This document shows, in pieces, positions 1 through 64,000 of a stretch of 64,000 nucleotides of DNA (positions within the stretch are counted from its first letter, which is position 1; every line of letters begins with the position of its first letter). The translations under genes were made by a program, and so were the position numbers. A model generated the notes under the pieces. The model searched no databases, had not been told where the DNA came from, and was given only the letters and a program-made list of their open reading frames with translations. Source of the stretch: Rhodoferax sp. (lineage in GTDB: Bacteria > Pseudomonadota > Gammaproteobacteria > Burkholderiales > Burkholderiaceae_C). The stretch lies in contig NZ_JAAFIX010000005.1 of assembly GCF_013297935.1 (NCBI RefSeq), positions 186,001 through 250,000 of the forward strand. The letters run 5' to 3'.

Positions 1-416
1 GCGGTGCCAAACAAGCCGTAGCTGGCGACCCCGAAAGCCAGGTGGGTTGGCAACCACAGGGTGGCGCTGCTGGGTAAGGGCGTGCCCGGAAAGAGGCACG
101 CCAGCAGCACCGCTACCGTGCCGACGGAGGACAGGGCCCAACGGGTTTGCAATTGCGGGTAAATCTGGCTCTCGATGGCATACACCGCCGCCACGACCCA
201 GGCCGTCATGGACAGTGCGGGGGCGAAACCGAAGTGGGTGGGCGGCAAGAGCAGGCCCCACGCCAAGGCCGCGCCGTGCAGAAACCAGGCCAGCGCCACC
301 CACGCGCGGGCGGTTGCAGGGCTCTGGTGTGCCGCCCGCAAGGCCGGCCACGCATAAGAACAGGCCGCCAAAACCGATAAGGCTAAGCTGGTGGGAGACG
401 CACTGGCTAAAATCAT
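1..416 (-). CDS. Cytochrome c assembly (CcsA/YpjD-like) inner-membrane protein, 3' end cut by window edge
   Basis: Only the first 138 codons are present; the gene runs off the left edge. From the ATG at 416 the reading frame is open and reads as hydrophobic, Trp- and Ala-rich membrane segments (AWPALRAAHQ, ALAWGLLLPP, MTAWVVAAVYAIES, PTHLAFGVASYGLFG). The segment around THLAFGVASYGLFG resembles the start of the CcsA/YpjD cytochrome c assembly domain, a family of multi-pass haem-handling proteins. It is divergent from ffh, an arrangement I know from other betaproteobacteria. The family call rests on the partial sequence and on context; the missing part, with the conserved Trp-rich and His positions, lies outside the window. 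Confidence 0.72.
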   Translation of the reverse strand, partial: MILASASPTSLALSVLAACSYAWPALRAAHQSPATARAWVALAWFLHGAALAWGLLLPPTHFGFAPALSMTAWVVAAVYAIESQIYPQLQTRWALSSVGTVAVLLACLFPGTPLPSSATLWLPTHLAFGVASYGLFGT

Positions 417-494
417 GTGCACAGTTTAGCGTTTTGCTCCCTGCCGGCACTGTCCGGCGCACACCGCAGGTTGCACCTGCCGGAATACTTCAAT

Positions 495-1859
495 ATGGCC
501 TCCGCTCTTACCGACAAACTTTCCCGCCTTGTTAAAGACCTGCGAGGCCAGGGCCGCATCACCGAGTCCAACGTGACCGACATGCTGCGCGAAGTGCGCA
601 TGGCCTTGCTGGAGGCCGACGTGGCCCTGCCGGTGGTGCGCGACTTCATAGCCCGCGTGAAAGAAAAAGCGCTCGGCCAGGAAGTGCTGGGCTCGCTGCA
701 GCCGGGCCAGGTGCTGGTGAGCATCGTCAACCGCGAGCTGGCCGCCACCATGGGCGAAGGCGTGAGCGACATCAACCTCGCTGCCCAGCCGCCCGCTGTT
801 ATTTTGATGGCGGGCCTGCAAGGTGCCGGTAAAACCACCACCACTGCCAAGCTGGCCATGCACCTGATTGAGAAGCGCAAGAAGAAGGTGCTGACCGTGT
901 CGGGTGACGTGTACCGCCCCGCCGCCATCGAACAGCTCAAAACCGTGACGGCCCAAGCAGGCGCCGAATGGTTCCCCTCCACCCCGGACCAGAACCCGGT
1001 CGACATTGGCCGCGCCGCGCTGGACTACGCTAAAAAGCACTTCTTTGATGTGCTGCTGGTCGACACCGCCGGCCGCCTGGCGATTGACGAAGCCTTGATG
1101 GCGGAAATCAAAAACCTGCACGCTGCGCTGAACCCGGTCGAAACCCTGTTTGTGGTGGACGCCATGCAGGGCCAGGACGCGGTCAACACCGCCAAGGCTT
1201 TTAAAGAGGCGCTGCCGCTGACCGGCATCATCCTCACCAAAACCGATGGCGATTCGCGCGGTGGTGCTGCGCTGTCGGTGCGCCAGGTCACCGGCGCGCC
1301 CATCAAGTTTGCCGGTACCAGCGAAAAGCTCGATGGCCTGGAGGTGTTTGACGCCGAGCGCCACGCCGGGCGCATTCTGGGCATGGGCGATATCGTGGCG
1401 CTGGTGGAGCAGGTCACTGCAGGTGTTGACATCGAAGCCGCCAAGAAGCTGGCCGAGAAGGTCAAGAGCGGCGCGGGCTTTGACCTGAACGACTTTTTGG
1501 CCCAGATCCAGCAAATGAAGCAAATGGGTGGCCTCTCCAGCCTGATGGACAAGCTGCCCGCCGCCATGGCGGCCAAGGCCGGTCAGGTGGATATGGACAA
1601 GGCCGAGAAAGACATCAAGCGCAAGGAAGGCATCATCCACAGCATGACGCCGCTGGAGCGCCGCAAGCCCGACCTGATTAAGGCCACCCGCAAGCGCCGC
1701 ATTGCCGCCGGTGCCGGTGTGCATGTGCAAGAGGTGAACCGCATGCTCAAAGAGTTTGAGCAGATGCAGGACATGATGAAGAAGATGAAGGGCGGCGGCA
1801 TGATGAAGATGATGAAGCGCCTGGGCGGCATGAAGGGCATGCCCAAGATGCCGTTCTGA
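495..1859 (+). CDS. ffh: Signal recognition particle GTPase Ffh
   Basis: Ffh is the protein subunit of SRP; it binds 4.5S RNA and signal sequences of nascent inner-membrane proteins and delivers them to FtsY. The 454-residue product has the N domain (1-90), the GTPase with P-loop GLQGAGKT near residue 107, DTAGR near 188 and TKTDGDSRGG near 246, then a methionine-rich M domain ending MMKMMKRLGGMKGMPKMPF. The frame is open upstream to 417, but the ATG at 495 gives the family length and MASALTDKLSRL is the usual N-terminus. Its stop overlaps the next ATG by one base (TGATG), so the downstream exporter gene is probably translationally coupled. Confidence 0.98.
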   Translation: MASALTDKLSRLVKDLRGQGRITESNVTDMLREVRMALLEADVALPVVRDFIARVKEKALGQEVLGSLQPGQVLVSIVNRELAATMGEGVSDINLAAQPPAVILMAGLQGAGKTTTTAKLAMHLIEKRKKKVLTVSGDVYRPAAIEQLKTVTAQAGAEWFPSTPDQNPVDIGRAALDYAKKHFFDVLLVDTAGRLAIDEALMAEIKNLHAALNPVETLFVVDAMQGQDAVNTAKAFKEALPLTGIILTKTDGDSRGGAALSVRQVTGAPIKFAGTSEKLDGLEVFDAERHAGRILGMGDIVALVEQVTAGVDIEAAKKLAEKVKSGAGFDLNDFLAQIQQMKQMGGLSSLMDKLPAAMAAKAGQVDMDKAEKDIKRKEGIIHSMTPLERRKPDLIKATRKRRIAAGAGVHVQEVNRMLKEFEQMQDMMKKMKGGGMMKMMKRLGGMKGMPKMPF

Positions 1860-2758
1860 TGGCAGACCACACACCGGCAAATATCTTCAAGGGCATAGGC
1901 CTGGCCGTGTTGGCTATGGCCTGTTTTGCCACCCTGGACACCACCACCAAATGGGTGTCGCTGAGCGCCCCGCTCATTGTGGCCATGTTTTTCCGCTATG
2001 CGTTTCAGGCTGTGGCTACCTCCGCCATTGAGCTGCCGCGCCAAGGGCGTGCGCTCCTGCAGACCCGGCATCTCGGCCTGCACCTCCTGCGTGGACTGTT
2101 GTTGCTGACCACCAGCGTGCTGGCTTTTTTGAGCCTGAAACATATGCCGGTGGGCGAGTTCACCGCCATCGTGCTGCTCACCCCGCTCGTGGTCACTCTG
2201 ATGGCTGCCCGCATGCTGCACGAAAAAGTGTCCGGCCTGCGCTTGCTGCTGGTCGCTGGCGGGTTTGCGGGCACGCTGGTGATCGTGCGGCCCGAGGGCT
2301 CCGACATGAACTGGGCTCTGTTGTTCCCCATCGGCGTGGTGCTGGCCAATGCGGGCTTTCAGTTGCTGACCAGCCGCATGGCCCGCACCGAAGACCCCAT
2401 GACCATGCAGTTCTACACCGGCTGGACCGGCGCCGCCATTGCCGCGCTGGCGCTGCCCTTTGTGTGGGCGCCTATTGAGTCCCATGCGGTATGGGGCGGG
2501 CTGTTGTTGATGGGTTTTCTGGGCAGCCTGGGGCACTTCATCTTTATTCAGGCCTTCAAACGCGCACCGGCAGCGGTGCTCATGCCCTATATGTATGCGC
2601 AGATTGCGTTCGCCATGCTGGGCGGCTGGCTGATGTTTTCGCACGTGCCCGACCGCTGGACGCTGGTGGGCATGGGCCTGATCGCGGTATGCGGAGCCGC
2701 CGGTGCCTGGCTCACGGCGCACGAGAGCAGGGCATCGGCGGAGGCGCCGGAGCATTGA
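1859..2758 (+). CDS. DMT-superfamily (EamA) permease
   Basis: A 299-residue inner-membrane protein with about ten hydrophobic segments arranged as two EamA repeats of five, the fold of drug/metabolite transporters. The first repeat covers roughly residues 10-140, the second 150-290. Substrate cannot be read from sequence; family members export amino acids, nucleobases or small toxic compounds. It starts inside the ffh stop codon, so it is likely co-transcribed with ffh, although the functions are unrelated. A second, not closely similar DMT protein is at 20454. Downstream begins the non-coding and accessory stretch 2759-5045. Confidence 0.9.
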   Translation: MADHTPANIFKGIGLAVLAMACFATLDTTTKWVSLSAPLIVAMFFRYAFQAVATSAIELPRQGRALLQTRHLGLHLLRGLLLLTTSVLAFLSLKHMPVGEFTAIVLLTPLVVTLMAARMLHEKVSGLRLLLVAGGFAGTLVIVRPEGSDMNWALLFPIGVVLANAGFQLLTSRMARTEDPMTMQFYTGWTGAAIAALALPFVWAPIESHAVWGGLLLMGFLGSLGHFIFIQAFKRAPAAVLMPYMYAQIAFAMLGGWLMFSHVPDRWTLVGMGLIAVCGAAGAWLTAHESRASAEAPEH

Positions 2759-2772
2759 TGGGTGGCGTTTTT

Positions 2773-2834
2773 AGTGCCAAATTGGCCTATAGCCCCCGTG
2801 ATATATGCGCGAGTAGCTACTGATTTTGTAGTGT
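2773..2834 (-). repeat. Interspersed repeat copy 1
   Basis: A copy of a 60-70 bp repeat found about a dozen times in this window. Each copy has an AT-rich palindromic core, GCTA(C/T)TA-n5-TAGC-like, then a short spacer with GCGCA, and a tail reading about GGGCTAGAGGCC-ATTTGG that can itself fold. This copy lies just downstream of the DMT gene with its core at 2813-2834 and tail at 2773-2800, orientation minus. Confidence 0.75.
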
Positions 2835-2853
2835 ATTTTCGTCGGTTTGGGGG

Positions 2854-2932
2854 GCAGAGCGGGGAGTCCGGGCCCCCGCCTCATACTGCCAAATGCGCAG
2901 AAATCGGCGGGACCCCGAACTCCCCGCTCTGC
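2854..2932. repeat. 79-nt near-perfect inverted repeat (27-bp arms)
   Basis: Left arm 2854-2880 and right arm 2906-2932 match at 24 of 27 positions with a 25-nt loop. The outer 14 bases (GCAGAGCGGGGAGT) are perfectly complementary. No run of T follows on either strand, so it is not a standard intrinsic terminator. It lies in the 575-bp gene-free stretch 2759-3333, which otherwise holds repeat copy 1 and no ORF I can support. I could not align it to the attC sites downstream. Confidence 0.7.
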
Positions 2933-3333
2933 GGGTGGCATGGCTGGTGTGCGTGCAGGATCGGGTAAGGTCGTGGGTCAGCTTTGCAGCGGAAGCGGAC
3001 CTTTCCTTCAGCGTGCAAACCACTCCTCTAGTGGAAGAACTTGCCTGATTTGCAGGATTATTATTTGCGACCCATCCAGCCCAAGCAGAGAAATACCCAA
3101 ATAGATCAAACGCTTAGCTGACTGGCACAGCAACTGCCGCCATGCTGCCTGCCTTGTTATTGGCGGTTTTGCAAGGCTTCACGGTTCGTAAATAGATGGC
3201 ACGGCAGGCCATATACTGACAAAAATCGATTGAAAACAATCACTTAGCTGGAGCAAGGGAGGCGCGCACAATGACACTTGAGCCAAGTTTTTTTGTACTT
3301 TTGCGGCATTTATCAAGTTGAGACTTCATCAAA

Positions 3334-3777
3334 ATGACTGACTCGATCTTCAAGGTTTCCGACGTTAAGTCGCTAAAAGAGCTCGCTCACGTTTTGACGT
3401 ACCCGCTCATTGCCGTTGCGTACTTTATGCAATCTGGCCCGAGCATTGGATGGGAAGATCAATGGCGTTGGGGTATTCCTGAAAGTCTTACCGTGACGGG
3501 GCAACTATCTCTGTTCTTTATCTACTTCGCATTGAAGTCAATCTGGGTGTGTGCGGCAGTCGGTGTTGTTGACGTGCTCGTCACCCAATTGAATTGGGAG
3601 TATGGCGAAGTGTTGCTCGCAATAGCAAGCATCGTTTTCATTGGAGTCGGCCTCATGGGACTCTTTGCGCAAGACATGCATCCGTTACTGGCAAAGGTGA
3701 ACAAGTTTTGGTTCGTCGCATGTCTTGTATGGGGTTTTGCTTGTTCAGGGAGGCTGGAGCGTGCGACCAAGTCTTAA
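3334..3777 (+). CDS. Orphan membrane protein, probable integron cassette gene 1
   Basis: A 147-residue protein of unknown function with three or four predicted membrane segments (around residues 20-32, 57-85, 90-112 and 125-138) and a short charged C-terminus. I recognise no family. Its TAA stop at 3775-3777 lies inside the 5' inverse core of the attC-like site that follows, the compact layout of a gene cassette. Composition is more AT-rich than its neighbours, in line with acquired DNA. The ATG at 3334 is the first in frame; no strong ribosome binding site is visible. The left cassette boundary was not found. Real coding status is supported by position and the clean membrane pattern, not by homology. 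Confidence 0.7.
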   Translation: MTDSIFKVSDVKSLKELAHVLTYPLIAVAYFMQSGPSIGWEDQWRWGIPESLTVTGQLSLFFIYFALKSIWVCAAVGVVDVLVTQLNWEYGEVLLAIASIVFIGVGLMGLFAQDMHPLLAKVNKFWFVACLVWGFACSGRLERATKS

Positions 3778-3858
3778 CAGGTTGTTCGTCACGGACATGC
3801 TGCAGCAGAATGCCGCTACGCGGCGTGTGCTGCCCGCCGGACAACGCCAACGTTAGAT
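3772..3858 (+). other. Integron attC-like site 1
   Basis: An 87-bp imperfect palindrome. It begins with inverse core TCTTAAC (3772-3778, one mismatch to RYYYAAC) and ends with GTTAGAT (3852-3858), a perfect GTTRRRY core. Inner complementary boxes GTTGTTCGTC / GGACAACG and a central stem GCCGCTACGCGGCG lie between. Recombination would occur after G3852. The ATG of the next gene (3857) overlaps the core, and the previous stop overlaps the 5' core. It shares length and central sequence (GCAGCAG-n2-TGCCGCT ... GGCGT-n-TGCTGC) with attC-like site 2. Confidence 0.85.
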
Positions 3859-4654
3859 GGCAGACCACCCTGATCTCGAAACGAAGGTGCTGAAGTGGAT
3901 GAAGTCCACTGGTTTTCCTTTGGAAATGGCTGCTGCAAGTGCGTTTCGCAATGCCAAGTTCGAGGTTCGCCAGTCGAGCACGTACGTAGATCCTGAAAGC
4001 GGTAAAGGGCGAGAGATAGATGTCGTCGTCGTAGACCCGGATTGGATTGGAGCGGTCGATATCGGTTTTGTTCTCGAATGCAAGTCATCTACACGGCCTT
4101 GGGTGGTTTTGCGCTCGGATGATGCATTCGCCAATTACAACCGCTTCTCGGCCTTCGCTCCGATGACGGAGTCTGCACGGGCCGCGTTGGTTGGTAAGGC
4201 TCCCGGGTTCGACTCAGTCAGCCTCGCATCGATGAAGTACATCGAGAGGCCATCGGATGGCGGCTATGGCCTGAGGCAAGCGTTAGATGGTGTCGACCAA
4301 GCTTACGCAGCGGCGATGGGCGCGGTGAAAGCTTGTGTGCACCTCATCCACGAATGCGAGTCTCTTTCTTACAAGCCAGCCGCGATCTACTTTCCGGTGA
4401 TTGTGGTGGATTCGCCGATCTATGAATGCACCTTACTGGCAAACGGTGAGCTGGCGCTGGAGGAAGTGAGCCACAGCGAGTTTCTATTTGTTGCACACAT
4501 CCCAGGGCGAATTGGTTGCTGGGTGAGGGTAGTTGGGAAGGCAGACTTGCCGCGTTACGCAGCCTGGGCTCGCGAGTTGGCAAACACGCTGCGAGCCGAC
4601 CTCAAAGATCAAGAGGAACGCGTGCTCGGCACATTGCAGGAGGGCGCGAAGTGA
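3857..4654 (+). CDS. PD-(D/E)XK nuclease-like protein, integron cassette gene 2
   Basis: A 265-residue soluble protein. The N-terminal ~90 residues carry the pattern of a restriction-endonuclease-like core: Glu8 in a helix, Asp55 in GREIDVVVVD, and E74-C-K76 in FVLECKSST, i.e. E...D...ExK with hydrophobic strands between. Such cores occur in Mrr-like, RecB-like and other DNA-cleaving or DNA-binding proteins; the rest of the protein (100-265) matches no family I recognise. The start ATG is embedded in the attC core upstream and the stop lies 8 nt before the next attC-like site, so the gene fills a single promoterless cassette. A defence role is plausible by analogy with other cassette nucleases but is inference. 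Confidence 0.8.
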   Translation: MADHPDLETKVLKWMKSTGFPLEMAAASAFRNAKFEVRQSSTYVDPESGKGREIDVVVVDPDWIGAVDIGFVLECKSSTRPWVVLRSDDAFANYNRFSAFAPMTESARAALVGKAPGFDSVSLASMKYIERPSDGGYGLRQALDGVDQAYAAAMGAVKACVHLIHECESLSYKPAAIYFPVIVVDSPIYECTLLANGELALEEVSHSEFLFVAHIPGRIGCWVRVVGKADLPRYAAWARELANTLRADLKDQEERVLGTLQEGAK

Positions 4655-4661
4655 GCGACGT

Positions 4662-4748
4662 ATCTAACTGGGCGACCCATGCGGACGCACAGCAGCAGGT
4701 TGCCGCTGCGAGGCGTTTGCTGCGTGCCTGTGACCTCCAACGTAAGGA
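4662..4748 (+). other. Integron attC-like site 2 (degenerate 3' core)
   Basis: 87 bp, the same length as site 1. The 5' inverse core ATCTAAC (4662-4668) is perfect, the centre TTGCCGCTGCGAGGCG matches site 1 with few changes, but the 3' core reads GTAAGGA (4742-4748) instead of GTTRRRY. This may be the worn terminal site of the array. Beyond it to 5045 (about 300 bp) I see no gene, only repeat copy 2 at the far end. Confidence 0.75.
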
Positions 4749-4983
4749 CTGCTGCGAAGCGCACTAAACGTCAGCTTCCAGCTTCAAGCCGACCATCCAC
4801 CCTCAAGGCGAGGAGCGCAGCTTGCGAGCGCAGGGGCCATTAGCGGTTGCCACAGAGGCGGCGCCCCCGTCACCCGGTTGACGATGAAATACAGGCACAC
4901 CCATAGCAGCCGCCCGCGAGGTGCGCCGGAGTCCGCAAGCTGGGTTGCTCGCCACCGCCTACCCGCAGGCGCGCAAGGTTTTT

Positions 4984-5044
4984 AAGCTAAATTGCCCTCT
5001 AGCCCTTGCAGATGCTGCGCGAAAAGCTACAAATTCAGTAGCAA
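4984..5044 (-). repeat. Interspersed repeat copy 2
   Basis: Core GCTACTGAATTTGTAGC on the minus strand (about 5027-5043) with tail CAAGGGCTAGAGGGCAATTT. It begins two bases beyond the stop of the CoA-transferase gene, so it forms that gene's 3' untranslated region. The stretch 4749-4983 between attC-like site 2 and this copy holds no convincing gene. Confidence 0.8.
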
Positions 5045-5045
5045 A

Positions 5046-6560
5046 TCACAGCATTCGCCCCGTCTTCACAAACCGGTCGTGCCACGACAGGGCCTCGCTC
5101 AGGATGTGCGGGGTGTGGCGGCCGGGGGCGGTTTGCAGGGCGCGGTCAAAGTAGTCGCGCAGGGCAGGGCGGAAGTCTGGGTGGGCGCAGTGCTCGATGA
5201 CGAGTTGGGCGCGCTGCGTGGGGGACTTGCCGCGCAGGTCGGCCAGGCCTTGTTCGGTGACGATGATTTCCACGTCGTGCTCGGTGTGGTCGGTGTGCGA
5301 GACCATGGGCACGATGCACGAAATGGCGCCGTCCTTGGCGGTGGAGGGCGTCATAAAAAACGACAAGTAGGCATTGCGCGCAAAGTCGCCCGAGCCGCCG
5401 ATGCCGTTCATGATGCTGCTGCCCATGATGTGGGTGGAGTTCACGTTGCCGTAGATGTCGGCCTCGATCATTGCGTTCATGGCAATCAGGCCCAGGCGGC
5501 GGATTACCTCGGGGTGGTTGCTCATCTCCTGCGGGCGCAGGACGATGCGTTCGCGGTAGAAGTCGATGTTGGCGTTGAACTCTTCCAATGCTGCCGGGCT
5601 GAAAGACAGCGCCGTGGCCGAGGCCATGGTCAGCTTGCCAGACTTGATCATCTCCAGCATGCCGTCTTGCAGCACTTCGGTGTAGGCGGTCAGGTTCTCA
5701 AACGGGCCGTGGTTCAGGCCCATGAGCACGGCGTTGGCGATGTTGCCCACTCCGCTTTGCAGCGGTAGCAGGTCCGCAGGCAGGCGGCCGGCACTCACCT
5801 CTTGCTGCAGGAACTGGATGATGTGCCCGGCAATGCGCTCCGACGTGGCATCGGGCGCTGCGAAGGGCGAGTTGCGGTCGTGCTCGCTGGTTTCCACCAC
5901 CGCAATCACTTTGGCCGGGTCGCAGTGCAGGTAGCAGTCGCCAATGCGGTCGCCCGGCGCCACCAGCGGAATGGGCTGGCGGTGCGGCGGAATGCGGGTG
6001 CCGTAGTAAATGTCGTGCATGCCCTCCAAGCCGGGGTGCTGCAAGCTGTTCACTTCCAGAATGATGTGGTCGGCCAGGTCCAGCCATGTCTTGTTGTTGC
6101 CCACCGAAGACGATGGAATCAGCCGCCCGTCGGGCAGGATGCCCGCTACCTCGACCACCGCGACCTTAAGCGGCCCCAAAAAGCCAAACCACGCGAGCTG
6201 CGCCACGTGCGAGAGGTGGATGTCGGTGTACTGCATCTGCCCCGCGTTGATCTGCTTGCGCACCGTGGGGTCCGACTGGTAGGGCAGGCGCATGTGCACG
6301 CCGTGGGCCTTCGCTAGCGCGCCGTCTAGCTCAGGCGCGGTGGAGGCGCCGGTCCACAGGCCAATTTGAAAGTCTTCCCCAGCGGCATGCAATGCTTCCA
6401 TGCGCGCGGCCAGCGCCTGCGGCACGGCCTTGGGGTGGCCCGAGCCGGTGAAGCCGCTCATGCCCACATTGGCCCCGGCGGGGATGAGGGCGGCGGCGGC
6501 TTCGGCCGACATGACTTTGGATTGGTAGACGGGGTGTTGAATGCGGGGGGGCAAGGGCAT
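5046..6560 (-). CDS. Acetyl-CoA hydrolase/transferase family CoA-transferase (succinate CoA-transferase type)
   Basis: A 504-residue class-I CoA-transferase of the acetyl-CoA hydrolase/Cat1 type, which moves CoA between acetyl-CoA or propionyl-CoA and succinate or another acid. Family signatures include GMSGFTGSGHPKAVP near the N-terminus, LQSGVGNIANAVL in the middle and the C-terminal NGIGGSGDFARNAYLS / HTDHTEHDVEIIVTEQGLADLRG block. Start: the frame opens with TTG at 6566, but ATG at 6560 has GGAG about ten bases upstream and begins MPLPPRIQHP, so I take it. Monocistronic: repeat copy 2 follows and the miaB terminator lies upstream. Exact acyl preference is not determined. Confidence 0.93.
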   Translation of the reverse strand: MPLPPRIQHPVYQSKVMSAEAAAALIPAGANVGMSGFTGSGHPKAVPQALAARMEALHAAGEDFQIGLWTGASTAPELDGALAKAHGVHMRLPYQSDPTVRKQINAGQMQYTDIHLSHVAQLAWFGFLGPLKVAVVEVAGILPDGRLIPSSSVGNNKTWLDLADHIILEVNSLQHPGLEGMHDIYYGTRIPPHRQPIPLVAPGDRIGDCYLHCDPAKVIAVVETSEHDRNSPFAAPDATSERIAGHIIQFLQQEVSAGRLPADLLPLQSGVGNIANAVLMGLNHGPFENLTAYTEVLQDGMLEMIKSGKLTMASATALSFSPAALEEFNANIDFYRERIVLRPQEMSNHPEVIRRLGLIAMNAMIEADIYGNVNSTHIMGSSIMNGIGGSGDFARNAYLSFFMTPSTAKDGAISCIVPMVSHTDHTEHDVEIIVTEQGLADLRGKSPTQRAQLVIEHCAHPDFRPALRDYFDRALQTAPGRHTPHILSEALSWHDRFVKTGRML

Positions 6561-6679
6561 GTCCAAAAAACTCCGGTGCTGTGATGAGGCTGGTCCCGAT
6601 GGAAGGCTGCGGCGCGGGCCATCTTACGTGGAGCTTGCGGGTTTACCCTTGGATTTTTCTTGACTTAAGGCAAGCCAAA

Positions 6680-6707
6680 AGCAAAAAGGGCTCCCGAGGG
6701 AGCCCTT
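6680..6707 (-). terminator. Rho-independent terminator of miaB
   Basis: On the minus strand a GC-rich stem AAGGGCTCCC / GGGAGCCCTT is followed by TTTTTGCTTTT, about 20 bases past the miaB stop. Confidence 0.85.
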
Positions 6708-6726
6708 GGCAGATGGTGCGCAGACT

Positions 6727-8064
6727 TCAGGCCACGGTCTCTGCGGTCATTACCTCACCGCGCAGCGTGTAGCTTCGCGTCTCAGTAATTGTCACATCCA
6801 CGAGCTGGCCCACCAGGCGCGGGTGGCCGGCAAAGTTGACCACGCGGTTGCATTCGGTGCGGCCCATGAGTTCGCCGTTGTCGCGCTTGCTGCCGCCTTC
6901 CACCAGGATGCGCTGCACCGTGCCCAGGCGCTGGTTGCTGATGGTGGCAATGTTGGCGTTGATGGCGGCTTGCAGCTCCTGCAGGCGGGCCAGCTTCACT
7001 TCGTGCGGCGTGTCGTCGTGCAGATTGGCGGCCGGTGTGCCGGGGCGGGGGCTGAAGATGAAGCTGAAGCTGTTGTCAAAGCCCACATCGTGGATCAGCT
7101 TCATCATCTTGGCGTGGTCTTCATCGGTCTCGCCGGGGAAGCCAACGATGAAGTCCGAGCTGATGCTCATGTCGGGGCGGATGGCGCGCAGCTTGCGGAT
7201 GGTGCTTTTGTATTCCATGGCGGTGTAGCCGCGTTTCATGGCCATCAAAATTTTGTCGCTGCCGTGCTGCACGGGCAGGTGCAAGTGGCTCACCAGCTTG
7301 GGCAACTTCTCGTAGGCGGCAATTAGGCTGGGGGTGAATTCGTTGGGGTGGCTCGTGGTGTAGCGGATGCGTTCGATGCCGGGGATGTCGCTCACATACT
7401 CCAGCAAAGTGGCAAAGTCAGCCATTTCGCCCGAGTCGCCCATGGCGTTGCGCCACGCGTTCACGTTTTGGCCCAGCAGGTTCACCTCTTTCACGCCCTG
7501 GTCGGCCAGGCCGGCAATCTCCACCAGCACATCCTCAAACGGGCGGTTGATTTCGGTGCCGCGGGTGTAAGGCACCACGCAGTAGCTGCAGTACTTGTTG
7601 CAGCCTTCCATGATGCTCACAAACGCCGACGCGCCGTCCACCTTGGCCGGCGGCAGGTGGTCGAACTTCTCAATCTCGGGAAAGCTGATGTCCACCTGCG
7701 GTTTGTCCAGCGCCTTGCGGGCGTTCAGCAGCTCCGGCAAGCGGTGCAGGGTTTGCGGGCCGAACACCACGTCCACATAAGGCGCGCGTTTGATGATTTC
7801 GGCGCCTTCCTGGCTGGCCACGCATCCGCCCACGCCGATCTGCACGCCCCGGGCTTTCAGGTGCTTGATGCGGCCCAGGTCGGAAAACACCTTCTCCTGC
7901 GCCTTTTCGCGCACCGAGCAGGTGTTGAACAAAATCAGGTCGGCCTGCTCCACGTCGTCGGTGGGCTCGTAGCCCTGGGCGGCGCCTAGCACGTCGGCCA
8001 TTTTGTCGGAGTCGTACTCGTTCATCTGGCAGCCGAAGGTTTTGATAAAGACTTTTTTAGACAT
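6727..8064 (-). CDS. miaB: tRNA-2-methylthio-N6-dimethylallyladenosine synthase MiaB
   Basis: A radical-SAM methylthiotransferase that adds the 2-methylthio group to i6A37 of tRNAs reading UNN codons. The 445-residue protein has the N-terminal UPF0004 domain with its cluster cysteines ([28 protein letters not shown]), the radical-SAM motif CNKYCSYC near residue 155 and a C-terminal TRAM domain (~375-440). Length and ATG at 8064 match the family. A strong terminator lies immediately downstream. Repeat copy 3 sits just upstream of the start, between it and the 8162 gene. Confidence 0.97.
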
Positions 8065-8080
8065 GGTGGGTCCGTTGAAT

Positions 8081-8142
8081 TGCTATTATTTTTGTAGCTG
8101 CTACCGCAAGTAATGCGGGGGCTACAGGCCAAAATGGCCTCA
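8081..8142 (+). repeat. Interspersed repeat copy 3
   Basis: Core GCTATTATTTTTGTAGC at about 8082-8098, spacer with CCGCAAGTAATGCGG, and tail GGGGCTACAGGCCAAAATGGCC, whose end folds as GAGGCCATTTTGGCC. Located between the small exported protein gene and miaB, both on the minus strand, so any read-through transcript would carry it. Confidence 0.8.
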
Positions 8143-8161
8143 AACTGCGCGAGGCGGCGAG

Positions 8162-8575
8162 TTACTTGGAGTAAGACGGCTTGGTGGGGTAGAGCGCGAC
8201 TTCGGTCTCGTTCAATACCCACACGTCGTGCAGCATGGACTGGCTGTCCAGCACAGTCATGACCGGCAAGGACTGGCCGACCAGGCTAGCCGACATCATC
8301 AACATGCCATTGGCGCCGCGGATGCGGGCGCCGGGGGACAAGCGTCCGGCCAGGTTGTTAAACAGCACTTCAGGTGGCTGCACCACCTGCAGGGTACCCC
8401 GCAAGGCGGTGGCCGGAAAAGTGCGCACGGTGACCGAGTTGCCATTGCTATCGGTGACCATTCGGGAAACGACGCCGTTTTGGGCATGCGCCAGCCCAGC
8501 AGTCGCGGCCATGAGCATGGCGCCGCAGGCCAAGGAGCTAAGGTGAGTGCGCCAAGCGCGAGGGCAGCGGTTCAT
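8162..8575 (-). CDS. Small exported protein of unknown function
   Basis: A 137-residue protein beginning MNRCPRAWRTHLSSLACG, with a positively charged N-terminus, a hydrophobic stretch to about residue 24 and an Ala-His-Ala signal peptidase site, so it is probably periplasmic. The mature part is rich in small residues and beta-forming segments (VVSRMVTDSNGNSVTVRTF) and has no cysteine pair or known motif. The ATG at 8575 is preferred to an upstream frame extension (to 8626) because it begins the signal peptide. Neighbour of the HAMP-domain protein gene at 8629, same strand, 53 bp apart. No family recognised. Confidence 0.75.
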   Translation of the reverse strand: MNRCPRAWRTHLSSLACGAMLMAATAGLAHAQNGVVSRMVTDSNGNSVTVRTFPATALRGTLQVVQPPEVLFNNLAGRLSPGARIRGANGMLMMSASLVGQSLPVMTVLDSQSMLHDVWVLNETEVALYPTKPSYSK

Positions 8576-8628
8576 GGTGTGTATCCAGAGGCTGTGAATG
8601 AAGCGCCCGATTTTAACGGGCTCCACGC

Positions 8629-9561
8629 TTAGCGAGGTTTTTTGAGGCGTTGCATCATCAGATCTTGCGCGACGCGCATGCGCTCCACGGCCGCAGACAA
8701 GTCTTTGAACTCCGCAACCCGCATGCTGGCAGCGGGCGCGGTGGTTTCCCCGCGGCTCAATGCGTCCACGATGTCGGTCAGGCGCTTGATCGGGGTGGTC
8801 ACGCTCTTGGGAAGGCTGATCAACAAGTAGATGCCGATGCCGATGCCAATCAACACGGTGGCCATGACGCCGTAAATCATGGTGTTGAAGCCCTGGTTGG
8901 TCACCGTGGTAAGTGCCAGAGTGGCTTGGCTCTTGCGGGCAAATGTTTCTGCGACGCTCTTGATAAGGTCTGCAGAGAACCGGTCTTTGCCTGCCTTGAT
9001 CTGGTCGTTGGCCTCTTCCGGCAGCAACATGCGGGTGGTCTCGACCACGGGTGCTGGCTCTTTGGCTTTGCCCGGTTTGGTGTTCAGGGCCGCTTGCTCA
9101 GCGGCCAGGGCCGCCTCTTCCTGCATTTTCTTGACCCGGTTTTCCACCTCGCCAAACACTTTGTTCATTTCAGAGGCATAGAAATCGCTAGCTGCCGACC
9201 ACTGGCCCACGCGAGTGACTTCGTCGCCATCGAGCGCATTGCTAGCGTTGGTGCGCAAGCGACCCAGCAACGCGGTGATCTTGTCCATGGTGCCGGTCCA
9301 TTCCTTTTGGTAATTGGCACGTCTCTCTGGCTGGTTCACGTAAATGAAGTATTCCTTTTCATAGCGACGGATCTGCTGCGCCAAGGTGGACAGCTCAGCC
9401 AGGTCCACCTGGGCAATCGTGTTCTTGCGGGCCACTTCGACCACTTCGCGTTCGGTGTAGCGGCCCATCGTGAGCACACCAACCGCTTGCAGCACAAAAA
9501 ACACGATGATGCCGGCCAGGCCCACCATCAACTTACGGTTTATGGATGTAGTTTTCTTCAT
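8629..9561 (-). CDS. HAMP-domain membrane protein lacking an output domain
   Basis: A 310-residue protein with the front half of a chemoreceptor or sensor kinase only. Residues 10-32 form the first membrane segment, ~35-225 a helical periplasmic sensor region (with YEKEYFIYVNQPERRANYQKEW, typical of helical-bundle ligand domains), ~230-252 the second membrane segment, and ~255-305 a HAMP linker (LPKSVTTPIKRLTDIVDALSRGE). It ends with RLKKPR; there is no methyl-accepting, kinase or GGDEF domain. It is 3 bases from the preceding gene at 9565, so both are probably one operon. Function unknown; it may pass its signal to a separate partner. Confidence 0.85.
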   Translation of the reverse strand: MKKTTSINRKLMVGLAGIIVFFVLQAVGVLTMGRYTEREVVEVARKNTIAQVDLAELSTLAQQIRRYEKEYFIYVNQPERRANYQKEWTGTMDKITALLGRLRTNASNALDGDEVTRVGQWSAASDFYASEMNKVFGEVENRVKKMQEEAALAAEQAALNTKPGKAKEPAPVVETTRMLLPEEANDQIKAGKDRFSADLIKSVAETFARKSQATLALTTVTNQGFNTMIYGVMATVLIGIGIGIYLLISLPKSVTTPIKRLTDIVDALSRGETTAPAASMRVAEFKDLSAAVERMRVAQDLMMQRLKKPR

Positions 9562-9564
9562 GAT

Positions 9565-9870
9565 TTACTTCTTGGTGGAGTTATGAGGTGCAGACGCTTG
9601 CGCGGTGTATTGCGCGAGGATTTGTTGCCGGATGCGCTCTATCGGTAGCCCTGAAGGCAGGTGCTGCGCCAGATTGATCAAGAAAGAGCGGAGGTGCACT
9701 TCGTCACTCACCAGCGGGGAGTGGTCTGTGGCGGTGGTGGCGTCCATGGCGTCTTCCACCACGAACTGGGCTGCAACGCCCAAATACTCCACGAGCACTC
9801 GGGTTGCAATAGCGGTCAAAGGGTCGGGGTTCCACACGGGATAGAGTCTTTCTTGTTCACCGTGTGGCAA
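9565..9870 (-). CDS. Small cytoplasmic protein upstream of the HAMP protein
   Basis: About 100 residues with no signal peptide or membrane segment and no family I recognise. The sequence is helical in character (DPLTAIATRVLVEYLGVAAQFV, SFLINLAQHLPSGLPIERIRQQILAQ) with a Ser/Lys tail. No ATG is available: the frame starts with TTG at 9870, and an internal GTG at about 9837 is the alternative, so the N-terminus is uncertain. Three bases separate it from the HAMP-protein gene, suggesting the two work together. Confidence 0.65.
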   Translation of the reverse strand: MPHGEQERLYPVWNPDPLTAIATRVLVEYLGVAAQFVVEDAMDATTATDHSPLVSDEVHLRSFLINLAQHLPSGLPIERIRQQILAQYTAQASAPHNSTKK

Positions 9871-9950
9871 AGCAGGTTATGCCACTGGTATCGATTTCAA
9901 GAATTGTAGGTGCCGACTAGGGGACCGTGTTGAGCAGGCGGCGCCAGCCC

Positions 9951-9992
9951 AAAAGCAAAAACCCGCAATTGTTCACACAACTGCGGGTTTCT
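9951..9992 (-). terminator. Terminator downstream of tRNA-Met
   Basis: Minus-strand stem AAACCCGCA / TGCGGGTTT (extended by partly paired GTTGTG/AACAAT) followed by TTTTGCTTTT, immediately beyond the tRNA 3' end. Confidence 0.85.
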
Positions 9993-9996
9993 TATT

Positions 9997-10073
9997 TGGT
10001 GGTCGTAGGTGGACTTGAACCACCGACATCAGCATTATGAATGCTGCGCTCTAACCAACTGAGCTATACGACC
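9997..10073 (-). tRNA. tRNA-Met (CAT), elongator type
   Basis: Read on the minus strand the 77-nt gene starts GGTCGTATAGCTCAGTTGG and ends ACGACC-A-CCA, with CCA encoded. The seven-pair acceptor stem, D-arm, anticodon loop with CAT, and the GGTTCAAGTCC T-arm are all present. A G-C first pair and D-loop GTTGGTTAGAGC mark an elongator rather than an initiator methionine tRNA; CAT tRNAs later modified to read Ile cannot be fully excluded. A terminator follows directly. Confidence 0.95.
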
Positions 10074-10097
10074 GAAGACCGGCATTATATGCCAGAT

Positions 10098-10877
10098 TTA
10101 TTGATGCGTAAAGTTTGCTGCGCGTTTGTTCACAAAAGCGTCCATGCCTTCTTTCTGGTCGGAGGTGGCAAACAGGGCGTGGAACATGCGGCGCTCGAAG
10201 GCAATGCCGTCGGCCAGGGTGCCTTCAAAGGCGCGGTTCACCGATTCTTTGGCCGCCATGGTGGCCACTTGGGAGAAGGCGCAAATCTGCAGTGCGGCAC
10301 CCAAGGCTTCTTCTTGGAGCTTGTCCAGCGCGACCACGCGGCTCACCAGCCCAGCGCGCTCGGCCTCAGTGGCGTCCATCATGCGGCCGGTCAGCGCGAG
10401 GTCCATGGCCTTGGCTTTGCCCACCGCACGGGGCAGGCGCTGGGTGCCACCGGCGCCTGGGATGATGCCCAGCTTGATTTCCGGTTGGCCGAACTTGGCG
10501 TTGTCGGCGGCGATGATGAAGTCGCACATCATGGCCAGCTCACAGCCGCCGCCCAGTGCGAAGCCGCTAACTGCCGCAATGACCGGTTTGCGGATCGTGC
10601 GGATGGTTTCCCAGTTGCGGGTGATGAAGTCGCCCTTGTAGGCGTCCGCAAAGCTGAATTTGGCCATGGCCGTAATGTCGGCACCGGCCGCAAAGGCCTT
10701 CTCGCTGCCGGTGATGACCATGCAGCCGATGGCGGGGTCGGCATCAAATGCTTTCAATGCAGCGCCCAGCTCGTCCATCAGCTGGTCATTCAGGGCGTTG
10801 AGTTGCTTGGGGCGGTTCAGGGTGATAACGGCAACTTTTTCGCCTTCCACGCGGGTGGTGATGCATTCGTAGCTCAT
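10098..10877 (-). CDS. Enoyl-CoA hydratase (crotonase family)
   Basis: A 259-residue crotonase, which hydrates 2-trans-enoyl-CoA to 3-hydroxyacyl-CoA in beta-oxidation. The oxyanion-hole segments are [14 protein letters not shown] and [16 protein letters not shown], and both catalytic glutamates are present: Glu in GGGCELAM and Glu in [20 protein letters not shown]. This pairing marks a true hydratase rather than an isomerase. ATG at 10877 ([10 protein letters not shown]) follows AGGAGACTGTTGA. The gene lies upstream of tRNA-Met in the same direction, 24 bp apart. Confidence 0.95.
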
Positions 10878-10964
10878 TCAACAGTCTCCTCGGTATCTAG
10901 GTTTGGTAAGGGTGCGGGCACTATAGCGGGGCGGTTTTGCGCCGCCCTGACAAGCGTATGCGGC

Positions 10965-12827
10965 TCAGGCGGCGTCCAGCCAGCGGTTGGCAGCGGCCGC
11001 ATCACGCACCGAGAGGCGCACTGCCTGGCTCGGGCCGGGTAGGGTGAGCTGGAGCGACAGGAGGCGCTTGTCGCGCGACACGAGCGCCGTAACTTTCTTG
11101 GCTTTGCCGGCATAGAGCATCAGGTCGTCCAGGACCTGCATACGCCAAGGCTCGCCCTCGGTCTGCACGGCAAGCCACTCGTCTCCAGCGGCAAACCCGG
11201 CTTTCTCTGCGGCACCACCGCGCAGCACTTGGTGGATAAACAGCCCGCCGCTTTCCTTGACGCGCAGCCCGAGTTGCTGGGCGGCCTGGTCGGGCTCGTG
11301 GTTGACCTGCACACCGTGTTGCTCCAGCAACTCGGCCACGGGCAGCTCTTTGGTGCTGTGGACCCAGCGGGCCAGGTCTTTGGCAAACGAGCGGCCGCCC
11401 AACTCTTGCAGCACCGCCAGGAGGTCCGCCTCGGACATGGGGCCGCCGGCGCAACGCGTCCACAGGCCGCGCATGACGGCGTCGAGGTTGGTTTTGCCCT
11501 CAGTGCGCAATGTCAGGTCCAGGCACAGGCCCACCAGCGAACCCTTGGTGTAGTAGCTCACGGTGGCGTTGGCGGTGTTCTCGTCCTGGCGGTAGTACTT
11601 CACCCAGGCGTCGAAACTGCTTTGGGCCACGCTTTGCACCAGCCGTCCCGGGGTTTGCTGGACCTGGTTGATGGTCTTGCTCAAGAGCTTCAGGTAGGTG
11701 GCGTTGTCGATGCGCTTGGCCCGGCGCAACAGCAAGTCGTCGTAGTAGCTGGTGAAACCCTCAAAAAACCACAGCAGCTCGGTGTAGTTCTCTTGGGTGT
11801 AGTCGTAGGTGGCGAGTTCTGCCGGGCGCAGGCGCTTCACGTTCCAGGTGTGGAAGTATTCGTGGCTGATCAGGCCCAGCAGGGTGGTGTAGCCCTCGGG
11901 CTGCTTGTGCGTGGAGGGGGCCAGCGTGGTGCGGGGCAGGCGCGGCAGGTCTTTGCGGTTGCAGATGAGTGCGGTGGAGTTTTTGTGCTCCAGCCCGCCA
12001 TAGCCATCGTGCACTGCCGCCAGCATGAACACATAGTGATTAAACGGAATCGGGCTCTGGCCCGCGGATTTATTGCGCGAGCTGCTATCTTTTTGATACT
12101 GCTCAAGGGCGCTTCCGTGCCAGAAGCGCATTTCCGCCTCGCAGATGGCGCGGGTGTCTGCCAGCAGTTGCTCGCCATCGAAGCTGGGTGGGGCGCCCGC
12201 CACTACAAAACGGTGGGGCACGCCAAACACCTCGAAGCTGCCGCTCCAGAACGGGCCCATTTCGACCGGGCAGTCCACCAGGGTGTCGTAGTCAGGGGCT
12301 TGGTACAGGCCGAAGCCCGCCTTGTCGATGCTGATAGCGGTCAAGCCGGTGGCCAATTGCCAGCCGGTCGTGCCGGCGACGGGGGCTATGTCGAGGGTGT
12401 GGGGCTCGGTAGCGGCTTCGGGCACCTGCAGGCACAGGCTGGTGCCGTTGAAGAAGCCGCGTTGTGCATCCAGCCATGCGGTGCGCACCGAGGCGTCGAA
12501 GGCGTACACCTCGTAGGTCACCTCCAGGGGGGCGTCGGTGCGGCAACTGGCCTGCCAAGTGGCTTTGTCCAACTGCGCAACCGAAACCCGTTTCCCACCC
12601 TGGCGGCACTCCAGCTGCTGCAGGTGCTTGGCAAACTCGCGCAGCAGGTAGCTCCCGGGTATCCACGCGGGCAGGCGCAGCGTTTGGTTGGCGACCGGCG
12701 TGGCAACGGTCATGTGCACCTTGAATAGGTGGCTGTGCACATCGGGCACCTCCACCCGGTAGTGCACCGCCGCCGGTGTGCCGGCAGCTGCGGCAAGAGA
12801 TTTGGATGGCTTGGAGCTGGTTTTCAT
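10965..12827 (-). CDS. M61-family aminopeptidase with C-terminal PDZ domain
   Basis: A ~620-residue zinc peptidase of the glycyl-aminopeptidase (M61) family. The N-terminal half is the beta-rich family domain (VHYRVEVPDVHSHLFKV..., WIPGSYLLREFAKHL). The zinc motif HEYFHTWNVKRLRP gives HExxH, and the third ligand is the Glu in WFFEGFTSYYDDLLL. A PDZ domain follows (~500-590). Start: ATG at 12827 or ATG at 12854; the second sits inside interspersed repeat copy 5 and adds MWGANRCLG, so I take 12827. Repeat copy 4 lies in frame inside the gene (12046-12102). No signal peptide is evident. dsbC and the hydroxylase gene lie upstream on the same strand. Confidence 0.92.
   Translation of the reverse strand: MKTSSKPSKSLAAAAGTPAAVHYRVEVPDVHSHLFKVHMTVATPVANQTLRLPAWIPGSYLLREFAKHLQQLECRQGGKRVSVAQLDKATWQASCRTDAPLEVTYEVYAFDASVRTAWLDAQRGFFNGTSLCLQVPEAATEPHTLDIAPVAGTTGWQLATGLTAISIDKAGFGLYQAPDYDTLVDCPVEMGPFWSGSFEVFGVPHRFVVAGAPPSFDGEQLLADTRAICEAEMRFWHGSALEQYQKDSSSRNKSAGQSPIPFNHYVFMLAAVHDGYGGLEHKNSTALICNRKDLPRLPRTTLAPSTHKQPEGYTTLLGLISHEYFHTWNVKRLRPAELATYDYTQENYTELLWFFEGFTSYYDDLLLRRAKRIDNATYLKLLSKTINQVQQTPGRLVQSVAQSSFDAWVKYYRQDENTANATVSYYTKGSLVGLCLDLTLRTEGKTNLDAVMRGLWTRCAGGPMSEADLLAVLQELGGRSFAKDLARWVHSTKELPVAELLEQHGVQVNHEPDQAAQQLGLRVKESGGLFIHQVLRGGAAEKAGFAAGDEWLAVQTEGEPWRMQVLDDLMLYAGKAKKVTALVSRDKRLLSLQLTLPGPSQAVRLSVRDAAAANRWLDAA
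12046..12102 (-). repeat. Interspersed repeat copy 4, inside the M61 peptidase gene
   Basis: On the minus strand: core CAGTATCAAAAAGATAGCAG, then CTCGCGCAATAAATCCGCGG and a diverged tail GGCCAGAGCCCGATT. In the peptidase frame it encodes about LEQYQKDSSSRNKSAGQSP (residues ~242-261), a polar segment just before a family-conserved strand. No frameshift results. Confidence 0.72.
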
Positions 12828-12837
12828 GCCTAAACAC

Positions 12838-12887
12838 CGGTTGGCCCCCCACATTTATTGAGCGGGTAGCTATAAATTTAGTAGCAA
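12838..12887 (-). repeat. Interspersed repeat copy 5, upstream edge of M61 gene
   Basis: Minus-strand core GCTACTAAATTTATAGC (about 12868-12885), then CCCGCTCAATAAATGTGGGGGGCC. The ATG within AATAAATG is a possible start codon of the peptidase gene (12854). Confidence 0.7.
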
Positions 12888-12923
12888 GGTGGGTGCGCAG
12901 GGCGTCGCTGGCCGCACTGGGTT

Positions 12924-13649
12924 TTAGCCCTTGGCGTCTTTCAAGTGCTTTTCAATTTGCTGGGCGTCGATCGCACCGGGCACGCGGTTGCCGTCTTCAA
13001 ACAACAGCGTAGGAGTGCCCTGGATGCGGTAGGTCTTGCCGAACTCCACATTGCGGGCGAGTGGCGATGTGTCGCACATCGCCGCGGCGGCTGGTGCTGG
13101 CTGGTCGCGCAGCATCCAGTCCTGCCAAGCGGCGACCTTGTCTTTGCTGCACCAGATGGCCTTGGATTTTTCGGTGGAGTCCGGCCCGAGGATGGGGTAT
13201 AGGAACATGTGGATCGTGACGTTGTCGATCTTTTGCAGGTCGCGCTCAAAGCGCTTGCAGTAGCCGCAGTTCGGGTCTTCAAACACGGCCAGCTTGCGGG
13301 AGCCGTTGCCGCGCACGATGGTGAAGGCGTCTTTGAGGGGCAGGCTGCTGAACTTGATGGAAGTGAGCTTGTTGACGCGCTCCTCGGTCAGGTTGCGCAG
13401 TCCTTTGGTCTCGTACAGGTTGCCCTGAATCAGGTAGTTGCCCTTGGCATCGGTGTAGTAAATCTCGACGCCATTGACCCGGATTTCATACAGGCCGGGG
13501 ATGCCGGCGGGGCGCACTTCGTCGATAGATTTCAGCTGGGGCACGCGCTTGCCAATCGCTTCGCGGATGGCGGCCTCTTGGGCGACAGCGCTCGTGGTCA
13601 AGGCGGTGAGCGCCAAGCCCCACACTGCAAACAAACGGGGAACGTGCAT
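12924..13649 (-). CDS. dsbC: Thiol:disulfide interchange protein DsbC
   Basis: A periplasmic disulfide isomerase of 241 residues. Signal peptide residues 1-~21 (FAVWGLALTALTTSAVAQ, cleavage after AVA), an N-terminal dimerisation domain (IREAIGKRVPQLKSIDEVRP...) and a thioredoxin-like domain with active site CGYC in EDPNCGYCKRFERDL. A second cysteine pair (IWCSKD ... AAMCDTS) matches the structural disulfide of DsbC, and the cis-proline loop reads IQGTPTLLF. The ATG at 13649 begins the signal peptide; the open frame further upstream is not used. Same strand as the adjacent hydroxylase and M61 genes. Confidence 0.95.
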   Translation of the reverse strand: MHVPRLFAVWGLALTALTTSAVAQEAAIREAIGKRVPQLKSIDEVRPAGIPGLYEIRVNGVEIYYTDAKGNYLIQGNLYETKGLRNLTEERVNKLTSIKFSSLPLKDAFTIVRGNGSRKLAVFEDPNCGYCKRFERDLQKIDNVTIHMFLYPILGPDSTEKSKAIWCSKDKVAAWQDWMLRDQPAPAAAAMCDTSPLARNVEFGKTYRIQGTPTLLFEDGNRVPGAIDAQQIEKHLKDAKG

Positions 13650-13701
13650 AAAAGTGGTTTTCGGAAAAAAGGGGGCTGGATGGTCAGATCGGACGGGTGA
13701 G

Positions 13702-14826
13702 TTACAGGCCCATGGCCTGGCGCGCAACCCAGTGTTTCAGTGGCGCGCAGCTGTCAAAGCCACGCATGCCCCAACTGCGGGCGTTTTGTATCCACCCATG
13801 GGGGTGGGTAAAGAGTTGTTGCAAGGAGTTGCCGCTGCCGCCCACTACCGCGAAGGCGGCTTTGCGTGCCCGCTCGTACTGCCGCAGCAGGCGCATGTCA
13901 TCGACCGGACGCCAGTAGCTCCGGGTGTCCAACACCCGCACCAGCTCAGCCACGTCGCCCAGGCCCAGGTTCAGGCCTTGCCCGGCCAGGGGGTGCACGT
14001 TGTGGGCAGCGTCGCCGGCCAACACCCAGGCGCGTCGGAGGCCCTGCGCTTGAAACGTGCCCACCCAGCGGTTGGCGACCGCATGCTGCAAAGACCAGCT
14101 CGCCCGCGGGCTGGCCAGCCGCAGGTTGCCCACTGTCATGCGGGTCGCAGTTTGCAAGGCGTCGGTGAATTCTGTGTCGGTGTAATGCATCAAGGTTCGG
14201 GCCCGGTCTGGGGATACTGACCACACCAGCGCATGGAAGTTCCCGTCCGGCCCCTGCATCGGCAGCAGAGCGGTGATGTCACCGTCGTGAAACCACTGGC
14301 GCGCGGTTTGTTGGTGGGGAAGTGTGCTTTCCACCCGCGCTGCGACGGCCCATTGGGCGTAGCGCCGGGTGTCGAAGTCAATGCCGAACTCGTCCCGCGT
14401 GGCACTTGCGCGCCCCTCGCACACCACGGTCAGGCTGGCCGCCTGCGGGGTGTCCACCACCGAAATCAGGGATTGGAACTGCACGGCTTGGGAGAGTTGC
14501 TGTTCCAAGACAGGGACATCGACGATCCAGTTCAGTGCCTCTACGCCCTGGGGGGCTGCGTCAAAGTGGACCTGGGCCTCCGCGTCTGCCATCACGGCCA
14601 TGTGCAGCACCGGGGTGGCATGGGCGTCTGCCGGCCAGCACCGGATGGCCTCCAGCAGCTGGCGGGACTGGGCGTTGAGCGCATAGGCGCGCACATCCGG
14701 GCTTTCGTCGGTGCGGCTGCTGTTGTCGACCAGCGCCACTTTCAGTCGCTTGCTCGCCAGGTGCAGGGCCAGAGTGCGCCCCACAATGCCGGCGCCGCGG
14801 ATACAAATGTCATAGGTTTGGGCCAT
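13702..14826 (-). CDS. UbiH/UbiF/VisC-family FAD-dependent hydroxylase
   Basis: A 374-residue flavoprotein monooxygenase of the family that hydroxylates the aromatic ring in ubiquinone synthesis. The FAD-binding fold is complete: GAGIVGRTLALHLA (GxGxxG) at residues 11-24, and the second FAD motif LAGDAAHNVHPLAGQGLNLGLGD near residue 285. Which ring position it hydroxylates cannot be told from sequence, so no symbol is given. ATG at 14826 begins MAQTYDICIRGAG. dsbC follows 52 bp downstream; the MOSC gene diverges. Confidence 0.9.
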   Translation of the reverse strand: MAQTYDICIRGAGIVGRTLALHLASKRLKVALVDNSSRTDESPDVRAYALNAQSRQLLEAIRCWPADAHATPVLHMAVMADAEAQVHFDAAPQGVEALNWIVDVPVLEQQLSQAVQFQSLISVVDTPQAASLTVVCEGRASATRDEFGIDFDTRRYAQWAVAARVESTLPHQQTARQWFHDGDITALLPMQGPDGNFHALVWSVSPDRARTLMHYTDTEFTDALQTATRMTVGNLRLASPRASWSLQHAVANRWVGTFQAQGLRRAWVLAGDAAHNVHPLAGQGLNLGLGDVAELVRVLDTRSYWRPVDDMRLLRQYERARKAAFAVVGGSGNSLQQLFTHPHGWIQNARSWGMRGFDSCAPLKHWVARQAMGL

Positions 14827-14882
14827 GCGGTCATTGTAGGAGGGCTGTGCACAATGCTGGGTCTACGTATCAGGAAACCCCC

Positions 14883-15761
14883 ATGCCCGCAAATTTCTCC
14901 CCCGACGCTACCGGTCACATTGCCGCTTTGATGGTGTATCCGGTGAAATCACTCGCCGGAATCGCGCTAGCCCAAGCGCGGCTGCTGGAAACTGGGCTGG
15001 AGTGGGACCGGCACTGGATGGTGGTGGACGCCCGAGGCCTCTTTGTGACCCAACGAGAGATTCCCCGCATGGCTCTGGTACAGCCTCACTTGCAGCCACA
15101 AGCGCTGGAGTTGCACTGCCCGGGATGGAACCCGCTGTCGGTGGCATTCTCGGCGCGCGGTGAGCGCACCCGGGTGCAAGTCTGGGACGACGCTTTGGAG
15201 GCTCTGGACACGGGCGATGAGGCTGCCACCTGGTTGCAACAGGTGTTGCAGCACCCCGGCTTGCGCCTGGTGCGCTTCGCGCCGGAGGTGACCCGCCCCT
15301 GCAGCACCCGTTGGACCCAGGGAGTACCCAGCCGCACCGAGTTTGCGGATGGTTACCCGGTGCTGGTCACCACCGAGGCCTCTTTGGTGCCTTTGAATGC
15401 CCGGCTGTCTGCCGCAGCTTGCCTGCCGGTGGACATGCGCCGCTTCCGGCCCAACCTCGTGTTGGGCGGGTTTGAGGTGCATGACGAAGACCATATGGCC
15501 CGTCTGCAGGTCGAGGTTGGCCCGGAGAGTGCGCCGGCACAGCTGGCTTTGGTGAAGCCGTGCGCCCGTTGCCCGATTCCCAATGTGGACCCCGCCACGG
15601 GGGAGAGCCACCCGGGGGTGGGCGATGCCCTGCAAGCCTACCGGCGTGACGCCCGGCTCAACGGTGCCATTACCTTCGGAATGAATGGCATCGTCGAATC
15701 GGGTGCAGGTCAGCTGCTGAGGGTGGGGCAGGTGGTTGCAGCCGTTTACGGTTTCGACTGA
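14883..15761 (+). CDS. MOSC-domain protein with N-terminal beta-barrel (MOSC_N)
   Basis: A 292-residue protein with the MOSC_N domain (IAALMVYPVKSLAGIALAQARLLETGLEWDRHWMVVD) and a C-terminal MOSC domain holding the conserved cysteine motif VKPCARCPIPNVDPATG near residue 235. The family includes YcbX-like molybdenum-cofactor enzymes that reduce N-hydroxylated compounds with an electron-transfer partner; here no fused ferredoxin domain is seen. ATG at 14883 is chosen over GTG at 14847 because AGGAA lies six bases upstream. Its 3' end overlaps the convergent sensor gene by 16 bases. Confidence 0.92.
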   Translation: MPANFSPDATGHIAALMVYPVKSLAGIALAQARLLETGLEWDRHWMVVDARGLFVTQREIPRMALVQPHLQPQALELHCPGWNPLSVAFSARGERTRVQVWDDALEALDTGDEAATWLQQVLQHPGLRLVRFAPEVTRPCSTRWTQGVPSRTEFADGYPVLVTTEASLVPLNARLSAAACLPVDMRRFRPNLVLGGFEVHDEDHMARLQVEVGPESAPAQLALVKPCARCPIPNVDPATGESHPGVGDALQAYRRDARLNGAITFGMNGIVESGAGQLLRVGQVVAAVYGFD

Positions 15762-17557
15762 GCGGCCAGGCCGGGCCGCTCAGAGGGACTGCCCTCCGCA
15801 CTTTGAAGCGAGGTCGGCATGGTGGGGGCCGGCTCCAGAAAGCGGATGGGCCGCCGGGTGCGTGGTGACATTCCCTGGAGCATGTCTGCAAGTTCCTGCA
15901 AGATGGTGCGCTTGTCGGCCACGACCTCGGTGAGCAGTGCGCAACTGATGTGGAACTGCAAAGTGACTTCGGGTCGCAGTGCCGGTAAAGGAATCAAGCC
16001 CGAGGCAATCAAGCGCACCATGCGCTCCGTGAGCTCCTGGCGGGAGGCGACCCCGTCCAACACCAGGCCAAAGCGTGCCGTGTCCACTCGCCCGGCAGGA
16101 TCAACATCCCGCAGCACACGGTGCAGCTTGACCGCAGCCCGCAAAAGGCATTGTTCGGCCACAGCATCGCCATAGGATTCCCGCAGGTAGCTGTAGTTGA
16201 CCACTTCGACCATGACGATCGCCGACGGCTCCTTCCGTTGGCGGGCGCGCTTGATGGCGAGGTCGACTTGGGCGTCAAACAAGGAGCGGGTCAGCAGGCC
16301 GGTGAGTGCATCCTGGGTGGGGAGTGCCTTGGCGCGCTCCTGGGCTTCGCGCCGTTCGCGCGCCCGGATGTGTAGCGCCTGTTGCAGCAGTGGCACCGAC
16401 AGGGCCACTGCGGCCACCATCAGGTAGCGTGACTGCCACCAGGCCGGAAGCGATTGCAGCATTTGCATGCCGATATAGACCGAAACCAGCCCGAGTGGCG
16501 CGTAGGCAATGGTAAGCCAGAGGCCCACTTGGTGACCACGCCGCCAGGTCTGGATGGTGGCGATCAGCAGCAAGGCGGGGGAAACTGCGAGGTATACGGC
16601 ATTGAATACATCAGTGAGTGCCCGGTCCGCCGCAATGCCCAAGAGCGCTAGCGGCACCCCCATGCCCGCCACGGCGTACACCGCTTGCGAGAGCTTGGGA
16701 AAGCCTGCGTCTAAGGATGCGATGTGGCGCACAAACAGCAGGGTGCTGCTCAAGCCCAGAATCGGCATGCTGAGGTGGGTGTAGTTGGACCACGCAGGCG
16801 ATTGCGGCCACAGCCACAGTCCGGAGAGTCCTGTCATGCAGCTAACAATGACACACATCCCTGCTGCATAGGCGGTGTACCAACCATCGTCCGCGGCCCG
16901 GCTTTGCAGATAGTGAATGCCACACACGCCCACCAGCATGACCAAAGCCCCGAACAAGCCACCCAGTAGCAGGTGCTCCAGCTCCCGTTGGCTGTCCCGC
17001 CGCGTCTCTATGGCGAGCAGCAGTGGCATCAGCGTAGGTTTGAAGTTGCGCAGCTCAAGGTACACGTCATAGCTGCTGCTGGCGGGGACCTCCAGTTGGA
17101 ACTCCGGATACAACGATGGGCGGCTCCAGCTGTCTACTGCCAGAGTGTCGCCCGCAGCCTGCTTGGACCAGCCCCCTTTCCCATCGGGTTGGTACAGCGC
17201 GGCGTAGTCGAGGTAGGGCAGGGGAATGGACAGGGTCCACGGGGCGGAGGAGCCGGCATCACGCACCAGCGATAGACGGAGCCAGATCGCGTTCCCATCG
17301 TGTAGCGGAAGGCTCCGGCTTGTAGCGGCCGGGGTAAAGCGCGCACGCGGCAATTTGATGATGTCATCCATGGACCGGCGGCCTTCGTCGTCATTCAGGA
17401 AGTAGACGGAGCCTTCGAGCCGGAAGCTGCCTTGATGGTCATTCAACACCGTGGGCTGTTGCGCTTGGGCTACTGACGCCACGCCCATGAGCACCCATAG
17501 CAGGCAACCCCAGCGGACACATGCATGGAAGAGAGCGCAGAGCCGGAAAGATGTCAT
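15746..17557 (-). CDS. 7TM sensor (7TMR-DISM) with degenerate GGDEF domain, paralogue B
   Basis: A 603-residue protein: signal peptide (~1-32), extracytoplasmic beta-sandwich of 7TMR-DISM type (~35-185, with WLRLSLVRDAG and LPYLDYAALYQPDG), seven membrane segments (~195-395) and a cytoplasmic GGDEF-like domain (~415-575) that keeps DALTGLLTRSLFD. The active-site GG(D/E)EF signature is replaced by RVDTARFGLVLDG, so diguanylate cyclase activity is unlikely. It overlaps the upstream paralogue by four bases (ATGA). Both end with the shared ISPRTRRPIRFLEP-type tail. Role may be ligand or GTP sensing or protein interaction; unknown. Confidence 0.88.
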   Translation of the reverse strand: MTSFRLCALFHACVRWGCLLWVLMGVASVAQAQQPTVLNDHQGSFRLEGSVYFLNDDEGRRSMDDIIKLPRARFTPAATSRSLPLHDGNAIWLRLSLVRDAGSSAPWTLSIPLPYLDYAALYQPDGKGGWSKQAAGDTLAVDSWSRPSLYPEFQLEVPASSSYDVYLELRNFKPTLMPLLLAIETRRDSQRELEHLLLGGLFGALVMLVGVCGIHYLQSRAADDGWYTAYAAGMCVIVSCMTGLSGLWLWPQSPAWSNYTHLSMPILGLSSTLLFVRHIASLDAGFPKLSQAVYAVAGMGVPLALLGIAADRALTDVFNAVYLAVSPALLLIATIQTWRRGHQVGLWLTIAYAPLGLVSVYIGMQMLQSLPAWWQSRYLMVAAVALSVPLLQQALHIRARERREAQERAKALPTQDALTGLLTRSLFDAQVDLAIKRARQRKEPSAIVMVEVVNYSYLRESYGDAVAEQCLLRAAVKLHRVLRDVDPAGRVDTARFGLVLDGVASRQELTERMVRLIASGLIPLPALRPEVTLQFHISCALLTEVVADKRTILQELADMLQGMSPRTRRPIRFLEPAPTMPTSLQSAEGSPSERPGLAAQSKP

Positions 17558-19308
17558 GTCGAAAGCGCCGAGTGAAGACTGGCAACCTGGGTCGGGACTG
17601 GCTCCAGGAATCGGATGGGGCGACGGGTGCGTGGCGATATGCCGGCCAGCACTTCAGCGAGCTCACGCAGGGCGTTGTCCGGTGCGATCGGGTTTTCTTG
17701 CAGCAACACACATGCCGCCTGGAACTGAAGGGTCACTTCTGGCTGCAATCCTTGTAAGGGAATCAGGCCGGAAGCCACCAGTTTCACCAAGCGCTCCGTC
17801 AACACCTGACGAGACCCCATGCCCTCCAGCAGCAAGGCAAACTGGGCACTCCCCACTCTTGCAGCCGGATCCACATCCCGCAGGACCCGGTGAAGTTTGA
17901 TCACGGCACGCAATAAGCATTGCTCCGCAACAGGATCCCCCATGGTTTGCCGGATGTGGTCATGATTCACCACCGTCACCAGTACCAGTGCCACTGGTTC
18001 TCGGTGGCTGATGGCCCGCTCGTAGGCGTCGCGCAAGTGGGTTTCGAACGCATTGGAGGTGAGTAGCCCGGTCAGTGCGTCTTGGGTTGGCAAGTGCTCG
18101 GCCCGCGCTGCAATTTCGTTGCGGTCGTGGGTAGCGCGTCCCAGTGCATAGACGAGGGCGGGCACCGATGCCGCCACAGTCAAGGTCAGAACGTAGCGCA
18201 TGGGCCAGAACGTCGGTAGGTAACCGCCTGCCTCCAGCGTCATCCACAATGCCATCGCGAATTGCGGCGTGTAGGTCCACAACAGCCAAGGTCCCAATGT
18301 GGAGCCGGTTCTCCAGTTCAACCACGTAGCCAGGAGGCCACTGGCCGTGCCCAGCAGGATGATGCTGCCGGAGACAGTGTCTGCGATTGCCCGATCGAGG
18401 ACTACATAACCGGTGATTGAAACAAGAGCCGCCCAGCCCAGCCCGTAGAGCACGCGGTCGAACCAGCGGAAATGGGTGTGCAAGGAGTACAAATGCCGTC
18501 CAAACAGCAATGCCACGCCTGTCGCTACGGCGGGAAGCACGCTGTTGGCGTAGTCGGCCCACATGGGGGAGTCCGGCCAGAGCAAGGCGTTGAGAATGCC
18601 ATTGAATTGCGCTAGGGTCAGCGCGATTAGCACGCTGTAAAGCGCAGCCCCGAGATCCGGAATATTGCGAAACTCTGCGTACCGCATGAGCGAAAGGATG
18701 GCAAGCGTGAGTACCAAGCCGAATAACAGGCCGAGGGTGATGAACTCCATCATCCGCTGACCTTCACGGTAGTTTGTGGGAGCGAGGCGCAAGGGCAGGG
18801 GGAGGGGCTTGAAATTGCGGATTTGCAGCAGCACGTCAGTCGCTTGTCCCGGCGGAAGCCGCAGCTCGAACTCAGGGTATAGGCCGCGCATGGTCCAGTG
18901 GCGTTGGGCGTAGGTGTCGCCGGCTGTCTGCGGGTACCAAGCTCCATCCTGCAACTCGAACAACACCGCGTGGTCAAGATAAGGTTGCGGGATGTTGAGA
19001 ATCCAGCGCCCCGTACTACCCGCTGGACGGATCAAGCGCAACTTGATCCACAGTGTGTTGCGTTCGTCCAGCGCAATGGCTTGGTTGGATTCGACGGCTT
19101 GAAACGGAGCGGCTAGTGCATCAGTGGCCGTGGCTGTGCGTCCGTTTTCCAACCATTGCATGGTGCGGCCCTGGAGCGTTGGGGGCGTGCCGTTGTCACT
19201 CAGCGAAAGGGTGTCCGCTGCGACGGATGAGGCGGCAGAAGCAGCGGTCCAACCTGCTCCCGACCAGAGTGTCAGCGCAACCAACAAGCGCAGGAACAGG
19301 TATGACAT
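17554..19308 (-). CDS. 7TM sensor (7TMR-DISM) with degenerate GGDEF domain, paralogue A
   Basis: 584 residues with the same layout as paralogue B: signal peptide (~1-25), DISM-type domain (~45-185, WIKLRLIRPAGSTGRW, PQPYLDHAVLFEL), seven membrane segments (~190-390) and a GGDEF-like domain with DALTGLLTSNAFE. The signature site reads RVGSAQFALLLEG, again without GGDEF. The two genes share long blocks in the C-terminal domain (VAEQCLLRA, KLHRVLRDVDPA, ASGLIPL, PEVTLQF), which shows a tandem duplication followed by divergence of the sensor halves. Start ATG at 19308; ychF diverges 31 bp away. Confidence 0.88.
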   Translation of the reverse strand: MSYLFLRLLVALTLWSGAGWTAASAASSVAADTLSLSDNGTPPTLQGRTMQWLENGRTATATDALAAPFQAVESNQAIALDERNTLWIKLRLIRPAGSTGRWILNIPQPYLDHAVLFELQDGAWYPQTAGDTYAQRHWTMRGLYPEFELRLPPGQATDVLLQIRNFKPLPLPLRLAPTNYREGQRMMEFITLGLLFGLVLTLAILSLMRYAEFRNIPDLGAALYSVLIALTLAQFNGILNALLWPDSPMWADYANSVLPAVATGVALLFGRHLYSLHTHFRWFDRVLYGLGWAALVSITGYVVLDRAIADTVSGSIILLGTASGLLATWLNWRTGSTLGPWLLWTYTPQFAMALWMTLEAGGYLPTFWPMRYVLTLTVAASVPALVYALGRATHDRNEIAARAEHLPTQDALTGLLTSNAFETHLRDAYERAISHREPVALVLVTVVNHDHIRQTMGDPVAEQCLLRAVIKLHRVLRDVDPAARVGSAQFALLLEGMGSRQVLTERLVKLVASGLIPLQGLQPEVTLQFQAACVLLQENPIAPDNALRELAEVLAGISPRTRRPIRFLEPVPTQVASLHSALST

Positions 19309-19339
19309 ACACTTGACACCCAGTTTTTAGAGGTTTGTT

Positions 19340-20431
19340 ATGAGTTTGAAGTGTGGCATTGTAGGCCTGCCCAATGTGGGCAAAAGTACCCTTTTTAATG
19401 CGCTGACCAAAGCGGGCATTGCTGCAGAAAACTATCCGTTTTGCACGATTGAGCCCAACGTAGGCGTGGTGGAGGTGCCTGATCCACGCCTGCAGCAGTT
19501 GGCCGCCATCATCACTCCCGAGCGCATTGTTCCCGCTATCGTGGAGTTTGTAGATATTGCAGGCTTGGTGGCGGGTGCCAGCACCGGTGAAGGCTTGGGC
19601 AATAAGTTCCTTGCGCACATCCGCGAAACAGACGCCACCATCAACGTGGTGCGCTGCTTTGAAGACGACAACGTGATCCACGTTGCCGGCAAGGTGGACC
19701 CGATTGCAGATATCGAAGTGATCCAGACCGAGCTCTGCCTGGCTGACCTGGGTGCGGTGGAGAAGGCATTGCACCGGGTGACCAAGCTGGCCCGCTCCGG
19801 CGATAAAGAGTCCATCAAATTGGTAGCGATTTTGGAGAAGTGCCAGGCCGCGCTCAATGAAGCCAAGCCGGTCCGGACCCTGGACTTCAGCAAGGAAGAG
19901 TTGCCGTTACTCAAGCAGTTCTTCCTGATTACCGCGAAACCAGCCATGTTTGTGGCCAACGTCTCTGAAGACGGCTTCGAGAACAACCCCCTGCTGGACC
20001 GCCTGACCGCATTCGCAACCGCCCAAGGCGCCCCTGTGGTGGCTATTTGCGCCAAGATGGAAGCCGAGCTCTCTGAGATGGACGATGCCGATCGCTTGGA
20101 GTTTTTGCGGGAACTGGGACAGTCCGAGCCGGGCCTGAACCGCTTGATCCGCTCTGCCTACAGCCTTCTGGGTCTGCAGACCTATTTCACCGCTGGGGTG
20201 AAAGAAGTGCGCGCCTGGACCATCCACGTCGGTGACACCGGCCCACAGGCCGCGGGTGTGATCCACACCGATTTTGAGAAGGGCTACATCCGCGCCCAGA
20301 CGATTGCTTTTGACGACTTCATTGCCCACAAGGGTGAGCAAGGCGCAAAAGACGCGGGCAAGATGCGCGCCGAAGGCAAGGAATACGTGGTCAAAGACGG
20401 CGACGTGATGAACTTCCTGTTCAGCTCCTGA
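19340..20431 (+). CDS. ychF: Redox-regulated ATPase YchF
   Basis: A 363-residue Obg-family P-loop protein that binds ATP rather than GTP and associates with ribosomes; in Escherichia coli it is linked to oxidative stress and catalase control. Motifs: GLPNVGKST (8-16), switch/G3 [10 protein letters not shown] near residue 73, a non-canonical G4 (CAKMEAEL) as expected for an ATP-preferring member, a coiled-coil insert (~130-200) and a C-terminal TGS domain (~278-360). ATG at 19340 has AGAGG upstream. Confidence 0.97.
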
Positions 20432-20453
20432 TGGTGTCTTCTCCGGTGGCAGT

Positions 20454-21350
20454 GTGACGCTGCCCTTTGACTGGTTGGCCTTGGGCGCTGCGGCGTGCTG
20501 GGCCGTGACCGGGCTGATTTCAGCTCCCCAAGCGCGCCATCTCGGCGCGTTTGCATTTACACGCTGGCGCATGGGGCTGGTGTTCGCGATGCTGGCGCCC
20601 GTGGTCTTGCTCAACGGGGCGTGGAGCACCATCCACCCGGCCCAAGCGGGCCTGCTCATCGTGAGCGGCTTGATCGGCATCTTTATAGGCGACACCGCCT
20701 TGTTCGCCTCCATGAACCGCCTGGGGCCACGACGCACCGGCGTGTTGTTTGCCACCCATGCTTTGTTCAGCGCGCTGCTGGGTTTTATGGTGTTGGACGA
20801 GCGCATGGGGCCGCAGGCAATGATTGGCGGGGCTCTGGTGGTCGGTGGCGTCATGACGGCCATTGCGCTGGGGAGCCGCAAGGGGGAGTCTCATGCCTTG
20901 GAGCAACTCCGCGGGCATATTCCCGCAGGGATTGCGTTGGGCCTGGTGGCGGCTTTATGCCAGGCCACCGGCTCACTGATCGCCAAGCCGGTGATGGCGG
21001 CGGGAGTGGACCCGGTGGCCGCTACGGTCTTGCGGGTAGGGGCAACTTGCGCAGCCCATCTGGTGCTGTTATGGGCCGGTGCGCCGGTGGCCCGCACCCA
21101 AAACCCTTTGTCCTTGCCGGTGTTGGGCCGGGTTGCGCTGAGCGGCATGATTGGCATGGGGCTGGGAATGAGCCTGATCTTGATGGCGCTGCAGCGCGGC
21201 AACGTGGGTATGGTGGGAATCTTGTCTTCGGTGTCGCCGGTGCTGGTGCTGCCCTTGCTCTGGTGGCATGTGGGCCGGTCGCCGGCGCAGGGTGCCTGGT
21301 TGGGAGCGGGGCTCACTGTGTTGGGCACCGTTTTGGTTTTGGTCCGTTAA
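20454..21350 (+). CDS. DMT-superfamily (EamA) permease
   Basis: A 298-residue, ten-segment membrane protein with two EamA repeats (~5-140 and ~160-298). The second repeat ends with a typical segment GAWLGAGLTVLGTVLVLVR. Substrate unknown. No ATG is available near the 5' end in this frame; translation probably starts at GTG 20454 (MTLPFDWLALG), 22 bp after ychF. Its stop lies 12 bp before the selU start codon, so ychF, this gene and selU may share a transcript. Confidence 0.88.
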   Translation: MTLPFDWLALGAAACWAVTGLISAPQARHLGAFAFTRWRMGLVFAMLAPVVLLNGAWSTIHPAQAGLLIVSGLIGIFIGDTALFASMNRLGPRRTGVLFATHALFSALLGFMVLDERMGPQAMIGGALVVGGVMTAIALGSRKGESHALEQLRGHIPAGIALGLVAALCQATGSLIAKPVMAAGVDPVAATVLRVGATCAAHLVLLWAGAPVARTQNPLSLPVLGRVALSGMIGMGLGMSLILMALQRGNVGMVGILSSVSPVLVLPLLWWHVGRSPAQGAWLGAGLTVLGTVLVLVR

Positions 21351-21362
21351 CGAGGGGTGCCC

Positions 21363-22442
21363 GTGACTTCTGTGAATCACACGTTTGCCACTATTGAGCA
21401 GCTGTCTACCTTTGATGCAGTGATCGATGCGCGTTCGCCCGGCGAGTACGCCCTGGACCACATTCCGGGCGCCATCAATTGCCCGGTGCTCAACGACGAG
21501 GAGCGTATCCGCGTCGGGACGCTGTACAAACAGGTCTCACCTTTTGAAGCCCGCAAAGTGGGGGCGGTATTGGTTGCCCGCAATGTCGCCATGCACATGG
21601 AAACTTTGTTTGCCCAGCACCCTAAGAACTGGCGACCGTTGGTGTATTGCTGGCGTGGTGGCCAGCGCAGCGGCTCCTTCACCCATATCCTGAATGAGGT
21701 GGGCTGGACGGCGCGGCGTTTGTCCGGGGGCTACAAATCGTGGCGGCACCATGTGCTGGAAGCGTTGGTGCAGGTGCCGGCGCAGTTCCGTTTTCAAGTG
21801 CTGGCTGGGCCCACCGGATCCGGTAAAACCAAGGTGCTGGAGGCTTTGCACGCGCAAGGGCACCAGGTGTTGAATCTGGAGGCCCTGGCCGCCCACAAGG
21901 GCTCGGTGCTGGGCGGCCTGCCGGATCAGGCGCAGCCCTCGCAAAAAATGTTTGAAACCCAGATTTTGCACACCCTGGCGGCGTTTGATCCCGCCCGCCC
22001 GGTTTACGTGGAGGCCGAGAGCAAGCGCATCGGCCTGCTGCGGTTGCCGGATTCGATTTACGAGGGAATTCAGCAAGGCCAGTGGTGGGGACTTGAGGTG
22101 CCTGTGCGCGCCCGGGTGCAGTTTTTGTTGCAAGACTACGCTTACTTTTTGCACAGCACGACCTTGCTGGAGCAGCTCGACCGGCTGGCGGCGACCTGCG
22201 GCAGGGTCCAGGTCGACACCTGGAAAGCCTGGGTGGCCGAATCCCGGTACCCGGAGCTGGTGGAAGACTTGCTGGTCAAACACTACGACCGGTACTACGA
22301 CCGATCTATGCGCCAGCTTCAGTCCGGCGATGCTCGGGACTACGTGCTCGGCACGGACGATGTGTCCGACACCGGCTTCATGGAGCTGGCAGGCCGTCTT
22401 GCGTTGCGCTCGCAACTCACCAAAGGCGGACCAGTCCGGTAA
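21363..22442 (+). CDS. selU: tRNA 2-selenouridine synthase SelU (MnmH)
   Basis: Replaces sulfur by selenium in 2-thiouridine at the wobble position of tRNAs for Lys, Glu and Gln, through a geranylated intermediate. The 359-residue protein has an N-terminal rhodanese domain (1-135) with catalytic Cys96 in VYCWRGGQRSGS, then a P-loop domain with GPTGSGKTK (149-157) and ESKRIGLLRLP. GTG at 21363 is preferred to GTG at 21357 because GAGGGG lies five bases upstream of it. Its last 26 bases overlap the convergent YqaA-type gene. No selenophosphate synthase (selD) is in the window. Confidence 0.95.
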   Translation: MTSVNHTFATIEQLSTFDAVIDARSPGEYALDHIPGAINCPVLNDEERIRVGTLYKQVSPFEARKVGAVLVARNVAMHMETLFAQHPKNWRPLVYCWRGGQRSGSFTHILNEVGWTARRLSGGYKSWRHHVLEALVQVPAQFRFQVLAGPTGSGKTKVLEALHAQGHQVLNLEALAAHKGSVLGGLPDQAQPSQKMFETQILHTLAAFDPARPVYVEAESKRIGLLRLPDSIYEGIQQGQWWGLEVPVRARVQFLLQDYAYFLHSTTLLEQLDRLAATCGRVQVDTWKAWVAESRYPELVEDLLVKHYDRYYDRSMRQLQSGDARDYVLGTDDVSDTGFMELAGRLALRSQLTKGGPVR

Positions 22443-22890
22443 GCAGGGCCGTCATGGTGATGTAGCGCAGGCATTTGCCCAGCGCCATGTAGGCCAGGCA
22501 AGGCCAAAAAGGCAGGCGCAGCCAACCGGCCACTGCGCACAAAGGGTCCCCCACCACGGGTAACCACGACAACAGACAGGCCTTGGGGCCGAGGCGATTG
22601 AGCCATGCCAATGCCCGTACATGGTTGGCAGAATGTCCGTACCGGTGGGCAATGTGACTGGCTGCATGGCCCATCCACCAAGTGATGGCGCCGCCCAAGG
22701 TATTGCCCGCAGTGGCCACCGCAATGACGGACCAAAACCAGTCCGGATGCAACTGCACCAGTCCGAAGACCACCGGTTCCGACCCCATGGGTAACAAGGT
22801 GGCCGACATCAGCGAGACGGCAAACACGGTGCCCAGCCCGTGTTGGGGCAGTGCCAGCCATTGCAAAAGAGTGGGAATCCAAGCATCCAT
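22417..22890 (-). CDS. YqaA/DedA-like inner-membrane protein
   Basis: About 157 residues with four or five membrane segments; MSATLLPMGSEPVVF and the following GNTLGGAITWWMGH match the YqaA branch of the SNARE-associated/DedA superfamily, whose members flip or move lipids or couple to membrane energetics. The ATG at 22890 (MDAWIPTLLQWLALP) gives the usual family N-terminus; ATG at 22920 (MVALCLYWAA) is possible and the frame is open to 23046. Convergent and overlapping with selU by 26 bases. Confidence 0.85.
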   Translation of the reverse strand: MDAWIPTLLQWLALPQHGLGTVFAVSLMSATLLPMGSEPVVFGLVQLHPDWFWSVIAVATAGNTLGGAITWWMGHAASHIAHRYGHSANHVRALAWLNRLGPKACLLSWLPVVGDPLCAVAGWLRLPFWPCLAYMALGKCLRYITMTALLTGLVRLW

Positions 22891-23038
22891 AGCGGCCCAG
22901 TATAGGCAGAGCGCCACCATGGCTGCGGAGGTGGCGGCGCATTTCAATTGCTGAAATTTTGAGCAGTTAGAATACGCACCTGGCCCGCTGTACTGCGGGC
23001 CTTCCCGCTTTTTAACGCCCCCAGTTTCCTCCACACCC

Positions 23039-24091
23039 ATGCACATCGGTCCGTTCGCTTTGGCGAATCACCTCTTTGTTGCCCCTATGGCAGGGGTGAC
23101 GGATCGGCCCTTCCGGCAGCTTTGTAAAAAGCTGGGTGCCGGGTATGCGGTGAGCGAGATGGTGACTTCCCGCAAAGACTTGTGGAAAAGCCTCAAGACC
23201 TCGCGACGTGCCAACCACGATGGGGAGCCCGGCCCGATTGCGGTGCAGATTGCCGGCACGGATGCGCAGATGATGGCGGAGGCTGCTGCCTACAACATCG
23301 ACCGCGGGGCCCAGATCATTGACATCAACATGGGCTGCCCTGCCAAAAAAGTGTGCAACAAATGGGCGGGTTCTGCCCTGATGCAGGACGAGCGTTTGGC
23401 AATAGAAATTGTGGACGCCGTGGTGCAAGCCTGTGCGCCCCACGGTGTGCCGGTCACCCTCAAAATGCGCACCGGTTGGTGCCAGGCGGAAAAAAACGCC
23501 GTGGTGCTGGCCCGCGCTGCAGAGTCCGCAGGGGTGCAAATGGTCACGGTGCACGGCCGCACCCGTGAGCAGGGCTACCAAGGGCACGCCGAATACGACA
23601 CGATTGCCGCGGTGAAGGCGGCCTTGCGCATTCCTGTGGTGGCCAATGGCGACATCACGACGCCCGAAAAAGCACGTGATGTGCTGGCCGCCACTGGCGC
23701 AGATGCGGTCATGATCGGCCGCGCCGCCCAAGGCTACCCTTGGATATTCCGGGAGATCGCCCATTTCCTGGCGACTGGCACCCATCTTGCACCGCCGCTG
23801 GTGAGTGAGGTCAAAAAGCTGTTGGTGGAGCATTTGTATGACCACTACAGCCTGTACGAAGAATTTATCGGTGTGCGCTCGGCCCGTAAGCACATCGGTT
23901 GGTATTTGCAGGATCTGCCCGGCGGCGAAGACTTCCGCCAGCGCATGAACCTGCTGGAAGACAGCGCCTCCCAAGTGGCGGCGGTCGAGGCGTATTTGGA
24001 TACTTTGAATGAAAAAATGGATCGCATTCCTGCCCGGGAATCCGCGACCGGTCAGGTAAGGGGACATGACATGACGGAATTGGCAGTATGA
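23039..24091 (+). CDS. dusB: tRNA-dihydrouridine synthase B
   Basis: FMN enzyme that reduces uridine at position 17 of tRNA. 350 residues: TIM-barrel with VAPMAGVTDRPFRQL at 14-28, the catalytic cysteine in DINMGCPAKKVCNKWAGSAL (Cys100) and the FMN-phosphate motifs NGDITTPEKA and VMIGRAAQGYPWIF. Family length, ATG at 23039. It overlaps fis by four bases (ATGA), the same dusB-fis operon known from gammaproteobacteria. Confidence 0.97.
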   Translation: MHIGPFALANHLFVAPMAGVTDRPFRQLCKKLGAGYAVSEMVTSRKDLWKSLKTSRRANHDGEPGPIAVQIAGTDAQMMAEAAAYNIDRGAQIIDINMGCPAKKVCNKWAGSALMQDERLAIEIVDAVVQACAPHGVPVTLKMRTGWCQAEKNAVVLARAAESAGVQMVTVHGRTREQGYQGHAEYDTIAAVKAALRIPVVANGDITTPEKARDVLAATGADAVMIGRAAQGYPWIFREIAHFLATGTHLAPPLVSEVKKLLVEHLYDHYSLYEEFIGVRSARKHIGWYLQDLPGGEDFRQRMNLLEDSASQVAAVEAYLDTLNEKMDRIPARESATGQVRGHDMTELAV

Positions 24092-24324
24092 GCAGCACCA
24101 ATTTGGACGACTGCGTGCGCGCGAGTCTGGAGCTTTACTTTGCAGACCTTGACGGGACCGAGCCGGCCGGGATGTACGACATGCTGGTGCGCGCGGTGGA
24201 AAAACCCTTGTTAGAAGTGGTGATGGCCCAGGCCGACCACAACCAATCCAAAGCCGCCCAGTGGCTCGGCCTGAATCGCAACACCTTGCGCAAAAAATTG
24301 GTCGAGCACCACTTGATTGACTAA
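24088..24324 (+). CDS. fis: Fis-family nucleoid/transcription regulator
   Basis: 78 residues. The C-terminal helix-turn-helix (ADHNQSKAAQWLGLNRNTLRKKLVEHHL) is the canonical Fis DNA-binding motif; the N-terminal half carries the shorter dimerisation helices. Fis shapes the chromosome and activates stable-RNA promoters in growing cells; in betaproteobacteria its regulon is less well known. Translationally coupled to dusB by a 4-base overlap. Start ATG 24088. Confidence 0.95.
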   Translation: MSSTNLDDCVRASLELYFADLDGTEPAGMYDMLVRAVEKPLLEVVMAQADHNQSKAAQWLGLNRNTLRKKLVEHHLID

Positions 24325-24396
24325 CCCTCCCGCCGGCGTCCGCCTTGGTGCGGTTGTCCGGTGACATGTTTTCTGGTTTCACTTTACTCCCGCACT

Positions 24397-26007
24397 ATGA
24401 ACGCACCCCAAACCGCATTGCTGTCGGTCTCCGACAAGACCGGCATCGTCGAACTCGCCCAAGCCCTGCACGCCCAGGGCGTGAAGCTCTTGTCTACCGG
24501 TGGCACGGCCAAGCTGCTGGCCGACAAAGGCCTGCCCGTGACCGAAGTGGCCGAGATGACCGGCTTTCCCGAAATGCTGGATGGCCGTGTGAAGACCTTG
24601 CACCCGCGCGTGCACGGCGGCTTGTTGGCGCGTCGCGATTTCCCGAGCCACATGGCGGCACTGGCAGAACACCACATCAACACCATCGACTTCCTGGTGG
24701 TGAACCTGTATCCGTTTGAAGCCACCGTGGCCAAGGCCGGCTGCACCCTGGAGGACGCGATCGAGAACATCGACATCGGCGGTCCCGCCATGGTGCGCAG
24801 CGCCGCCAAAAACTGGAAAGACGTGGCGGTGCTGACCGACGCCGCCCAGTACGACACCGTGATTGCCGAACTGAAGGCCGCAGGCAAGGTGAGCGACAAG
24901 ACCAAGCTGGGCTTGTCGATTGCGGCGTTCAACCGCATCAGCCAGTACGACGGCGCTATCAGCGACTACCTGTCTGCCATCCAGATCGGTGACGATGTTC
25001 CTGCCGGCGACAAGGCCCCGGTGTTGGACCTGTTCCCCGGCCAGAGCAACGGCCGCTTCGTCAAGGTACAAGACCTGCGCTACGGTGAAAACAGCCACCA
25101 GCAGGCCGCGCTGTACCGTGACCTGTTCCCCGCGCCCGGCTCGCTGGTGACTGCCAAGCAGCTTCAGGGTAAAGAGCTGAGCTACAACAACATTGCCGAC
25201 GCCGATGCTGCGTGGGAATGTGTGAAGAGCTTCACCACCCCCGCCTGCGTGATCGTCAAGCACGCCAACCCTTGCGGCGTGGCCGTAGGTGCCCATGCGC
25301 TGGAGGCTTACAGCAAGGCTTTCCAAACCGACCCCACCAGCGCCTTCGGCGGCATCATTGCCCTGAACTGCGAGCTGGACGAAGCCGGTGCGCAGCAAAT
25401 CTCCAAGCAGTTTGTGGAAGTGCTGATGGCGCCGAGCTTCACAGCAGCAGCGCTGGAAGTGTTCAAGAGCAAGGTCAACGTGCGCATTCTGCAAATTGAT
25501 TTGCCCAAGGGTGGAACGTCGGCATGGGACCAAGGCCGCAACCTGATGGACATGAAGCGCATCGGCTCCGGCATCCTGCTGCAGACTGCCGACAACCACG
25601 AGCTGGCCCTGAGCGACCTGAAGGTGGTGACCACCAAGCAACCCACCGCTGAAGAACTCAACGACCTGTTGTTCGCCTGGACTGTGGCCAAGTACGTCAA
25701 GTCCAACGCCATTGTCTTCTGCAAGGGCGGCATGACCATGGGTGTGGGCGCCGGCCAGATGAGCCGTTTGGACTCTGCCCGCATTGCCAGCATCAAGGCC
25801 GGCCACGCCAACCTGTCACTGGCAGGCACTGTGGTGGCGAGCGACGCTTTCTTTCCTTTCCGCGACGGCTTGGACGTGGTGGTAGACCAAGGCGCTACCT
25901 GCGTCATCCAGCCTGGCGGCTCCATGCGCGACCAGGAAGTGATCGACGCGGCCAACGAGCGCGGCGTGTCCATGGTGTTCAGCGGCGTGCGCCACTTCCG
26001 CCACTGA
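24397..26007 (+). CDS. purH: Bifunctional AICAR transformylase/IMP cyclohydrolase PurH
   Basis: Catalyses the last two steps of de novo IMP synthesis. The N-terminal IMP cyclohydrolase (MGS-like) domain spans ~1-150 ([44 protein letters not shown]) and the AICAR transformylase domain ~200-536 ([23 protein letters not shown] with the catalytic Lys-His, [31 protein letters not shown]). ATG at 24397 gives 536 residues, close to the usual ~529; the frame upstream of it is not conserved-looking. A terminator follows at 26036. Confidence 0.97.
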
Positions 26008-26035
26008 TAGCAGCTGGCGGCATCGCCAGTCACTG

Positions 26036-26057
26036 GCCGCCTCCGGGCGGCTTTTCT
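26036..26057 (+). terminator. Terminator downstream of purH
   Basis: Stem GCCGCC / GGCGGC with a TCCG loop followed by TTTTCTAT, 28 bases after the purH stop. Confidence 0.75.
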
Positions 26058-26058
26058 A

Positions 26059-26116
26059 TGCCAGATCGATGCCTAGCCCTCGTGGAATGTGCGCGTGCAG
26101 CTATTATTTTGATAGC
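26059..26116 (-). repeat. Interspersed repeat copy 6
   Basis: Minus-strand core GCTATCAAAATAATAGC at about 26100-26116, then GCACGCGCACATTCCACGA and tail GGGCTAGGCATCGATCTGG. It occupies the purH-gmhA spacer directly after the purH terminator. Confidence 0.8.
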
Positions 26117-26199
26117 GATCTGGCCGGTGCTTGTGTAAGGGCAAATGCGTGTTCCCCCGATGTACTTGGGGTCGGGTGGTTTGCGCGAAAATGCACGCT

Positions 26200-26793
26200 A
26201 TGCAAAACCACATCACTTCCAGCCTGCAAGAGGCGCACACCGCACTGACCAAGCTGCTGGCCAACCCGGCCGCCTTGGCGACGGTGGAGCAGGCGGCGCA
26301 ATTGCTGATTGCCACGTTTGAGGCACAAGGCCGCGTGTACTCCTGCGGCAATGGCGGCTCCATGTGCGATGCCATGCACTTTGCCGAAGAGCTGACCGGC
26401 CGCTACCGCAAGGACCGTAAGGCCTTGGGCGCCACCGCCATCAGCGACGCCGGGCACCTGACCTGTGTGGGCAACGACCACGGCTACGAGCAAGTGTTTG
26501 CCCGCTATGTCGAAGGCCATGGCCGCCCCGGTGATTGCCTGGTGGCCCTGAGCACCAGCGGCACCAGCAAAAACGTGATCAAAGCCGCCGAGGCTGCAAA
26601 AGCGCTGGGTATGAAAGTCATCATTCTGAGCGGCAAGCGCAGCGAGAAACTTGAGCCATTGAGCGACGTGTACATCTGCACCCCCGGCGGTACCTATGCC
26701 GACCGCGTGCAGGAGCTGCATATCAAGGTGCTGCACATCCTGATCGAACTGATCGAGCGCCACTTCTTTCCTGAGAACTACGTGGGCGAGTAA
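26200..26793 (+). CDS. gmhA: Phosphoheptose isomerase GmhA
   Basis: Converts sedoheptulose 7-phosphate to D-glycero-D-manno-heptose 7-phosphate, the first step to the LPS inner-core heptose. 197 residues with a SIS fold: VYSCGNGGSMCDAMHFAEELTGR, the sugar-phosphate loop LSTSGTSKNVI and the C-terminal QELHIKVLHILIELIE; zinc-type ligands His (MHFAEE) and Glu are present. The close paralogue DiaA is an alternative, but the SCGNGG...HFAEELTGRY pattern favours GmhA. ATG 26200 (MQNHITSSLQEA) aligns best with the family start; ATG 26191 is three codons upstream. Confidence 0.88.
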   Translation: MQNHITSSLQEAHTALTKLLANPAALATVEQAAQLLIATFEAQGRVYSCGNGGSMCDAMHFAEELTGRYRKDRKALGATAISDAGHLTCVGNDHGYEQVFARYVEGHGRPGDCLVALSTSGTSKNVIKAAEAAKALGMKVIILSGKRSEKLEPLSDVYICTPGGTYADRVQELHIKVLHILIELIERHFFPENYVGE

Positions 26794-26796
26794 ATC

Positions 26797-27606
26797 ATGC
26801 GGCGTTTGGCGTTCGCTGTCGTCAGCGCGCTGCTATTGCTCGTGGGATTTGCCGAATGGCAGGTACGGGTTGTACGGGCCGGGTATCAGGAAGGGCGCTT
26901 GAGTTCCGCGCATTCTGTTCGCGTAACCGCGCTTTACTTGCCTGCGAGGCAGCTAGTGTGGGTTGACCCCAGTCTAGTGATTGCTACAGCTTTTCAACTG
27001 TCCCGGCAGTTCGGCCCAAAGGACTTTGTGTCGTCCATGCGCCAAGCAGGGCAGGGGCTAGGATTGCTGAGGCGTGTATCCCTCGACCCTATGACGCAAA
27101 GCGAGTGGAGAAACGAGGCAGCATTTCAGGCATTGACTCTCTTGGCTCGCATGCCGTGGGATGCCGAATTGGAGAGAGAAGCTTCCGGCTTATCGATGCA
27201 TTTGCGGGAGGCCCTTTCCCGCGACACCTCCGCTACCCCCGACGAACGTCTGATGATTGAGGAGTTGCAGGAATTGGTTGGCATGCGGCAAGCAGGCATG
27301 TCTGCCATGGAATCGCGCCAGATGGCTGCACCGCTCGATCAGCCTGGAGCTTGGCACAAAGGTTTGCACGAACTTCGCTTGGGATTAGCGAGCTGTTTGA
27401 AAAATCCAGATCCAAAGCTGGACGCCGCTTGGAGCGCTCTGGCAAGAGGCTTTGGCCAAAACTGGCTGCGCCATGAGTGGTTTTGGGGATGGGATACGGG
27501 TTTGCTGCAAACGGTTCAAGCGTCAAGAACGTCTGCAGATTGTGAGCGATTAGCCGCTCGTGCTGCGTCAATGGCAAGTATGGTCATTGCCGCGCCTGAC
27601 AGGTGA
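26797..27606 (+). CDS. Orphan membrane-anchored or exported protein
   Basis: 269 residues. An N-terminal hydrophobic segment (RRLAFAVVSALLLLVGFAEW) acts as signal anchor, with the rest probably periplasmic and helical. No known motif; six tryptophans and a pair of cysteines (ASCLKN, ADCERL) are noted. It begins three bases after the gmhA stop, so it may share the gmhA transcript; composition is more AT-rich than gmhA. Downstream is the shared hairpin at 27630. A link to O-antigen or surface-polysaccharide biology is only suggested by the neighbour. Confidence 0.75.
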   Translation: MRRLAFAVVSALLLLVGFAEWQVRVVRAGYQEGRLSSAHSVRVTALYLPARQLVWVDPSLVIATAFQLSRQFGPKDFVSSMRQAGQGLGLLRRVSLDPMTQSEWRNEAAFQALTLLARMPWDAELEREASGLSMHLREALSRDTSATPDERLMIEELQELVGMRQAGMSAMESRQMAAPLDQPGAWHKGLHELRLGLASCLKNPDPKLDAAWSALARGFGQNWLRHEWFWGWDTGLLQTVQASRTSADCERLAARAASMASMVIAAPDR

Positions 27607-27629
27607 TTGGTCGGAGCATCAAAAACAAA

Positions 27630-27656
27630 GGCTGGATGCCAAATCGGCATCCAGCC
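27630..27656. terminator. Bidirectional terminator hairpin between the orphan gene and hemL
   Basis: Perfect 11-bp stem GGCTGGATGCC / GGCATCCAGCC with loop AAATC. On the minus strand (hemL side) TTTGTTTTTG follows, a good terminator; on the plus strand the T-run is weak (CTCGTCTTTATT). The hairpin is built from the tail of interspersed repeat copy 7. Confidence 0.85.
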
Positions 27657-27698
27657 CTCGTCTTTATTGCGCTAGTAGCTTCTATTTTGATAGCAAGC
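27630..27698 (-). repeat. Interspersed repeat copy 7, overlapping the hemL 3' end
   Basis: Minus-strand core GCTATCAAAATAGAAGCTAC (27675-27694), spacer TAGCGCAATAAAGACGA and tail GGGCTGGATGCCGATTTGGC, the last part of which is the terminator hairpin. The core supplies the final codons (L-L-S-K) and the TAG stop of hemL. Confidence 0.8.
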
Positions 27699-28983
27699 TA
27701 AACACCTCGCCCGCCGCTGCGACGGTTTCGGCAATGTCTGCATCGGTGTGTGCCGCGCTCATAAAGCCCGCTTCGTAGAGCGCCGGGGCGATGTAAACAC
27801 CATGGTCCAGCAGGCCGTGGAAGAGGGTGTTGAAGCGTGCGTTGTCGGTGGTCATGACCTTGGCGTAGTTCTGCGGCAGTTCCTTGAACAGGAAGAAACC
27901 GAACATGCCGCCCTCGCTATCGCCGCAGAAATCGATGTCTGCTTTGTCAGCTTCGGCTTGCAAGCCGCTGATCAGGGACTGGGTTTTGCGGCTCAGGTCT
28001 TCGTAGAAGCCGGGCTTGCTGATTTCTGCGAGAGTGGCCAAACCGCACGCGGTCGCTACCGGGTTGCCGGATAGCGTGCCGGCTTGGTACACCGGGCCCA
28101 ATGGGGCCAGCTGCTCCATGACGGCGCGCTTGCCGCCAAAGGCTGCCAAGGGCATGCCGCCGCCGATTACCTTGCCCATGACCGTCATGTCGGGCTCAAA
28201 GCCGGGAATGTTGCGGGCGTAGACCTGCTGAGCGCTGCCGGGTGCGACGCGAAAGCCGGTCATCACTTCGTCAAACACGAACAGGGCGCCGTACTCGGTG
28301 CACAGCTCGCGGCAGCGCTTGATGAACGGCACACTGGCGCGCACGAAGTTCATGTTGCCGGCAATCGGCTCGATCATCACGCAGGCCAGCTCTTTGCCGT
28401 GCAGTGCAAAGGCTTCTTCGAGCTGCTGGATGTTGTTGTACTCCAGTACCAAGGTGTGCTGCACCACTTCGGGCGGCACACCGGCGCTGGTGGGGTTGCC
28501 GAAGGTGGCCAAGCCGGAGCCGGCCTTGACCAAGAGTGCGTCGGCGTGGCCGTGGTAGCAGCCTTCGAACTTCAAAATCTTGCTCCGGCCGGTGGCGCCG
28601 CGCGCCAGGCGGATGGCGCTCATGCCGGCCTCGGTGCCGCTGCTGACCAGGCGCACCATGTCCATGCTGGGCACCAGCTTCAGGATGGCTTCTGCCAGCT
28701 CGACTTCACGCTCGGTGGGTGCGCCGAACGAGAAACCGTCGAGCGCTGCCTTTTGCACGGCTTCCAGCACGGCGGGGTGCCCGTGGCCCAGGATCATGGG
28801 CCCCCAGGAGCCGATGTAGTCGATGTAGCGCTTGCCGTCAGCGTCCCAAAAGTAGGCGCCTTGGGCGCGTTGCACGAAGCGGGGCGTACCGCCCACGGCC
28901 TTGAATGCGCGCACAGGCGAGTTCACGCCACCGGGAATCACGCGCTTGGCGCGCTCAAAAAGGTCTAAGTTACGGTCTGTCAC
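27682..28983 (-). CDS. hemL: Glutamate-1-semialdehyde 2,1-aminomutase HemL
   Basis: PLP enzyme that makes 5-aminolevulinate, the second step of the C5 tetrapyrrole pathway. 433 residues; [21 protein letters not shown] at the N-terminus, the PLP lysine in [18 protein letters not shown] and the FDEVMTGFR motif before it. Translation starts at GTG 28983, which fits the family N-terminus. The last four codons and stop come from an interspersed repeat. thiD lies 14 bases upstream on the same strand, so both probably form an operon. Confidence 0.97.
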
Positions 28984-28997
28984 AAAATTTCTGCCAG

Positions 28998-29921
28998 TTA
29001 GTGTCGGGTGGAATGGGGGGGGACTTCGAAGTCAGCTTCGAGCGTATTGATCGCGCTCTCTTCGTCCTCATCAGATTCGGGTTGCGCCCAAAAAAGCCGG
29101 TCTGGAATCACGTGGCCCATGCCGGGGCGAAAGCCGTTTTCCAGGCAACGGTCCAGGTAGCTGAGGGCTTCGGTGACTGCTTCGTTGAGTTCAGTGCCGC
29201 TGGCAATCAATGCCGCCAGGGCAGCGGACAGCGTATCGCCGGCACCGGTGAAGATTGCTTCAAAACGCTCGAACTTTTCGCTGCACAGAACCGAGGTCGG
29301 CGAGGCCAGTACGTTGTCAATGAACTGGTCAGGCAGGGGAATGCCGGTGACCAGGGTGTAGGGCACGCCGAACGCGTTCGCGGCCTTGGCAATGTCACGG
29401 GCCGTAGGGCTTTTTTCCGCATTCCAGTCGGGTAGCAGCCAGCGTGAGAGCGTGCTGTGGTTTCCCACCAACAAAGTGGTCTGTGGCAAAAGTAACTCTA
29501 TGCAAGCGTCTTGATACAAATCGATCTTGTCTTCCTCCCACCAGGAGAGGTCCGGCATGTAGGCCACCAAGGGGACATCCGAATAGTCTGAGGCCAACTC
29601 GGCAATCGCAGAAAGGTTCTCCGGCGTCCCGACAAAGCCCACTTTAAAGACTTGCGCTGGCACGTCTTCCAGGATGATGCGGGCCTGCTCAGTGACCGCC
29701 TCGTCATCAAACGGGAAGTGGTCCACGATCTCTGTGGTGTCTCGCGCATACGCGCCGGTAATGACCGGCAAAGCATGGGCACCTACGGAGGCAATGGCAG
29801 TGAGGTCAGCGGCGGTTCCGGCGCTGCCGCTAGGGTCGTTGGCGTTGAAGGCCATCACGCAAGCGGAGGGGCCGTCTTCGTCGATGGTGTCGTCAACTTC
29901 GGTGGGGGGTAATGCCGACAT
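28998..29921 (-). CDS. thiD: Hydroxymethylpyrimidine/phosphomethylpyrimidine kinase ThiD
   Basis: Ribokinase-fold enzyme that phosphorylates HMP and HMP-P in thiamine synthesis. 307 residues: [31 protein letters not shown] (28-58) holds the substrate-binding Gly-rich segment, and [19 protein letters not shown] near residue 230 holds the catalytic Asp and anion hole (GAGD). The acidic N-terminal ~20 residues and acidic C-terminus are longer than in Escherichia coli ThiD. ATG 29921. No TPP riboswitch is visible upstream. Confidence 0.93.
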
Positions 29922-30041
29922 CTAGAGGCCTCTATTAGGGTAAGTCATCGTGCAGAATGGCGTTCTTTCGTCGGACGGTCGTCTTTTGGACAAAACCTGC
30001 TCTATACAATCGTTGCATTCTATTTGAAGGCCCTATAAGCT

Positions 30042-30215
30042 GTGACTGATACCAAAACTTGGATGTGTTTGATTTGCGGTTGGATTTATGACGAGACGGC
30101 TGGCGCCCCCGACCACGGCATTGCCCCCGGAACACTGTGGGCCGATGTGCCAATGAACTGGACGTGCCCTGAGTGCGGCGCCCGCAAAGAAGACTTCGAA
30201 ATGGTGCAGATCTGA
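30042..30215 (+). CDS. Rubredoxin
   Basis: A 57-residue iron-sulfur electron carrier. The two knuckles are MCLICGWIYDE (Cys9, Cys12) and TCPECGARKEDF (Cys42, Cys45), with the conserved GIAPGTLWADVP between. Translation starts at GTG 30042, with no other start available. It is followed 71 bp downstream by pilG; the rubredoxin-pilG neighbourhood is known in other proteobacteria. Partner oxidoreductase not in this window. Confidence 0.96.
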   Translation: MTDTKTWMCLICGWIYDETAGAPDHGIAPGTLWADVPMNWTCPECGARKEDFEMVQI

Positions 30216-30286
30216 TTTGCGCCCTGGGTGCGGAATTTGCATACCCAGATTTCCTTTCAGTGAACCGGAACCCGACCTTCTAACGT

Positions 30287-30679
30287 ATGACTGCTCCCAC
30301 CTTCAAAGTCCTTGTGATCGATGACAGCAACACCATACGCCGGAGTGCTGAAATTTTTCTCAAGCAGGGGGGGCATGAGGTGCTGCTGGCTGAAGACGGT
30401 TTTGATGCGCTTGCAAAGGTGAATGATTACCAGCCGCACATTATTTTTTGCGACATCTTGATGCCCCGCCTGGATGGGTATCAGACGTGCGCCATCATCA
30501 AGCGCAACGCAAAATTCTCTAGCGTTCCTGTGGTCATGCTGTCTTCTAAAGACGGTGTTTTTGACAAAGCCCGTGGCCGCATGGTCGGGGCACAGGACTA
30601 TCTCACCAAACCGTTTACCAAAGACCAGTTGCTGCAAGCTGTGCAGCAATTCGGCAACGCCTTGCAAGGAGCATCTTGA
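30287..30679 (+). CDS. pilG: Twitching-motility response regulator PilG
   Basis: A 130-residue stand-alone receiver: acidic pair Asp12-Asp13 in VIDDSNTIRR, phosphorylation site Asp56 in FCDILMPRLDGYQ, and the conserved Lys in YLTKPF. In the Pil-Chp system PilG is a CheY-like output that promotes pilus extension and raises cAMP through the adenylate cyclase CyaB. First gene of pilG-H-I-J-L; its stop overlaps the pilH start by one base (TGATG). Confidence 0.94.
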   Translation: MTAPTFKVLVIDDSNTIRRSAEIFLKQGGHEVLLAEDGFDALAKVNDYQPHIIFCDILMPRLDGYQTCAIIKRNAKFSSVPVVMLSSKDGVFDKARGRMVGAQDYLTKPFTKDQLLQAVQQFGNALQGAS

Positions 30680-31044
30680 TGCCAATCCATAAAGTACTGA
30701 TCGTTGACGACTCCAAAACCGAGTTGCTTTATTTGACAGAAATTCTGCAGAAGAACGGGTTTACTGTTCGGTCTGCAGAGAATGCCGACGAGGCTTTCAA
30801 GCGCCTCGGTGAAGAGCGGCCCCAACTTATCTTGATGGATGTGGTGATGCCCGGCCAAAATGGGTTCCAGTTGACCCGCGCCATCAATCGCACTCCGGAG
30901 TACTCCGACATCCCAATCATCATGTGCACGAGCAAGAGTCTGGAGACGGACCGTGTGTGGGGCATGCGCCAGGGCGCCAAAGATTACATCACCAAGCCAG
31001 TCGATGCGGCGGAGCTACTCGCCAAAATCAAGGCTCTGGGTTAA
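30679..31044 (+). CDS. pilH: Twitching-motility response regulator PilH
   Basis: 121-residue receiver with Asp10-Asp11 (VDDSKTE), phospho-acceptor Asp54 (LMDVVMPGQNGFQ) and Lys in YITKPV. In known systems PilH counteracts PilG as retraction regulator or phosphate sink. ATG 30679 overlaps the pilG stop, with AAGGAG about nine bases upstream; a TTG one codon earlier is not needed. Confidence 0.94.
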   Translation: MPIHKVLIVDDSKTELLYLTEILQKNGFTVRSAENADEAFKRLGEERPQLILMDVVMPGQNGFQLTRAINRTPEYSDIPIIMCTSKSLETDRVWGMRQGAKDYITKPVDAAELLAKIKALG

Positions 31045-31056
31045 CGCTGGCACTCT

Positions 31057-31587
31057 ATGGCCAATAGAGAAGCACTTCGAGAACTGCAAGCACGGCTTGC
31101 AAGTCGCTTGCAAGCCGCGAAAGCGGAAGGTATGTCGGTAGCATGGTTAGCGGTTCAGGCCGGTGGGCGGAAATACCTATTCCCGCTGGGGCAGTCTGGG
31201 GAGATCGTTCCTGTGTCCCATGTGCAGCCGGTCCCCTATTCGGTGGACTGGTTTCTGGGGGTGGTGAATATCCGCGGCGGACTGTTTGGGGTTGTCGACC
31301 TTGCGGCATTTTTGGCTCTTGATGGAGGCGTTTCACGTCAAGTGCCAGCCGGCAATGAGCCTAGTGTTGTGACCTTGAATGCGGCGCTGGATGTCAATTG
31401 CGCCCTTCAGGTCGACTTGTTGTCCGGTTTGCGTGGTGCTGATGCTTTCACTCAGTCTCACGGACCCGCGGAGGGTTCTCCCTCTTACATGGGTAATGTT
31501 TTTCTCGACAGTTCTGGCGAGGCTTGGCAAGAAATCAACTTGCGCGTCCTATCCCAGTCTCAGCAGTTTTTGAGCATCAGCGCTTAG
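31057..31587 (+). CDS. pilI: CheW-like adaptor PilI
   Basis: 176 residues forming a CheW domain that couples receptor PilJ to kinase PilL. Recognisable are GGRKYLFPLGQSGEIVPV, the PYSVDWFLGVVNIRGGLFGVVDLAAFL core (conserved NIRG) and the C-terminal EAWQEINLRVLSQSQQF strand and helix. Twelve bases after pilH, ATG 31057. Confidence 0.92.
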   Translation: MANREALRELQARLASRLQAAKAEGMSVAWLAVQAGGRKYLFPLGQSGEIVPVSHVQPVPYSVDWFLGVVNIRGGLFGVVDLAAFLALDGGVSRQVPAGNEPSVVTLNAALDVNCALQVDLLSGLRGADAFTQSHGPAEGSPSYMGNVFLDSSGEAWQEINLRVLSQSQQFLSISA

Positions 31588-31607
31588 TTCACCTGTAAGG
31601 TCCCATC

Positions 31608-33869
31608 ATGTCCGTTGTAGATCAATTGAAAAATCTGTTTTCCAAAAAACAACAGGAGTCTGAGCTGGATTCCCGCTTGAGTTTGGCCATGCCGGATGTA
31701 ACTATCGCCACACCGGACAATGAAACGGTGCAAGAGTCGCAGAATGCGCCCTTGCAGGCGCCCGTTGCGCCGGCTGCCGAAGAGCCTTTGGTCGCGCAAG
31801 GCGATCTGGTCTCGATTCCGGTGCTTGGGCGCCGTACGGTGGTGGAGCATCAGCGCACTTTGTTTGTGCTGCTCGGCGGCGCGTTGGTGGTGCTTGCCGG
31901 TGTTACGTTTTACGCCTTGAATCAATCGGACCGTGTGGCTCAGCAGCTGGGAGCAACCGGGCAGTCGCTCATGCAGTCGCAGCGACTCGCGAAGTCGGTG
32001 TCGCAAGCGGTGGTGGGGAGTGCTCAGGCTTTCCCCGATGTGTCGGACAGCTCGGGTATTTTGTCGAAGTCAGTCAAAGGTTTGCAGGCTGGCGACGATG
32101 AGATGCGCATTAACCCGTTGAGTGAAGACTTTGCACCGGAGCTGGGCAAAGTGCTGCCGCTAGTTGAGCGTGCGGACAAAAATGCCAAGGCAGTGATCGC
32201 TCAGCAAAAGATGCTGACGCAGATCGGATCCGCGCTGCGCCTTATCAATCGCCAATCCTCTGATTTGTTGGAAGTCGCCGAAACCGTTTCTTCCCTGAAG
32301 TTGCAACAAAACGCACCGGCAGCAGAAATTTCTGCAGTGGGCCAGCTGGTGATGTTGACCCAGCGAATCGGCAAATCGTCCAACGAGTTTTTGACTGCCG
32401 AAGGCGTGAGTCCTGAGGCGGTGTTCTTGCTGGGTAAGGATTTGAATACCTTCAAGGAAATTTCAGAAGCGCTGTTGTCGGGCAGCGCAGAACTCCGCCT
32501 GACAGCGACCAAAGACCCCGCGACCCGCGAGCAGTTGGAAGCACTGATCAAAATGTACGAAGAGACCCGTGTACAGGCGGGTGCGATTTTGGGTAACTTG
32601 CAGGGCTTGGTGTCTGCGCGTGAAGCCCAAGGCGCGATCATTGCGGACAGTGAGCCCTTGCGCCGCAATCTGGAAGACCTTCAGGCCAAGTTGTCCGGCC
32701 AAGCCGGTATTGGCGGTGCGTCGCTTGCTTTGTTGATTCTGGCGGCATTGTTCGCGTTGGTGTGTGCCGGCGGCTTGTCTTATGTGCAGTTGCAGGACAG
32801 CCGTAAGCGCCAGGTCGTTGCTGAAGACCAGCGCCTGGAGGCGGAGCGCCAAGAGCAAGAAGCCAAGCGCGTCAATGATGCGAACCAGGCCGCGATTCTG
32901 CGTTTGATGAACGAACTGCAAACCGTTGCTGAAGGCGATTTGACGCAAGAAGCGACCGTGACGGAAGACATCACTGGAGCTATTGCTGACTCGGTGAACT
33001 ACACGGTAGAGGAGTTGCGCTCACTGGTGTCGAACGTTCAAAACACTGCGGCCCGTGTGGCCCAGACAACGGCGGATGTGGATGCGACCTCCACGGAGCT
33101 GCTGGCAGCCTCCAACGAGCAACTGCACGAAATTCGCGAAACAGGTAAGTCGGTTCTGGATATGGCGGGTCGTATTAACGAGGTGTCTACACAAGCGCAA
33201 GAGTCTGCGACCGTAGCCCGCCAATCTCTGCAAGCGGCGGAGTCCGGCCTGCAAGCGGTGCAAAACGCGATCGGCGGTATGAACTCCATTCGCGACCAGA
33301 TTCAAGAAACCTCGAAGCGGATTAAGCGCCTGGGCGAGTCTTCGCAGGAGATTGGTGAAATCACGGAGCTGATTTCAGACATTACCGAACAAACCAACGT
33401 CCTGGCCTTGAATGCGGCTATTCAAGCAGCCTCTGCGGGTGAGGCGGGACGAGGCTTCTCCGTGGTGGCGGAGGAAGTGCAGCGCTTGGCGGAGCGCTCT
33501 GCGGATGCGACGCGTCAGATTGCGGCACTGGTGAAGGCTATTCAGACCGATACGCAGGATGCTATCGGTGCGATGGAGCGCTCCACACAGGGTGTGGTGG
33601 AGGGAGCCAAACTCTCCGACAACGCGGGTACCGCGCTGACCGAAATTGACCGGGTGTCCCGTCAGGTGGCTGACCTGATTGAGCAGATTTCGAATGCAGC
33701 CTCCCGCGAGGCCGGTTTGGCCAACGTGGTTGCCGACAACATTCAGCACATTTTTGCGGTGACCGAGCAGACTGGAGAGGGCACACGCGCTACAGCGAAT
33801 CAAGTGCGCGAGCTCTCCCGCATGGCCGAAGAACTGCGCCAGTCGGTGTCCCGATTCAAGATTTCCTGA
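31608..33869 (+). CDS. pilJ: Methyl-accepting chemotaxis protein PilJ
   Basis: Receptor of the Pil-Chp pathway, 753 residues. An ~80-residue cytoplasmic N-terminus (unusually long, Pro/Ala/Glu-rich), membrane segment ~84-104 (LFVLLGGALVVLAGVTFYAL), periplasmic PilJ-type helical modules (~105-360), second membrane segment ~366-390, HAMP (~430-480) and a signalling domain whose tip reads EQTNVLALNAAIQAASAGEAGRGFSVVAEEV. ATG 31608 has TAAGG upstream. Lies between pilI and pilL in a single gene row. Confidence 0.94.
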   Translation: MSVVDQLKNLFSKKQQESELDSRLSLAMPDVTIATPDNETVQESQNAPLQAPVAPAAEEPLVAQGDLVSIPVLGRRTVVEHQRTLFVLLGGALVVLAGVTFYALNQSDRVAQQLGATGQSLMQSQRLAKSVSQAVVGSAQAFPDVSDSSGILSKSVKGLQAGDDEMRINPLSEDFAPELGKVLPLVERADKNAKAVIAQQKMLTQIGSALRLINRQSSDLLEVAETVSSLKLQQNAPAAEISAVGQLVMLTQRIGKSSNEFLTAEGVSPEAVFLLGKDLNTFKEISEALLSGSAELRLTATKDPATREQLEALIKMYEETRVQAGAILGNLQGLVSAREAQGAIIADSEPLRRNLEDLQAKLSGQAGIGGASLALLILAALFALVCAGGLSYVQLQDSRKRQVVAEDQRLEAERQEQEAKRVNDANQAAILRLMNELQTVAEGDLTQEATVTEDITGAIADSVNYTVEELRSLVSNVQNTAARVAQTTADVDATSTELLAASNEQLHEIRETGKSVLDMAGRINEVSTQAQESATVARQSLQAAESGLQAVQNAIGGMNSIRDQIQETSKRIKRLGESSQEIGEITELISDITEQTNVLALNAAIQAASAGEAGRGFSVVAEEVQRLAERSADATRQIAALVKAIQTDTQDAIGAMERSTQGVVEGAKLSDNAGTALTEIDRVSRQVADLIEQISNAASREAGLANVVADNIQHIFAVTEQTGEGTRATANQVRELSRMAEELRQSVSRFKIS

Positions 33870-33920
33870 TCGCGTTTATTCGCACCCTTTGCCCCGTGAA
33901 ATCCAGGAGAGCCTGAACCC

Positions 33921-36900
33921 ATGTCGTCCAACCTTGTTGACTCCGGAGACAACGAACTCGCTATCAGCGACCTTGGGCCATTGGCTTGGGTCCTGGAGGA
34001 GCTGCGCAAATCTTTAGACGGTGCCACCAAGGCGATGCGCCGGTTTGTGCGCGATGCCGAGATTGCAAGGGGCTCGGAGCTGGCGGAGTTGGATGCTAGT
34101 CACCTGCGTATTGCCCGGCAGCAGTTGCATCAGGCTGTAGGTGCCTTGGAAATGGTGGGGCTGGAAGCCCCGGCGAAATTCCTCCGTGCGATGGAGTCAC
34201 TGGTCCAGAAATACGTTCAAAAGCCGGAGCAGTGCAGCGACGAAGCTGCCAGCGTCATGGAGCGCGCGAGCTTTGCCCTGACGGAGTATCTGGACGGTGT
34301 GTTGAAAGGCAAGACTGCCTCCTCGGTCGCGCTGTTTCCTCAATACAAAGCGCTTCTTGAATTGAGTGGCGCCGAGCGGGTTCACCCCGCGGACCTGTGG
34401 CCGCCGGCATGGCAATGGCTTGCGGTTGCGGTTCCGGATGGGGTTGAGCCGCGTGGTGTCGGTCCGGCAGTCCGTCGCGAGATGGACCATGCCGTGCTTC
34501 GCCTCGTGAAATATGGCGATACGGAAGCCGCGCGCCGTTTGCTCCAGTTGAGCTTAGGGCTGGCGGCAGACGCCCACTCACTGGAAGAGCGCACCTTCTG
34601 GATGGTCAGCGCCGCTTATTTCGAGGGGATGTCCCTGCAACTGTTTGACGGTGACATCTACACCAAGCGAGCCGCCTCACGAATCTTGCAACAGTACGTG
34701 GCGCTCACGAAGGGCCAGCATTCGGTGTCAGAGCGTTTGGCGCAGGACATTGTGTTCTTTTGTTCCCGTGCCATACCGATCGATCCGCAACATGCGCCGG
34801 TACTGACTGCGGTGCGCACTGCATATGGACTGAGTCGCACCAAGCCTGTGGACTATGTGAGTGAGCAGTTTGGCCGTTTCGACCCGGCGATGCTGGTCCT
34901 GGCTCGCAAGCGAATCGCGGCTGCTGCAGAGACATGGTCGGCCCTGGCAGGTGGCGATGTCAATCGATTGAAGGTGGCGGCAGAGCAGTTTGCTGCCGTG
35001 TCGGATGCTGTCACCAAGTTGCACGCCGAAAGCGGAGAGTTGGCAAAAGCGCTTTCCAAAACCATTGAGGCGACGGCACGCTCCGGCACTTCGCCTACGC
35101 CCGCTGTGGCGATGGAAGTGGCGACCTCGGTGTTGTACCTTGAGGCAGCCTACGAAGACTTGGACCCGACAGACAACCAGTTGGCGGAACGCAGTGCGCG
35201 TTTGGCGCAACGGCTGCAACATGTCACCGGTGGTGGAGAGCCTGAAGCCCTTGAGGGGTGGATGGAAGAGCTGTATCGCCGGGTCAGCGACCGTCAGACC
35301 ATGGGTAGCGTGGTGGACGAATTGCGGACCACGCTGGCGGGTATAGAGAAATCGCTGGACCAGTTTTTCCGTGATCCCCGCGACAAAGGTCCTCTGCGGG
35401 AAGTGCCCAGCCAATTGGCGCAAATGCGCGGCGTATTTTCGGTGTTGGGTCTGGATCAGCCCTCTATTGCAGCACTTCGCATGCGCAGCACGGTTGAGCA
35501 AATGCTGGTGGACGATATTGATGAAGCCAGCGCGCGCAGCGGCGTATTTGAAAAACTGGGTAATAGCTTGGGTGCAATGGGCTTTCTCATTGACATGCTG
35601 AGCTTCCAACGTGCTTTGGCCAAAACCCTGTTTGTGTATGACGAAGCCTTGGGTGAGTTCAAGCCCTTGATGGGCCGGGAGCGTGCTGTCATTGCGGGCC
35701 CTCAGTCACCGACAAGTGAGGTTCAAGAAGATGTCGCGGCACTGTCCGCGTTGACAGCGACTCTGGCACCGGCCCATGCTCCGGCCGCTGTGGCTGCGCC
35801 CGCTCCTGCGGTGGACGAGGACGATAGTGCGGAGCTGCAGGATATTTTTCTCGAAGAAGCCCGTGAAGTCATTGTGCGGGGCCAAGATGCTCTTGTGGCC
35901 CTGCGTTTGGATCCCACCAATCTCGCTGATCAGACCACACTGCGTCGCGCCTTCCACACGCTGAAGGGCAGCTCCCGGATGGTCGGTTTGAATGAGTTCG
36001 GCGAGGCTGCCTGGTCGTTTGAGCAACTTCTCAATACATCCCTGGCCGAGCAACGCCCGGCGAGTGATGCGTTGATCGAAAGCTCCCAGCAGGCCATGTC
36101 GGGACTTGCCCGCTGGGTCCAGGGTATTGCCGACGGGCAGACAGCCGGTTGGAATGCGCTGGCTTTCAGAAAAACCGCAGATGCCCTGCGCCTGCATGAT
36201 CAATGGCTTCCGCTGGATATTCCTGCCGATTCCTTCGAGGCGACTGTCGAAATGGCGGCGGTTCCGGATGCCGCCCTTCCTACGGAAACTAGTGGCGCTG
36301 GCGAGCTTGCTGTCGATGCTGTCGCATCGGAATGGAGCGAAGAGCCACCGATGCCCCCGGTGGAGTTGCTGGAGCCGGAGGTTCTTGAGCCGTTGGAAGC
36401 AGACGATCTAAAGGTTGATTTTGCTGCGACTGAAATGGGCGCGCCCGAGCTCTTGGAGGTAGTGGACACACCAGACTTTGCCTCCACGCAAATTTCGACG
36501 GTGGACCCCTTCGCTATCCTCGATGAGGCGCCGCCTGAGTTCGTGTCGACCCAGCTGTTCGATTTCGAGAAGACCGTTCCAATCGTTCCGGAGCCTGATG
36601 TGTTGCAAAGCATCACTGCCGAAGACTTGGAAATGTCAGATGCGGATTTGGGTGATTTCGATTTTGCAGATTTCGATAGTCCTTCGACGACCGAGCTCGC
36701 TCCCCTGGAGACGCGGTTGGCAGATGTCTACGCAGAAACGCCCCTAGAAGAAATCGATGAGCTCGCTGCGGAAGAGGAGCCTGCTCAGACAACCGGTTTG
36801 GTCTTGGAGTTCCCGGAGCGCATTGCCGTGAACCCCGATGAAGGCATGAAGGTGATCGGCTCCCTGCGCATGAGCATTCCCCTCTATAACGTCTATCTCA

Positions 36901-39752
36901 ATGAGGCTGACGAGTGGTCACGGCGCTTGCAGACCGAGCTGGGCGAGTGGGCGCTGGAGCTCCATGAGCCGGTATCCGACAACGCCATTTCATTGGCCCA
37001 CTCACTTCTTGGCAGTTCTGCGACAGTCGGCTTTGTGGCACTGTCGGAAATGGCCAAGTTCCTGGAGCAGGCGCTACAGCATGTGCAGCTGCACCGGCAA
37101 ATGGAGCCGGGTCATGCGGCAGTGTTTTGTGACGCTGCGGAAGACATCCGGCGCTTGTTGCACCAGTTTGCTGCAGGTTTTGTGAAAGAGGCGGATCCTC
37201 AGATTTTGCGGAGCCTCCAGGAGATCATTGAAACCGAGTTTCCTGCCCCGGTCATGGAGTCTGAGCCTGACCTCGACTCCTTGCTTCCGGACACCCCGGA
37301 GGTCGTGGACGAAGTGGAGAGCGAAGCGCCACCTGTGGAGGTCTCAGCGCCTGCTCCACTGCTTGCGAGTGCAATCGTGGCAGAGGCTGCTCCGCTCGTG
37401 ATTTTGGATGATCACGACGAAGAGCTCACCGCCGAGGACAGCCTGGACACCGACTTGTTGCCCATCTTCGAAGAAGAGGCCACAGAGCTCATGCCACAAC
37501 TCGGCGCGGCCTTGCGCCAATGGGTATCGCGCCCTGACAACGCCGGTGCGCGCAGCGAAGTGCTCCGTTTGTTGCACACACTCAAGGGTAGCGCTCGTTT
37601 GGCGGGCGCCATGCGCCTCGGAGAGATGGCGCACCGCATGGAGTCTTCGATCGAGGTATTGGGGGCCGAAGGTCTGCAGACGATCCAGCTTGAGCCCCTG
37701 TTGTCCCGGTTTGACGCCTTGCAGTCGGTTTTTGCGGCTTTGGGTCAAGCTGCATCTGTCGTTGACGTTGAACCTGAAGAGCCCGCGGCACGCGCCGCAA
37801 CGGTTCCTGCAGCTAGCGCAAGCACTGCACCTCTGCCTAAACTGCTACCAGCCATTTCTCAGGCGCCGGCTGCAGCGCCTCGCGCTCAGGGCAACCAGTC
37901 TGTTCGTGTGCGGGCCCAGCTCTTGGATCGCTTGGTCAACCAGGCGGGTGAGGTCATGATTACCCGCTCGCGTATGGATGAGCGGCTCGGCCAGTTGCGT
38001 ACTTCCTTGGGTGAGCTCACCGGCAACTTGGATCGCTTGCGCCAGCAGCTGCGCGACGTAGAGTTGCAGGCTGAATCGCAGATGCAATCCCGCCTTGCGC
38101 AAACCAAAGACTCTGCACAGGCCTTCGATCCCTTGGAGTTCGACCGGTTCACGCGCGTCCAGGAGTTGACCCGCATGATGGCGGAGTCCGTGAACGACGT
38201 GGCTACCGTTCAGCGCAATTTGCAGCGTTCGGTTGAAGGCACGGAAGATGATTTGATTGCCCAAGGTCGTCAGGCTCGCGAGCTTCAAAAAGACTTGTTG
38301 CGTACCCGGATGGTGGAGTTTGATGGCATTGCAGATCGCTTGTATGGTGTCGTTCGCCAAGCGGCCAAAGACGCCGGCAAACAGGTCAAGCTGGATATCG
38401 CCGGAGGCGCTATCGAAATCGACCGCGGCGTTCTCGACCGCATGGCCCCGGCCTTTGAGCACCTGTTGCGCAATGCGGTAGCCCACGGAATTGAAACTCC
38501 CGCCGAGCGGACCCGTGCGGGCAAGTCTGCTACGGGGACGATTCAAATCGAGGTTCACCAGGAAAGCAACGACGTTACCGTCAGCTTCAGTGACGACGGC
38601 GCGGGCCTGAACTTGGAACGCATCCGCACCAAGGCAGAGGCCAAGCAATTGATTGCTCCGGGCGAAAGCTTGAGCGATGTTGATGCGGCGAATTTGATTT
38701 TCATGCCGGGCTTCTCCACCGCTGATGAGGTGACCGAGCTCTCAGGGCGCGGTATCGGCATGGATGTCGTACGCGCCGAAGTGCACGGGCTCGGTGGTCG
38801 CATTGAAACCCAGACCAAGGCCCTCGCCGGAACCTCTTTCAAATTGGTGTTGCCTTTGACGACTGCAGTGACGCAGGTGGTGATTCTGCGAATGGGGGAC
38901 TTCTCCATTGGCGTACCCGCCAACATCATGGAAACCGTCTTGCGCGTGCCCAATAGCCAGCTGCAAAAAGCCTACGCAGAGCAGAGCTTTGCATTCGGCG
39001 AAGAGTCCGTTCCGTTCTTCTGGGGTGGGGCACTGTTGCAGGTGTCCGGTCATAGCGAGGAGTCTTCGGGTAAGACGCTTCCAGTTGCTGTTTTCCGCAG
39101 CGCAGGCCAGCGCTTGGCAGTACACATTGACGAAGTGCTGGGTAACCGCGAAGTGGTGGTCAAGAATCTCGGCCCCCAGTTGGCGCGACTGCCTGGCTTG
39201 GCAGGCATGTCGGTTCTGGCCTCAGGTGCTGTCGTGTTGATTTACAACCCCGTGGCGCTGGCGTCGGTGTATGGCGATCAAGCCCGTGCACTGGTCGCGC
39301 AGCCTGCCGATCCGGTGGATGGCACTGTCAGCACGACTCCGCAAGAGTCCGTGGTGGTAGCCGCCAGCACGCAGTTGCCGCTGGTGTTGGTGGTTGACGA
39401 CTCGATTACCGTGCGCCGCGTGACACAGCGCTTGCTCAAGCGCGAAGGCTACCGGGTGGCATTGGCCAACGATGGTCTGCAAGCCTTGGAGCGCTTGCAG
39501 GAAGAAATTCCCGCGGTGGTGTTGTCCGACATCGAGATGCCCCGGATGGACGGCTTTGACTTGGCACGCAACATCCGTGGCGACGCCAAGTTGCGAGACC
39601 TGCCCATCATCATGATCACCTCGCGCATTGCGGAAAAGCACCGCGAGCATGCCCGCGAGCTGGGTGTCGACCATTACCTCGGCAAGCCGTACTCCGAAGA
39701 CGAGTTGCTTGGCTTGGTGCGGGCCTATTGCTCGACGGCAGTGCCAGCCTGA
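33921..39752 (+). CDS. pilL: Hybrid chemosensory kinase PilL/ChpA
   Basis: A 1943-residue CheA-type kinase. Residues 1-620 form the helical N-terminal PilL region. Three His-containing HPt modules follow: His679 (FHTLKGSSRMVG), His1027 (AHSLLGSSATVG, weaker) and His1219 (LHTLKGSARLAG), separated by acidic linkers. The dimerisation segment begins near 1335 (LVNQAGEVMITRSRMDERL). The ATPase has HLLRNAVAHGIE and SDDGAGLN / GRGIGMDVVRAEVHGLGG. A CheW-like domain and a C-terminal receiver with Asp1870 (LSDIEMPRMDGFD) end the protein. It phosphorylates PilG and PilH. The 3' end overlaps the convergent photolyase by 28 bases. Confidence 0.95.
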   Translation: MSSNLVDSGDNELAISDLGPLAWVLEELRKSLDGATKAMRRFVRDAEIARGSELAELDASHLRIARQQLHQAVGALEMVGLEAPAKFLRAMESLVQKYVQKPEQCSDEAASVMERASFALTEYLDGVLKGKTASSVALFPQYKALLELSGAERVHPADLWPPAWQWLAVAVPDGVEPRGVGPAVRREMDHAVLRLVKYGDTEAARRLLQLSLGLAADAHSLEERTFWMVSAAYFEGMSLQLFDGDIYTKRAASRILQQYVALTKGQHSVSERLAQDIVFFCSRAIPIDPQHAPVLTAVRTAYGLSRTKPVDYVSEQFGRFDPAMLVLARKRIAAAAETWSALAGGDVNRLKVAAEQFAAVSDAVTKLHAESGELAKALSKTIEATARSGTSPTPAVAMEVATSVLYLEAAYEDLDPTDNQLAERSARLAQRLQHVTGGGEPEALEGWMEELYRRVSDRQTMGSVVDELRTTLAGIEKSLDQFFRDPRDKGPLREVPSQLAQMRGVFSVLGLDQPSIAALRMRSTVEQMLVDDIDEASARSGVFEKLGNSLGAMGFLIDMLSFQRALAKTLFVYDEALGEFKPLMGRERAVIAGPQSPTSEVQEDVAALSALTATLAPAHAPAAVAAPAPAVDEDDSAELQDIFLEEAREVIVRGQDALVALRLDPTNLADQTTLRRAFHTLKGSSRMVGLNEFGEAAWSFEQLLNTSLAEQRPASDALIESSQQAMSGLARWVQGIADGQTAGWNALAFRKTADALRLHDQWLPLDIPADSFEATVEMAAVPDAALPTETSGAGELAVDAVASEWSEEPPMPPVELLEPEVLEPLEADDLKVDFAATEMGAPELLEVVDTPDFASTQISTVDPFAILDEAPPEFVSTQLFDFEKTVPIVPEPDVLQSITAEDLEMSDADLGDFDFADFDSPSTTELAPLETRLADVYAETPLEEIDELAAEEEPAQTTGLVLEFPERIAVNPDEGMKVIGSLRMSIPLYNVYLNEADEWSRRLQTELGEWALELHEPVSDNAISLAHSLLGSSATVGFVALSEMAKFLEQALQHVQLHRQMEPGHAAVFCDAAEDIRRLLHQFAAGFVKEADPQILRSLQEIIETEFPAPVMESEPDLDSLLPDTPEVVDEVESEAPPVEVSAPAPLLASAIVAEAAPLVILDDHDEELTAEDSLDTDLLPIFEEEATELMPQLGAALRQWVSRPDNAGARSEVLRLLHTLKGSARLAGAMRLGEMAHRMESSIEVLGAEGLQTIQLEPLLSRFDALQSVFAALGQAASVVDVEPEEPAARAATVPAASASTAPLPKLLPAISQAPAAAPRAQGNQSVRVRAQLLDRLVNQAGEVMITRSRMDERLGQLRTSLGELTGNLDRLRQQLRDVELQAESQMQSRLAQTKDSAQAFDPLEFDRFTRVQELTRMMAESVNDVATVQRNLQRSVEGTEDDLIAQGRQARELQKDLLRTRMVEFDGIADRLYGVVRQAAKDAGKQVKLDIAGGAIEIDRGVLDRMAPAFEHLLRNAVAHGIETPAERTRAGKSATGTIQIEVHQESNDVTVSFSDDGAGLNLERIRTKAEAKQLIAPGESLSDVDAANLIFMPGFSTADEVTELSGRGIGMDVVRAEVHGLGGRIETQTKALAGTSFKLVLPLTTAVTQVVILRMGDFSIGVPANIMETVLRVPNSQLQKAYAEQSFAFGEESVPFFWGGALLQVSGHSEESSGKTLPVAVFRSAGQRLAVHIDEVLGNREVVVKNLGPQLARLPGLAGMSVLASGAVVLIYNPVALASVYGDQARALVAQPADPVDGTVSTTPQESVVVAASTQLPLVLVVDDSITVRRVTQRLLKREGYRVALANDGLQALERLQEEIPAVVLSDIEMPRMDGFDLARNIRGDAKLRDLPIIMITSRIAEKHREHARELGVDHYLGKPYSEDELLGLVRAYCSTAVPA

Positions 39753-41224
39753 TCAACAGACTTTTTGAGGAAGCCATAGCGCGCCAGTGTGCGCTCTCTG
39801 GCCCCCGCATGGTCAACAATTGGAGCGGGGTAGTTCACTCCCAGTTGCACTCCAGCGGCTAGCATTTCCATGGGCTTGGCAGCCCATGGGGCATGAATGG
39901 CTTTGTCTGACAAGCCCGCCAGCTGCGGCAGGTAGCGCCGGATGAACTTGCCCTGGGCATCGAAACGTTCACTTTGGGTCACAGGGTTAAAAATCCGGAA
40001 ATACGGTTGCGCGTCGCAACCACTGGAGGCTACCCACTGCCACCCCCCGTTATTGGCAGACAAATCAAAGTCATTGAGGTGGACTGCGAAATAGCGTTCG
40101 CCCCAGCGCCAATCCAGGCCAAGGTGCTTCACCAAAAAGCTACCCGCCACCATGCGCAAACGGTTGTGCATGTAACCGGTCTGGTTGAGCTGCGCCATGG
40201 CCGCATCGACGATCGGGTAGCCCGTGCGGCCCTCGCACCACGCCGCGTACAAGGTTTGGGCGCGTTCGCCCTGCTCCCAGGCAATGTGGTCGTATTCCGG
40301 TTTGAATGCATGGGTGGCAACCCGTGGAAAGTTCGCCAGAATTTGAAAGTAAAAATCGCGCCACGCCAACTCAGCCAGCCAGACCGAGGCCCCAGCACTG
40401 CCAGCGCGCACCCGCTCCAGCGCGAGATTGACCAGGTGCCGGATCGACACGGTGCCGAAGCGCAAATGCACACCCAGATAACTCGGCCCCTTGAGGCCCG
40501 GAAAGTCGCGCGCCTCGCCATAGCGGTCCATCCGCAGCACAAAGTCATCCAGTAGCGCCTGACCGCCAGACTCTCCGCTGTGTATGCCCAGCGCCTTCAG
40601 GTTGGTGGGCTCAAACCCCAGGGATTCGAGCGAGGGCATGGCAGATGGCACATCTGCCGGTAAGGCCGCCAGAGTAGCGGCGGCCCCTTCCTGGAGGTGG
40701 CTCTGAGCGAGCAAGCCGCTGCCGATACGGGCCAACCACGCGCGGTGGTAGGGCGTGAACACCCCGTAGGGCTTGCCCATCTGTGTCAGCACCTCCCGCT
40801 CCTCAAAGACCACCTGGTCTTTGACCAGCATGAGCTGCTTCCCATCGCGCAGGAGTTGCTGCTGCACAGCCGTGTCGCGCTCCACGGCGGCGGGCTCGTA
40901 GTCCCGGGCGGCAAACACAGCCTGCACCTCCAGCTGAGCCGCCAACTCCGGAATAGCATCGACTGCGTCTGCATGCAGCACGATCAACCCGCCTTTGCCA
41001 TCCGGCTGCAGTGCCCGGAGCCGGGACTGCAGCTCAGACACCGCCCCGTGGATGAACTCCACCCGCCGGTCCGCCCGGGGTAAGTGTCCGAGAATGGCCT
41101 TGTCAAACACAAAAACGCAATACACGCTGTCGCATGACGCGGTGGCGAGGGCCAAGGCCGCGTTGTCAGTGGCCCGCAGATCGCGACGGAACCAAACCAG
41201 CCCTTTGGTGAAATGAGAGTGCAT
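39725..41224 (-). CDS. phrB: Deoxyribodipyrimidine photolyase PhrB
   Basis: Light-driven repair of cyclobutane pyrimidine dimers. 499 residues from ATG 41224 (MHSHFTKGLVWFRRDLRATDN). Antenna-binding Rossmann domain 1-~135, FAD-binding helical domain ~205-485 with the conserved blocks FGTVSIRHL, ELAWRDFYFQILANFP, GRTGYPIVDAAMAQLNQTGYMHNRLRM, and WGERYFAVHLNDFDLSANNGGWQWVASSGCDAQPYFRIFNP. The Trp-rich electron path residues are present. The frame stays open far upstream but that part overlaps yqgE and is not coding. Starts 21 bp from the divergent yqgE. Confidence 0.96.
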   Translation of the reverse strand: MHSHFTKGLVWFRRDLRATDNAALALATASCDSVYCVFVFDKAILGHLPRADRRVEFIHGAVSELQSRLRALQPDGKGGLIVLHADAVDAIPELAAQLEVQAVFAARDYEPAAVERDTAVQQQLLRDGKQLMLVKDQVVFEEREVLTQMGKPYGVFTPYHRAWLARIGSGLLAQSHLQEGAAATLAALPADVPSAMPSLESLGFEPTNLKALGIHSGESGGQALLDDFVLRMDRYGEARDFPGLKGPSYLGVHLRFGTVSIRHLVNLALERVRAGSAGASVWLAELAWRDFYFQILANFPRVATHAFKPEYDHIAWEQGERAQTLYAAWCEGRTGYPIVDAAMAQLNQTGYMHNRLRMVAGSFLVKHLGLDWRWGERYFAVHLNDFDLSANNGGWQWVASSGCDAQPYFRIFNPVTQSERFDAQGKFIRRYLPQLAGLSDKAIHAPWAAKPMEMLAAGVQLGVNYPAPIVDHAGARERTLARYGFLKKSVDQAGTAVEQ

Positions 41225-41245
41225 GTCAGCCGTTAAAATCAGAGA

Positions 41246-41845
41246 ATGTCCGGCGATTCTGCACCTTTCAATCTCACCAACCATTTCCTGATCGCAATGC
41301 CCGGGCTGGACGATGAGATGTTCTCCAAAAGCGTGGTCTTTGTGTGCGAGCACTCCACACGCGGCGCCTTGGGCTTGGTGATCAACAAGCCCGCCGACAT
41401 GCCCCTCACGGCCCTGTTTGACAAGATCGACCTGCCTTTGCAGCGCACCGACCTGCTGGCCGATACGGTGTTTCAAGGTGGCCCGGTACAAACCGAACGG
41501 GGTTTTGTCCTGCATGAGCCCGTTATTGCTGCCACGCAAGAGGGGGGTGAGTCTTTGTATGCCTCCACCATGACCATTCCCGGTGGTTTGGAGATGACGA
41601 CCTCGCGCGATGTGCTCGAAGCCCTGTCCATGGGCTCCGGCCCCAAACGCGTGCTGGTAACACTGGGTTACGCCGCATGGGGCGAGGGGCAGCTTGAAAC
41701 CGAGTTGGGCGAAAACAGCTGGCTCACCACGCCCGCTGACCAAACCATTATTTTTGATACGCCCGTGGAGCAACGGTACGACCGCGCCTTGGGCTTGCTG
41801 GGCCTGCAGGCCTGGATGATTTCTCCACAAGTGGGGCACGCATGA
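41246..41845 (+). CDS. YqgE/AlgH family protein (DUF179)
   Basis: 199 residues, the family fold seen in MPGLDDEMFSKSVVFVCEHSTRGALGLVINKP at the start and VLVTLGYAAWGEGQLETELGENSWLT near residue 140. Role unclear; widely conserved next to ruvX. Its stop overlaps ruvX by four bases (ATGA), forming the first gene of yqgE-ruvX-pyrR-pyrB-pyrC'. Confidence 0.95.
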   Translation: MSGDSAPFNLTNHFLIAMPGLDDEMFSKSVVFVCEHSTRGALGLVINKPADMPLTALFDKIDLPLQRTDLLADTVFQGGPVQTERGFVLHEPVIAATQEGGESLYASTMTIPGGLEMTTSRDVLEALSMGSGPKRVLVTLGYAAWGEGQLETELGENSWLTTPADQTIIFDTPVEQRYDRALGLLGLQAWMISPQVGHA

Positions 41846-42255
41846 GCGAGGCCGCGATGCCCGTCCCGGCGGCATTCACGACCTTTATTGCATTCGACTT
41901 CGGCATGAAACGCACCGGGGTTGCCGTGGGCAACCGCCTGATGCGTAGCGCAACGCCACAAGGCTCCATCCATGCCGAGGGCAACGCCCGTTTTGACGGC
42001 GTGGCCGCCAAGCTCAAAGAATGGCAGCCCGACGCCATCGTGATCGGCGTGCCTTACCACCCCGATGGCGCCCCGCACGAAAACACCGCGCGCGCCAAAA
42101 AATTCGGTCGGCAGTTGCAAGGGCGTTTCGGCCTGCAAGTGTTTGAGGTGGACGAGCGCTACAGCACCACCGAAGCCATTGCCAGCGGCGCCAAAGACGC
42201 GGACGCCGCGTCGGCCTGCATTATTTTGGAACAATTTTTAAGGAACCTCCCATGA
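41842..42255 (+). CDS. ruvX: Pre-16S rRNA nuclease / Holliday-junction resolvase homologue RuvX (YqgF)
   Basis: 137-residue RNase-H-like protein. The catalytic acidic pattern is visible: FDFGMKRTGVAVGN (first Asp), IVIGVPYHPDG and the C-terminal VDERYSTTEA / KDADAASACIILEQF. In Escherichia coli YqgF trims the 16S rRNA 5' end; a recombination role has also been proposed. Four-base overlaps with yqgE upstream and pyrR downstream show a tight operon. Confidence 0.95.
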   Translation: MSEAAMPVPAAFTTFIAFDFGMKRTGVAVGNRLMRSATPQGSIHAEGNARFDGVAAKLKEWQPDAIVIGVPYHPDGAPHENTARAKKFGRQLQGRFGLQVFEVDERYSTTEAIASGAKDADAASACIILEQFLRNLP

Positions 42256-42749
42256 CCACTTTGGCCTTGGACGCCGAGGCGCTCTACCGCGAACTGCTTC
42301 GTGGTGTGCAGCTGCTGTGCAACGCAGAAACCCGCCTGGTGGGCATCACCTCCGGCGGCGCCTGGCTGGCTGAGCGCCTTCAGGCGGACCTCCAGCTAGC
42401 AGACAAGCACGGCACCATTTCGTCGGCCATGCACCGCGACGATTTCGCCAAACGCGGCCTGTCCTCCGGTGGCCAGACGCAGCTGCCTTTTGATGTGAAT
42501 GGCGCAGACATCCTGGTGCTGGACGATGTGCTCTACACCGGCCGGACCATCCGCGCGGTGATCAACGAGTTGTTTGACTATGGCCGCCCCGCCCAAGTGC
42601 GCTTGGCGGTGCTGGTAGACCGCGGCGGGCGCCAGCTGCCCATCCAGGCTGAATTTGCGGCGGCGCGGGTCAGCCTGGCGGTCAACCAGTCTTTGGCTCT
42701 GGCGCGCAGCGCCGAGGGTGTCTTTTCTTTTGATGTGCAGGAGGCCTGA
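42252..42749 (+). CDS. pyrR: PyrR: uracil phosphoribosyltransferase / pyrimidine regulator
   Basis: 165 residues with the PRPP-binding motif [27 protein letters not shown] near residue 80-105 and the family start [15 protein letters not shown]. In Bacillus PyrR also controls the pyr mRNA by attenuation; whether a Gram-negative homologue does so is uncertain, and no attenuator-like leader is seen here. Overlaps ruvX by four bases and precedes pyrB by two. Confidence 0.94.
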
Positions 42750-42751
42750 GC

Positions 42752-43714
42752 ATGTTGTACAAGCGCAATCCGCAACTCAACAAACACGGAGAGCTCATTC
42801 ACCTGCTGTCCACCGAAGGGCTGCCCAAAGGCATCCTGACCCACATTCTGGACACCGCCACCAACTTCGTCTCGCTCAACGACCGCGAAGTTAAAAAGGT
42901 GCCCCTGCTGCGCGGCAAAAGCGTGTTCAACCTGTTTTTTGAAAACAGTACCCGCACCCGCACCACCTTCGAGATTGCCGCCACCCGCCTGAGTGCGGAC
43001 GTTATCAATCTCGATATTGCGCGCTCCAGTGCCTCTAAAGGTGAGTCGCTGCTGGACACCATTGCCAACCTGAGCGCCATGGCCGCCGACATGTTTGTGG
43101 TGCGCCACAGCGAGTCCGGCGCGCCCTACCTGATTGCCCAACATGTGGCACCCCATGTGCATGTGATCAACGCCGGTGATGGCCGCCATGGCCACCCCAC
43201 GCAGGGGCTGCTGGATATGTTCACCATCCGGCACTACAAGAAAGACTTCTCGAACCTCACGGTCGCCATCGTGGGCGACGTGTTGCACTCCCGCGTGGCC
43301 CGCTCCGACATCCATGCGCTGACTACGCTGGGCTGTGCCGAGGTTCGCGTGGTGGGCCCCAAAACACTGGTGCCGTCCGACATGGCGCAAATGGGCGTGC
43401 GCGTGTGCCACACCTTGGAAGAGGGCATTAAGGACTGCGACGTCATCATCATGCTGCGCCTGCAAAACGAGCGCATGAGTGGCGCGCTGTTGCCTTCGAT
43501 GCACGAGTACTTCAAGAGCTTCGGCCTCACCCCCGAAAAGCTGCAACTCGCCAAGCCCGACGCTATCGTCATGCACCCCGGCCCCATCAACCGCGGCGTG
43601 GAGATCGACTCTGCGGTGGTGGACGGCAAGCAAGCCGTGATCCTGCCGCAGGTGACCTTCGGGATCGCCGTGCGCATGGCGGTCATGAGCATCGTCGCGG
43701 GCAACGAAGCCTGA
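42752..43714 (+). CDS. pyrB: Aspartate carbamoyltransferase catalytic chain PyrB
   Basis: First committed step of UMP synthesis: carbamoyl phosphate + aspartate. 320 residues; the carbamoyl-phosphate loop [15 protein letters not shown] (~67-81), the second domain signature [17 protein letters not shown] and [12 protein letters not shown] at the C-terminus. The N-terminus is a little longer than that of Escherichia coli PyrB, as in class-A ATCases that form complexes with a dihydroorotase-like subunit. ATG 42752 directly follows pyrR. Confidence 0.97.
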
Positions 43715-43739
43715 GCCCCCGGATTCAAGGACTGAAGCT

Positions 43740-45035
43740 ATGCAAATTCTGATTCAAGGCGGCCGCGTCATCGACCCCGCCAGCGGCACCGACACCGTGG
43801 CCGATGTGGCTATCTCCAGCGGGCGCATTCTGGGCATCGGCAACACGCCGGCCGGCTTTGCGCCGCAAACCACCATCAACGCCCAAGGCTGCATCGTCGC
43901 CCCCGGCTTGGTGGACCTGTCAGTGCGCCTGCGCGAGCCCGGCCACGAGCACGAAGGCATGTTGGCCAGCGAGATGGCGGCCGCTGTCGCTGGCGGTGTG
44001 ACCAGCGTAGTGTGCCCGCCCGATACCGACCCGGTGTTGGACGAAGCCGGTCTGGTCGAAATGCTGCGCCACCGCGCCGAGCGCTTGCACCAGGCCCGCG
44101 TGTTCCCGCTGGGCGCGCTCACCCGCAACCTGCAAGGCGAGGTGCTGACCGAAATGCTGCAGCTCACCCAAGCCGGCTGCGTGGCCTTCAGCCAGGCCGA
44201 AGTGCCCCTGCTCAACACCCAGGTCACCCAGCGCGCCCTGCAATACGCCAGCACCTTTGGCTACACCGTGTGGCTGCGCCCGCAAGAGGCTTACCTCGGC
44301 AAGGGCGTAGCCGCCAGCGGCCCGCTGGCCACGCGCATGGGCCTCTCCGGCGTGCCGGTGGCGGCCGAAACCATTGCCCTGCACACCATTTTTGAGCTGG
44401 TGCGCTCCACCAAGGCGCGCGTGCACCTGTGCCGCATCAGCAGCGCCGCCGGAGTGGAACTGGTGCGCCAGGCCAAGGCCGAAGGCCTGCCGGTGACCTG
44501 TGACGTGAGCATCAACTCCCTGCACCTGACCGATGTGGACATTGGCTACTTCGACAGCCGCATGCGCCTGAACCCACCCCTGCGCCAGCAGCGCGACCGC
44601 GATGCCCTGCGCGCCGCCCTGGCCGATGGCACCATCGACGCGCTGGTCTCCGACCACAACCCGGTGAGCGCCGACGAAAAAACACTGCCTTTTGCCGAGG
44701 CCGAACCCGGAGCCACCGGCCTGGAGCTGCTGCTGAGCCTAGCCCTCAAGTGGGCGCAAGAGAGCGGCTTGGGCGTGGCCGATGCCATCGCCACCGTTAC
44801 CAGTCGCTCGGCCCACGTGCTGGGCGGTGCCTTGGGCACCTTTGCCGCCAGCGCAGGCCGCCTCACAGCAGGCGGCGCGGCCGACATTTGCGTGTTTGAC
44901 TCCGCTGCCCACTGGGTGGTGGAGCCTTCCGCGCTGGTGAGCCAAGGGCAGCACACACCGTTCGGCGGCTACGAGCTACCCGGCCGCGTGAAAGCTACGC
45001 TGGTCGGTGGCCGCGTGGCCTATAACGCGGCCTAA
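43740..45035 (+). CDS. Non-catalytic dihydroorotase homologue PyrC' (PyrX)
   Basis: 431-residue amidohydrolase-fold protein. The metal-binding HxH, usually DxHVHLREPG, here reads VDLSVRLREPGHE, so both histidines are gone. The TPHHL block is TCDVSINSLHL and the DHAPH block is SDHNPV, so further ligands are missing. This is the pattern of the inactive dihydroorotase-like subunit that holds PyrB dodecamers together in Pseudomonas. Its place directly after pyrB supports that. A functional dihydroorotase should be encoded elsewhere. ATG 43740; it is followed by the acyltransferase gene. Confidence 0.92.
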   Translation: MQILIQGGRVIDPASGTDTVADVAISSGRILGIGNTPAGFAPQTTINAQGCIVAPGLVDLSVRLREPGHEHEGMLASEMAAAVAGGVTSVVCPPDTDPVLDEAGLVEMLRHRAERLHQARVFPLGALTRNLQGEVLTEMLQLTQAGCVAFSQAEVPLLNTQVTQRALQYASTFGYTVWLRPQEAYLGKGVAASGPLATRMGLSGVPVAAETIALHTIFELVRSTKARVHLCRISSAAGVELVRQAKAEGLPVTCDVSINSLHLTDVDIGYFDSRMRLNPPLRQQRDRDALRAALADGTIDALVSDHNPVSADEKTLPFAEAEPGATGLELLLSLALKWAQESGLGVADAIATVTSRSAHVLGGALGTFAASAGRLTAGGAADICVFDSAAHWVVEPSALVSQGQHTPFGGYELPGRVKATLVGGRVAYNAA

Positions 45036-45057
45036 GCGGCGAGACAGGCACCAGCCC

Positions 45058-45792
45058 ATGCGCCAACTCAAAGCCCTGTGGCGCATTGCCCGCGTTTTGT
45101 CGCACGTGCTGGCTGGGGCTTGGCGTATCCGCACCGTGTTCCCCCGGCTGACGCAACCGGAGCGTAATGCAGAAGTTCAGGCTTGGGCCTGCGCCATGCT
45201 TGCGCGGTTAGCTATCAAATTGGTAGTAAACGGCACGCCGCCGGCAGGTGGCCCGGTGCTGCTGGCCGCCAACCACATCTCCTGGCTGGACATTGTGGTT
45301 ATCCACGCAGCGCGGCACTGCCGGTTTATCTCCAAGGCGGATATTCAGCATTGGCCTGTGGTGGGCACACTGGCCACCGGCGCCGGCACGCTGTACATCG
45401 AGCGCGAATCCCGCCGCGACGCCATGCGCGTGGTGCACCACATGGCCGAGCGCCTGAGCGCGGGCGAAGTGCTGGCCGTGTTCCCCGAGGGCACCACCGG
45501 TGACGGCACCCATGTGCTGCCCTTCCACGCCAACCTGTTGCAGGCCGCTATTGCAGTGAATGCGCCCATCCAACCGGTGGCTCTGCAGTTCGTGGATGGG
45601 CAAGGCCAGCAAAGCTTTGCCCCCTGCTACATCGGAGACGACACGTTGCTAGGCTCCCTGTGGCGCACGCTATGCAGCGACGGTATTCAGGCTGTGGTGA
45701 CGTTTGGTGCCCCGCAAACTGCCGACGGGCGTGACCGCAGAACGTGGTCGGCCGCGGTGCGGGAAGACATCATCGCGCTGCGCCAGCGCTGA
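45058..45792 (+). CDS. 1-acyl-sn-glycerol-3-phosphate acyltransferase family protein
   Basis: 244-residue PlsC-type acyltransferase. The catalytic HX4D is NHISWLD, followed by FISKADIQHWPVVG, the glycerol-phosphate binding EGTTGDG (FPEGTT) and a basic, membrane-associated N-terminus. It would acylate lysophosphatidic acid or another lysolipid at the inner membrane. ATG 45058 lies 22 bp after pyrC'. An interspersed-repeat-like segment sits in frame at 45180-45230, encoding about AMLARLAIKLVVN. The IS30 element lies 43 bp downstream of its stop. Confidence 0.92.
   Translation: MRQLKALWRIARVLSHVLAGAWRIRTVFPRLTQPERNAEVQAWACAMLARLAIKLVVNGTPPAGGPVLLAANHISWLDIVVIHAARHCRFISKADIQHWPVVGTLATGAGTLYIERESRRDAMRVVHHMAERLSAGEVLAVFPEGTTGDGTHVLPFHANLLQAAIAVNAPIQPVALQFVDGQGQQSFAPCYIGDDTLLGSLWRTLCSDGIQAVVTFGAPQTADGRDRRTWSAAVREDIIALRQR
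45180..45230 (-). repeat. Interspersed repeat-like copy 8, inside the acyltransferase gene
   Basis: Core TAGCTATCAAATTGGTAG (about 45209-45226), with a diverged tail GCGCAAGCATGGCGCAGGCCCAAGCC on the minus strand. It is read in frame as part of the N-terminal amphipathic region. Weaker match than the other copies. Confidence 0.5.
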
Positions 45793-45796
45793 TTTG

Positions 45797-45835
45797 CTCA
45801 CTTATTGATAGCTGCTTGCGTGTTATCTACAAGGG
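45797..45835 (+). repeat. Interspersed repeat copy 9, left half (split by IS30 element)
   Basis: Reads CTTATTGATAGCTGCTTGCG then TGTTATCTACAAGGG. The missing tail (AGGGCTAGAGGCTGATTTG) continues on the far side of the IS at 46955. Joining the two flanks recreates the family consensus. Confidence 0.85.
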
Positions 45836-46954
45836 GCGGACTCAAATCCAAGTGCAACACTTGGTTAGTTTATTAGATGGTTTGAGCGGGCTCTTCAAGT
45901 TTGTCCAGCCAGCTACTGTAGACCTCATGCGGGGAACACCAATCCAGAGTTTTCCGGGGCCTGCCATTCATCAGGTCTGCAATCCCATCGAGCTGCTCCT
46001 GGCTGTACCCGGACAGATCCGTACCCTTGGGTAAGAACTGCCGAATCAGTCCATTGGTGTTCTCATTTGTGCCGCGTTGCCAGGGACTGTGCGGGTCACA
46101 GAAATACACCGCAATCCCCGTATTGGCAGTAAGTTGCTGATGATGCGTCATCTCCTTACCTCGGTCATACGTCAAGGTCTTACGCATCGGTTTGGCTATG
46201 GAATTGAGCTTGTCAGTGAAGGCTTGCAAGACGTTCGCTGCCGTAGCGGGATTAGGGTGAGGCAGCTTCACCAGGATCAGCAAGCGGGTTGTACGCTCCA
46301 CAAGCGTTCCCACTGCGCTTTGATTGAGCGTGCCTTTGATCGAATCTCCCTCCCAATGTCCCGGGAACTGGCGATCTTCAATCTCGGGCGGACGCACATG
46401 AATACTCAAGAGGTCAGCCATGTGACCACGCCGGTCCTCGCCTTTGGAGCGCGGCCAGCGCTTGGCTCGGGCCATGCGCAAGCAGGCAATGAGTTCTTTG
46501 CGAAGCTCTCCTCGGGGTTGGGCATAGATGACGTTGTAGATAGTTTCATGCGAGGTGCGTTTGGCGGACTCGCTCGAATGCAGTTTAGCCAAGTGGGCCG
46601 CTATTTGCTGGGGCGACCAGCGCTGACGGAGCAATGCAGTGATAGATTCAAAGAGGGCGTTGCCCGCCACCAGCTTGGGCGCTGGCCTGCCTTGGCGACG
46701 TCTGCGGACTTGGCGTTGCTGCGCGTAGCGGCAACTGTAGCCATTACCCCCTGCGTTGCGGGCTATCTCACGACTGATGGTCGAGGCACTTCGCCCGAGT
46801 ACGCGCGCTATGGCTCGAATGCTCAGGCATTGCTCCAGACTTATGGCGATCGTCTGACGATCTTGGTAGTCCAGTTGCTTGTAGTGGGGTTCTGATTTCA
46901 TGGGCACACCTTAGAGTTCAATCACAGGTGTTGCACTTCACTTTTGAGGCCGTC
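45836..46954 (-). mobile_element. IS30-family insertion sequence (about 1.12 kb)
   Basis: Bounded by imperfect inverted repeats at 45836-45862 and 46928-46954; both contain CGG-n-CTCAAA at the tip and AAGTGCAACAC further in. The four bases AGGG at 45832-45835 and 46955-46958 look like the target duplication (family members usually duplicate 2-3 bp, so part of it may be shared target sequence). One intact transposase gene fills it. The element lies between the acyltransferase gene and tRNA-Arg. Confidence 0.88.
45873..46901 (-). CDS. IS30-family transposase
   Basis: 342 residues. N-terminal helix-turn-helix (YQDRQTIAISLEQCLSIRAIARVLGRSASTISREIARN) binds the ends; the DDE catalytic core shows FPGHWEGDSIKG (first Asp), TLTYDRGKEMTHH (second Asp) and SPWQRGTNENTNGLIRQFLPKG (Glu). 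The frame is full length and undamaged, so the element may still move. ATG 46901 (MKSEPHYKQL) is chosen; GTG two codons upstream is possible. Confidence 0.95.
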   Translation of the reverse strand: MKSEPHYKQLDYQDRQTIAISLEQCLSIRAIARVLGRSASTISREIARNAGGNGYSCRYAQQRQVRRRRQGRPAPKLVAGNALFESITALLRQRWSPQQIAAHLAKLHSSESAKRTSHETIYNVIYAQPRGELRKELIACLRMARAKRWPRSKGEDRRGHMADLLSIHVRPPEIEDRQFPGHWEGDSIKGTLNQSAVGTLVERTTRLLILVKLPHPNPATAANVLQAFTDKLNSIAKPMRKTLTYDRGKEMTHHQQLTANTGIAVYFCDPHSPWQRGTNENTNGLIRQFLPKGTDLSGYSQEQLDGIADLMNGRPRKTLDWCSPHEVYSSWLDKLEEPAQTI

Positions 46955-46979
46955 AGGGCTAGAGGCTGATTTGACGTAA
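46955..46979 (+). repeat. Interspersed repeat copy 9, right half
   Basis: AGGGCTAGAGGCTGATTTGA, the tail of the repeat copy whose left half ends at 45835. Confidence 0.8.
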
Positions 46980-46986
46980 AAATCAC

Positions 46987-47061
46987 TGGTGTCCTCGACA
47001 GGAATCGAACCTGTATCTGTCCCTTAGGAGGGGACCGTTCTATCCATTGAACTACGAAGAC
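46987..47061 (-). tRNA. tRNA-Arg (CCT)
   Basis: 75 nt on the minus strand: GTCTTCGTAGTTCAATGGA at the 5' end, anticodon loop CCCCTCCTAAGGG with CCT, T-arm AGGTTCGATTCCTG, acceptor CGAGGAC-A and encoded CCA. All four stems pair. Reads AGG arginine codons. Confidence 0.95.
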
Positions 47062-47116
47062 CGGACGCGGGATTGTATCGGGCGGCGCGGCCCTTGCTCG
47101 GGCAGGGCGTGCCGGG

Positions 47117-48331
47117 TTACTTGGTCAAGTGCCGCATGGCCTCTTCGAGGCCTTTCAGGGTGAGCGGGTACATCTTGTTTTGCACGATCTGCTGGATGAC
47201 GCTGATGCTCTGGCGATACTGCCACACGCCTTGGGGCTCGGGGTTGATCCAGGCGAATTTGGGGAAGGCGCTCATGAGCCGCTGCAGCCACTCGGCGCCG
47301 GGCTCCTCGTTGTTGTATTCCACGCTGCCGCCAGGCTGCAAGATCTCGTAGGGGCTCATGGTCGCGTCGCCCACGAAGATCAGCTTGTAGTCCTTGTTGT
47401 ACTTGCGGATGATGTCCCAGGTATCAAACTTCTCCGCAAAGCGGCGGCGGTTGTTCTTCCACATGAAGTCATATACGCAGTTGTGGAAGTAATAGAACTC
47501 CAGGTGCTTGAACTCGGTCTTGGCCGCGCTGAACAGCTCTTCCACCCGCTGTATGTGGTCGTCCATGGTGCCGCCCACGTCCATCAGCAGCAGCACTTTG
47601 ACGTTGTTGTGCCGCTCAGGGCGCATCTTGATGTCCAAGAAGCCCGCATTCGCTGCCGTCTTGCTGATGGTGGTCTCCAGGTCCAGCTCGTCCTCATGGC
47701 CTTCACGGGCAAACTTGCGCAGACGGCGCAGCGCCACCTTGATGTTGCGGGTGCCGAGTTCCTGGGTGTCGTCGTAGTCTTTGTAGGCGCGCTGGTCCCA
47801 GACCTTCACAGCGCTGCGGTTGCGGCTCTTGTCCTGCCCGATGCGGATGCCCTGCGGGTTCTGCCCGTAAGCGCCAAAAGGTGAGGTGCCGCCGGTGCCG
47901 ATCCACTTGTTGCCGCCTTCGTGGCGTTCCTTTTGCTCTTCGAGGCGTTTTTTGAGCGTTTCCATCAGCTCGTTCCAGCCCATGGCTTGCAGCTTGGCTT
48001 GCTCTTCGGGCGTCAAAAACTTCACTAGGTTTTTGCGCAACCACTCGGCCGGAATGTCTTTGGTGAAATCGCTGACGTGCTCAATACCCTTGAAGTAAGC
48101 CCCGAAGGCCCGGTCGAACTTGTCGTAGTGCTTCTCGTCCTTCACCAGCGTGGTGCGGGCGAGGTAATAAAAGTCGTCAATGCTGTAGCCGTTGGCTTCT
48201 TCCGCGCCCTCCACCTGGGGTGTGTTCGGGCCCACCACGCCTTTTTGGAGCGCTTCGAGCAGGGTCAGGTATTCCTTGACCGAGACGGGGAGCTTGGCAT
48301 CGCGCAGGGTGTAGAAGAAGTCGAGCAGCAT
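47117..48331 (-). CDS. VWA-domain protein (CoxE-like)
   Basis: 404-residue cytoplasmic protein. The N-terminal half is helical (MLLDFFYTLRDAKLPVSVKEYLTLLEAL). The C-terminal half is a von Willebrand A domain with a variant metal site, LLLMDVGGTMDDHIQ, in place of DxSxS, and YYFHNCVYDFMW plus IFVGDATMSPYEI further on. Such proteins work with MoxR-type AAA ATPases as metal-insertion or complex-assembly chaperones; the MoxR gene at 49170 is three genes upstream on the same strand. Client unknown. Confidence 0.92.
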   Translation of the reverse strand: MLLDFFYTLRDAKLPVSVKEYLTLLEALQKGVVGPNTPQVEGAEEANGYSIDDFYYLARTTLVKDEKHYDKFDRAFGAYFKGIEHVSDFTKDIPAEWLRKNLVKFLTPEEQAKLQAMGWNELMETLKKRLEEQKERHEGGNKWIGTGGTSPFGAYGQNPQGIRIGQDKSRNRSAVKVWDQRAYKDYDDTQELGTRNIKVALRRLRKFAREGHEDELDLETTISKTAANAGFLDIKMRPERHNNVKVLLLMDVGGTMDDHIQRVEELFSAAKTEFKHLEFYYFHNCVYDFMWKNNRRRFAEKFDTWDIIRKYNKDYKLIFVGDATMSPYEILQPGGSVEYNNEEPGAEWLQRLMSAFPKFAWINPEPQGVWQYRQSISVIQQIVQNKMYPLTLKGLEEAMRHLTK

Positions 48332-48343
48332 GGCGGTCTCTGT

Positions 48344-48937
48344 TTAGCGTGGCTTGTCCAGCAGGTACAGGAGCTGGGCCTTCACCTCCGGCCATTCGCC
48401 GCTGCGCAGGCTGTACATCACGGTGTCGCGGATGGTGCCGTCGCGGCGCAGGCCGTGGCCGCGGATCACACCGTCTTTTTTGGCGCCCAGGCGCTCAATG
48501 GCGGCTTGAGACGCGAAGTTGAAATTGTCAGTGCGCCAGCCCACCACGTGGCAGCCCAGCGTCTCAAAGGCGTGGGTAAGCAGCAGCAGTTTGGCGGTGG
48601 TGTTCACATGGCTGCGCTGGCTGCTTTTGCCATACCAGGTCCACCCGATTTCAACCCGCTTGATGGCTGGCACGATGTCGTGGTAGCTGCTGCAGCCCAG
48701 CACCTTGCCGGTGGCCGTGTCCGTGACAGCGAAGGCAAAGCGGTTTCCGGCTTCGCGCGCGGCGAGCGCGTCTTCTATGTATTTGCGGGTGTTTTCCGGC
48801 TCAGGCACGGAGGTGACCCGGATGTTCCACAGCTCCCCGTCGGCCGCTGCAGCGCGTAAACCGTCTTCGTGCTCCAAGGCCAGGGGTAGGAGTGTGACGC
48901 CACGGGCGCTCAGGGTTACCGGGTCCACAAAGGCCAT
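48344..48937 (-). CDS. GNAT-family N-acetyltransferase
   Basis: 197 residues similar to the RimJ/RimL-type acetyltransferases: VTLLPLALEHEDGLRAAAADGELW, RVEIGWTWYGKSSQRSHVNTTAKLLLLTHAFETLGCHVVGWRTDNFNFASQAAIERLGAKKDGVIRGH. The acetyl-CoA segment and the AIERLGAKKDG motif are typical. Substrate unknown (protein N-terminus or small molecule). ATG 48937 (MAFVDPVTLSARG) is taken rather than the open frame upstream, as the previous gene stops two bases before it. Confidence 0.9.
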   Translation of the reverse strand: MAFVDPVTLSARGVTLLPLALEHEDGLRAAAADGELWNIRVTSVPEPENTRKYIEDALAAREAGNRFAFAVTDTATGKVLGCSSYHDIVPAIKRVEIGWTWYGKSSQRSHVNTTAKLLLLTHAFETLGCHVVGWRTDNFNFASQAAIERLGAKKDGVIRGHGLRRDGTIRDTVMYSLRSGEWPEVKAQLLYLLDKPR

Positions 48938-48939
48938 GG

Positions 48940-49164
48940 TTATTCCTTGGGTGCGGCTGCGTTGCGGTTGCGCCATTTGCGTGCGAGCTGCAAGCCGACC
49001 CCGCCGCCAATGCTGACCAACACAATGGCGCCAATGCTGGCGTTTCCGTAGCCTGGTGCAAACAGGTCAAGACCTAACCAACGGCCGACCCAGAAGCCGA
49101 TCAGCGCGCCGCCCACAAATCCGACCGCGTCGGAAATGCCTTCAATCAGTAGTTTGGAGCTCAT
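48940..49164 (-). CDS. Small glycine-rich inner-membrane protein
   Basis: 74 residues with two membrane segments, SDAVGFVGGALIGFWVGRWLGL and ASIGAIVLVSIGGGVGLQL, and a basic C-terminal tail KWRNRNAAAPKE. No family recognised. It lies between moxR (5 bp upstream) and the acetyltransferase gene (2 bp), so it is part of this operon. Confidence 0.8.
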   Translation of the reverse strand: MSSKLLIEGISDAVGFVGGALIGFWVGRWLGLDLFAPGYGNASIGAIVLVSIGGGVGLQLARKWRNRNAAAPKE

Positions 49165-49169
49165 GGTGT

Positions 49170-50024
49170 TTAGCGATTCGTGCGTTGCATGTACATGAGC
49201 TTTTCGAACAAGCTCACGTCTTGTTCATTTTTCAGTAGCGCGCCAACCAAAGGCGGCACGGCGGCCTTGTTGTCTTTCGTTTGCAGAGCCTCCGCCGGAA
49301 TGTCTTCCGCCAACAGCAGTTTGAGCCAGTCCAGCAGCTCGCTGGTGGAGGGTTTCTTTTTCAGGCCCGGCAGGTTGCGCACTTCGAAGAAGGTTTTCAT
49401 GGCTACGCTGACCAGCTCTTTTTTGAGGCCGGGGAAGTGCACATCCACAATGCTCTGCATGGTGGTGGCATCGGGGAATTTGATGTAGTGGAAGAAGCAG
49501 CGACGCAAAAATGCGTCGGGCAGCTCTTTTTCGTTGTTAGAGGTAATGAACACCAGGGGCCGGTGTTTGGCCTTGATGAGCTGGCGGGTCTCGTAGCAGT
49601 AAAACTCCATGCGGTCGATCTCGCGCAACAGGTCGTTGGGGAACTCGATGTCGGCCTTATCGATCTCATCAATCAGCAGCGCAACCGGCTGATCGGCGGT
49701 AAACGCCTGCCACAGCACGCCCTTGATGATGTAGTTGTTGATGTCTTTGACGCGCTCTCCGCCATCCACATCCGAAAGCTGAGAATCGCGCAGGCGGCTC
49801 ACTGCGTCATATTCATACAGGCCCTGCTGTGCCTTGGTGGTGGACTTGATGTGCCACTGCAGCAGTGGCATGCCCAAGGCCTGTGACACTTCCTCGGCCA
49901 GCATGGTTTTGCCCGTGCCCGGCTCACCTTTGACCAGCAGGGGGCGTTGCAGCGTAATGGCTGCATTGACCGACAGCATCAGGTCCTGGGTGGCAACGTA
50001 GTTTTCTGTTCCGGTGAATTTCAT
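49170..50024 (-). CDS. MoxR-family AAA+ ATPase
   Basis: 284 residues: Walker A GEPGTGKTMLAEEVSQAL (36-53), Walker B LLIDEIDKAD (near 117), sensor-1 FITSNNEKELPDAFLRRCFF with arginine finger candidates, and the lid domain. MoxR ATPases remodel or activate protein complexes together with VWA proteins. First gene of the row moxR - small membrane protein - acetyltransferase - VWA. ATG 50024, followed by MKFTGTENYVATQDLM. Confidence 0.94.
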   Translation of the reverse strand: MKFTGTENYVATQDLMLSVNAAITLQRPLLVKGEPGTGKTMLAEEVSQALGMPLLQWHIKSTTKAQQGLYEYDAVSRLRDSQLSDVDGGERVKDINNYIIKGVLWQAFTADQPVALLIDEIDKADIEFPNDLLREIDRMEFYCYETRQLIKAKHRPLVFITSNNEKELPDAFLRRCFFHYIKFPDATTMQSIVDVHFPGLKKELVSVAMKTFFEVRNLPGLKKKPSTSELLDWLKLLLAEDIPAEALQTKDNKAAVPPLVGALLKNEQDVSLFEKLMYMQRTNR

Positions 50025-50144
50025 AGCAAAAGCGTCTGAGTTGCTGCTTGATGGCGATCAAACATAGGGGTTCTACGGAGGGCCTTCTCGATATAATGGT
50101 TTGACACAACCACCACGTCATCACTCTGTGATTGTCATCGCAAA

Positions 50145-50810
50145 ATGAACAAATTCCTCTTGTCGCTGTCCGCCGCGCTTGTCGCTTCCGTGACCGTTTT
50201 TGCTGCTCATGCCGAGGGCGTACAGGGTGACGTGCAGGCCGGTGCTAAAAAGAATGCCATGTGTATCGGCTGCCACGGCATCGTGGGTTACCAGTCCAGC
50301 TTCCCCGAAATTCACAAGGTCCCCAAGATCTCCGGGCAAAGCGGCCAGTACATCGCTGCCTCCCTGAATGCCTACAAAAAAGGTGAGCGCAAGCACCCCT
50401 CTATGAAGGGTATTGCTGCTTCGCTGTCGGACCAGGACATTGCTGACTTGGCGGCTTACTACGAAGCCAGTGGTGTTGTTGCCGGTGCACCTGCCTTGGG
50501 CAAGGCTGCTGCCGCATCAGAAAAAGTCAACGCCCTATTGACCAAAGGTAACTGCGCTTCTTGCCACGGCGAGTCGTTGAGCAAGCCGATTGACCCCACC
50601 TACCCCAAGATTGCCGGCCAACACAGCGACTACCTCTTCGTGGCGCTCAAGGCCTATAAGGTCGAGGGCAACGCCAATATTGGTCGCGGCAACGCCATCA
50701 TGGGTGGCATTGCCAAGCAATTTAGTAACGCCGAGCTCAAAGAGCTGGCCAACTACGTGGGCTCATTGCCCTCTGACCTGCAAGTGGTTCCCCAGAGCCG
50801 CTTCAAGTAA
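50145..50810 (+). CDS. Cytochrome c4-like dihaem protein
   Basis: 221 residues with signal peptide (1-~24, LLSLSAALVASVTVFAAHA) and two haem sites, CIGCHG (~39-44) and CASCHG (~137-142), each in a ~100-residue class-I cytochrome c domain with a distal Met (KHPSMKG and AIMGG). Cytochromes c4 carry electrons in the periplasm to terminal oxidases. ATG 50145. A good terminator is 22 bases downstream. Confidence 0.94.
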   Translation: MNKFLLSLSAALVASVTVFAAHAEGVQGDVQAGAKKNAMCIGCHGIVGYQSSFPEIHKVPKISGQSGQYIAASLNAYKKGERKHPSMKGIAASLSDQDIADLAAYYEASGVVAGAPALGKAAAASEKVNALLTKGNCASCHGESLSKPIDPTYPKIAGQHSDYLFVALKAYKVEGNANIGRGNAIMGGIAKQFSNAELKELANYVGSLPSDLQVVPQSRFK

Positions 50811-50832
50811 GCTCCGGTTCCACGCGTTCCCC

Positions 50833-50863
50833 AAAAGCCGCTCCTTGAGCGGCTTTTTTATTT
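50833..50863. terminator. Terminator between cytochrome c4-like gene and YkgJ gene
   Basis: AAAAGCCGCTC-CTT-GAGCGGCTTTTTTATTT on the plus strand; the complementary strand also ends in TTTT, so it can serve the convergent gene at 50874. Confidence 0.9.
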
Positions 50864-50873
50864 CTGGGCGGGC

Positions 50874-51431
50874 TTAGCCTTGCACCGGGTGGATCGGGAT
50901 GACCGGCTTACCCGACCCTGCGACGTAGTAGCTGGGGCATTGGTAGCGGGCAATGTCATGCCCGTGTAGCGGAAACGAGCCGCAATTCGACAGCCTTCGC
51001 AAAGGCGAGTGGTAGATGCCGCATTGGAACTGCTGCGACCCCACTGGCTCCAGAAACATGCACTGGTGGTCCATGCAGCAGTTGCCGCATTGGACGCATT
51101 CCCCCTTAATATGCTCCGGGACCTGGGGTGCGCGTCCGGCCACATCTTGAAAGTAGTGCAGGGCGGGGCCAGCCTCCATGGCCTTGATGTGGCGGCGCGC
51201 GTTGCGCATCGTGCCCCGGTAGTCGCGCAGGTAGCGTTTGCGCCAGAACACCAGGCTGGCCAGAGCGGGTGCCGCAAGGACACTGGTGTAGGCACAAACA
51301 ATCAGTGCTTTGGTAGCCCATCGTGCCAAGAGTTGTCGCAAAGTCGCCTCCTTACAGTGCTGGCCGAATGCTATGCAGGCTGTGCGGCAAAACCGTGACA
51401 CCGCGCGGTCATAGGCAGTGTCACTGAGCAT
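50874..51431 (-). CDS. YkgJ-family cysteine-cluster protein, membrane-anchored
   Basis: 185 residues. A hydrophobic segment (~40-62, ALIVCAYTSVLAAPALASLVFW) is followed by a cytoplasmic or periplasmic part with the CxxCGxCC-like motif CVQCGNCCMDHQCMFLE and further cysteines in CGIYHSPLRRLSNCGSFP and YQCPSYY, the zinc/iron-chelating YkgJ domain. The membrane anchor before the domain is not typical of the short YkgJ proteins. ATG 51431. Convergent with the cytochrome gene. Confidence 0.88.
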   Translation of the reverse strand: MLSDTAYDRAVSRFCRTACIAFGQHCKEATLRQLLARWATKALIVCAYTSVLAAPALASLVFWRKRYLRDYRGTMRNARRHIKAMEAGPALHYFQDVAGRAPQVPEHIKGECVQCGNCCMDHQCMFLEPVGSQQFQCGIYHSPLRRLSNCGSFPLHGHDIARYQCPSYYVAGSGKPVIPIHPVQG

Positions 51432-51476
51432 TCATATGCCAACGGCAGCATGCGCAGCTTCAACCTTTGCTCCGTC

Positions 51477-52736
51477 ATGCAAGCCACACCCCGAACCATG
51501 CCACGCGCTTTTTATGTGCTGCTTGCAGTGCAGTTTGTGTCCACCCTTGCGGACAACGCTTTTTTGATCGTGGCCATTGCCCGCGTGATGGAGCTGGCGG
51601 AGGCGGATTGGCGCATTCCGCTCCTCAAGATCGGGTTCACGTTGTTCTACGTGCTGCTGGCACCCTTGGTGGGGCCGCTTGCCGACGCCTTCCGCAAGGG
51701 GCGTGTCATGGTGCTGTCCAATGCGTTCAAGGTCGTGGCCATGGGTTTGCTGCTCTATGGCGTAGATCCGCTAGTGGCTATTGTGGTGGCGGGGTGGGGT
51801 GCTGCGCTGTACGCGCCCGCCAAATACGGCCTGATGACCGAGCTCCTGCCTCCGGCGGATCTGGTGCGTGCTAATGGTTTTTTTGAAGGGGCCACGGTCT
51901 GCGCCGTGATCTTCGGGACGGTGCTCGGGGGTGTGCTCATCAGCCCGCTGTTGCCGGTGCTTCAGGGGCCGCAGCTGTGGGGTGGGGCTAGCGAGACTGG
52001 CACCGCGTTGTTGGCAGGCATGTTGGTGCTGCTGGCTTTGAACAGCGTGGCCATGCTGGTGTGCTTTGCCATTCCTGACAGTGGTGCGCGGTATGACCCC
52101 CATTCCATTCACCCGCGCGCGCTGGCGGTGCGCTTTTGGCGTGAAAACATTCTTTTGTGGCGCGATGCCGTGGGCGGCATGTCCATGTCGGTGACCACCT
52201 TGCTGTGGGGGGTGGGGGCTACCCTGCAACTGGTGGTGCTGCGCTGGGCGAATGAAGCATTGGGCTTGCCGCTCGACCAGGCTGCGTATTTGCAGGGGGT
52301 GACGGCATTTGGTGTGGTGGCGGGCGCGATAGCCGCCAGCCGCTATGTAGCGCTTGAGAAGGCGGTGCACCTCTTGCCGCTCGGGTTGCTGCTGGGCTTG
52401 GTGATACCGCTGATGCTGTGCGTCGAGTCCATTGCCATGGCCGCGGTCTTGATGGTGGTTGTCGGGGCGATGGCGGGGTTTTTTGTGGTGCCTATGAATG
52501 CGTTGTTGCAGCACCGCGGCTACACCTTGCTCACAGCCGGCCGCTCTATCGCGGTGCAAGGTTTCAATGAAAACGCGGGCATGCTGGTCATGCTGGCGGT
52601 CTATGCCGGGGCTACCGCCCTGCAGCTGCAACTCAGCACGCTGGTGTGGGGTTTCGGTGCTTTGGTGACCGTGGGCATGGTGTTGGTGTGCGCGGCCTAT
52701 CGCGGGCAGTGGGTGCCGGCGCGACCTGCTTGGTAG
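51477..52736 (+). CDS. LplT-like lysophospholipid transporter (MFS)
   Basis: About 419 residues, 12 membrane segments. The start AVQFVSTLADNAFLIVAIARVMEL and APLVGPLADAFRKGRVMVLSNAFKVVAMG match LplT, which flips lysophosphatidylethanolamine inward for re-acylation. Start choice is uncertain: ATG 51477 (MQATPRTMPRAFYV), with ATG 51450 and ATG 51498 in the same frame; none has a clear ribosome binding site. Often fused to or next to an acyl-ACP synthetase; here glycosyltransferase and psd genes follow. Confidence 0.9.
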   Translation: MQATPRTMPRAFYVLLAVQFVSTLADNAFLIVAIARVMELAEADWRIPLLKIGFTLFYVLLAPLVGPLADAFRKGRVMVLSNAFKVVAMGLLLYGVDPLVAIVVAGWGAALYAPAKYGLMTELLPPADLVRANGFFEGATVCAVIFGTVLGGVLISPLLPVLQGPQLWGGASETGTALLAGMLVLLALNSVAMLVCFAIPDSGARYDPHSIHPRALAVRFWRENILLWRDAVGGMSMSVTTLLWGVGATLQLVVLRWANEALGLPLDQAAYLQGVTAFGVVAGAIAASRYVALEKAVHLLPLGLLLGLVIPLMLCVESIAMAAVLMVVVGAMAGFFVVPMNALLQHRGYTLLTAGRSIAVQGFNENAGMLVMLAVYAGATALQLQLSTLVWGFGALVTVGMVLVCAAYRGQWVPARPAW

Positions 52737-52796
52737 ACGTCAAACTGTCAAAAAAGCATCATCAAGCTGTTATGTGCGGTGCCTAGTCTCGGGCTT

Positions 52797-54080
52797 GTGA
52801 AAACCTCCGACGACCTCCTCATCGAGTCCTTCGCGCCGCAGCTCTCCAGTTTGCGGATTGCTGTCGTGACAGAAACCTTCCCACCCGAAGTCAATGGCGT
52901 GGCCATGACACTGGGGTGGCTCGTCAATGGCTTGCTGCACAAGGGCCACTCGGTGCAGGTGGTACGACCGCGCCAACCGCGCGAGCAGGCGTCCATGCAG
53001 CACGAAGGTTTGGACGAGGTGCTCTCCAAAGGCGTGCCCTTACCCGCCTACGGCGAGTTGCGATTTGGCATGCCCTCAAAGAGCCGCCTGATCAAACTGT
53101 GGGGGGAGCGCCGACCCGACATCGTGCATGTGGTCACTGAGGGGCCGCTGGGGTGGTCTGCGGTAGCGGCGGCTCGCAAGTTGCAGTTGCCCATTACTAG
53201 TTCGTTCCACACCAATTTTCAGAGCTATTCGCAGCATTACGGCATCGGCCTGTTGAAGACGCCGATCGAGTCATACCTGCGCAAGCTGCACAACCGCACC
53301 CAGGCCACCATGGTGCCGACCCGCAGCCTGGTCCAAGACCTGACCGCACGCGGCTACGAGAACGTGACTTTGCTGTCGCGCGGCGTGGCGCTGGAGCAGT
53401 TCGGTCCGCAGAACCGCTCGGTGGCGCTGCGCCGCCAGTGGGGTGTGCTGGGCGATGAGTTGGTCATCCTGTTGGTGGGGCGCTTGGCCAAAGAAAAAAG
53501 CGTGGGGCTGGTGGTGGCCGCATTCCGCGCCATCAAGGCCCGCGTGCCGGATGTGAAGCTGGTGTTTGTGGGCGACGGCCCTTTGCGCAAGGCGCTGACC
53601 GAGGCCTGCCCGGAAGCCCATTTTGCCGGTGTGCAAAAAGGGGGAGATCTGGCGGCGCACTACGCCTCGGCGGACCTGTTTTTGTTCCCCAGCGTGACCG
53701 AGACCTATGGCAATGTGGTTCCTGAAGCATTGGCCAGCGGGCTAGCGGTGGTGTCGTATGACTGCGCCGCGGCGCTCGAACTGATTGAAAGCGGCGATAA
53801 CGGGGTGCTGGTGCCCACAGGCGACGACGTGTCTTTCGTCAATGCCGCTGTGCAACTGGCGGTGGACCCCCAGCGCATCGCACGTTATCGTGCGGCGGCT
53901 GCCAAGGCCGTGGCCGACCGCAGCTGGGATGCGGTGGCGGACACGTTTTTGCACACTTTGCGCTCCGTGCTGGAGCGCCACGGGCGGCCGTTTGCTTCCG
54001 TCCCCGCGAGTAAGGCGAGCGCCTCAGGCCTGCCAGCGCAGGAGCGGCTGGCCCATTCGCACGCGCGACCCTTGCTCTAG
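52797..54080 (+). CDS. GT4-type glycosyltransferase
   Basis: About 427 residues, GT-B fold. N-terminal domain begins LRIAVVTETFPPEVNGVAMTLGWLVNGLLHKGHSVQVV; the C-terminal nucleotide-sugar domain shows LVGRLAKEKSVGLVVAAF, LVFVGDGPLRKAL, and the retaining E(x)7E motif in SVTETYGNVVPEALASGLAVVSY. This resembles diacylglycerol- or phosphatidylinositol-type mannosyl- or glucosyltransferases, so a glycolipid product is plausible. GTG 52797 or GTG 52779 may start translation; no ATG is available. Its last 57 bases overlap psd, which is convergent. Confidence 0.9.
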   Translation: MKTSDDLLIESFAPQLSSLRIAVVTETFPPEVNGVAMTLGWLVNGLLHKGHSVQVVRPRQPREQASMQHEGLDEVLSKGVPLPAYGELRFGMPSKSRLIKLWGERRPDIVHVVTEGPLGWSAVAAARKLQLPITSSFHTNFQSYSQHYGIGLLKTPIESYLRKLHNRTQATMVPTRSLVQDLTARGYENVTLLSRGVALEQFGPQNRSVALRRQWGVLGDELVILLVGRLAKEKSVGLVVAAFRAIKARVPDVKLVFVGDGPLRKALTEACPEAHFAGVQKGGDLAAHYASADLFLFPSVTETYGNVVPEALASGLAVVSYDCAAALELIESGDNGVLVPTGDDVSFVNAAVQLAVDPQRIARYRAAAAKAVADRSWDAVADTFLHTLRSVLERHGRPFASVPASKASASGLPAQERLAHSHARPLL

Positions 54081-54905
54081 GCCTGCGTCGAGCACAAAGC
54101 CTTTGGGCGCCAGCACGATCACGGTGGAGCCATGCTGAAACCAGCCCATTTCCTGCCCGCGCTCGAAGCGTGCGTTGCAAGCTATCTTTTTCGGGCCGGT
54201 GTACTTCAGGTGAAACAACACATCCAGAAAGTGCAGCCGGATGCTGGCCACCAGCACCGCAGCCACGGGTACCAAGGCCACGCGTTGCCCCTGCAGCGGG
54301 CCGGGGCCGTTCAGCCGGGTGCCGATGAACGCGCGTTCGTTTTTACAGAAGAGCTTTTCCACCCGCTTGAGGGCAATCGGGTTCACGTTCCAGGTGTCGC
54401 CCGAGAAGTAGCGCACTTCGTCCACAGTGCAGTGGTGGGGGGCGTGGAAGCGGTGGTACATGCTGGAGGTGAGCCGCAAGGTCACAAAGCTGCCGTCGCG
54501 CCATTCGCTCACGTCTGCGTCCGGGCCCAGCAGGTCTTCCAGGGTGTACGGAAAGCCTTTGGCCTGGAACACGCGGGTGCCTTCGATAGAGCCGCTCGCG
54601 CCCACGATGGCGTCGACCGGGCTGGTCATGGCGTCTATGTCTTGCGCTACCGAGCGGGCGCCGTCTTTGAGTTCGCGGGTGAAGCAGTCATGCATGCTGG
54701 AAAAGCGCTGCTTTTTGGCTTCGCGCAAGTCCAGGTCGCTAAAGAACTTCCAGATACCGATGGACGCATCCCGCACCAGCGGCTGCTCGATCTTGCTGAA
54801 CCACCCCAGAAAGCGGGTGAGTGCCTGGCGCGGAATACGGTTGGTCAGCAGGAAGTTCAGGTCTTCCTGACTGAGGATTTTTTGAATCTGTGCACGTAGT
54901 TGCAT
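54024..54905 (-). CDS. psd: Phosphatidylserine decarboxylase
   Basis: 293-residue proenzyme that makes phosphatidylethanolamine. The self-cleavage motif is HGSTVIVL near residue 260 (the Ser becomes the pyruvoyl group), preceded by the conserved MYHRFHAPHHCTV and PVDAIVGASG segments. The membrane-associated N-terminus is unremarkable. ATG 54905. The 3' end overlaps the glycosyltransferase gene; the aminotransferase gene diverges upstream. Confidence 0.95.
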   Translation of the reverse strand: MQLRAQIQKILSQEDLNFLLTNRIPRQALTRFLGWFSKIEQPLVRDASIGIWKFFSDLDLREAKKQRFSSMHDCFTRELKDGARSVAQDIDAMTSPVDAIVGASGSIEGTRVFQAKGFPYTLEDLLGPDADVSEWRDGSFVTLRLTSSMYHRFHAPHHCTVDEVRYFSGDTWNVNPIALKRVEKLFCKNERAFIGTRLNGPGPLQGQRVALVPVAAVLVASIRLHFLDVLFHLKYTGPKKIACNARFERGQEMGWFQHGSTVIVLAPKGFVLDAGLEQGSRVRMGQPLLRWQA

Positions 54906-54946
54906 GGTGATTGTTGATGGTGAAGTTGGATTGAAAGGTGAATGTC

Positions 54947-56611
54947 GTGAATGAATCTCTAGAACTCCAAACCCTGCTGCTGGCCGGCGTGGGCACGGCT
55001 GCGGCAGTGGCGGCCTTGCGCAAATTGAAGGCGCGTGCCGAGCTTTCGCTGGCCAAGCACCGCTCGCTGGCAGGTCATCCGCGCAATGCGCGCTTGTTGG
55101 CCTCTTTGTTGCCTAACTACAGCTACGACGAGAACCAAGTCTTCGCTGTGGATGGCGCGCCGGTCGATGTGGTGGCGCAACGCAAAGCGGCGTTCACCGC
55201 GCTGGTGCAAGGCATTGCGCAGCGCTACCCCAAGACCCTGGAGGCGGGTGCTTCGGTGATCGATGGCTTGTCGGACATGCAGTTCGTCAGTGCCTACCGC
55301 GTACCCTACCAGTTCAAAGCCATGGTGAAGCAGGGCTTGAAGATGGGTTCGTTTTTGCAGTCGTCGTCCGGCGTGACCGTGACCGACTTGGACGGGAATG
55401 TGTTCATCGACCTGACCGGCTCCTATGGCGTGAACCTGATGGGCAATGACTTTTACAAAGAGTGCATTGACGAAGGCACCGCCATCGCCCGCGAACTGGG
55501 CCCGGTGCTGGGGGCTTACCACCCGGTCATGGTGGACAACGTGCAGCGCCTGCGCACAGCCTCGGGCATGGACGAGATGTCTTTCCACATGTCCGGCACC
55601 GAAGCCGTGATGCAAGCCGTGCGCCTGGCCCGCTACCACACCGGCCGCAAAAAACTGGTGCGCTTTTGCGGCTCGTACCATGGCTGGTGGGGCGATGTGC
55701 AGCCCGGCATCGGCAACCCGATGACGGCCAAAGACACGTTCACTTTGTCCGAGATGGGCGAGGGCACTCTGCGCGTACTGCGCAAGCGCAAAGACATCGC
55801 TTGCATCTTGATCAACCCCTTGCAGGCTCTGCACCCCAACATGCAGGCACCTAGTGACGGCTCCTTGCTGGACGGCTCGCGCAAAGCCGGGTTCGATAAA
55901 GCGGCCTACACCTTGTGGCTGCAAACCCTGCGTACGATTTGCGATGAACGCGGCATTGCGCTGATTTTTGACGAGGTGTTTGTCGGCTTCCGCCTGGCGC
56001 CCGGTGGCGCCCAAGAATATTTTGGCGTGCGTGCTGACATGGTGACCTACGGCAAGACATTGGGCGGCGGGCTGCCCATCGGTGTGCTGTGCGGCAAGCA
56101 CGAATGGATGCGCCGCTTCCGCGAAGATGCGCCGGCCGATATCTGCTTTGCCCGCGGCACCTTCAACTCGCACCCTTATGTGATGGGTGCCATGAATGCC
56201 TTCTTGCGCAAGCTCGAAACACCCGGGGTGCAAGCCTTCTACGCGGATCTGGACGGTGTCTGGAACCGCCGCGCCAGCCAGCTCAACATCACCATGGAGG
56301 CCGCAGGCATGCCGGTGCGCGTGGCCAACCTGTCGACCATCTGGACCGTGACCTACACGCAGCCCGGTTGCTACCACTGGTTGTTTCAGCACTATTTGCG
56401 TTCGCAAGGGCTGGCCTTGAGCTGGGTGGGAACCGGTCGCATGATCTTCAGCCTGAATTTCAGCGATGCGGATTTTGAAGAGGTAACCCGCCGGTTTGTG
56501 GCGGCAGGTCAGGCGATGCAGCAGGATGGCTGGTGGTGGACCGATGGCGCCCAAACACACAAGGTGATCAAGCGCCGCATCCTGCGGGAGATGTTGGCCG
56601 CCAAGTTCTAA
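54947..56611 (+). CDS. Class-III PLP aminotransferase with N-terminal extension
   Basis: 554 residues, longer than typical (~430). Residues 1-~105 form an extension that starts with a hydrophobic stretch (LLLAGVGTAAAVAALRKL). The class-III fold follows: DGNVFIDLTGSYGVNLMG, MSGTEAVMQAVRLARYHTGRKKLVRFCGSYHGWW, LIFDEVFVGFRL and the PLP lysine in TYGKTLGGGLPIG. Similar to glutamate-1-semialdehyde mutases and omega-aminotransferases; substrate unknown. GTG 54947 is preferred to GTG 54938 since AAAGG is placed about eight bases before it. Between psd and the Mpo1-like gene, so lipid metabolism is possible. Confidence 0.88.
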   Translation: MNESLELQTLLLAGVGTAAAVAALRKLKARAELSLAKHRSLAGHPRNARLLASLLPNYSYDENQVFAVDGAPVDVVAQRKAAFTALVQGIAQRYPKTLEAGASVIDGLSDMQFVSAYRVPYQFKAMVKQGLKMGSFLQSSSGVTVTDLDGNVFIDLTGSYGVNLMGNDFYKECIDEGTAIARELGPVLGAYHPVMVDNVQRLRTASGMDEMSFHMSGTEAVMQAVRLARYHTGRKKLVRFCGSYHGWWGDVQPGIGNPMTAKDTFTLSEMGEGTLRVLRKRKDIACILINPLQALHPNMQAPSDGSLLDGSRKAGFDKAAYTLWLQTLRTICDERGIALIFDEVFVGFRLAPGGAQEYFGVRADMVTYGKTLGGGLPIGVLCGKHEWMRRFREDAPADICFARGTFNSHPYVMGAMNAFLRKLETPGVQAFYADLDGVWNRRASQLNITMEAAGMPVRVANLSTIWTVTYTQPGCYHWLFQHYLRSQGLALSWVGTGRMIFSLNFSDADFEEVTRRFVAAGQAMQQDGWWWTDGAQTHKVIKRRILREMLAAKF

Positions 56612-56646
56612 GCCGCAGAGGGCCGGAACCTGGCGACGGGTTCCGG

Positions 56647-57261
56647 TCAGGTGGGAGCGTGGTCCATATTGCCGCGGGGCTCAATAAGCTCGCCGCGCAA
56701 CAGGGCCAGAGGGGCTTTGTAGTACAGCTTGATGTCGTGGAAAGGGTCGGTCAGGATTTTGGTCATCCACACCAGACCGGACATCACGTCCTTGATAAAG
56801 AAGAGGTGCACAGTGCGGAAGAGCAAGCCACCTACGCCCACGGCCAACCAGAGTTCACCGGTGTGGCGCATGAAGGCTTCAATGCCGGCGGTGGCTTCGT
56901 AGTAGCCGAACAGGGTGGGGTCAATCCAGAGCATCACGGGCGCTGCAGCCCAAATAGCCAGGAGCACCACTTTGCGCTGGAGGTTATAGCCAACCTTGAT
57001 CTCTTCTTTGTACTCGTGCGTGGCCTTGTTGACATGGTCATAGCCCAGCGGCTCAAAGAAAAAATGACCGGCTTGGCGCGATGTCATGGACACCAGCCAG
57101 GCGACCAGCGCTGCTAGAGCCGGGTCTTTGAACAGCAGCGCGTAGGCCACCAAAAAGCTGATCGCGCTCAACAAGTGCAACGACTGGTTGATGCGGCTGT
57201 GGTGGTAATAGCGGTGGTCGTCCCAGCGCTGGATCTTGAGTTGTTTGAAAAAGTCTTGCAT
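56647..57261 (-). CDS. Histidine-rich multi-pass membrane protein (DUF962/Mpo1-like)
   Basis: 204 residues with four or five membrane segments and conserved-looking histidines (HRYYHHSRINQSLH, GHFFFEPLGYDH, ATHEYKEE). The layout and the GHFFFE motif resemble the DUF962/Mpo1 family, iron dioxygenases that shorten 2-hydroxy fatty acids; the match is partial, so this is a tentative call. ATG 57261. Convergent with the class-III aminotransferase gene (35 bp apart). Confidence 0.78.
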   Translation of the reverse strand: MQDFFKQLKIQRWDDHRYYHHSRINQSLHLLSAISFLVAYALLFKDPALAALVAWLVSMTSRQAGHFFFEPLGYDHVNKATHEYKEEIKVGYNLQRKVVLLAIWAAAPVMLWIDPTLFGYYEATAGIEAFMRHTGELWLAVGVGGLLFRTVHLFFIKDVMSGLVWMTKILTDPFHDIKLYYKAPLALLRGELIEPRGNMDHAPT

Positions 57262-57354
57262 AGACGAAGTCTCCAGGAATCGGAAAATTCATGCTACCCA
57301 GACTTGATGGCAGAGCCGTGACAAGCCCTGTGACAGTTTGGTTAAAGCGCAGGC

Positions 57355-57789
57355 CTAGTCTTTGGTGGCGTGGCGCTGCACGCAGGCGATGTAGGCATCG
57401 CCGTCCGGCGGCCGTCCGGCACGCTGGCTCTCCCACAGCATGGTGCCCAGGCACTCCATGGCTTCGTGGTGGGCCTGGTGCAAAGAGTTGCGCTTGTGGG
57501 TCAACAGCTCCACCGCCTGACGGATGCCCCGGGGCTGGTCGATGCTGCACTGCTCGCTGATGGACAGGTGCATGCTCAGGTGCAGAAAGGGGTTGGTGCG
57601 CCCTTCGGTGGCCTCGTACATGGTAGCCACAGCGAGGTCGACGTCGGCAAAGTCGCCAGCGTACTCGGGGTGCTCGTCCATCCATTGTGCTGCTATGGTT
57701 TCAATAGCTTCCATCGCACTGCCTGTGCGGGCCTTGGCGTAAACGGAGCAAAAGAATCGACGTACGTCTTCTTGGGATGGATTGAACAT
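57355..57789 (-). CDS. DUF1841 family protein
   Basis: 144 residues beginning MFNPSQEDVRRFFCSVYAKAR, the typical opening of DUF1841, with LHLSMHLSISEQCSIDQPRGIRQAVELL and HEAMECLGTMLWESQR following. Function unknown, restricted mainly to beta- and gammaproteobacteria. An interspersed-repeat-like segment overlaps residues ~25-34. Start ATG 57789. Confidence 0.9.
   Translation of the reverse strand: MFNPSQEDVRRFFCSVYAKARTGSAMEAIETIAAQWMDEHPEYAGDFADVDLAVATMYEATEGRTNPFLHLSMHLSISEQCSIDQPRGIRQAVELLTHKRNSLHQAHHEAMECLGTMLWESQRAGRPPDGDAYIACVQRHATKD
57688..57745 (+). repeat. Possible interspersed repeat-like segment in DUF1841 gene
   Basis: GCTATGGTTTCAATAGC core followed by TTCCATCGCACTGCC and GTGCGGGCCTTGG. 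It is diverged and could be chance; listed with low confidence. Confidence 0.35.
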
Positions 57790-57928
57790 GGTGTCGAGGT
57801 TAGCACGCCGTCAGCGTCTGACCCTGAGCCGCCATGTTGCAACATGGCGCTTGCATTCAGGTCAAAGCTATCTGCAAGGCCCGGGGTTGGTTGCTATTGC
57901 GCAGGTTATTTTGCTTGGGGCACGAGTG

Positions 57929-59755
57929 CTAATCGTGCCAGTCCGGGCGCTTTCGCTTCTCCTGGTCGGCGCGCTCTTGCGCCATTTGCTCTTCGAGTTG
58001 TTGGCGGCCTTGCTTGATGGTGGCAATCAGCTTGCTGCTGTCTTTGAAATGGGGGCGCATTTTTTCAAACAGGGCGAGGTTGTGCTGGCGAAAGCGCATG
58101 GCCGTCTGGCGCGCGACGTGGGCCGGTTGGCCGAGGGTTTCCAGCACACTGCGCGCGCTGCGCAGGCTTGACTCGAACAACTCACGCTCCACCAGCGTGA
58201 CGCCGCGTTCACGCAGCTGATTCCAGTGGGTGACGTCCCGAGCCCGCGCCACGATCGGGAGTTGCGGAAAGTGCTCGCGCACCAGGTCTACGACGGCCAA
58301 GGATTGCTCAACATCGTCGACGGCCACGACCAAAACCTTGGCTTTATCCGCCCCGGAGATCCGCAGTAAGTCCAGGCGGGTCGCGTCCCCATAAAAGACC
58401 CGGTAACCCAGCTTGCGGGCGACTTCGACCATATCGGCATCATGGTCCAGCACGGTAGACGAGATGCCTTCGGCCAACATGACCCGTCCCACAATCTGCC
58501 CGTAGCGCCCGAAGCCCGCAATGATGACCGGTGCATCCTGGGGCTCGGCGATTTCTTCCAGCGCGCTGCCACGCCGGGCTGCATAGCGGGGCAGCAGCAA
58601 GCGATCTACCGCGACCAGCACCAAGGGACTCAGGAGCATGGACACGGCGACAGCGCCAATCAGCAGCGATGCCGTCTGGGCGGGAAATACGTGTGCGCCC
58701 GCGGCCGCTTGAAACACGACAAAAGCAAACTCGCCCCCTTGGGCGAGCAACAAGGTGAACACCGGGCGCTCAGCGGCAGGTAGTTGAATATGCCGCGCCA
58801 GCGAATAGATCACCCCGGCTTTCACCACCAGAAAGCCCAGCACCACCAGCGCCATAGCACCCGGGGACTCGCGCAGCACGCCAAAATCAATACTCATGCC
58901 CACGGCAATAAAAAACAGGCCGAGTAACAGACCTTTGAAGGGCTCCAAGTCGGTTTCCAGCTCGCGCCGGTATTCGCTCTCGGCCAACAGCACGCCGGCC
59001 AAAAAAGCCCCCAGCGCCATGCTCAGGCCGACCAGCAGCATGAGCGCCGATATGCCGACGACCAGCAGCAAGGCCGCTGCGGTAAAGATTTCAGGGGTAC
59101 GGGAGCGGGCAATCCAGCGAAACAGAGGCCGCAAGAGTAGTCGACCACCGAGCACGATACAGGCAATGACTGCTATTATTTTTATAGCTGACTGCGCATA
59201 TTCCACCGGGGCTGGGTCGATATTTTGGCCCGAAACGGTCCCAAGTAAGGGGAGCAGCGCCAAAATAGGAATAGCGGCCACGTCTTGGAACAACAGGATC
59301 GAGAACGCGGCCTGTCCGCTGGGCGTGGGCAATAGGTTGCGCTCCTCCATGACCTGCAATGCAATGGCCGTGCTGGAGAGCGCCAGACCGAGAGCGCCCA
59401 CCAGGCTCAAGCGCCAACTCACGCCACAGGCCAGGGCCACCAGCATCAACAGAGCGGTGCAGCCCAGCACTTGCAAGGCGCCCCAGCCGAAAATGGATCG
59501 GCGCAGGCTCCAGAGCCTGCGGGGCTCCAGCTCCAGACCGACCAAAAACAACATGAGTACGACGCCGAATTCGGCAAAGTGAAGAATGTCTTCCACATTG
59601 GTTACGAGGCCGGCGCCCCAGGGGCCGATGGCAATGCCTGCGGCAAGGTAGCCAATGATGGCTCCGAGGCCCAGTGCCTTGGAGACGGGCACAGCAATGA
59701 CTGCCGCACTCAGGTAAATCAGGCTGTTGAGCAGCCAAGCGGGTGCGTGTTCCAT
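57929..59755 (-). CDS. kefC: Glutathione-regulated potassium efflux protein KefC
   Basis: 608 residues. CPA2 cation:proton antiporter domain with ~12 membrane segments (1-~385; FAEFGVVLMLFLVGLELEP, SSTAIALQVM, LAQGGEFAFVVFQ), then a RCK/TrkA-N domain (~410-530, IIAGFGRYGQIVGRVMLAEG) and a C-terminal charged helix. KefC lets K+ out when glutathione adducts bind, acidifying the cell against electrophiles. ATG 59755 lies one base beyond the kefF stop, so the two are coupled. Interspersed repeat copy 10 lies in frame at 59170-59232. Confidence 0.93.
   Translation of the reverse strand: MEHAPAWLLNSLIYLSAAVIAVPVSKALGLGAIIGYLAAGIAIGPWGAGLVTNVEDILHFAEFGVVLMLFLVGLELEPRRLWSLRRSIFGWGALQVLGCTALLMLVALACGVSWRLSLVGALGLALSSTAIALQVMEERNLLPTPSGQAAFSILLFQDVAAIPILALLPLLGTVSGQNIDPAPVEYAQSAIKIIAVIACIVLGGRLLLRPLFRWIARSRTPEIFTAAALLLVVGISALMLLVGLSMALGAFLAGVLLAESEYRRELETDLEPFKGLLLGLFFIAVGMSIDFGVLRESPGAMALVVLGFLVVKAGVIYSLARHIQLPAAERPVFTLLLAQGGEFAFVVFQAAAGAHVFPAQTASLLIGAVAVSMLLSPLVLVAVDRLLLPRYAARRGSALEEIAEPQDAPVIIAGFGRYGQIVGRVMLAEGISSTVLDHDADMVEVARKLGYRVFYGDATRLDLLRISGADKAKVLVVAVDDVEQSLAVVDLVREHFPQLPIVARARDVTHWNQLRERGVTLVERELFESSLRSARSVLETLGQPAHVARQTAMRFRQHNLALFEKMRPHFKDSSKLIATIKQGRQQLEEQMAQERADQEKRKRPDWHD
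59170..59232 (+). repeat. Interspersed repeat copy 10, inside kefC
   Basis: Full-length copy: core GCTATTATTTTTATAGC, GACTGCGCATATTCCACCG, tail GGGCTGGGTCGATATTTTGG. In the kefC frame (opposite strand) it encodes about residues 175-196, the loop GQNIDPAPVEYAQ and the start of the membrane helix IKIIAVIACIVLG. No stop or frameshift. Confidence 0.82.
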
Positions 59756-59756
59756 G

Positions 59757-60380
59757 TCAGTGTTCTTCTGCGGGGCGGTCGCGTTCCGGGACTTCGCAGG
59801 CGATGCAGTCCTCCAAGTCGTCAAGCTCAGGCCAGTTCGGGTAGGTGTTCAGCCGTTGGGCGAAGGTGTTGACGTGTTCTGTCATGGCCTCCTGCGACGC
59901 GCTGTGGGCGCCGTGCAGCACCATGGGGGGGAGAAAGCGCATGCCGCAAAGTGCTGCAGTTTGTTCATAAGGCGGCAAAAACGCGTCGAAAAAGTAGCGG
60001 TTGTAGCCTTGGGGGTGGTAAGACGACTCCGCACCTCCGGTGCTGGCCACGAGCCAGAGGTCTTTGCCCTTGAGCGCGCTGGCACCATGTCCGTAGGCCC
60101 AGCCGTAGCTCAAAACCTCATCCACCCACAGCTTGAGGAGTGCCGGCATGGAGTACCACTGGACCGGATGCATCAACACCACGAGCTGCGCGGCGTCGAG
60201 TTTGGCTTGCTCCTCTTGCACGGCAATAGCGTAGTCGGGGTAAGTCTCGTACAAGTCGCACAGCGCTACCCCCGGGGTGGCAATGGCGGCGGTGCGTAAC
60301 GCACGGTTTACCCGCGAGTTGCGCCAGTTCGGGTGCGCCGCTATGACGTAGATCGAAGGTGGTTGGTTTTCATGGCCCAT
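59757..60380 (-). CDS. kefF: KefF-type NAD(P)H oxidoreductase (ancillary subunit of KefC)
   Basis: 207-residue flavodoxin-fold quinone reductase. YVIAAHPNWRNSRVNRAL binds FMN phosphate, HPVQWYSMPALLKLWVDEVLSYGWAYG and VASTGGAESSYHPQGYNRY line the active site. KefF binds and activates KefC; the gene directly precedes kefC with a one-base gap. ATG 60380. Confidence 0.94.
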   Translation of the reverse strand: MGHENQPPSIYVIAAHPNWRNSRVNRALRTAAIATPGVALCDLYETYPDYAIAVQEEQAKLDAAQLVVLMHPVQWYSMPALLKLWVDEVLSYGWAYGHGASALKGKDLWLVASTGGAESSYHPQGYNRYFFDAFLPPYEQTAALCGMRFLPPMVLHGAHSASQEAMTEHVNTFAQRLNTYPNWPELDDLEDCIACEVPERDRPAEEH

Positions 60381-60421
60381 GCCGATAACATAGCGCAGTT
60401 ATCAGTGAGGAGATTTTGCGT

Positions 60422-61039
60422 ATGCCCGTGGTTGTTGTTGCGAATCCCAAAGGCGGGGTGGGGAAGTCCACGATGTCGACCCAGATTGCCGGGTATTTTG
60501 CCTCCCAAGGGCACGCGGTGATGCTCGGAGATGCCGACCGGCAGCAGTCCTCGCAACTCTGGTTGAGCTTGCGTCCGCAGGCGGCCAAGCCGATTGCCGG
60601 TTGGGCCATGGGCGAAGACGGCTTAGCGAAGCCGCCTAAAGGCACCAGCCATGTCGTGCTGGACACCCCGGCTGGATTGCACGGCAAGCGCTTGAAAGAA
60701 ATTTTGAAAATCGCCACGCACGTAGTGGTGCCCCTGCAGCCCAGCATTTTTGATATTTTTGCCACCAAACCTTTCTTGGATGAGCTGGCAGCGAGTTCGC
60801 GGGCCGACAAGTTTAAGGTGGGGATTGTGGGCATGCGGGTGGACGAGCGCACGCTGGCTTCTGAGCAACTTCAACAGTTTGTCGGCAGTCTCGGCTTGCC
60901 GGTACTGGGCTCGGTGCGCGACACCCAGAATTACATTCAAACCACGGCCCGCGGGTTGACCATATTCGACGTGGCGCCCGGCAAGGTGGAGCGCGACCTG
61001 CAGCAGTGGGTGCCGATTTGCGAATGGCTCAATAGCTGA
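60422..61039 (+). CDS. Orphan ParA-family ATPase
   Basis: 205 residues with a deviant Walker A PKGGVGKSTMSTQIAGYFA (10-28), switch-like ADRQQSSQLWL and LDTPAGLHGKRL. No ParB gene follows, so it is an orphan, like MipZ- or PpfA-type ParA proteins that place complexes other than plasmids. ATG 60422 has GAGGAG about nine bases upstream; TTG 60416 is possible. Between kefF (divergent) and the MaoC gene. Confidence 0.9.
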   Translation: MPVVVVANPKGGVGKSTMSTQIAGYFASQGHAVMLGDADRQQSSQLWLSLRPQAAKPIAGWAMGEDGLAKPPKGTSHVVLDTPAGLHGKRLKEILKIATHVVVPLQPSIFDIFATKPFLDELAASSRADKFKVGIVGMRVDERTLASEQLQQFVGSLGLPVLGSVRDTQNYIQTTARGLTIFDVAPGKVERDLQQWVPICEWLNS

Positions 61040-61093
61040 CAGCTTGTCACGCCGGCTACAAGCAAAATGTCTATCGCTGGCTAGAGTTTGTGC

Positions 61094-61549
61094 ATGAGAA
61101 CTTTCAGCACACTCGCGGAGTTGTCCGCTCAAGTCGGCACCACGGTCGCAGTCAGTGATTGGGTGACTGTCAGTCAGTCGCAAATTGACTTGTTTGCCCA
61201 AGCCACGGGAGACCATCAGTGGATCCATGTCGACACGTTACGGGCTGCGCAAGGGCCTTTTGGTGCCCCGGTTGCCCACGGTTTTTTGACCTTGTCCTTG
61301 ATCCCGCAGTTTCTGGAGTCCAGCCTCACGGTCCTGGAGGTCCGCATGGGCGTGAACTATGGCCTCAACAAGGTGCGGTTCGTGTCGCCGGTGCCCGTCA
61401 ATAGCCGCTTGCGTGCCCACCTAAAGCTGTTGTCCGCTGAGTCAATTGACCAAGCCGGTGTGCAGCAAAGCTGGGAAATCACCATCGAGCGCGAGGGCTC
61501 TGTCAAGCCCGCCTGCGTGGCCGAAGCATTGGTGCGGCAATACCCTTGA
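61094..61549 (+). CDS. MaoC-like (R)-specific enoyl-CoA hydratase
   Basis: 151-residue hot-dog-fold protein. The hydratase motif is FAQATGDHQWIHVD (catalytic Asp and His), then PFGAPVAHGFLTLSLIPQFL and NYGLNKVRFVSPVPVNSRLRAHLKL. Similar to NodN/PhaJ-type hydratases that may feed polyhydroxyalkanoate synthesis. ATG 61094 is chosen; TTG 61088 is two codons upstream. Convergent with trmL. Confidence 0.92.
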   Translation: MRTFSTLAELSAQVGTTVAVSDWVTVSQSQIDLFAQATGDHQWIHVDTLRAAQGPFGAPVAHGFLTLSLIPQFLESSLTVLEVRMGVNYGLNKVRFVSPVPVNSRLRAHLKLLSAESIDQAGVQQSWEITIEREGSVKPACVAEALVRQYP

Positions 61550-61573
61550 GTGCGGGCGGGCGTTGGGCCGCAA

Positions 61574-62038
61574 TCAGTGACCGAAGCCGTTCTGCCGCCA
61601 AGCCTCAAAAACAGTCACCGCCACGGCATTCGATAGGTTGAGGCTGCGTTGGTCGGGTCGCATGGGCAGGCGCAAGCTTCGCTCCGGGCTGAACGAGGTG
61701 CGGACAAAGTCGGAAATCCCTTTGGTCTCCGAGCCGTACACCAGCCAGTCTCCCGGCCTGAAGGCCACTTCAAAAGGACTGCGAGTCCCCCGGGTGGTCA
61801 GCGTAAAAAGGCGCTCGGGGTCGGGCTTCTCGTCCTCAAGAAACTGCGACCAACTGGCATGGCGTTTGAGTTGCGCGTACTCGTGGTAATCGAGTCCGGC
61901 GCGCCGCATGTGTTTGTCGTCCATCGAAAAACCGAGCGGTTCGACCAAGTGCAGCTGGCAACCGGTGTTGGCTGCCAGACGAATGACGTTGCCGGTATTG
62001 GGAGGTATCTCCGGCTCAACTAGAACAATATGAAACAT
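61574..62038 (-). CDS. trmL: tRNA (cytidine/uridine-34-2'-O)-methyltransferase TrmL
   Basis: 154-residue SPOUT enzyme methylating the wobble ribose of tRNA-Leu isoacceptors. FHIVLVEPEIPPNTGNVIRLAANTGCQLHLVEPLGF at the N-terminus and the knot motifs VYGSETKGI and LRLPMRPDQRSLNLSNAVAVTVFEAWRQ at the C-terminus are characteristic. ATG 62038. Confidence 0.97.
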   Translation of the reverse strand: MFHIVLVEPEIPPNTGNVIRLAANTGCQLHLVEPLGFSMDDKHMRRAGLDYHEYAQLKRHASWSQFLEDEKPDPERLFTLTTRGTRSPFEVAFRPGDWLVYGSETKGISDFVRTSFSPERSLRLPMRPDQRSLNLSNAVAVTVFEAWRQNGFGH

Positions 62039-62058
62039 CCTGCGATTGTCTACGGATG

Positions 62059-62763
62059 TTAATCTCCGGTGACGGTCCGGGCGAACACCATGGCGCTGAT
62101 GTGTTTCGCGCCGGCTCGGCGCAGCACCTGCGAAGCGGCTCCCAGAGTGGCTCCACTGGTCATAACATCATCGACCAGGATCACGCGTTTCCCCTCGATG
62201 GCCGCTGCGTTGAGTGGCTCCATGGCAAAAGCATGTTGCAAATTGTGCAGGCGTTGCTGGCGCGGAAGTCCGCTTTGGGCCGGGGTGTGAATCACCCGCA
62301 GCAAAGAGGTTTCTTGTACCTTTGCGGGGTAAAGTTGCTTAGCCAGCAACGAGGATTGATTGAAACCCCTGTCGCGCAGCCTCTCTCGTGACAAGGGCAT
62401 GGGAACAACCCAATCCGCCGCTTCCAGCGCCGGCTCCACCCACGGCGCGCTGCGCATGACCGCAGCAAAGTACCGCGCCCAAGCGGGGTTGCCCCGGAAT
62501 TTGAAGTCTGCGATCAGCCGGTCCCAGGGGTATCCATAGTCCACCGCTGCGAAGGCTTGATCCCAGTCGGTGGGGGTCTTCGCGCAGGTTTTGCAGGAGG
62601 TCAAGGTGTCCGGGATGGCTAAGGCGCAAGTCGGGCATCGATACACCGGTTGTGCGAAAGCCTCGACACAGTCTGCGCACAATGCCACCGAAGGCCACGC
62701 TCTGCACACCCGGCACGCGCTGGGTACCGGGAGGCTTAACCCCTGGAGTAAGGTGCGGAACAT
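62059..62763 (-). CDS. ComF-family phosphoribosyltransferase-like protein
   Basis: 234 residues. A cysteine-rich N-terminal double zinc-finger (CRVC, CADC, CPTC, CKTC, ~14-70) precedes a type-I PRT domain with DWVVPMPLSRERLRDRGFNQS and the PRPP motif VILVDDVMTSGATLGAASQVLRRAGA. ComF/GntX homologues are linked to DNA uptake and use of DNA as nutrient. ATG 62763 chosen; GTG 62787 is possible. Twenty bases upstream of trmL, same strand, possible operon. Confidence 0.92.
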   Translation of the reverse strand: MFRTLLQGLSLPVPSACRVCRAWPSVALCADCVEAFAQPVYRCPTCALAIPDTLTSCKTCAKTPTDWDQAFAAVDYGYPWDRLIADFKFRGNPAWARYFAAVMRSAPWVEPALEAADWVVPMPLSRERLRDRGFNQSSLLAKQLYPAKVQETSLLRVIHTPAQSGLPRQQRLHNLQHAFAMEPLNAAAIEGKRVILVDDVMTSGATLGAASQVLRRAGAKHISAMVFARTVTGD

Positions 62764-62801
62764 AGGGCCAATATACTCGCGCTCCACAGTCTTCCCAGCC
62801 C

Positions 62802-63680
62802 ATGTCAGAACACAAGCCCCCTACCATCGATCCGGTCGCAGCAGCCCGTTGGGCGCAGTCGCCAGTGGAGACCGCTCCTTGGCTGCACGAAGAGGTAGCT
62901 CGTCGTATGGAAGATCGGCTGCAGTGGATTGTGCAAAAGCCACAGACCTGGCTGGACTGGGAGCCATCCAGAGGTGGCTGCGAAGGGCATTTGCGAGTGC
63001 AAAAGCGCTATCCCTCGGCTCAGAGTTACGTCTACGAGAGCACCTCTGCACGGCAAGCGCACTCCAGAAAAGTCCTGACGCCCGCATGGTGGAGTCCCGG
63101 GCGGTGGACGGGCGCGACGCCCCGATTCGAAGACGCGCCAGCTCCGGTGCAGATGGTGTGGGCCAATATGGCTTTGCACATGGCCGCGGACCCTGAGGCC
63201 ATGATCGGGACTTGGCACAAGGGGCTCGCGGTGGACGGTTTTGTGATGTTTTCTTGTTTTGGCCCGGACACTTTGCGGGAGTTGCGCCGGGTGTTTGAGG
63301 CTGCAGGCTGGCCACCACCCAACCATCAGTTCACGGATATGCATGACTGGGGGGATATGTTGGTCCATGGCGGCTTTGCGGAGCCGGTCATGGATATGGA
63401 GCGCATCACCCTGAGCTACTCCTCTGCCAAGAGCTTGCTGGACGAACTGCGCGGTTTAGGGCGTAATCTGCATCTGAGCCGGTTTGGGGGAGTGAGATCC
63501 AAAGCTTGGTATTCGGAGATGCAGGATCGCCTGACCCGCGAGCTCACGGCACCGGATGGCCGGCTTTCGATCACATTCGAGGTGGTCTACGGACATGCCT
63601 TTAAACCTAAGCCACGGCTGAAGGTAGCGCCAGAGACGCGAGTTTCCCTTGGTGACATGCGCGCAGCGCTAAAAAACTAG
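62802..63680 (+). CDS. BioC-like malonyl-ACP O-methyltransferase family protein
   Basis: 292 residues. The N-terminal segment DPVAAARWAQSPVETAPWLHEEVARRMEDRLQWI resembles BioC, and MVWANMALHMAADPEAMIGTWHKGLAVDGFVMFSCFGPDTLREL matches BioC's motif for binding substrate and SAM. However, the expected SAM loop (DxGxGxG) is not intact: WLDWEPSRGGCEGHLRVQKRYP stands in its place, which leaves activity doubtful. It starts 38 bp from the divergent comF. Confidence 0.85.
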   Translation: MSEHKPPTIDPVAAARWAQSPVETAPWLHEEVARRMEDRLQWIVQKPQTWLDWEPSRGGCEGHLRVQKRYPSAQSYVYESTSARQAHSRKVLTPAWWSPGRWTGATPRFEDAPAPVQMVWANMALHMAADPEAMIGTWHKGLAVDGFVMFSCFGPDTLRELRRVFEAAGWPPPNHQFTDMHDWGDMLVHGGFAEPVMDMERITLSYSSAKSLLDELRGLGRNLHLSRFGGVRSKAWYSEMQDRLTRELTAPDGRLSITFEVVYGHAFKPKPRLKVAPETRVSLGDMRAALKN

Positions 63681-63832
63681 GCAAAACCCCTACAGATTCG
63701 CCTTTGCGTGGCGTCAGGCTGACGCCGGTCAAGTCCGTTACTGTCATACAATGATAGGAAAGAGGTGACGGCATTTCCCCCCTCCAGTTTGGGTCGCGTT
63801 TTCATCGATGCGTCCCATTTCGGGTGATACGC

Positions 63833-64000
63833 ATGACGAATCCGGTTTTCCGCTTTGCGACGGTTGATGGGCGACAGGTTCACTGGCTTCTCCGGCGAAA
63901 CTGTTCCGTAACGCCCCTGCAATTGGTGTGGACTTATTTCGCGTTGTGCGTGGTGTCCATGGGAATCGGGCTTTTCTTCTGGTTTCAAGGGGCAACGCTG
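63833..64000 (+). CDS. DUF2244 membrane protein, 5' part (runs off right edge)
   Basis: The first 56 codons: MTNPVFRFATVDGRQVHWLLRRNCSVTP, then a membrane segment LVWTYFALCVVSMGIGLFFWFQGATL. This resembles the DUF2244 family, small two-segment proteins commonly found before coxB (cytochrome c oxidase subunit II) in betaproteobacteria, so cox genes are likely next. ATG 63833. The 152-bp gap before it, 63681-63832, holds no gene; a promoter is expected there but none was resolved. Confidence 0.72.
   Translation, partial: MTNPVFRFATVDGRQVHWLLRRNCSVTPLQLVWTYFALCVVSMGIGLFFWFQGATL

Follow-up and report, generated by a model that had tools for sequence, protein, structure and literature searches.

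The chromosomal stretch analyzed here (the window; 64,000 nucleotides, or 64 kb, of a Rhodoferax genome) carries a two-cassette CALIN, a classification that the sequence allows us to make with confidence. Its two attC sites lie close together, 803 bp apart, while the integron integrase gene (intI) has gone from the integron platform of this genome and no integron integrase was found elsewhere in it; therefore, we assign the window array to CALINs, for which the consulted text of PMC9024848 gives the two-attC-site rule of IntegronFinder. The original prediction (two attC sites in a short cassette array that lacks an integrase) was supported by our tests.

The best explanation as a whole, which we consider probable, is that the two cassettes were inserted in trans and that the array was later stranded by the loss of intI from the platform. 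Each gene, together with its attC, would have been inserted by IntI far from the platform, with the enzyme presumably acting in trans, and the landing place may have been an integrase-free attI outpost like those that we propose at other loci of this genome and genus. A later deletion at the platform between ahpF and dus would then have removed intI, leaving attI and cassettes there and stranding the window array; we infer this order of events.

Cassettes and attC sites of the window array

The first bases of a circular gene cassette complete its own attC, and both units in the window (Table 1) have this arrangement, i.e., one ORF, an attC and complementary circle ends (RYYYAAC/GTTRRRY). The left core of cassette 2 is the exact complement (7/7 positions) of the first box of site 2, ATCTAAC (4662-4668), and the proposed left core of cassette 1, as read from the sequence, is complementary to the first box of site 1, TCTTAAC, at 6/7 positions. 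Two 87-bp sites with a common centre had been predicted at these coordinates, and we confirmed them in the sequence, together with the GTTRRRY end of site 1 (GTTAGAT, a full match), the stop of gene 1 within a core site (TAA at 3775-3777, inside the first box of site 1) and the start of gene 2 within a core site (ATG at 3857, overlapping the last box). The RYYYAAC motif, predicted at both 5' ends, is complete at site 2 and matched at six of seven positions at site 1, where the first base is not R; the end of site 2, GTAAGGA, deviates from GTTRRRY. A regular-expression scan overlooked both sites because their outer boxes deviate.

Table 1. Features of the cassette array and its surroundings in the 64-kb window.
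Feature	Coordinates	Strand	Details
Dispersed intergenic repeat, left copy	2770..2838	+	repeat search (copy itself in training set)
Left leader piece with hairpin	2843..3003	+	arms 2854-2889 / 2897-2932
Possible diverged attI end before cassette 1 (weak)	3293..3319	+	resemblance to attI ends
Cassette 1	3318..3852	+	proposed left boundary G3317^TT, core GTTGAGA 3317-3323
Gene 1	3334..3777	+	147 aa
attC site 1	3772..3858	+	87 bp
Cassette 2	3853..4742	+	left core GTTAGAT 3852-3858
Gene 2	3857..4654	+	265 aa
attC site 2, the array's last	4662..4748	+	87 bp
Right tail with inverted ends	4776..4962	+	ends 4807-4846 / 4914-4953
Dispersed intergenic repeat, right copy	4980..5049	+	repeat search (copy itself in training set)

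The product of gene 1 looks like a small membrane protein, a character that we judged by eye; Pfam, PADLOC and NCBIfam gave nothing above cut-off, and no tblastn match was found in the loci compared. The same three collections gave nothing above cut-off for gene 2, the GREID..ECK motif of which we take to resemble that of a PD-(D/E)XK nuclease. A relative of gene 2 with 53% identity is present in one of 99 other genomes of the genus, and no match was found among 112 contig stretches scanned; a structure model computed from the two sequences was unusable (mean pLDDT of 40). It should be noted that this relative (G214:C7, locus L120, 1462-2253) adjoins a gene pair resembling the PrlF-YhaV toxin-antitoxin system. 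No promoter-like site was found in 2760-5050, which counts against the best explanation.

To judge from their sequences, both 87-bp sites are genuine attC. We used a covariance model (R2) of 15 sites from intI-bearing contigs of other genomes, with the window sites excluded; ten of these 15 lie in contigs whose intI match is full or nearly so, and the other five in contigs with parts of intI only (G003:C140, G009:C81). Four of the 19 candidates were left out (lengths of 78, 90, 91 with an unclear end, and 114), and 14 of the 19 are exactly 87 bp long (the 87-bp class). R2 matched site 1 with 84.8 bits (E 2.9e-19) and site 2 with 68.4 bits (E 5.2e-15), compared to 13.5 bits (E 0.85) for the next-best place in the window; the lack of such a match had been named in advance as evidence against attC, and both sites were matched strongly. 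Moreover, an attC from the array next to the intI of G022 matches site 1 at 90% identity over 82 bp, and one from an intI contig of G009 matches site 2 at 85% over 80 bp. With R2, no attC was found in the stretch scanned around the relative of gene 2 at L120.

These scores and identities leave virtually no credence for the two sites being chance palindromes that look like attC. Such a reading draws on a second model (R1), built from 23 attC sites of the family, mostly of shorter types, in which site 1 scored 9.0 bits (E 2.3), placing fifth in the window, and site 2 was absent from the hits; R1 is insensitive to the 87-bp class, listing 6 of the 15 R2 sites at E <= 1 with 19.5-27.7 bits. The predicted common origin in one sedentary platform was right in kind, as both sites belong to one 87-bp class of the genus and family.

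The stems were tested on 22 pairs in the 15 related sites: 90.6% were paired, 29 cells were changed on both sides and the covariation score was 0.234, and none of 500 shuffles was as high in these three measures. Two other measures were unexceptional, namely 8 pairs changed on both sides (reached by 27 of 500 shuffles) and 17 further pair types (261 of 500). Conserved stems, as expected of a folded attC bottom strand, are present across the 15 related sites; in single-sequence folds of the window sites, the full hairpin is not the minimum-energy structure. An Rfam scan of the window gave two tRNAs and nothing else.

Loss of intI at the ahpF-dus platform

The genome (3.61 Mb in 30 contigs, 99.98% complete, which leaves a little room for an intI in an inter-contig gap) contains no match to TIGR02249 over the cut-off and none at E <= 1e-80; the best match is partial and, on our reading, Xer-like. 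When 27 IntI proteins were searched against the window, the six further attC loci and five loci from relatives, no match fell below E 0.12, and the same search recovered intI in the controls L050 and L053. An intI over the curated cut-off is present in 12 of 41 genomes (this one, others of the genus and others of the order) and in 60 of 150 genomes of the family. What the genome holds is not a complete sedentary integron (intI, attI and cassettes), intI being absent. One tyrosine recombinase (C12:86304; locus L008, G000:C12:76000-95900, 9783-10775) was suspected to be IntI from a split Pfam match and was rejected; it reads as an island integrase beside a tRNA-like stretch, no protein of the genome exceeding the TIGR02249 cut-off. 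A partial repeat of the adjoining tRNA-like stretch is present at this island recombinase.

Two relatives have kept intI in an orthologous platform (G007, L048; G020, L053) between genes that, from our reading of the translations, we name ahpF and dus, the latter a predicted dihydrouridine-synthase gene. In G007, intI lies between ahpF and an attI with its cassettes, and the array ends at the dihydrouridine-synthase gene; the IntI of G007 shares 99% identity with the IntI of Rhodoferax sp. TH121. The platform of the genome under study (L133, G000:C1:672500-685465) has the same two flanking genes, with attI and cassettes present and intI gone. It aligns to L048 and L053 on both sides; approximately 1.26 kb, which carry intI in G020, are missing, and homology to G007 resumes nine bases before the end of intI. 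Because this stretch is missing and the 27 IntI proteins detected no remnant, we conclude that intI was lost cleanly. The original prediction had offered either a detached cluster or a lost platform, and both are partly right: the platform has lost its intI, and the window array is separate from it, on another contig.

An intergenic repeat of about 65 bp is dispersed through the genome, where it is common, and is found in relatives; it flanks several cassette arrays. The intI-loss junction in L133 (about 8304-8382) has a weak match to it (E 8.5e-6).

Scattered attC places and attI-like leaders

R2, which responds mainly to the 87-bp class, found at least nine attC of that class at seven places in the genome (best 150 of 4155 candidates scored), and R1 adds further attC at some of these places; the whole-genome search that had been suggested thus returned more attC of the class and no intI. 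At six of the seven places, the platform being one of the six, a leader homologous to intI-adjacent attI regions is located upstream of the first cassette, without intI. The leaders at L129, L131 and the platform L133 are of one type (a), those at L132 and L134 (two, inverted) are of another (b), and that at L130 is of a weaker type (22.2 bits, E 1.3e-5). The two leaders at L134 (G000:C1:150300-162300; 5373-5575 and 6563-6763) are 90% identical and opposed, facing around the cassettes.

We also used a sequence model (R3) trained on six attI sites, each next to intI or a fragment of it (a fragment in two cases, G022:C150 and G010:C181). At E <= 0.1, 19 of 20 genomes contain R3 matches; in the 20 genomes there are at least 56 hits with E < 1e-3, of which at least 51 have no listed intI within 4 kb, where the list comprises full matches and large fragments only and draft contig ends can make sites look distal. 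Among these distal sites (R3 matches with E > 1e-3 excluded; genomes with both R2 and R3 scans), 22 of 51 have a co-oriented R2 attC 0-3 kb downstream, as judged from the best 150 candidates per genome; one has an opposite attC downstream, and none upstream, among the matches listed. For eleven near-complete genomes (ten with at most 8 contigs, and the one under study with 30), the count is 15 of 27, compared to 0.056 expected on random placement. Since the whole-genome model searches covered the best 150 candidates per genome, all of these counts are lower bounds. Six of 15 genomes have no TIGR02249 match at E <= 1e-26, and four of the six (G214, G247, G251 and G259) have attI-attC pairs.

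We also compared the loci themselves between relatives. At locus 134, about 300 bp of the leader are common to G000 (the genome under study), G007 and G259, at pairwise identities of 82, 81 and 85%; beyond the core, the first 450-600 bp gave no blastn match among the three. The core in G007 is degenerate (GCTAGGC, not GTTRRRY). In G001 and G231, no leader could be matched at this locus, which does not help the outpost reading. At locus 129, homology between G000 and G007 extends over 400 bp at 87% identity and ends at the core, the insert is absent in G001 and G259, and G231 has another gene. At locus 130, G001 has an attI of the same kind with a different cassette. Locus 130 in G007, G259 and G231 contains unmatched DNA (0.4-1.5 kb) with no R3 hit, and all four relatives hold approximately 1.17 kb of unmatched DNA at locus 131, neither of which helps the outpost reading. 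Locus 132 is empty in all four relatives.

The sharing of leaders and the distal attI-attC pairs suggest that the genus has integrase-free attI outposts served in trans. As the IntI search detected no remnant of intI at the outpost leaders, action of IntI in trans is the simplest reading of these loci. These patterns could also have arisen if a longer ancestral array had lost different cassettes in different lineages, from older copies of intI, or through the exchange of whole alleles. Alternatively, each scattered array could descend from a complete integron of its own, from which intI was later lost, with no action in trans. Just such a loss is seen at the platform locus, the leaders resemble attI regions of several intI types, and one of the 51 distal attI-like sites (G003:C75:1108-1172) has, approximately 160 bp away, a tyrosine recombinase with a TIGR02249 match below the cut-off. 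However, the IntI search detected no remnant in the window, at the six other loci or at the loci of relatives tested, and locus 132 is empty in every relative compared. Furthermore, the locus 134 leader is common to three genomes without intI, and the contents differ from the core on; therefore, cassettes seem to have been exchanged when intI was already absent in cis. We consider separate integrons an unlikely origin of these arrays.

The window gap in relatives and comparison with known systems

At the gap that holds the window array, the flanking genes of G007 are joined with a single copy of the dispersed repeat and no cassettes, and the genome under study has one repeat copy at each end of the insert. 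G001 and G020 have other small ORFs in the gap (about 0.7 and 0.5 kb), and other DNA is found in G259 (about 0.5 kb), G263 (about 1.1 kb) and G223 (about 4.2 kb). In G199, synteny is broken, and a cassette unit is located near the same hydrolase gene. R2 detected no attC at the gap in these seven relatives; conservation of the same sequence as ordinary intergenic DNA in relatives without cassettes, which would have spoken against the original prediction, was not what we found. R1 gave a weak attC in the related cassette unit of G199 nearby (15.2 bits, E 0.042); a further match, at 12 bits (E 0.32), lies within a flanking gene of G001. The flanks of more distant relatives (L067, L068, L195-L197) were compared as well, the attC scan covering the seven relatives named above. 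None of the loci examined has the immediate flanks of the window array uninterrupted.

The left end of the G199 unit matches the left leader piece of the window at 88% over 161 bp, and the DNA after its last attC matches the right tail at 81% over 187 bp, with no match between these two pieces; therefore, the window unit recurs with other contents. The G199 unit also holds a weak attI-like site (R3, 18.5 bits, E 0.005). Two observations count against an outpost: the left homology stops at 3003, 314 bp before cassette 1 and not at an attI core, and the G199 unit is not syntenic with the window. Directly after the last attC of this unit (L278, G199:C1:195800-208000), 4131-4317 is a MITE-like tail with 19-bp perfect inverted ends, of which the window copy is degenerate.

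The tail with inverted ends in the window and G199 is one reason to ask whether the arrays spread as blocks of leader, attI and cassettes, carried by the dispersed repeat or the MITE-like element through homologous recombination or transposition. In addition, repeat copies bracket the window insert as well as loci 130 and 134, and the attI leaders themselves are present in several places. We find this origin doubtful: the repeat has seven matches at E < 1e-4 in the 64-kb window and, because it is so common, flanking by it is weak evidence; it is found on one side only at loci 131 and 132 and on neither side at locus 129, and no target duplication was established.

Contrary to our first expectation, R3 found no attI before cassette 1 at E <= 10. 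By identity to eight attI ends, the 27 bases that end at the 3317 core come 7th among 1546 GTT sites, and 2nd when 21 nt are compared, which is no more than suggestive. On the minus strand, an inverted attI-like end (4741) ranked third among the GTT sites and was dropped because its last bases are common to the attC core by construction. The null result with R3 is what would be expected if IntI had inserted the window cassettes at attG, i.e., ordinary chromosomal sequence that is neither attI nor attC, and insertion at attG has been reported in E. coli (Loot et al. 2024, as cited in the text of PMC12444791 that we consulted). Against this stand the recurrence of both flanks around other contents in G199, with the weak attI there, and the attI likeness of the 3317 core; we regard attG as a rather unlikely landing place. 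The flanks in common with the G199 unit and the weak resemblance to attI suggest that the window array may occupy an intI-less attI outpost.

Clusters of attC without an integrase are common. The window array resembles CALINs as covered in the consulted sections of PMC9024848 in having two tandem attC, cassette ORFs and no intI nearby; it differs in that the same genome also has several intI-less attI-like leaders before cassettes, which those sections do not describe. In Xanthomonas, remote CALINs are found at seven loci, and the platform intI is lost or inactivated in many strains (PMC12444791, in the parts consulted). Both systems have a platform at a conserved locus (ilvD in Xanthomonas) with frequent loss of intI and remote clusters at recurrent positions, whereas the same parts of PMC12444791 report no attI copy at the remote loci, compared to six of the seven attC places here, platform included. 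Such attI copies could explain why cassette clusters recur at the same positions. Insertion at attG (Loot et al. 2024, via excerpts of PMC12444791 and PMC12901181) likewise places cassettes in the chromosome remote from intI, whereas the outposts proposed here have attI-like DNA homologous to intI-adjacent sites. The delta-attI gene cassettes (PMC12901181, as far as its excerpts go) share with our leaders the presence of attI pieces away from the usual place; they carry an attI piece downstream of an ORF in mobile integrons, whereas our leaders are located upstream of chromosomal arrays. Integrons of phages are the subject of PMC9892861, to judge from the portion seen. We found no paper on orphan attI or on multiple attI in integrons in the open-licence PMC literature, and no title or abstract start describes attI outposts among the open-licence PMC matches listed on related integron topics.

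As a broader and tentative model, to which we lend somewhat less than even weight, Rhodoferax may have a distributed integron, in which one integrase, from the ahpF-dus platform or from outside, would load scattered intI-less copies of attI in trans. Outposts would stay in place from one species to the next as their cassettes are replaced, and the loss of intI would freeze arrays like that of the window. The close relatives suggest that the genus keeps several integrase-free cassette outposts, and one integrase could serve many distant sites. If intI-less attI copies are indeed fixed landing sites served in trans, the integron would extend over a network of loci that each have a neighbourhood and expression of their own.
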